Positions 1-17,657 of a stretch of DNA of 17,657 bases are shown here, piece by piece. Origin of the DNA: an uncultured Ruminococcus sp. (GTDB lineage Bacteria > Bacillota > Clostridia > Oscillospirales > Ruminococcaceae); NCBI GenBank assembly GCA_934463425.1, contig CAKSJP010000031.1:1-17657 (forward strand). The letters run 5' to 3'. The number at the start of each line of letters is the position of its first letter. Positions within the stretch are counted from its first letter, which is position 1. Made by a program: the position numbers and the translations under genes. Below the pieces are notes generated by a model, which saw only the letters and a list, made by a program, of their open reading frames with translations, searched no databases and was not told the DNA's origin.

Positions 1-726
1 CAGCCGGTTGCATCTCCACAGCAGCCAGCTTTCCGTGCTGCCGTCATCTGCGGAAAAACCGCCGGAAACCGGCTGCAGCAGGTACGCAGCAAACCGATTT
101 TCAAAATACAGCATCCCAAACCGGGTTTCCAGGAAAGTGCAAAGCTTTGCATGGGAGAGATAGTGTTCCTTTCGTCTGTCATATTCTTCCCGCCGGAATT
201 GCCCCAGTGCCTCGGTCAGGTCGGCAGCGTCGGAGAGCGTTTCCAAATGGTTGACAGAGGGAATCTCGCCGCCCACCCAGCGAAAATCGTGCCGGAGAAA
301 CTGCGTTTCCAACATTCTGTTGTACGCATAATCGAAAAAAGCGAAACAGCGACTTTCCAGAGCCTGTTCCGTATCCCGCTGCCGCTGTCTGCCGGCTTTG
401 GAAAAGTAATAGGCTGCCATTTCCGGCAGCAGAGCTGCATATTTGCCATGGTAACGAGTGAAAACATGCCGAATCGTCCTGCCGTCTGTTTGTAGTGTAA
501 TTGTTGTTTTTCTTTTTGGCAGGAGCACAGTCATGGTGTAATCGTCGAATCCGTCATCACACCGCTTGATGCAGTCGGAGAGAAATTCCGTGACGAACAT
601 CTGCGTTCCCGTGGTTTCTTCCGTGAGAATCGCCGATGGGATCTTCTCCGGCGGCAGGCTGTATTGTTTCAGACAGTGTCGCAAAAAATCCATGTCGCAG
701 TACTGCCAGTGATAGGAATATGCCAT
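1..726 (-). CDS. Uncharacterised protein, 3' end cut off by the window edge
   Basis: Reading the minus strand from the ATG at 726 gives 242 codons without a stop, running off the left edge, so the C-terminus is missing. The ATG lies one base after the ung stop codon and has a GGAG ribosome binding site 8 nt upstream, inside the end of ung. That indicates translation coupling and one transcript with ung. The protein starts MAYSYHWQYCDMDFLRHCL, is rich in aromatic and charged residues, and has no signal peptide or membrane segment, so it is probably cytosolic. A basic stretch (PKRKTT) follows about residue 70. The middle is helical and charged (FSKAGRQRQRDTEQALESRC), and an FRREEYDRRKEHY segment follows near residue 190. 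I do not recognise a family. The open frame, start spacing and coupling make it a real gene; its function is unknown. Confidence 0.75.
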   Translation of the reverse strand, partial: MAYSYHWQYCDMDFLRHCLKQYSLPPEKIPSAILTEETTGTQMFVTEFLSDCIKRCDDGFDDYTMTVLLPKRKTTITLQTDGRTIRHVFTRYHGKYAALLPEMAAYYFSKAGRQRQRDTEQALESRCFAFFDYAYNRMLETQFLRHDFRWVGGEIPSVNHLETLSDAADLTEALGQFRREEYDRRKEHYLSHAKLCTFLETRFGMLYFENRFAAYLLQPVSGGFSADDGSTESWLLWRCNRL

Positions 727-727
727 G

Positions 728-1396
728 TCAGATGCTCCAGTCGATTTCCGGCAGCCCATGCTCCCGGAGAAACGCGTTTGCCTTGGAGAAGTGCTTGCAC
801 CCAAAGAACCCGTGGTAGGCGGACAGGGGGCTGGGGTGCGCGGCGGTCAGCACCAGATGCTGAGGGTGCTGGATCAGCGCCTGTTTTGCCTTGGCATTGT
901 TGCCCCAGAGCAGGAATACCACCGGCTCTTCCCGCTGATCCAGAAGCCGGATCACATCGTCCGTGAACTGTTCCCAGCCCTTGCCCTTGTGGGAGTTCGC
1001 CTGTCCGGCGCGGACGGTGAGCACCGTGTTCAGCAGCAGAACGCCGTGCTTGGCCCAGTTGGTCAGCTCGCCGTGTTTGCCGGTGTTGTCGATGCCCACA
1101 TCGTCCTTGATCTCTTTAAAGATGTTCACCAGAGACGGCGGCGGCGCTACGCCCTGGCGGACGGAAAAGCTCAGTCCGTGTGCCTGGTTCGGGCCGTGAT
1201 AGGGGTCCTGTCCCAAAATTACCGCCCGTACCTGTGCATAGGGCGTGTATTTCAGGGCGTTGAAAATATCATACATGCCGGGATAGATGGTCTGGGTGCG
1301 GTATTCCGTCATCAGAAACTGCCGCAGATTCTGGTAGTAGGTCTTGGCAAATTCGCCGTCCAGAATGGTGTCCCAGTCATTGCCGAAGTGTACCAT
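728..1396 (-). CDS. ung: Uracil-DNA glycosylase, family 1
   Basis: Removes uracil from DNA to start base excision repair of deaminated cytosine or misincorporated dUMP. The 222-residue length is typical of family 1 UNG. The water-activating motif GQDPYHG is at residues 62-68, with catalytic Asp64. The minor-groove loop HPSPLSAYHGFFGCKHFSKAN begins at His187, the second catalytic residue. The PPPSLVNIFKEI segment (about 86-97) and the LLLNTVLTVRAGQANSH segment (about 120-136) are also characteristic. An AAAGGA ribosome binding site sits 8 nt before the ATG at 1396, and a near-consensus promoter lies 73 bp upstream (1469-1497). It is the first gene of a unit that continues into the unrecognised ORF at 726. 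It is divergent from secD. Identification is secure. Confidence 0.98.
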   Translation of the reverse strand: MVHFGNDWDTILDGEFAKTYYQNLRQFLMTEYRTQTIYPGMYDIFNALKYTPYAQVRAVILGQDPYHGPNQAHGLSFSVRQGVAPPPSLVNIFKEIKDDVGIDNTGKHGELTNWAKHGVLLLNTVLTVRAGQANSHKGKGWEQFTDDVIRLLDQREEPVVFLLWGNNAKAKQALIQHPQHLVLTAAHPSPLSAYHGFFGCKHFSKANAFLREHGLPEIDWSI

Positions 1397-1468
1397 TGTG
1401 TCAGTCCTTTCTGCTTGTGATAGTGGTGTGTGATCGATTTGAAGTACACCGATGCCTTGTTATTTATG

Positions 1469-1497
1469 ATTATATCATAAGTATCGTGGAATTGCAA
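1469..1497 (-). promoter_or_regulatory. Sigma-A promoter of ung
   Basis: On the minus strand, TTGCAA (1492-1497) and TATAAT (1469-1474) are separated by exactly 17 bp. The rest of the 313-bp ung-secD divergent spacer holds the secD promoter and, at 1672-1684, a small perfect hairpin (GTCTG/CAGAC with a 3-nt loop) just upstream of the secD ribosome binding site. I see no gene in this spacer. Confidence 0.85.
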
Positions 1498-1590
1498 CGG
1501 CAATTGGAAAAGTTTTGCCGCGATATTTGGAGAAGTCGCCGAAAAAACTGCTTTCAAATCGGCAATGTTGTACAAGTTTTGCCGCACCTA

Positions 1591-1619
1591 TTGACTAATT
1601 GCGGAATTTGGAATATAAT
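1591..1619 (+). promoter_or_regulatory. Sigma-A promoter of secD-secF
   Basis: TTGACT (1591-1596) and TATAAT (1614-1619) are 17 bp apart. They lie about 90 bp before the secD start, giving a leader of roughly 80 nt. Confidence 0.85.
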
Positions 1620-1709
1620 AATAAGTAATTGTCGATCGTGCATTCTGCCGACGGCACAGTTTAACTTGCGAGTCTGCGACAGACAGACCGCAGCACAGGA
1701 GGCTAAATC

Positions 1710-3134
1710 GTGAGAAAAGTGAAAAAACCTGTTTTCTTCATTGTATTTGCCGTGATCGCTCTGTTTACGCTTACCACTGTCTTTGGGGTACAGACCCAGT
1801 TCGGTGATATTGTCAAAACCTATGTACATGGGGTCGATGATATCCGTCTGGGCATCGATATCCAGGGCGGCGTAGACGTGACCTTTGAGCCGTCGGGCGA
1901 TGTGGATGCAACGGAGGAACAAATGGACGCAGCACTGGAGACCATCAAGCTGCGTCTGGCGAGCCAGAACATCAGCGACAGCGAAACGTATCTGGACTAC
2001 AAGAGCAATCGTATTATCGTGCGGTTCCCGTGGCAGGCAGGAGAGACAGAGTTCGATCCGGAACAGGCTGTCAAGGAGCTGGGTGAGACCGCAGAGCTGA
2101 CCTTCCGCTATGGTACAGACAGCACCACCGACGAGAACGGCAATGTGGTTCCGTCCGGCGATATCGTGCTGACTGGTGCGGACGTGGCACAGGCTTCTAC
2201 CGGCGGTTCCAAGGATGACACCACCGGAGAAATCACCTGGGCGGTCACACTGGATCTGAACGAAAGCGGTAAGGAAAAGTTCTATGAGGCGACCTCTTCG
2301 CTGTATCAGTCCAAGGGACAGATCTCCATCTGGATGGACAATACCATGATCTCTGCACCGTCTGTCAGCGCAGTTATCTCGGACGGCAAGGCTTCGATCA
2401 CAGGTAACTTTACATATGAAAGCGCCAAGGAACTGGCAGACAAGATCAATTCCGGTGCGCTGCCGTTCTCCCTGGAGACTACAAGCTTTAAGACCATTTC
2501 GCCGACTATGGGCGAGGGTGCGCTGACTGCAATGATCATTGCAGGTGTCATCACTCTGGCGCTGATCGTGATCTATATGATCGCGCTGTACCGTCTGCTG
2601 GGCGTTGTGGCATCCATCACACTGATCGGACAGGTTGCCGGCATGCTGGCTGCTGTTTCCGGCTGGTTCGGCTTTATGTCCAGCACCACGCTGACGATCC
2701 CGGGTATTGCCGGTATCATCCTGTCTGTAGGTATGGGCGTTGACGCAAACATCATCACCGGCGAGCGTATCCGTGAAGAGCTCCGCAAGGGCAAGACACT
2801 GGATTCTGCGCTGTATTCCGGTTATCACAGAGCTTTCAGCGCGATCCTGGACGGAAACCTCACAGGTATCATTGTTTCTATCGTGCTGATGGGTGCGTTC
2901 GGCGTGCCGGACAGCATCTGGGCAAAGATCTTCAACCATACGATCTTCTGGTTCTTCGGTGCGACCACAGAGGGCGTTATCTACTCCTTCGGCTTCACCC
3001 TGATGACCGGTCTGATCATGAACTTTATCATGGGCGTATTTGCGGCAAGACTGATGACCATGTCCCTGTCCCGCTTCAAGTGCTTCCAGAACAAGAAATT
3101 CTATGGAGGTGGTATCGATGTCAAAGCAGACTAA
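1710..3134 (+). CDS. secD: Protein translocase subunit SecD
   Basis: Membrane component of the SecDF accessory complex, which uses the proton gradient to pull preproteins out of SecYEG. The 474-residue protein has an N-terminal membrane segment (about 7-27), the typical LGIDIQGGVDVTFEP motif at 48-62, and an extracytoplasmic P1-type domain up to about residue 270. A C-terminal RND-like block of membrane helices contains GVDANIITGERIREE at 343-357, the conserved helix and loop involved in proton-coupled movement. The start is GTG, chosen because AGGAGG (1697-1702) lies 7 nt upstream. The gene overlaps secF by 17 nt. It is a separate SecD, not the fused SecDF found in Bacillus. Identification is secure. 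Confidence 0.96.
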   Translation: MRKVKKPVFFIVFAVIALFTLTTVFGVQTQFGDIVKTYVHGVDDIRLGIDIQGGVDVTFEPSGDVDATEEQMDAALETIKLRLASQNISDSETYLDYKSNRIIVRFPWQAGETEFDPEQAVKELGETAELTFRYGTDSTTDENGNVVPSGDIVLTGADVAQASTGGSKDDTTGEITWAVTLDLNESGKEKFYEATSSLYQSKGQISIWMDNTMISAPSVSAVISDGKASITGNFTYESAKELADKINSGALPFSLETTSFKTISPTMGEGALTAMIIAGVITLALIVIYMIALYRLLGVVASITLIGQVAGMLAAVSGWFGFMSSTTLTIPGIAGIILSVGMGVDANIITGERIREELRKGKTLDSALYSGYHRAFSAILDGNLTGIIVSIVLMGAFGVPDSIWAKIFNHTIFWFFGATTEGVIYSFGFTLMTGLIMNFIMGVFAARLMTMSLSRFKCFQNKKFYGGGIDVKAD

Positions 3135-4110
3135 AGAAGCGAAGCATTTTGATGTTGACGTAAAAGTGCGCGATTTTTGCGGCAAGTCGAAGGTGTTCTT
3201 TATCATCGGCTTTGCACTGATCCTGATCTCGCTGCTTTCCACCTTTACCGGTGTAGACGTTGCGCTGGAATTTAAAGGCGGTACGATCATTACTTATAGT
3301 TATGTAGGCGATGTGGATGAGAGCAGTATCTCCAAGGAACTGACCAGTCTGGTGGGCTCTTCTGTCAAGGTACAGCAGGGCGACAGCCTGGACAGCGATA
3401 CTAAGACACTGTCTCTTTCCTTCTCTTCTACCGACGGCCTGACCATCGACCGTCAGAATGAAGTGACCGATAAGGTACAGGAGCTGTGCCCGGACAACGA
3501 AGTCAAGCTGCTGGATGCCAATGATGTTAACGCGCGTTCCGGCGGTGAGTTCTTTGCAAAGTGCATCGTGGCTGCAGTTTTTGCATCCCTGATCCTGATC
3601 GTGTACATTGCACTTCGGTTCAAGCAGATCAGCGGCTGGTCGGCCGGTGTCTGCGCTGTACTGGGACTGCTTTCCACACTGATCGTGACCTATGGCTGTG
3701 TGGTGCTGTGCCGGTTCGAGATCGACTCCAACTTTATGGCCGTGATCCTGACTCTGCTGGGATATGCCGTAAATGATACCATCGTAATTTATGACCGTAT
3801 CCGTGAGAATCAGACGCTGCTGCCGGGTACACAGATCCAGGATCTGGTGAACATCAGTGACTCTCAGTCCCTGCGCCGAAGCATCCGGACATCTGTGACG
3901 ACATTCAGCTCTATGCTGATCGTTACCATTGTATCTCTGGTGATGGGTCTGGATTCCATCCTGAGCTTCTCCATCCCCATGATGGCAGGTATTGCAATGG
4001 GTACATTCAATTCCATTTGCTTTGTACCGAGCCTGTGGGTATGGTGGCAGAAGAAGCGCGGCATCAGTGTTCTGAAGCCCCCGAAGAAAAAGGCAAAGGT
4101 AAGCGTATAA
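3118..4110 (+). CDS. secF: Protein translocase subunit SecF
   Basis: Partner of SecD in the Sec export accessory complex. At 330 residues it matches the family length. It has a membrane helix at about 26-44, the LEFKGGT motif at 50-56, an extracytoplasmic P4-like domain to about 145, and five C-terminal helices. These include LGYAVNDTIVIYDRIREN starting at residue 214, which is diagnostic for SecF. An in-frame ATG at 3103 exists, but it overlaps the GGAGGT ribosome binding site (3105-3110), which lies 7 nt before the ATG at 3118, so 3118 is the likely start. The start lies inside the end of secD, which implies coupled translation. The C-terminal tail is basic (KPPKKKAKVSV). Confidence 0.96.
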   Translation: MSKQTKEAKHFDVDVKVRDFCGKSKVFFIIGFALILISLLSTFTGVDVALEFKGGTIITYSYVGDVDESSISKELTSLVGSSVKVQQGDSLDSDTKTLSLSFSSTDGLTIDRQNEVTDKVQELCPDNEVKLLDANDVNARSGGEFFAKCIVAAVFASLILIVYIALRFKQISGWSAGVCAVLGLLSTLIVTYGCVVLCRFEIDSNFMAVILTLLGYAVNDTIVIYDRIRENQTLLPGTQIQDLVNISDSQSLRRSIRTSVTTFSSMLIVTIVSLVMGLDSILSFSIPMMAGIAMGTFNSICFVPSLWVWWQKKRGISVLKPPKKKAKVSV

Positions 4111-4135
4111 GCTGCGCGGATTTCAAAATCTGTAT

Positions 4136-4176
4136 CAAGAAACCGGTATGGGCAGTATGTCTGTACCGGTTTCTTG
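4136..4176. terminator. 13-bp perfect inverted repeat after secF, possible terminator
   Basis: CAAGAAACCGGTA (4136-4148) and its exact complement (4164-4176) flank a 15-nt loop, 26 bp after the secF stop. No run of T follows on either strand, so it is not a classical intrinsic terminator. It could still end or stabilise the secDF transcript. Confidence 0.5.
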
Positions 4177-4273
4177 CGTCCCGGCACTTTTGCCCGGCAG
4201 GAGATCCGTTCGGACAGCGGGAACAGATGTGCCGGGAGCAAAACTGATTTCCGTGAAAATTTCTGATTTTCTA

Positions 4274-4302
4274 TTGAAATTCTGAATTTCGTGTGCTATA
4301 AT
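4274..4302 (+). promoter_or_regulatory. Sigma-A promoter of the isomerase-nrdR unit
   Basis: TTGAAA (4274-4279) and TATAAT (4297-4302) are 17 bp apart. The promoter overlaps any start codon upstream of about 4303, which supports the downstream ATG at 4348 as the start of the gene. Confidence 0.85.
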
Positions 4303-4347
4303 GATAAAATAGCAGTGCGGAGGGCAAAGGAGAAAGGAGTGGGGTAT

Positions 4348-5208
4348 ATGCTGCGAGCCGGCGTTTCGACGGCGTGTCTCTATCCCCGCGTGGTAGAAGA
4401 GGCACTGTACGATCTGGCGCTTTCCGGTGTCTCCAATGTGGAGATCTTTATCAACTCTCACTCAGAGCTGCGCCGCAGCTTTGTGGATACCATGGCGCAG
4501 ATTCTGCATCGGTTTGACATGACCTGTGTCTCACTTCACCCTTTTACCTGTGAGATCGAGCCGACCATGCTCTTTTCCAATTATCCCAGAAGAGCAGATG
4601 ACTATCTGGAATACTGCCGGCATTATTTTACTGCCATGCAGCAGCTGGGTGCAACGATCTTTGTACTGCACGGCAATAAAGTTCCGGCGGCATCGGTCAA
4701 CAAGGAATTGTATTTTGAGCGGTTCCGCCGGCTGGCAGACCTGGGGGATTCCTATGGCATCCAGGTGGCACAGGAAAATGTTGCCCGCTGTACCAGCGCA
4801 TCGCTGCCGTTTCTGACAGAGATGAAGGATGCACTGGGCAGACAGGGGCGGTTTGTGCTGGACATCAAACAGGCGGTGCGCTCCGGCGAAGATCCCTTTG
4901 CCATTCTGCAAAGCCTGGGAAATCATGTTGTACATGTGCACATGAGCGATCACGGCGAATACGGAGACTGCCTGCTGCTGGGTAAGGGGCGCTTTCGGGT
5001 GAATGCCTTTCTGCAAAAGCTGGCAGCAGTCAGCCCGGATTGTGCGGTGATTCTGGAACTGTACCGCAGCGGCTTTTCTGATGCGGCAGAGCTCATATCC
5101 AATTATACACTGCTGCAAAACCGCATTCGGATGGCATCGTGTCCGGACATCCGGAATGTCCCAAAGGACGAGAATGATGTCAGAACACTTCGGAAAGGAG
5201 AGATGTAA
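4348..5208 (+). CDS. Sugar phosphate isomerase/epimerase-like TIM barrel protein
   Basis: The 286-residue protein belongs to the AP endonuclease 2 / xylose isomerase-like TIM barrel superfamily, whose members isomerise or epimerise sugars with a divalent metal or, in some cases, act on DNA abasic sites. Likely metal ligands or active-site residues are His64 (SLHPF), His108 (VLHGN), Glu143 (AQENV), Asp172 (LDIKQA), His198 and Asp201 (HVHMSDH) and Glu237 (ILELY). The start at 4348 has AAAGGAG 8 nt upstream; an upstream in-frame start would lie inside the promoter. Its stop is 2 nt before nrdR, so the two are co-transcribed. No sugar pathway genes are adjacent, so the substrate cannot be told from context. 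The superfamily call is firm; the specific function is unknown. Confidence 0.85.
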   Translation: MLRAGVSTACLYPRVVEEALYDLALSGVSNVEIFINSHSELRRSFVDTMAQILHRFDMTCVSLHPFTCEIEPTMLFSNYPRRADDYLEYCRHYFTAMQQLGATIFVLHGNKVPAASVNKELYFERFRRLADLGDSYGIQVAQENVARCTSASLPFLTEMKDALGRQGRFVLDIKQAVRSGEDPFAILQSLGNHVVHVHMSDHGEYGDCLLLGKGRFRVNAFLQKLAAVSPDCAVILELYRSGFSDAAELISNYTLLQNRIRMASCPDIRNVPKDENDVRTLRKGEM

Positions 5209-5210
5209 CG

Positions 5211-5660
5211 ATGTACTGTCCTTTCTGCGGGGACAAAAATACCCGCGTGATGGATTCCCGCGATCATGAAGATAAGGTACGCCGCCGCCGGGAGTGTCTG
5301 GGCTGCGGCAAACGCTTTACGACCTATGAGGCAGTGGATCGGCCGCTGCTGATGGTGCAGAAAAAAGATGGTTCTATTGAACCCTTTGATCAGCGTAAAC
5401 TGATTCAGGGCATTTTTAATGCGATCAAAAAGCGTCCGGTAAATTCAAACTATATTATCCGGATGGTGGAAGAACTGGAAAAACAATATTCCAACGAAAT
5501 GCGCAGCATTGTGACCTCTTCAGAGATCGGGAATGCAGTAATGGAGCATTTGAAATATATTGATGCAGTCGCCTATGTGCGGTTCGCGTCAGTGTATCAG
5601 GATTTTTCTGATGTTGCCGGCTTTCTTGCTGCGATCGGCGCATTGGATAAGACACAATAA
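5211..5660 (+). CDS. nrdR: Transcriptional repressor NrdR
   Basis: Represses ribonucleotide reductase genes in response to the ATP/dATP level. The 149-residue protein has the N-terminal zinc ribbon with Cys3, Cys6, Cys29 and Cys32 (YCPFCG and CLGCGKRFTTYE). The ATP-cone domain, about residues 46-136, begins with LLMVQKKDGSIEPFD. The usual family length is about 150. An AAGGAG ribosome binding site lies at the end of the upstream gene, and only 2 nt separate the two reading frames. I saw no obvious pair of NrdR boxes in this window, so its targets lie elsewhere. Identification is secure. Confidence 0.97.
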   Translation: MYCPFCGDKNTRVMDSRDHEDKVRRRRECLGCGKRFTTYEAVDRPLLMVQKKDGSIEPFDQRKLIQGIFNAIKKRPVNSNYIIRMVEELEKQYSNEMRSIVTSSEIGNAVMEHLKYIDAVAYVRFASVYQDFSDVAGFLAAIGALDKTQ

Positions 5661-5677
5661 AAGGAGAATTCACAACT

Positions 5678-6058
5678 ATGAGCAAAGATTTCAATGATTT
5701 TATGAACACGCAGGACGATTCCATGCTGTATGACACACAGGACGTGCAGACCAACAAGGTCTGGGCGGCGCTGTCTTATGTGGGCATTCTGTTTATTCTG
5801 CCGCTGCTGGTAAACGGCGGACAGTCCCGCTATGCAAAGTATCATGCAAACCAGGGCTTTATCCTGTTCCTGCTGAATATCGTGATCGGCATTGTCAATG
5901 CGATTCTGGGGAACATTCCGGTTCTGGGCGCGATCGTCAGTGTTCTGCTGTCCCTGGCCAGCCTGGCGCTGATGATCCTGGGCATTATCAACGCAGTGAA
6001 CGGCAAGGCAAAGCAGTTGCCTCTGATCGGCGGGCTGTTTCACGTTTTTGATAAATAA
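5678..6058 (+). CDS. Small DUF4870/Tic20-like membrane protein
   Basis: The 126-residue protein has a short acidic cytosolic N-terminus (to about residue 26) followed by three hydrophobic stretches. These are KVWAALSYVGILFILPLLV (about 26-44), FILFLLNIVIGIVNAIL (about 62-78) and VLGAIVSVLLSLASLALMILGI (about 83-104). The YAKYHANQG segment between helices one and two and the INAVNGKAKQLPLIG segment near the end match the DUF4870-type pattern. The molecular role of this family is not established. AAGGAG lies 11 nt before the ATG. It follows nrdR by 17 nt, so it is probably the last gene of that operon. Confidence 0.8.
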   Translation: MSKDFNDFMNTQDDSMLYDTQDVQTNKVWAALSYVGILFILPLLVNGGQSRYAKYHANQGFILFLLNIVIGIVNAILGNIPVLGAIVSVLLSLASLALMILGIINAVNGKAKQLPLIGGLFHVFDK

Positions 6059-6059
6059 G

Positions 6060-6088
6060 AAAAAATCCCGCACAATCACTATGCGGGA
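6060..6088 (-). terminator. Intrinsic terminator between convergent genes
   Basis: The stem TCCCGCA (6066-6072) / TGCGGGA (6082-6088) has a 9-nt loop. Read on the minus strand it is followed by six T residues (6060-6065 complement), a classical terminator for the DUF4830-like gene. On the plus strand only CTCTTT follows, so it may also act weakly on the nrdR operon. Confidence 0.8.
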
Positions 6089-6112
6089 CTCTTTGAAAAC
6101 GGCTTTCCGGTT

Positions 6113-6583
6113 TTATGAGTTCAGATGCTCAGGAGACTTCTGAATGGGGTCGTGCAGGATGACTGCGGACATTTGTTCCGGCGCAGCACAGTCATACTGT
6201 ACTGCGCCCAATAAGATCTGATTCTCACTCAGAAGCAGCTCTGTGCACAGGTGATCCTGTCCGGGGCTGCTTTGTGTATAAGTGTACCGTGTGGCATGCT
6301 CTCCCAGATGCGCCGCCAGAGGCAGCCTCTGTGCCTCCTGGAGGGCGGTATAGGTGCGGTAAGTACCATCAGCCGTATAGGGAAGCTGCACCGTCTCTGT
6401 GGCGACACAGCAGCGCTCTGACTGCCCCTGGGCTTCCAGAAACGCCAGACGCTGTGCGCCGTCTGCTAAGAGGATCTCCTGCGGTGCCGGCTGCTGCGCC
6501 GGAAGCTGCAGCCAATGCCACAAAAAGCCGCAGCCGAATACGATACCGGCTGCACCCAAAAAAAGGATTCCTCGTTTTCCCAT
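6113..6583 (-). CDS. Membrane-anchored DUF4830-like protein
   Basis: The 156-residue protein starts MGKRGILFLGAAGIVFGCGFLW, a single N-terminal membrane helix or uncleaved signal anchor. The rest would face outside the cell. The outer domain runs RLAFLEAQG (about 45-53), ETVQLPY, TYRTYTALQEAQRLPLAAHLGEHATRYTYTQ, then LLLSENQILLGAVQ. This succession agrees with the pattern I know for DUF4830 (a short L-x-x-x-G start, an x-Y-x-x-Y-x-x-L-Q-x-x-Q helix, a K/R-Y-x-Y strand, and a final strand ending in G-G/A-x-V). DUF4830 has no established function. The gene stands alone on the minus strand between two plus-strand units and ends in a strong terminator. An alternative is a lineage-specific lipid-facing protein that resembles DUF4830 by chance. 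Confidence 0.75.
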   Translation of the reverse strand: MGKRGILFLGAAGIVFGCGFLWHWLQLPAQQPAPQEILLADGAQRLAFLEAQGQSERCCVATETVQLPYTADGTYRTYTALQEAQRLPLAAHLGEHATRYTYTQSSPGQDHLCTELLLSENQILLGAVQYDCAAPEQMSAVILHDPIQKSPEHLNS

Positions 6584-6660
6584 GAATATGACCTGCCTTT
6601 CCGGATGGATTTGGTTATAGCTTATGTGGACAAAGGAAAAAACAGAACAGGAGGGCTTCT

Positions 6661-7416
6661 ATGCGACTCGATCAGTTTCTCTCTGCACGCACCATGTATT
6701 CCCGCCGAGAGCTTCGACAGATGATTCAAAAGGGAAAAGTGACAGTCGATGGCGTAACTGTTAAAAAGCCAGATCAGGCAGTAAAGCCGGAACAAAACCG
6801 GATCTGTCTCGGGGACAGGAATATCCCCGGTGATCTGTACCTCTACGTGCTGCTGCATAAGCCAAAGGGCTATGTCAGCTCTGCAGATGAACCGGGGCAG
6901 AAGAGCGTTCTGGAGCTGGTGCCGCCGGAGCTTTGCCGCAAGGATCTGCGCCCGGTGGGACGGCTGGACAAGGATTCTACCGGCATGCTGCTGCTCACAG
7001 ACGATGGTCAGCTGGCACACCAGATCATTGCGGCGCGAAGCCATGCGGCAAAATATTATCATATCGTTCTGGCGCGTCCCTGGGAGGAGTTCTATGCAGA
7101 AAAAATGGCGCAGGGCATTGTATTGGCGGATGGCGCGCAGTGCCTTCCGGCAAAGGCGGCACTCGTTCCGGGGACAGACCGGGAGGCGCTGGTCTGCCTT
7201 CATGAGGGAAAGTATCACCAGGTGCGCCGGATGTTTGCGGCCATGGGGAATCATGTCAGCGAGTTGGAACGGATTGCCATCGGCGGTCTAGAAATACCCC
7301 AGAATATGGAAAATGGAAGCTGCATTGTGCTGTCTGAAAAAGATGTCCAAAAAATGCTGAAATGTGAAAGCGATTTTGCAAGTTTGCTACAAACGCTTCA
7401 GAGGCATTCGTCATAA
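6661..7416 (+). CDS. rsuA: RsuA-family pseudouridine synthase (16S rRNA)
   Basis: Converts a uridine in rRNA to pseudouridine; the short RsuA-like form usually acts on position 516 of 16S rRNA. The 251-residue protein starts with an S4 RNA-binding domain (MRLDQFLSARTMYSRRE, about 1-48). The catalytic domain follows with LHKPKGYVSS (65-74) and the GRLDKDSTG motif carrying catalytic Asp103. The C-terminal EGKYHQVRRMFAAMG motif (about 182-196) is also diagnostic. AGGAGG (6649-6654) lies 6 nt before the ATG. It is divergent from the DUF4830-like gene, and I see no strong -35/-10 pair in the 77-bp spacer. RluB or RluF-type function cannot be ruled out from sequence alone. Confidence 0.9.
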   Translation: MRLDQFLSARTMYSRRELRQMIQKGKVTVDGVTVKKPDQAVKPEQNRICLGDRNIPGDLYLYVLLHKPKGYVSSADEPGQKSVLELVPPELCRKDLRPVGRLDKDSTGMLLLTDDGQLAHQIIAARSHAAKYYHIVLARPWEEFYAEKMAQGIVLADGAQCLPAKAALVPGTDREALVCLHEGKYHQVRRMFAAMGNHVSELERIAIGGLEIPQNMENGSCIVLSEKDVQKMLKCESDFASLLQTLQRHSS

Positions 7417-7455
7417 TGGATAAATGTACAACCAGAATTTTGGGCAATAAATGAC

Positions 7456-7484
7456 TTGAAAAATCTTTTTATTTTTGGTATGAT
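7456..7484 (+). promoter_or_regulatory. Sigma-A promoter of the sugar ABC ATPase
   Basis: TTGAAA (7456-7461) and TATGAT (7479-7484) are 17 bp apart, placed about 75 bp before the start codon at 7559. Confidence 0.8.
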
Positions 7485-7558
7485 ATATATATCACGAGCG
7501 GGAGGCGGATATGCCGCGGCGCCGTTTCGGAAAATCTTATTTAGGAGGAACTGTGCAA

Positions 7559-8695
7559 ATGGCAAGTTTATCACTTCGACATATTTATAAAAAATATCCG
7601 GGTAATGTAGTCGCTGTAAAGGATGTTAACCTGGAGATCAAGGATAAGGAATTTATCGTACTGGTAGGACCGTCTGGCTGCGGTAAGTCCACTACCCTGC
7701 GTATGATCGCTGGTCTGGAAGAAATTTCTGAAGGTGAGCTGTACATCGGCGACCGTCTGGTAAATGACATCGCACCGAAGGACAGAGATATCGCAATGGT
7801 ATTCCAGAACTATGCGCTGTATCCGCACATGACCGTATTCGACAATATGGCATTCGGTCTGAAGCTGCGTAAGGTACCGAAGGACGAGATCGCACGCAAG
7901 GTAGAAGAAGCTGCAAAGATCCTGGATCTGAGCCACCTGCTGGATCGTAAGCCGAAGGCTATGTCCGGTGGTCAGAGACAGCGTGTTGCACTGGGTCGTG
8001 CGATCGTTCGTAATCCGCAGGTATTCCTTCTCGACGAGCCGCTGTCCAACCTGGACGCAAAGCTCCGTGCACAGATGAGAACTGAGATCTCCAAGCTGCA
8101 CAAGAAGCTGGGTACTACATTTATCTATGTAACACATGACCAGACTGAAGCTATGACCATGGGCGACCGTATCGTAGTTATGAAGGATGGTATCATTCAG
8201 CAGATCGATACACCGCAGGCTCTGTACGAGCGTCCGGGCAACAAGTTCGTTGCAGGATTCCTGGGCTCTCCGCAGATGAACTTCATCGACGCTGTTCTGA
8301 AGAAGTCCGACAACTACTATGTAGAATTCGGCGCAGACGCAACCAAGACCAGCAAGGCTGTGAAGTATCAGGTTGAAGTACCGGCTGCAAAGGTAACTCC
8401 GGAACTGGCAAAGTATGTTGACAAGGAAGTGACTCTGGGTATCCGTCCGGAAGCTCTGCACGATGACGAAATGTTCCTGTCTAACGCTTCTACCGGTGTG
8501 GTTGATGCTGCTGTTGAAATCACGGAAATGATGGGTGCTGAGACTTATCTGTATTTGGTATGCGCTGGCGTACAGATGACTGCCCGCGTTGATCCGCGCT
8601 CTACCGCTCGTCCGCAGGATGAGATCAAGATCGCTCTGGATCCGAATAAGATTCACCTGTTCGACAAGGAAACTGAAGCAACCATCATTAACTGA
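7559..8695 (+). CDS. ugpC: Sugar ABC transporter ATP-binding protein (MsmX/UgpC family)
   Basis: Cytosolic ATPase that powers carbohydrate importers of the CUT1 type. The 378-residue protein has Walker [10 protein letters not shown] at 38-46, the Q-loop at VFQNY (81-85), the signature MSGGQ at 135-139, and Walker B VFLLDE at 155-160. A D-loop SNLD and an H-loop THDQTEAMT (near 193) follow. A C-terminal TOBE-type regulatory domain begins at about residue 240. The ATG at 7559 is chosen because AGGAGG (7543-7548) lies 10 nt upstream; an earlier in-frame ATG at 7511 has no good ribosome binding site. No permease or sugar-binding protein is adjacent. It has its own promoter and terminator, and its codon use (CTG, CGT, AAG, GGT) suggests high expression. 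It is probably a shared ATPase serving several importers, like MsmX of Bacillus subtilis. Confidence 0.95.
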
Positions 8696-8726
8696 TCGGT
8701 GCTCTGATACAATTAAAACGAATCAG

Positions 8727-8760
8727 AAAGCCTGTACGTTGTTGACGTACAGGCTTTTTT
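8727..8760 (+). terminator. Intrinsic terminator of the ABC ATPase gene
   Basis: A perfect 13-bp stem, AAAGCCTGTACGT (8727-8739) with its complement at 8745-8757, has a 5-nt loop and ends in a run of six T residues (8755-8760). Confidence 0.95.
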
Positions 8761-8828
8761 GCGTGTAGAAGCTGGTGAAAATCATTTGTGGAAAAGCTGG
8801 CTTTAAGTCTGTTTCAAGTTTCTTGCTG

Positions 8829-8920
8829 TATAATAAGAACAGGATTGCAAAGATCCCCCAATTCCCCTAACTGGTTTCATCTGTTTTTGACCTGCAAAGC
8901 CCCTTTTGCAGGTCTTTTTT
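8829..8920 (+). ncRNA. Possible small RNA of about 80 nt
   Basis: A TATAAT box (8829-8834) lies about 80 bp before a strong intrinsic terminator (8889-8920). No ribosome binding site plus plausible ORF lies between them, and the previous gene already has its own terminator at 8760. No good -35 hexamer is found at 15-19 bp spacing, so the promoter is uncertain. The unit could be a small RNA or only read-through insulation before the convergent tRNA genes. Confidence 0.3.
8889..8920 (+). terminator. Intrinsic terminator with no assigned gene upstream
   Basis: GACCTGCAAA (8889-8898) pairs perfectly with TTTGCAGGTC (8905-8914) around a 6-nt loop, followed by six T residues. Confidence 0.85.
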
Positions 8921-8940
8921 ATAAAAATGCCAGAAAAAAC

Positions 8941-8970
8941 GAAAAAAACACTTCTTTTGAAGTGCTTTTT
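8941..8970. terminator. Bidirectional terminator after the tRNA-Ser pair
   Basis: CACTTC (8949-8954) and GAAGTG (8959-8964) flank a TTTT loop. A run of seven A residues precedes the stem and a run of T follows it, so both strands end in a U-tract after the hairpin. On the minus strand it begins a few bases after the CCA end of tRNA-Ser(GCT). Confidence 0.85.
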
Positions 8971-8973
8971 TCT

Positions 8974-9063
8974 TGGCGCGGAAGGAGGGATTTGAACCCT
9001 CGCGCCGGTTTCCCGACCTACTCCCTTAGCAGGGGAGCCCCTTCACCACTTGGGTACTTCCGC
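8974..9063 (-). tRNA. tRNA-Ser, anticodon GCT
   Basis: The cloverleaf can be drawn by hand on the minus strand. The acceptor stem is GCGGAAG/CTTCCGC with discriminator G, and the CCA is encoded. The D-stem is CCC/GGG. The anticodon stem CTCCC/GGGAG carries loop CTGCTAA, with anticodon GCT (9028-9030). A long variable arm with the GTCGG-gaaa-CCGGC hairpin is typical of a class II serine tRNA, and the T-arm is GAGGG/CCCTC with loop TTCAAAT. It reads AGC and AGT codons. It lies 57 bp after tRNA-Ser(TGA), from the same promoter. Confidence 0.97.
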
Positions 9064-9120
9064 ATTTTATCATCCAAAGGAGGAACAGCAGTAATATGTT
9101 CCGCTCCATGTAGTATTCGT

Positions 9121-9209
<89 letters not shown>

Positions 9210-9234
9210 AAAAGCTGCATCAAACAGCTTTATT

Positions 9235-9263
9235 ATTATACTATAAAATACGGATTTTGTCAA
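9235..9263 (-). promoter_or_regulatory. Consensus promoter of the tRNA-Ser pair
   Basis: On the minus strand, a perfect TTGACA (9258-9263) and a perfect TATAAT (9235-9240) are 17 bp apart, ending 25 bp before the 5' end of tRNA-Ser(TGA). The AT-rich stretch 9264-9400 between this promoter and the yjbQ promoter shows no gene. Confidence 0.95.
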
Positions 9264-9400
9264 GAGGAAACTGCAGAATTTCTTTGAAAAATCCAAAAAC
9301 TTTTCTTTCCAATAGGGAGTGAAAAAAATCCTAAAAAAAGAAATAGAAAGGTTGAAAAAACAGAAGAGAGCGTATGGCAAAGATGCGGAAAAGAAAGGAC

Positions 9401-9429
9401 TTGCAATTCCTGCACAGATACCTTATAAT
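9401..9429 (+). promoter_or_regulatory. Sigma-A promoter of the yjbQ-SIR2-dtd operon
   Basis: TTGCAA (9401-9406) and TATAAT (9424-9429) are 17 bp apart, 30 bp before the yjbQ start. Any start codon further upstream would be inside or before this promoter. Confidence 0.85.
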
Positions 9430-9459
9430 AAGAATAACACCAGAAAAGGAGCGAGTGCG

Positions 9460-9855
9460 ATGTTGTACGCATATACATTGGAGACACCGACAGAAGATTT
9501 CTGCCCCATTACCGCCCAGGTGCAGGGCGCTGTGGCAGAAAGCGGCATTGCAGACGGCATCTGCGTGGTGTATTGTCCCCACACCACTGCAGGGATCACC
9601 ATCAATGAAAACGCAGATCCGGATGTGGTGACCGATCTGCTGCTGGCATACCGAAAGGCGTTTCCGGATCGACCGGAGTTTCGGCATATGGAAGGCAATT
9701 CTTCTGCCCACGCCCGTGCTTCTGCCGTGGGCAGCAGTGTGACCATCCCGGTGCGAAACGGCAGACTGGTTTTGGGCACATGGCAGGGGGTATATTTCTG
9801 TGAATTTGACGGCCCGCGCCGCCGGACATTTTCTGTCAGTGTGATTGCCGGATAG
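9460..9855 (+). CDS. yjbQ: YjbQ/UPF0047 family protein
   Basis: The 131-residue protein belongs to the widespread YjbQ (UPF0047) family of small soluble trimeric proteins. Some members show weak thiamine phosphate synthase activity, but the true role is unsettled. The diagnostic motif CPHTTAGITINENADPDV is at residues 39-56, with His41. EGNSSAHARASAVGSS is at 78-93, with His84, and GTWQGVYFCEFDGPR is at 106-120. The ATG at 9460 has AGGAG 8 nt upstream and is the only start downstream of the promoter that keeps the full domain. It is the first gene of a three-gene operon with SIR2 and dtd. Confidence 0.93.
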   Translation: MLYAYTLETPTEDFCPITAQVQGAVAESGIADGICVVYCPHTTAGITINENADPDVVTDLLLAYRKAFPDRPEFRHMEGNSSAHARASAVGSSVTIPVRNGRLVLGTWQGVYFCEFDGPRRRTFSVSVIAG

Positions 9856-9869
9856 AAAGGAGCAGCCTT

Positions 9870-10610
9870 ATGGATACGGAGAAGATCGAACAATTGCAAA
9901 AATGGGTGGATGCCTCTGACCGGATTGTCTTTTTCGGCGGGGCAGGAGTTTCCACAGAAAGCGGCATTCCGGATTTTCGCAGTCAGGACGGACTGTATCA
10001 TCAGCAGTATGATGTGCCGCCGGAGACCATCCTCAGCCACACTTATTTCGAGCGGCATACAGAGGCGTTTTACCGCTTTTACCGGAACAAAATGATCTGT
10101 CTGACGGCAAAGCCCAACGGGGCACACCGGAAGCTGGCAGAACTGGAGCGAGCCGGAAAGCTGCTGGCGGTGGTGACTCAGAACATCGACGGACTGCACC
10201 AGATGGCAGGCAGCCAAAACGTGCTGGAACTGCATGGCAGCGTTCATCGGAATATCTGCCAGGTTTGCGGCGCGGTGTATGATGCAGAATGGATCATGCA
10301 GACCAGCGGTGTGCCGCATTGTGAAAAGTGCGGCGGCAGAGTCAAGCCCGATGTCGTCCTCTATGAGGAGTCGCTTCCGGAGGAGACACTGACCCGGTCG
10401 GTGCGCGCCATCGCCAACGCGGATCTGCTGCTGGTGGGCGGCACTTCGCTGACGGTCTATCCGGCGGCAGGACTGCTGCGGTATTTTCGCGGCGACCACC
10501 TGGTGCTGCTGAACCGGGACGCAACGCCGATGGACGAGCGGGCGGATCTGTGCATTCGCGAGCCTATCGGAAAGGTGCTGGAACAAATTCAAGTGAGGAA
10601 TCAAAAATGA
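9870..10610 (+). CDS. cobB: NAD-dependent protein deacylase, SIR2 family
   Basis: Removes acyl groups from lysine using NAD, giving nicotinamide and O-acyl-ADP-ribose. The 246-residue protein shows the NAD-binding GAGVSTESGIPDFRS motif at 24-38, QNIDGLH at 104-110, and catalytic His122 in LHGS. The zinc module has Cys130, Cys133, Cys151 and Cys154, and GTSLTVYPAAG is at 191-201. Every key residue of a working sirtuin is present. The residues Tyr and Arg that mark desuccinylases are not in their usual place (NKMICLTAKPN segment at about 73-83), so plain deacetylase activity is more likely. AAGGAG precedes the ATG; the gap after yjbQ is 14 nt, and the stop overlaps the dtd start as ATGA. Confidence 0.95.
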   Translation: MDTEKIEQLQKWVDASDRIVFFGGAGVSTESGIPDFRSQDGLYHQQYDVPPETILSHTYFERHTEAFYRFYRNKMICLTAKPNGAHRKLAELERAGKLLAVVTQNIDGLHQMAGSQNVLELHGSVHRNICQVCGAVYDAEWIMQTSGVPHCEKCGGRVKPDVVLYEESLPEETLTRSVRAIANADLLLVGGTSLTVYPAAGLLRYFRGDHLVLLNRDATPMDERADLCIREPIGKVLEQIQVRNQK

Positions 10611-11062
10611 GAATGTTAGTACAGCGTGTGAAGCACGCAAAAGTGACGGTGGACGAGCATGTGACCGGAAGAATCGGACAGGGCTACCTGGTTTTTCTGG
10701 GCGTTGCACCGGAGGATACCCAGGAGATCATGCAGAAGATGGTGGACAAGCTGCTGCGGCTGCGGATCTTTTCCGATGAAAATGACAAGATCAATCTGTC
10801 TCTGCAGGATGTGGGCGGCAGCCTGCTGCTGGTGTCCCAGTTTACCCTCTATGCGGACTGCCGTAAGGGAAATCGCCCCAGCTTTGTGCATGCCGCACCG
10901 CCGGGACAGGCAGAAGCACTCTATGAGGCGTGCAAGGCGTACTGCCGGGAACAGGTGACTGTGGTGGAGTCCGGCATCTTTGGCGCGGATATGCAGGTAG
11001 AATTGTGTAATGACGGGCCGTTTACGGTTATGTTGGATTCGGACGAGATCATCAAGAAGTGA
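10607..11062 (+). CDS. dtd: D-aminoacyl-tRNA deacylase
   Basis: Hydrolyses D-aminoacyl-tRNA and glycyl-tRNA(Ala), so that D-amino acids are kept out of proteins. The 151-residue protein has the SQFTLYADCRKGNRPSF signature (77-93) and the C-terminal NDGPFT motif (135-140), which holds the Gly-cisPro pair that selects chirality. The ATG at 10607 overlaps the SIR2 stop (ATGA) and has GAGGA 7 nt upstream. It is the last gene of the operon; no clear intrinsic terminator follows directly, and the next 200 bp contain a nested inverted repeat. Confidence 0.97.
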   Translation: MRMLVQRVKHAKVTVDEHVTGRIGQGYLVFLGVAPEDTQEIMQKMVDKLLRLRIFSDENDKINLSLQDVGGSLLLVSQFTLYADCRKGNRPSFVHAAPPGQAEALYEACKAYCREQVTVVESGIFGADMQVELCNDGPFTVMLDSDEIIKK

Positions 11063-11070
11063 TTTTCCGC

Positions 11071-11126
11071 TTTTCCACGGCTTTCCACATTGGCATATGT
11101 TGAAAAGTGGATAGTTTTGTGGAAAA
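11071..11126. repeat. Cluster of four DnaA-box-like nonamers in a nested inverted repeat
   Basis: Four sequences close to the DnaA box TTATCCACA lie within 56 bp just after dtd. They are TTTTCCACG (11071-11079), CTTTCCACA (11081-11089), the complement CTATCCACT (11106-11114) and the complement TTTTCCACA (11118-11126). Matches are 7, 7, 7 and 8 of 9. The first and last pair as an 8-bp inverted repeat, with the inner two nested at 7 of 8. It could be a DnaA-binding site, or simply an imperfect hairpin ending the dtd transcript. Confidence 0.4.
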
Positions 11127-11269
11127 CAGGATCGGGTCAAGGAAATATAAAGAGAGAGTTGTGCGGAATTGTATTGACTGAACAAGTGCTGTCCTGGTGA
11201 AATCTTAGGAATGGGCAAAATGCACAAAAACGATACTGGATATTTTACACGAAACCCTATGCTTTTCGG

Positions 11270-11298
11270 TTGACAAAAAGGGTCAGATGTGCTATAAT
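11270..11298 (+). promoter_or_regulatory. Consensus promoter of a non-coding unit
   Basis: A perfect TTGACA (11270-11275) and a perfect TATAAT (11293-11298) are 17 bp apart. The unit it drives ends at a strong terminator 157-200 bp further on, without a plausible ORF between. From 11127 to 11269 I see no gene. Confidence 0.9.
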
Positions 11299-11303
11299 CA
11301 TAA

Positions 11304-11498
11304 CAGAAGCAAGGCAGATGGTTCACAGAACGGAGATCTTGTTTGTGAATAGTGCTTCGACTGAAATACTGCGGCGATAGAATTGCGAATGCCGGCAGTG
11401 TTTCATTGCAATTTAAAATTTTGCAGTTATCTCTCTTTTTCTCATTGCTTTACTGAAACCGTGTTTTTCCCGTGTGGAAGAACACGGTTTCGTTTTTT
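11304..11498 (+). ncRNA. Candidate structured non-coding RNA, about 190 nt, possibly 6S-like
   Basis: A consensus promoter places the 5' end near 11304, and an intrinsic terminator ends the RNA near 11498. The next gene has a separate promoter after that terminator. No convincing ribosome binding site plus ORF lies inside. The RNA can fold into a rod. The 5' AAGCAA (11307-11312) pairs with TTGCTT (11445-11450), next to a CAG/CTG pairing. GGAGAT (11332-11337) pairs with ATCTCT (11429-11434). An apical hairpin TGAAATACTGC/GCAGTGTTTCA (11362-11372 with 11395-11405) has 11 bp including one wobble pair. A closed rod with internal bubbles and this length is reminiscent of 6S RNA, but I cannot confirm the family. 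Confidence 0.55.
11455..11498 (+). terminator. Intrinsic terminator of the non-coding RNA unit
   Basis: GAAACCGTGTT (11455-11465) pairs exactly with AACACGGTTTC (11481-11491). The helix continues inward by five more pairs to a CGTGT loop, giving about 16 bp, and G plus six T residues follow. Confidence 0.93.
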
Positions 11499-11523
11499 CT
11501 GCAGAGCGCTGCTTCAAAATTCC

Positions 11524-11552
11524 TTGACAGAACGCATAAAACAAGGTATAAT
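11524..11552 (+). promoter_or_regulatory. Consensus promoter of the SGNH-dockerin gene
   Basis: A perfect TTGACA (11524-11529) and a perfect TATAAT (11547-11552) are 17 bp apart. The leader of about 60 nt contains a 6-bp stem, TCCGGC (11571-11576) / GCCGGA (11594-11599), just before the ribosome binding site. Confidence 0.92.
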
Positions 11553-11620
11553 GAATCACAGAAGAGGAAATCCGGCAGCAAGGGGGAAACAGCGCCGGAA
11601 AAACAGAAAGGAATTGTACA

Positions 11621-12928
11621 ATGATGAACCAAAAGTTTTTCAAAAGAGGAATCGCAGCGGTATGCGCTGCAGTGACCGCTGCTTCCGGGACCGCGGTAAC
11701 TGCCTTCGCGGATGATGCCGCCGCAGTCGCAGCGCCGCCGGTAACTGTCGTTGCCATCGGTGATGACTGCCTGGCAGAGACAAACGGCACTTCTCCGGCA
11801 AACTATGTGGCAGCATATCTGGGCGGAACTGCTATCAACGATGCAAAGATCGGCACAACCTCGGGACAGCTGGTGAATGATCTGAGTCAGGATCAGAATT
11901 TGCAGAATGATGTGGCATCGGCAGATGTGGTGCTGGTATCGGTGGGTGTCAACGACCTGATCGAAGAGGTGCTGTATGAGAATACAGACCTGGTAGATCT
12001 GTCAACATGCAAAACGCTGAAAGACGTTGCAAACGGACTTTCTACTGATGCAACGAAGCTGGCGGCTGCCAACAAGAAGCTGGCATCAGAACTGCCGGCT
12101 CTGGTAGAGACCATTGCGGCAAACCTGGAAGTAGCTGTCAGCAGCATCCAATCATTGAACAGCAGTGCGGATATCGTGGTACAGACGGTCAATAATCCGC
12201 TGGGCGTGGATTATAATGATAAAAAGGGCATCCTGGAAGGCGTTTCCGACAACCGCCGCGCAGTGATCGCCTATCTCTATAACTATTTGGATGTGGCGCT
12301 CGCCGGCGGCGAGATCACTAATATACTGCTGGAACCCATGACCATCGCACCGGAGAACAGCCTGAATCAGCAGATTCAGAATATCCCGGGCGTGTCTGTA
12401 GCGGACTTTTATGTGCCTTATGTGGGCGCACGGGGCGAAAAGGCAATTGGTTTTACCCTCAGCAACATCTTTGACCTGAACATGACCTTTACTCCGGTGG
12501 GACAGGTGCTTCTGGCGGCGGCAGCCATTCAGTCTACGGATAAGCTCGCATGCGGCAACGGCGGCGTTATTGCAACGGCGTATGCTTCGACCGGCAAGGT
12601 GGCGTCTCTCAAGTCGCTTCGGGCATCCGCGGATGCGATCATTACCGAAGCTACCAAAAAAACAGCTGTTACCTATACCATGGGCGATGCAGATGCAAAC
12701 GGCAGCATCACTGCCACAGACGTTTCTCTGCTGCTGACCTGTGCGGCACAGCTGGGCGCAGGCATGGGCAGCTCTCTGAATCCGCTGCAGCGCAAGGCGA
12801 TGGATGCAGACGGCAGCGGCGTACTAAACGCCAGAGATGCAGCAGTCTGGCTCAGCTATGCGGCACAGTCCGGTGCGGGACTCGACGTGGATCTGGCAGA
12901 ATTTCTGAAACAGTATCAGAATGCATAA
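11621..12928 (+). CDS. Secreted SGNH-like protein with C-terminal type I dockerin
   Basis: The 435-residue protein has a signal peptide (KFFKRGIAAVCAAVTAASGTA, cleavage after AFA at about residue 30). An SGNH-hydrolase-like domain follows to about 310: strand VTVVAIGDD (41-49), NDAKIGTTSG (73-82), and VVLVSVGVNDL with Asn111, which matches the G-x-N-D block. The nucleophile block reads GDDCL instead of GDSL. The final block reads TFTPVGQ (289-295) where HPTPxGH is expected, so Ser and His are both replaced. A linker leads to a dockerin with two full calcium loops, D356-D367 (DADANGSITATD) and D395-D406 (DADGSGVLNARD). The dockerin predicts docking to a cohesin on a cellulosome scaffold. Ester hydrolysis is doubtful. 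AAAGGA lies 8 nt before the first of two adjacent ATGs. Confidence 0.88.
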   Translation: MMNQKFFKRGIAAVCAAVTAASGTAVTAFADDAAAVAAPPVTVVAIGDDCLAETNGTSPANYVAAYLGGTAINDAKIGTTSGQLVNDLSQDQNLQNDVASADVVLVSVGVNDLIEEVLYENTDLVDLSTCKTLKDVANGLSTDATKLAAANKKLASELPALVETIAANLEVAVSSIQSLNSSADIVVQTVNNPLGVDYNDKKGILEGVSDNRRAVIAYLYNYLDVALAGGEITNILLEPMTIAPENSLNQQIQNIPGVSVADFYVPYVGARGEKAIGFTLSNIFDLNMTFTPVGQVLLAAAAIQSTDKLACGNGGVIATAYASTGKVASLKSLRASADAIITEATKKTAVTYTMGDADANGSITATDVSLLLTCAAQLGAGMGSSLNPLQRKAMDADGSGVLNARDAAVWLSYAAQSGAGLDVDLAEFLKQYQNA

Positions 12929-13007
12929 ATAACGGTGCTTTTTTTGTGAAAGCCGCTTTTTCGGAATGTGAAGCCTTTGTGGCGCGCATTTTACCTCCTT
13001 TTCTATC

Positions 13008-13042
13008 GATTATCATATGATTATCACATAAAACCGTATAAT
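13008..13042 (+). promoter_or_regulatory. htrA promoter with tandem 11-bp direct repeats
   Basis: A TATAAT box (13037-13042) has no recognisable -35 hexamer. In its place are two abutting 11-bp direct repeats, GATTATCATAT (13008-13018) and GATTATCACAT (13019-13029), 10 of 11 identical. Direct repeats one helical turn apart over a missing -35 are typical of sites for OmpR-type response regulators. Confidence 0.6.
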
Positions 13043-13051
13043 AATAATTAC

Positions 13052-13098
13052 AGAAAGCGAAGAACACCAATCACCGCAGCGCTTTCTTGCATGCGGTG
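13052..13098 (+). promoter_or_regulatory. htrA 5' leader with interleaved stems near the ribosome binding site
   Basis: AGAAAGCG (13052-13059) is complementary to CGCTTTCT (13080-13087), and CACCGCA (13072-13078) is complementary to TGCGGTG (13092-13098). The two perfect stems interleave, so they form either a pseudoknot or mutually exclusive hairpins. CTTTCT can also pair with AGAAAG of the ribosome binding site (13107-13112). Control of translation is an inference. Confidence 0.45.
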
Positions 13099-13123
13099 CT
13101 TATGATAGAAAGGAAGAAGAATC

Positions 13124-14722
13124 ATGGCTGACTTTGAAAACAAAAACAACACACAATGGAATGGAAACAATGCAGCGCAGAATGACGCGGCATCTGTAAA
13201 TACCAACGGTGCAAACGGCGCAGCAGATCCGTATGCATACCAGAACGGCTATTACCGCAATACCACACCGCATCAGGATGAGGCAGTGCACAGCGGCAGT
13301 GCTTATGCCGGCAGCAGTGCTAACGGCAGCGCATACAATGCTTCCGGCAGCGCACCGCAGACACCGCCCACCGGAAACGGCAGCGGCAATAACGGCGGCT
13401 ATACCTATGTGAACTACTACACCAACCCCAACGGCGGCGATCCCAACCAGAAGCCAAAGAAAAAGCATACCGGACTGAAGGTCGCAGCTTTTGTTCTGGC
13501 GATGGTTCTGGTTTCCGGCGGTTCGATCGGTGTGTATGAGAGCATTCGCTCCTCCTCAGCAGACAACGGCAGTTCCATTGTGGCAAGCAATGAGACCTCC
13601 GCTGCGGACAGCAAGAACGATTCCAGCAGCAATGCTTCCAATCAAAAATCGGATTCCGGTCAAAGCTGGATCCAGCTGGCTTCTACCAATGGTTCCATGT
13701 CGGTGGCAGATATTGTAAAGAAGGTAACACCGTCGGTTGTCGGCGTACAGTCCACCTTCACTTCCTCTGCAAACGGCAATACCAATAACAGCTACGGCGG
13801 CTTCTTTGGCTATGGCAATGGACAGAGCGGCAGCGGCTCACAGGGTATGACCGGTGTCGGTACAGGTATCATCATGTCCAAGGATGGCTATATTGTAACC
13901 AACGCCCATGTGATCTATGATGACGAATACGGCTATGGGGAAGCTTCTTCCGTATCCGTTCAGATGTCGGATGAAGAGACCACCTATGATGCGAGAGTCG
14001 TGGCTTACGATAAAGAGGCGGATATTGCGGTGCTGAAAATCGACGCAGACAACCTGACTGCCGCAGAATTTGGCGACAGCAGCAGCTGTGAAGTGGGCGA
14101 GATGGTAGTTGCCATCGGCAACCCGCTGGGACTCCAGTTCCAGAACACCGTTACCTGCGGCATCATCTCTGCACTGGATCGTAAGGTTACTATCAATGAT
14201 AATACCATGACACTGATCCAGACCGACACGGCCATCAACAACGGTAACTCCGGCGGCCCGCTGATCAACAGCTCCGGTCAGGTCATCGGCATCAACTCTG
14301 CAAAGATGTCCAGCACCTATTCCGGTGAGGCAACTGTCGAGGGTATCGGCTTTGCGATCCCGATGTCAGAGGCAAAAAGCATTGTAGACGATTTGATCAA
14401 CTATGGCTATGTGACCGGCCGTCCGCAGCTTGGCATTTCCTGCCAGGATGTGACAGAGGCAGTTTCACAGGCTTATAATATTCCGGTAGGTGCTTATATT
14501 TTCAGCGTAACTGACGGCGGCGCTGCAGATCAGGCAGGCCTGCAGCCGGGCGATGTTATCACCGGCATCCAGGATCAGACTATCACAACTACCGAAGAAC
14601 TGAACGCAGTGAAGAACCAGTATAAGGCTGGGGATACCATTACACTGACCTATGTCCGTGCCGGCGAGACCAAAAAGGTGGACGTTACACTGGCAGAGGT
14701 GCAGAAAACAGAGAGCAACTAA
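13124..14722 (+). CDS. htrA: HtrA/DegP-family serine protease, membrane-anchored, PDZ domain
   Basis: Degrades or refolds misfolded exported proteins on the outer face of the membrane. The 532-residue protein has a long cytosolic N-terminus (about 1-116) rich in Asn, Gly, Ser and Ala, then a basic KPKKKHTGLK stretch. A membrane helix (about 118-137) and a Ser/Asn linker to about 190 follow. The trypsin-like domain has the catalytic triad His262 (VTNAHV), Asp300 (EADIAVLKI) and Ser376 (GNSGGPL). One PDZ domain spans about 433-525 (LGISCQDV, GLQPGDVI). AAAGGA is 9 nt before the ATG. The low-complexity cytosolic tail is much longer than in Bacillus HtrA. It is a single-gene unit with an operator-like repeat upstream, consistent with envelope-stress control. 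Confidence 0.95.
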   Translation: MADFENKNNTQWNGNNAAQNDAASVNTNGANGAADPYAYQNGYYRNTTPHQDEAVHSGSAYAGSSANGSAYNASGSAPQTPPTGNGSGNNGGYTYVNYYTNPNGGDPNQKPKKKHTGLKVAAFVLAMVLVSGGSIGVYESIRSSSADNGSSIVASNETSAADSKNDSSSNASNQKSDSGQSWIQLASTNGSMSVADIVKKVTPSVVGVQSTFTSSANGNTNNSYGGFFGYGNGQSGSGSQGMTGVGTGIIMSKDGYIVTNAHVIYDDEYGYGEASSVSVQMSDEETTYDARVVAYDKEADIAVLKIDADNLTAAEFGDSSSCEVGEMVVAIGNPLGLQFQNTVTCGIISALDRKVTINDNTMTLIQTDTAINNGNSGGPLINSSGQVIGINSAKMSSTYSGEATVEGIGFAIPMSEAKSIVDDLINYGYVTGRPQLGISCQDVTEAVSQAYNIPVGAYIFSVTDGGAADQAGLQPGDVITGIQDQTITTTEELNAVKNQYKAGDTITLTYVRAGETKKVDVTLAEVQKTESN

Positions 14723-15079
14723 TGAGAGCATATTTTGAGATGATAAACAGGCTCTGAGAAGGTGCTGCATCACTGCACTATTTTTTCCTTGACATTTTGT
14801 TTTTTCATACATTCTCCTTATTATTTTTCGGGAAGGCGTCCGGCAGATCTTGTCGGGCGTTTTTCTTTTGCCTGGGAAAAGCGGAAATAGCTTCCACGCA
14901 GCTTTTTGCAGACACACGCAGGATTTTCACATGGTTTCCATAAAGATATGCAATAATAGGAACATAGAAAAACAGAGACCACGCTTTGGGGAATTGGGTA
15001 TCACACGGGAATTTGAGGAGTTTTGAAAATGACGAAGAAGCACCCTGGGGTATCAAGTACAAAAAGGAGCGTGTGCAGC
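14723..15079. other. Spacer between htrA and the beta-helix lipoprotein gene
   Basis: The first part holds a weak hairpin with GTGC/GCAC ends (14762-14778) followed by TATTTTTT, and then a stronger terminator at 14837-14868. From 14870 to 15010 I see no gene and no convincing promoter; AT-rich elements near 14930-14965 could hold a weak one. A second ribosome binding site (GAGGAG, 15015-15020) with an ATG at 15029 is in frame with the lipoprotein gene. Confidence 0.6.
14837..14868 (+). terminator. Intrinsic terminator downstream of htrA
   Basis: CGTCCGGCA (14837-14845) pairs with TGTCGGGCG (14851-14859) with two wobble pairs and a GATCT loop. It is followed by five T, a C and four more T residues. 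Confidence 0.8.
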
Positions 15080-17470
15080 ATGCAAAAGAAAATATTTGCC
15101 TGGGCGATGAGCATGGCGGTAGCAGCCATGATTACCTGTTCCGGATGTGCGCAGAGCGGCACGTCCACTGCCGATACTGCAAACGGCACAGCCCAGACCA
15201 CTACTCTGGATGAGACGGAAAACAATGTCAGCGGACAGAGCCTGTCTGCGATCCAGTCCGGCACAGCCGGCGTGACCACCGACGAGGATGACCTTTGCGA
15301 CAGCTATGACAGCTTCGATGCAGAGATCGCACTGGAGGATGACAACACAAAAGTCACCGGAAACCAAAAGGCGGTTTCTGTCAAGAATAACCGTGTTACC
15401 ATTTCCAAAGGCGGCATCTATCGGATCAGCGGCAAGCTGACCAAGGGGCAGATCGTCGTCACCGGTTCGGAAAAGGTGAAGCTCTATCTGGACGGCGCGG
15501 AGATCACCAGCACATCCGGTCCGGCACTGGTGTGCACCAATGAAAAGCGCACCATCCTGACGCTGGCGAAAGACACGGAAAATGTCCTGGCAGACAGCGC
15601 CGATAACGACGAGACTACCGAGGACGGGAACAATATTGCTGCCTGCGCCCTGTTCGCACAGGATAAGCTGACCATCAACGGCAGCGGCAGCCTCACCGTC
15701 ACCGGAAACAGCGCGGACGGCATTGTCTGCAGGGATGATCTGAAGCTGGTGGGCGGCGCGATCACTGTGGATGCGCCGGAGGATGGCGTAAAGGGGAAGG
15801 ACTGCGTGGCAATGTTCGGCGCAGATCTGACCGTCACCGCCGGAAATGACGGCATCAAGTCCACGGAGAGCACCGATGCGGCAAAGGGCTTTCTCCAGCT
15901 GGAGCAGGGCAGCGCGGCAGTCACCGCCGGCGGCGATTGTCTCCAGGCAGAGTCTCTCGTCTGGGTGACCGGCGGAAGCTATACCCTCACCAGTAAGGGC
16001 ACAGCCACAGACGCAGAAACCGGAGATGCCAACAGCTGCAAGGGCATTCACTGCGGCGGTGATGTGGAGATCTCCGGCGGCACGCTGACCATCGATGCGC
16101 CGGAGGACGGCATGAACTGTAACGGCGCAATGGAGATCCGGGACGGCGATGTGACCGTATCCAGTGCCGAGGACGGCATTCAGGCAGACGGCGACCTCAC
16201 CATCTCCGGCGGAACGGTCTCTGTGACCACCACCGGCGAAGTGGCAGCTTCTGCACAGGACGATTTTCAGCCCGGAAACTTCGGCGGCGAGATGCCCTCC
16301 GGTGATGCACCCTCCGGGAATCCGCCGGAGCTGCCGGACGGTGAGACCTTCGGCGGCGGAAACGCACCGGGCGGCAATCCGCCCGGAAACAACCAGAATA
16401 ACGCTTCTGACAGCGGCGCAAACGTCAGCGATGCCAGCGTGATCCAGGCGGCAGCCATGGAGACCGCGGCGCAGACCATGAACGCAGCAGAGACAGAAGC
16501 GAAAGATAACAGCCAGAGCACAGATACCACAGCTGCGGCGGCAGACGACGCTTCCAGCAAGGGCATCAAGTGCGGCGGTGATCTGGTGCTCAGCGGCGGC
16601 AGCTGCACCATTACTTCTACAGACCACGCCGTCCACGCTGCCGGAACGGCAGTGCTCTCCGGCACGGCGCTGGACATCACCTCGGACAATAAGGGCATCA
16701 GCAGCCACGGCGACCTCACCATTTCAGACGGCACGATCACCATCCGCAGCTGCACCGAGGGCATCGAGTCCAAGGCGGAAATGACCATCAGCGGCGGCGA
16801 GACCCGCATTCTGAACGCCGCCGACGACGGACTGAATACCGGCGGTACAGACAGCAGCACACACGCCATGACCATTTCCGGCGGCTATGTTTACATCAAC
16901 GCGTCCGGCGACGGCATGGACTCGAACGGCACATGGGCAATGACCGGCGGCACACTGCTGGTATGCGGCCCGACCAGCGGCGGAGACGGTTCGCTGGATG
17001 CCAACGGCGATATGACCTATACCGGCGGCACGCTGCTGGCACTGTCCAGCCGGGGCATGATGGAATATCCGGAGAGCGGCTGTCTCATCGCCACCAACTG
17101 TGACGCGGCGGCAGGCGACCAGATCAGCATTGTGGACAAGGACGGTACGGTTCTTGTGACGCTCCAGTCTCCGAAGGCAGTCTCTGACGTGATCTATGGC
17201 ATCGGTGACGGCGACGCGTCCGATTATACCATTGTCACCGGCGGCACATATTCCGGAACGCTGAACGATGACGGCTATGCCGAGGGCGGCACGGTCAGCG
17301 GCGGCACAGAGGTGACCGCAAACGGCGGCACAGGCAGCATGAACGGCGGACAGCCCGGCGATGCACCCGCAGGGCAGCCTGGCGGCGGACAGGGCACACC
17401 GCCCGGCGGATTCAGCGGCGGCACACCGCCGGAAATGCCCGGACAGAACAACAGCACATCCAATTCCTGA
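15080..17470 (+). CDS. Lipoprotein with Cthe_2159-like beta-helix carbohydrate-binding domain
   Basis: The 796-residue protein starts MQKKIFAWAMSMAVAAMITCSGC, a lipoprotein signal with the lipid-carrying Cys at about residue 23, so it should sit on the outer face of the membrane. From about residue 70 it has the pattern of the Cthe_2159-type family (DUF4353), parallel beta-helix proteins that bind cellulose and acidic sugars: short repeats of DGI/KGI, L-x-I-x-GG and T-V-T. Coils run to about 394. A Gly/Pro/Asn-rich stretch (394-447) and an Ala/Thr/Asp-rich stretch (about 448-492) follow, then coils resume with KGIKCGGDLVLSGG (494) to about 730. The tail (747-796) is again Gly/Pro-rich. The ATG at 15080 has AAGGAG 10 nt upstream and gives a compact signal. 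The in-frame ATG at 15029 also has a GAGGAG site but would add 17 residues that spoil the signal. Confidence 0.88.
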   Translation: MQKKIFAWAMSMAVAAMITCSGCAQSGTSTADTANGTAQTTTLDETENNVSGQSLSAIQSGTAGVTTDEDDLCDSYDSFDAEIALEDDNTKVTGNQKAVSVKNNRVTISKGGIYRISGKLTKGQIVVTGSEKVKLYLDGAEITSTSGPALVCTNEKRTILTLAKDTENVLADSADNDETTEDGNNIAACALFAQDKLTINGSGSLTVTGNSADGIVCRDDLKLVGGAITVDAPEDGVKGKDCVAMFGADLTVTAGNDGIKSTESTDAAKGFLQLEQGSAAVTAGGDCLQAESLVWVTGGSYTLTSKGTATDAETGDANSCKGIHCGGDVEISGGTLTIDAPEDGMNCNGAMEIRDGDVTVSSAEDGIQADGDLTISGGTVSVTTTGEVAASAQDDFQPGNFGGEMPSGDAPSGNPPELPDGETFGGGNAPGGNPPGNNQNNASDSGANVSDASVIQAAAMETAAQTMNAAETEAKDNSQSTDTTAAAADDASSKGIKCGGDLVLSGGSCTITSTDHAVHAAGTAVLSGTALDITSDNKGISSHGDLTISDGTITIRSCTEGIESKAEMTISGGETRILNAADDGLNTGGTDSSTHAMTISGGYVYINASGDGMDSNGTWAMTGGTLLVCGPTSGGDGSLDANGDMTYTGGTLLALSSRGMMEYPESGCLIATNCDAAAGDQISIVDKDGTVLVTLQSPKAVSDVIYGIGDGDASDYTIVTGGTYSGTLNDDGYAEGGTVSGGTEVTANGGTGSMNGGQPGDAPAGQPGGGQGTPPGGFSGGTPPEMPGQNNSTSNS

Positions 17471-17498
17471 ACGTAATTTTCAAGGACAGCGCCGCACA

Positions 17499-17538
17499 AA
17501 GGCAATACCGCACAAAGTCCGCCTGACGGCTTTGCATG
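17499..17538. repeat. Imperfect 40-bp intergenic repeat, copy 1
   Basis: Begins with AAGGCAATACCGCACAAAG and ends with CTTTGCATG. CAAAG and CTTTG inside the unit form a hairpin with a CCG/CGG inner helix. It is 34 of 40 identical to the copy at 17581-17620. A third partial core, GCCGCACAAAGG, abuts it at 17491-17502. Confidence 0.8.
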
Positions 17539-17580
17539 AGACTTTTCCGGATACAGCGTATGCCGGTACATCTTATGCAT

Positions 17581-17620
17581 AAGGCAATACCGCACAAAGA
17601 GCGTCTGGCGACTTTGCACG
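17581..17620. repeat. Imperfect 40-bp intergenic repeat, copy 2
   Basis: Shares the first 19 bases exactly with copy 1, and has its own CAAAG/CTTTG hairpin with a changed inner part (CG/CG). A perfect 12-bp palindrome, CTTATGCATAAG (17572-17583), overlaps its left end. The sequence from 17621 to the right edge shows nothing further. Confidence 0.8.
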
Positions 17621-17657
17621 CCATCTGCTTGCAAATTTCCCGTCATATTTCACAAAA

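Follow-up and report, generated by a model that had tools for sequence, protein, structure and literature searches.

Small RNAs (sRNAs) arising from the 3' ends of mRNAs are well known, and their passage to or from free-standing genes can seldom be compared directly. MalH of Escherichia coli derives from the end of malG. Among the Firmicutes, RsaE/RoxS and LhrC/RliE are pyrimidine-rich sRNAs of the anti-Shine-Dalgarno type. According to a review, no common targets are known for MalH and MicX, the latter from Vibrio cholerae. The sRNAs RsaC and RsaG of Staphylococcus aureus originate in the 3' portion of an mRNA (PMC9438474). Two further papers (PMC12005413, PMC13109727) name sRNAs of Streptococcus suis and Lactococcus for which genes of the aquaporin family are a target or a candidate interactor.

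The locus described here lies in a window of 17,657 nucleotides, the whole stretch of DNA that was analysed. We regard it, with a probability of roughly two in three, as the free-standing gene of a small regulatory RNA that is confined to a single genus-level group of Ruminococcus-like gut bacteria and would act in trans through a pyrimidine-rich seed; this reading is drawn from sequence comparison. The standalone unit of the window, the 3' end of an aquaporin mRNA and a minimal form are three forms of one genus-level RNA family.

The unit carries on the plus strand a sigma-A type promoter (TTGACA-17-TATAAT, 11270-11298) matching the consensus at 12/12 positions, with a spacer of 17 bp and a TG preceding the -10; this confirms the perfect promoter reported in the initial annotation, and counterparts occupy the same place in the other five standalone units. 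A scanned 4.5 kb held nine promoter-like sites (≥9/12) versus 4.2 (sd 2.3) in shuffled sequence, three of the nine being 12/12 matches. From this housekeeping promoter a transcript of about 195 nt is predicted (11305-11500), its start placed from the -10 and its end from the T tract. The intrinsic terminator (11454-11499) has a stem at 11454-11492 in which we count 17 pairs, where 16 bp had been given, followed by TTTTTT. Downstream lies a gene for an SGNH hydrolase with a dockerin-like C-terminus (11621-12928, both Pfam matches falling under the curated cut-off). As first noted it has a perfect promoter of its own (11524-11552, 12/12), which marks the boundary of the unit. A mechanically derived 110-aa frame with a TTG start (11383-11715) spans the unit. 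Among six standalone homologues the peptides of at least 10 aa are unlike one another, and the conserved module described below lacks one base in the aquaporin clade, which leaves no frame in common; a small ORF was rejected on these grounds, and the absence of a credible ORF from some 195 bp, as originally proposed, holds. Having its own promoter, an intrinsic terminator and no conserved ORF, as expected of a free-standing sRNA, the unit has the appearance of a gene for a small non-coding RNA.

The fold of 11305-11500 (196 nt) has an energy of -67.7 kcal/mol and a z of -5.28, part of which is owed to the terminator; none of 200 dinucleotide shuffles was as good. In the minimum-energy fold a 7-bp helix links the 5' end with 11445-11451 and encloses a hairpin at 11363-11404 (P1) and a small one at 11405-11427, while 11428-11444 is open. 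Of the rod with an apical hairpin that had been suggested, the closing helix is borne out; the interior consists of separate hairpins and the terminator stands apart from the rest.

Relatives were drawn from a dtd scan (80 loci) and from whole-genome searches. Compared by blastn with the 80 dtd loci, the unit matched at best through a piece of its promoter region (E 0.024); its terminal 93 bases match at 82% in G006, the genome whose dtd relative had the highest identity (74%). The genus set comprises 16 genomes and the window, mostly drafts, and units were found in 13 of the 16, making 14 in total with the window. Collecting homologues from related Ruminococcus genomes, as had been advised, yielded units that share no reading frame; the promoter, the hairpin, the module and the terminator all have counterparts there, in agreement with the idea of an independent structured RNA unit, its transcript being predicted.

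The standalone form occurs in six species (the window, G023, G021, G006, G015 and G022) and has, in the relatives, its own promoter, a 5' domain of 62-101 nt, an ATTGCAA stretch, the module GCAGTTATCTCTCTTTTTCTCATTGCTTT and the terminator. Seven further species (G019, G014, G002, G013, G020, G017 and G012) have GCATTTATCTCTTTTTTCTCATTGTTTTT, which begins 14-16 nt past the stop codon of an aquaporin gene and is followed by a terminator; the core TATCTCTTTTTTCTCATTG, one base shorter than the module, is found in 7/7 of these 3'UTRs. A strict consensus promoter scan of the aquaporin form placed a promoter ahead of the gene and none within it. A conserved stretch at an mRNA 3' end that shares the terminator, as in 3'UTR-derived sRNAs, is a property of these seven relatives and not of the window. 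The minimal form, in G018, comprises a promoter, a leader of about 36 nt, the variant module ATTTTTCTTTTTCTCATTG and a terminator, and adjoins the SGNH gene.

The unit was not found in G001, G016 and G011 within the 16 genomes. The loose hits (≤3 mismatches) inspected there (7/7 in G001, 7/7 in G011 and 1/9 in G016) included none with promoter, module and terminator together. G011 is uninformative because its contig stops 130 nt short of the SGNH start; G001 and G016 have the HtrA gene, with no module upstream in the stretch covered. An aquaporin gene was found in 9/16 genomes, namely the seven with the aquaporin form and G015 and G018, which hold distant copies (ca. 60%) at other loci and without the module. 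It was not found in the assemblies of G006, G021, G022, G023, G001, G011 and G016. As the assemblies are drafts, these absences are provisional. In locus L150 of G011 (bases 45-716, past the MalG-like gene and near the contig end) a 224-nt segment is present in three head-to-tail copies, 100, 96 and 67% identical to the first copy.

The exact core occurs in 7/396 genomes of the family, in single copy in each, and six of these belong to the genus; in the seventh (G133) it lies antisense in an ORF of 1086 codons and was taken as chance. A general feature of aquaporin 3'UTRs was rejected, the module being present in 0/20 other aquaporin genes of the family (≤64% identical, inspected by eye over about 147 nt past the stop). 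An origin from a phage or plasmid was likewise rejected: nothing matched among phages, the plasmid matches were two short stretches from Streptomyces (E 0.7), and the exact 20-base core was found in none of the viral contigs searched.

Genes for MalF/MalG-like permeases lie upstream in 11 of the 14 units (the seven of aquaporin form together with G023, G021, G006 and G022); the upstream neighbour is dtd (10613-11062) in the window and another gene in G018. The SGNH gene follows in 11/14, the exceptions being G021, G015 and G020. About 20 bp ahead of the -35 lies a box, CACAAAA-N-TTTTACA (11223-11249 in the window, plus strand), which also stands ahead of the aquaporin promoter in relatives. 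Written as CACAAAA and TTTTACA separated by 8 to 14 bases, it precedes the promoter in 5/13 aligned units (the window, G021, G019, G014 and G020), and is thus common to the standalone and aquaporin forms; near-matches were seen by eye in other units. Elsewhere the pattern was met at one unrelated place in 1,085,302 bases of partly redundant loci. With this shared box, which begins at 11223, the unit extends further than was first proposed, and its constrained part is the stretch ahead of the terminator and not the rod.

Several other features of this region were recorded. Divergence is rapid in the SGNH-dockerin protein, with 25-31% identity from one clade to the other, and its neighbour, an HtrA-type protease (13124-14722), keeps about 52-57%. 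Between dtd and the sRNA promoter there are four DnaA-box-like sites in 56 bp (11071-11126), two per strand; the whole window contains 17 such sites (TTWTCCACA, ≤1 mismatch) versus 7.1 in shuffles. Neighbouring tRNA-Ser genes (gct, 8974-9063, and tga, 9121-9209) are found on the minus strand, both preceded by a perfect promoter at 9263-9235, and the interval 15050-17470 encodes a large protein that contains the carbohydrate-binding domain Cthe_2159 (PF14262).

The 29-nt module (11423-11451, the putative seed) is identical in 6/6 standalone units. Its 29/29 invariant positions compare with 15/171 invariant fourfold sites in SecD of the same six species (Fisher p 3e-24, a value which overstates the difference because identity was what set the limits of the module and the sites are not independent). 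For the seven aquaporin species the comparison began at the stop codon and ran into the terminator; 41 of these 53 3'UTR columns are invariant versus 4/77 coding fourfold sites (p 2e-18). The standalone 5' domains have a mean identity of 0.46, hardly above the 0.42 (sd 0.06) of shuffles. The module, found in a free RNA and also closing the aquaporin mRNA, is thus an RNA element used in two contexts. Its retention with and without a coding region implies, at the level of sequence, that the RNA itself is probably functional.

Within the 5' domain, GAATTGC (11380-11386) lies in the loop of a hairpin of 15-17 pairs in 6/6 standalone species; the architecture is common to all six, and the stems are unrelated in sequence. 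Pair counts were not drawn from the MAFFT alignment (4/6 standalone homologues), where the hairpin is misplaced. P1 was tested by shuffling, with a criterion of our own for GAATTGC in the loop. The proportions of shuffled flanks as stable as P1 were 0.0045, 0.001, 0.0585, 0 of 2000, 0.084 and 0.005 for the six homologues; 19-37% of the shuffled flanks per sequence also formed a hairpin with GAATTGC in its loop, the product of the six being 0.0006. By eye, GAATTGC is complementary to a downstream GCAATT in 5/6 standalone units and to a shifted CAATT in G006. In the window the loop may thus form a pseudoknot with ATTGCAATTT (11405-11414), which could alternatively pair with the downstream TTTTGCAG as the small hairpin; the pseudoknot is our own reading, and the pairing sequences vary little.

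We propose the following mode of action. The 5' part of the transcript would fold as hairpins, one of which would present GAAUUGC in its loop, and the constrained part is the pyrimidine-rich, partly open UUAUCUCUCUUUUUCUCAUUG just ahead of the terminator. In the sister clade an aquaporin mRNA, with a related promoter at the corresponding locus, ends in a nearly identical 3' module and a terminator, and a short 3' fragment starting near GAGCATTTATC may be released from it. The module would pair in trans with other mRNAs at their purine-rich translation initiation regions, and this pairing would lower the translation or stability of those targets. Action in trans is the simplest assumption because the stretch is kept in the free RNA and in the mRNA 3' end and is absent from the 20 other aquaporins.

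In the predicted folds the module is partly unpaired (mean 0.35 to 0.78), and in the minimum-energy fold of the window its end pairs with the 5' end. Duplex energies of the module averaged -9.4 kcal/mol for initiation regions versus -5.6 for coding sequence, which we attribute to composition. Against 155 start regions 76/100 shuffled modules were equal or better, as were 73/100 for the aquaporin-clade module; for the initiation-minus-coding difference the figures were 15/100 and 16/100 (module and aquaporin-clade version, respectively). Searches of the 16 genomes gave 79 places with ≤3 mismatches versus 27 for a reversed control pattern; six of the 79 are the units themselves (five exact and that of G018), and inspection covered the remaining 57 that lie in genomes other than G001 and G016. 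Among the inspected places and the groEL and dnaK start regions no target was kept across genomes. The start regions of groEL in G019 and of dnaK in G013 looked attractive, as did, on the strength of its duplex energy, that of clpB in G013. The clpB-like start of G013 (locus L213) had -25.3, the lowest of 377 start regions, a set enriched for such loci by our own choice of sequences. Two module-complementary stretches lie within about 90 nt ahead of the ClpB-like start codon of L213. The duplex percentiles of groEL ranged from 2.4 to 36.1 and those of dnaK from 0.8 to 59.7 (13 genomes each), and relative to shuffled seeds p ran from 0.003 to 0.56 for groEL (14 genomes) and from 0 to 0.73 for dnaK (15 genomes). 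Since the module does no better than shuffles, yielded no conserved target in these searches and is only partly unpaired, the mechanism is one that we infer.

The first alternative to be weighed, a divergent 6S RNA, was advanced in the initial annotation together with that of an undescribed RNA class. The length of about 195 nt and the pairing of the 5' end with the end of the module, which makes the fold partly rod-like, recall 6S RNA, and a closing helix is present in the single-sequence folds of some homologues. A long rod with a central bubble was not seen across the homologues, whose single-sequence folds are separate hairpins plus the terminator. The covariance search that had been recommended, with RF00013 and all of Rfam, left the window unit without a match: RF00013 gave none in the window at E ≤1 or in a 246-base stretch at E ≤10, and no Rfam 15 family reached its gathering cut-off in the window unit, the best being rliE at chance level (14.3 bits, E 3.9), or in the loci of 8/13 related units. 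Across 17 genomes RF00013 had matches in 13 at E ≤1 and in six above the cut-off (G021, G023, G011, G015, G022 and G018), none of them at the sRNA unit; G011 is the nearest relative of the window by SecD. In G021, G023, G015 and G022 (4/5 standalone relatives) and in G018 this 6S RNA is on another contig than the unit, while the search of G006, also of standalone form, gave no match. We therefore give the 6S reading practically no credence. An undescribed class accords with the Rfam results; word searches of openly licensed papers found no description of this RNA, and an earlier report is possible.

Whether the module might instead be a site for an RNA-binding protein or nuclease (Hfq-like, cold-shock or KH), serving as a protein sponge or protecting the 3' end with no base-pairing targets, deserves more thought. 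The U/C-rich stretch ahead of the terminator, a conserved block exceeding the usual short seed, and the target search, which gave no specific result, would all suit such a site. An end-protecting element, however, would hardly be expected to remain the chief conserved stretch in a non-coding transcript that stands by itself, and a single exact copy per genome within the range of one genus is unusual for a general protein site; we consider this explanation unlikely. A cis-acting element, influencing the SGNH hydrolase gene or termination ahead of it, is suggested by the adjacency of the two in 11/14 units. It is much harder to credit, given that the SGNH gene has its own promoter in the window and that the core is intact in G021, G015 and G020 though SGNH does not adjoin it there. 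Finally, the unit could be a relic of a lost aquaporin gene, reduced to promoter and 3' end and perhaps transcribed, yet functionless; the promoter box and 3' end common to both forms, and the aquaporin gene not found in G006, G021, G022 and G023, fit this idea. The identity of the module over six species (29/29 positions versus 15/171 fourfold sites) and the hairpin with its invariant loop motif speak so clearly for constraint that we think a relic very improbable.

As to how the regulatory RNA and the aquaporin mRNA are related, we incline, if narrowly, to the view that one unit swapped a structured, non-coding 5' part for an entire coding region, or the other way round, and retained its promoter region together with the seed and the terminator. 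An sRNA gene may have taken up an aquaporin ORF and so become a dual-function mRNA, or an aquaporin mRNA may have shed its ORF and survived as a regulatory RNA. The minimal form of G018 may be compatible with the former direction. If G018 joins the standalone clade, one change is needed either way; if it joins the aquaporin clade, the sRNA-first direction needs one and the aquaporin-first direction two. In the SecD tree the aquaporin clade is joined by G018 and G001 (93/90). With SecD, GroEL and DnaK combined (some rows missing) placements with the aquaporin and standalone clades are not separated (AU 0.549 and 0.491), a third arrangement having AU 0.011 and SH 0.174; the identities of MalF, HtrA and SGNH conflict on the grouping.

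Compared with known systems, the unit resembles 6S RNA (RF00013) in its length, own promoter and structure, and differs in matching no model and in that true 6S RNA lies elsewhere in relatives. It is like RsaE/RoxS and LhrC/RliE in having a pyrimidine-rich stretch able to cover purine-rich ribosome binding sites; from rliE it is set apart by the chance-level Rfam score. RsaC and RsaG would be matched by the aquaporin clade, if release occurs as we infer, whereas the form in the window is free-standing. The sRNAs of Streptococcus suis and Lactococcus that have aquaporin-family targets or candidate interactors are a different matter from a module lying in an aquaporin 3' end. Because close relatives hold three states with the constrained stretch nearly unchanged, which part matters is testable. 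A further parallel is with MalH and MicX, to which no sequence relation is claimed: here too both modes occur at one locus, and MalF/MalG-like permease genes lie upstream in 11/14 units, MalH being derived from the end of malG; in this case the host mRNA is that of an aquaporin, and the module is almost unchanged between the two.
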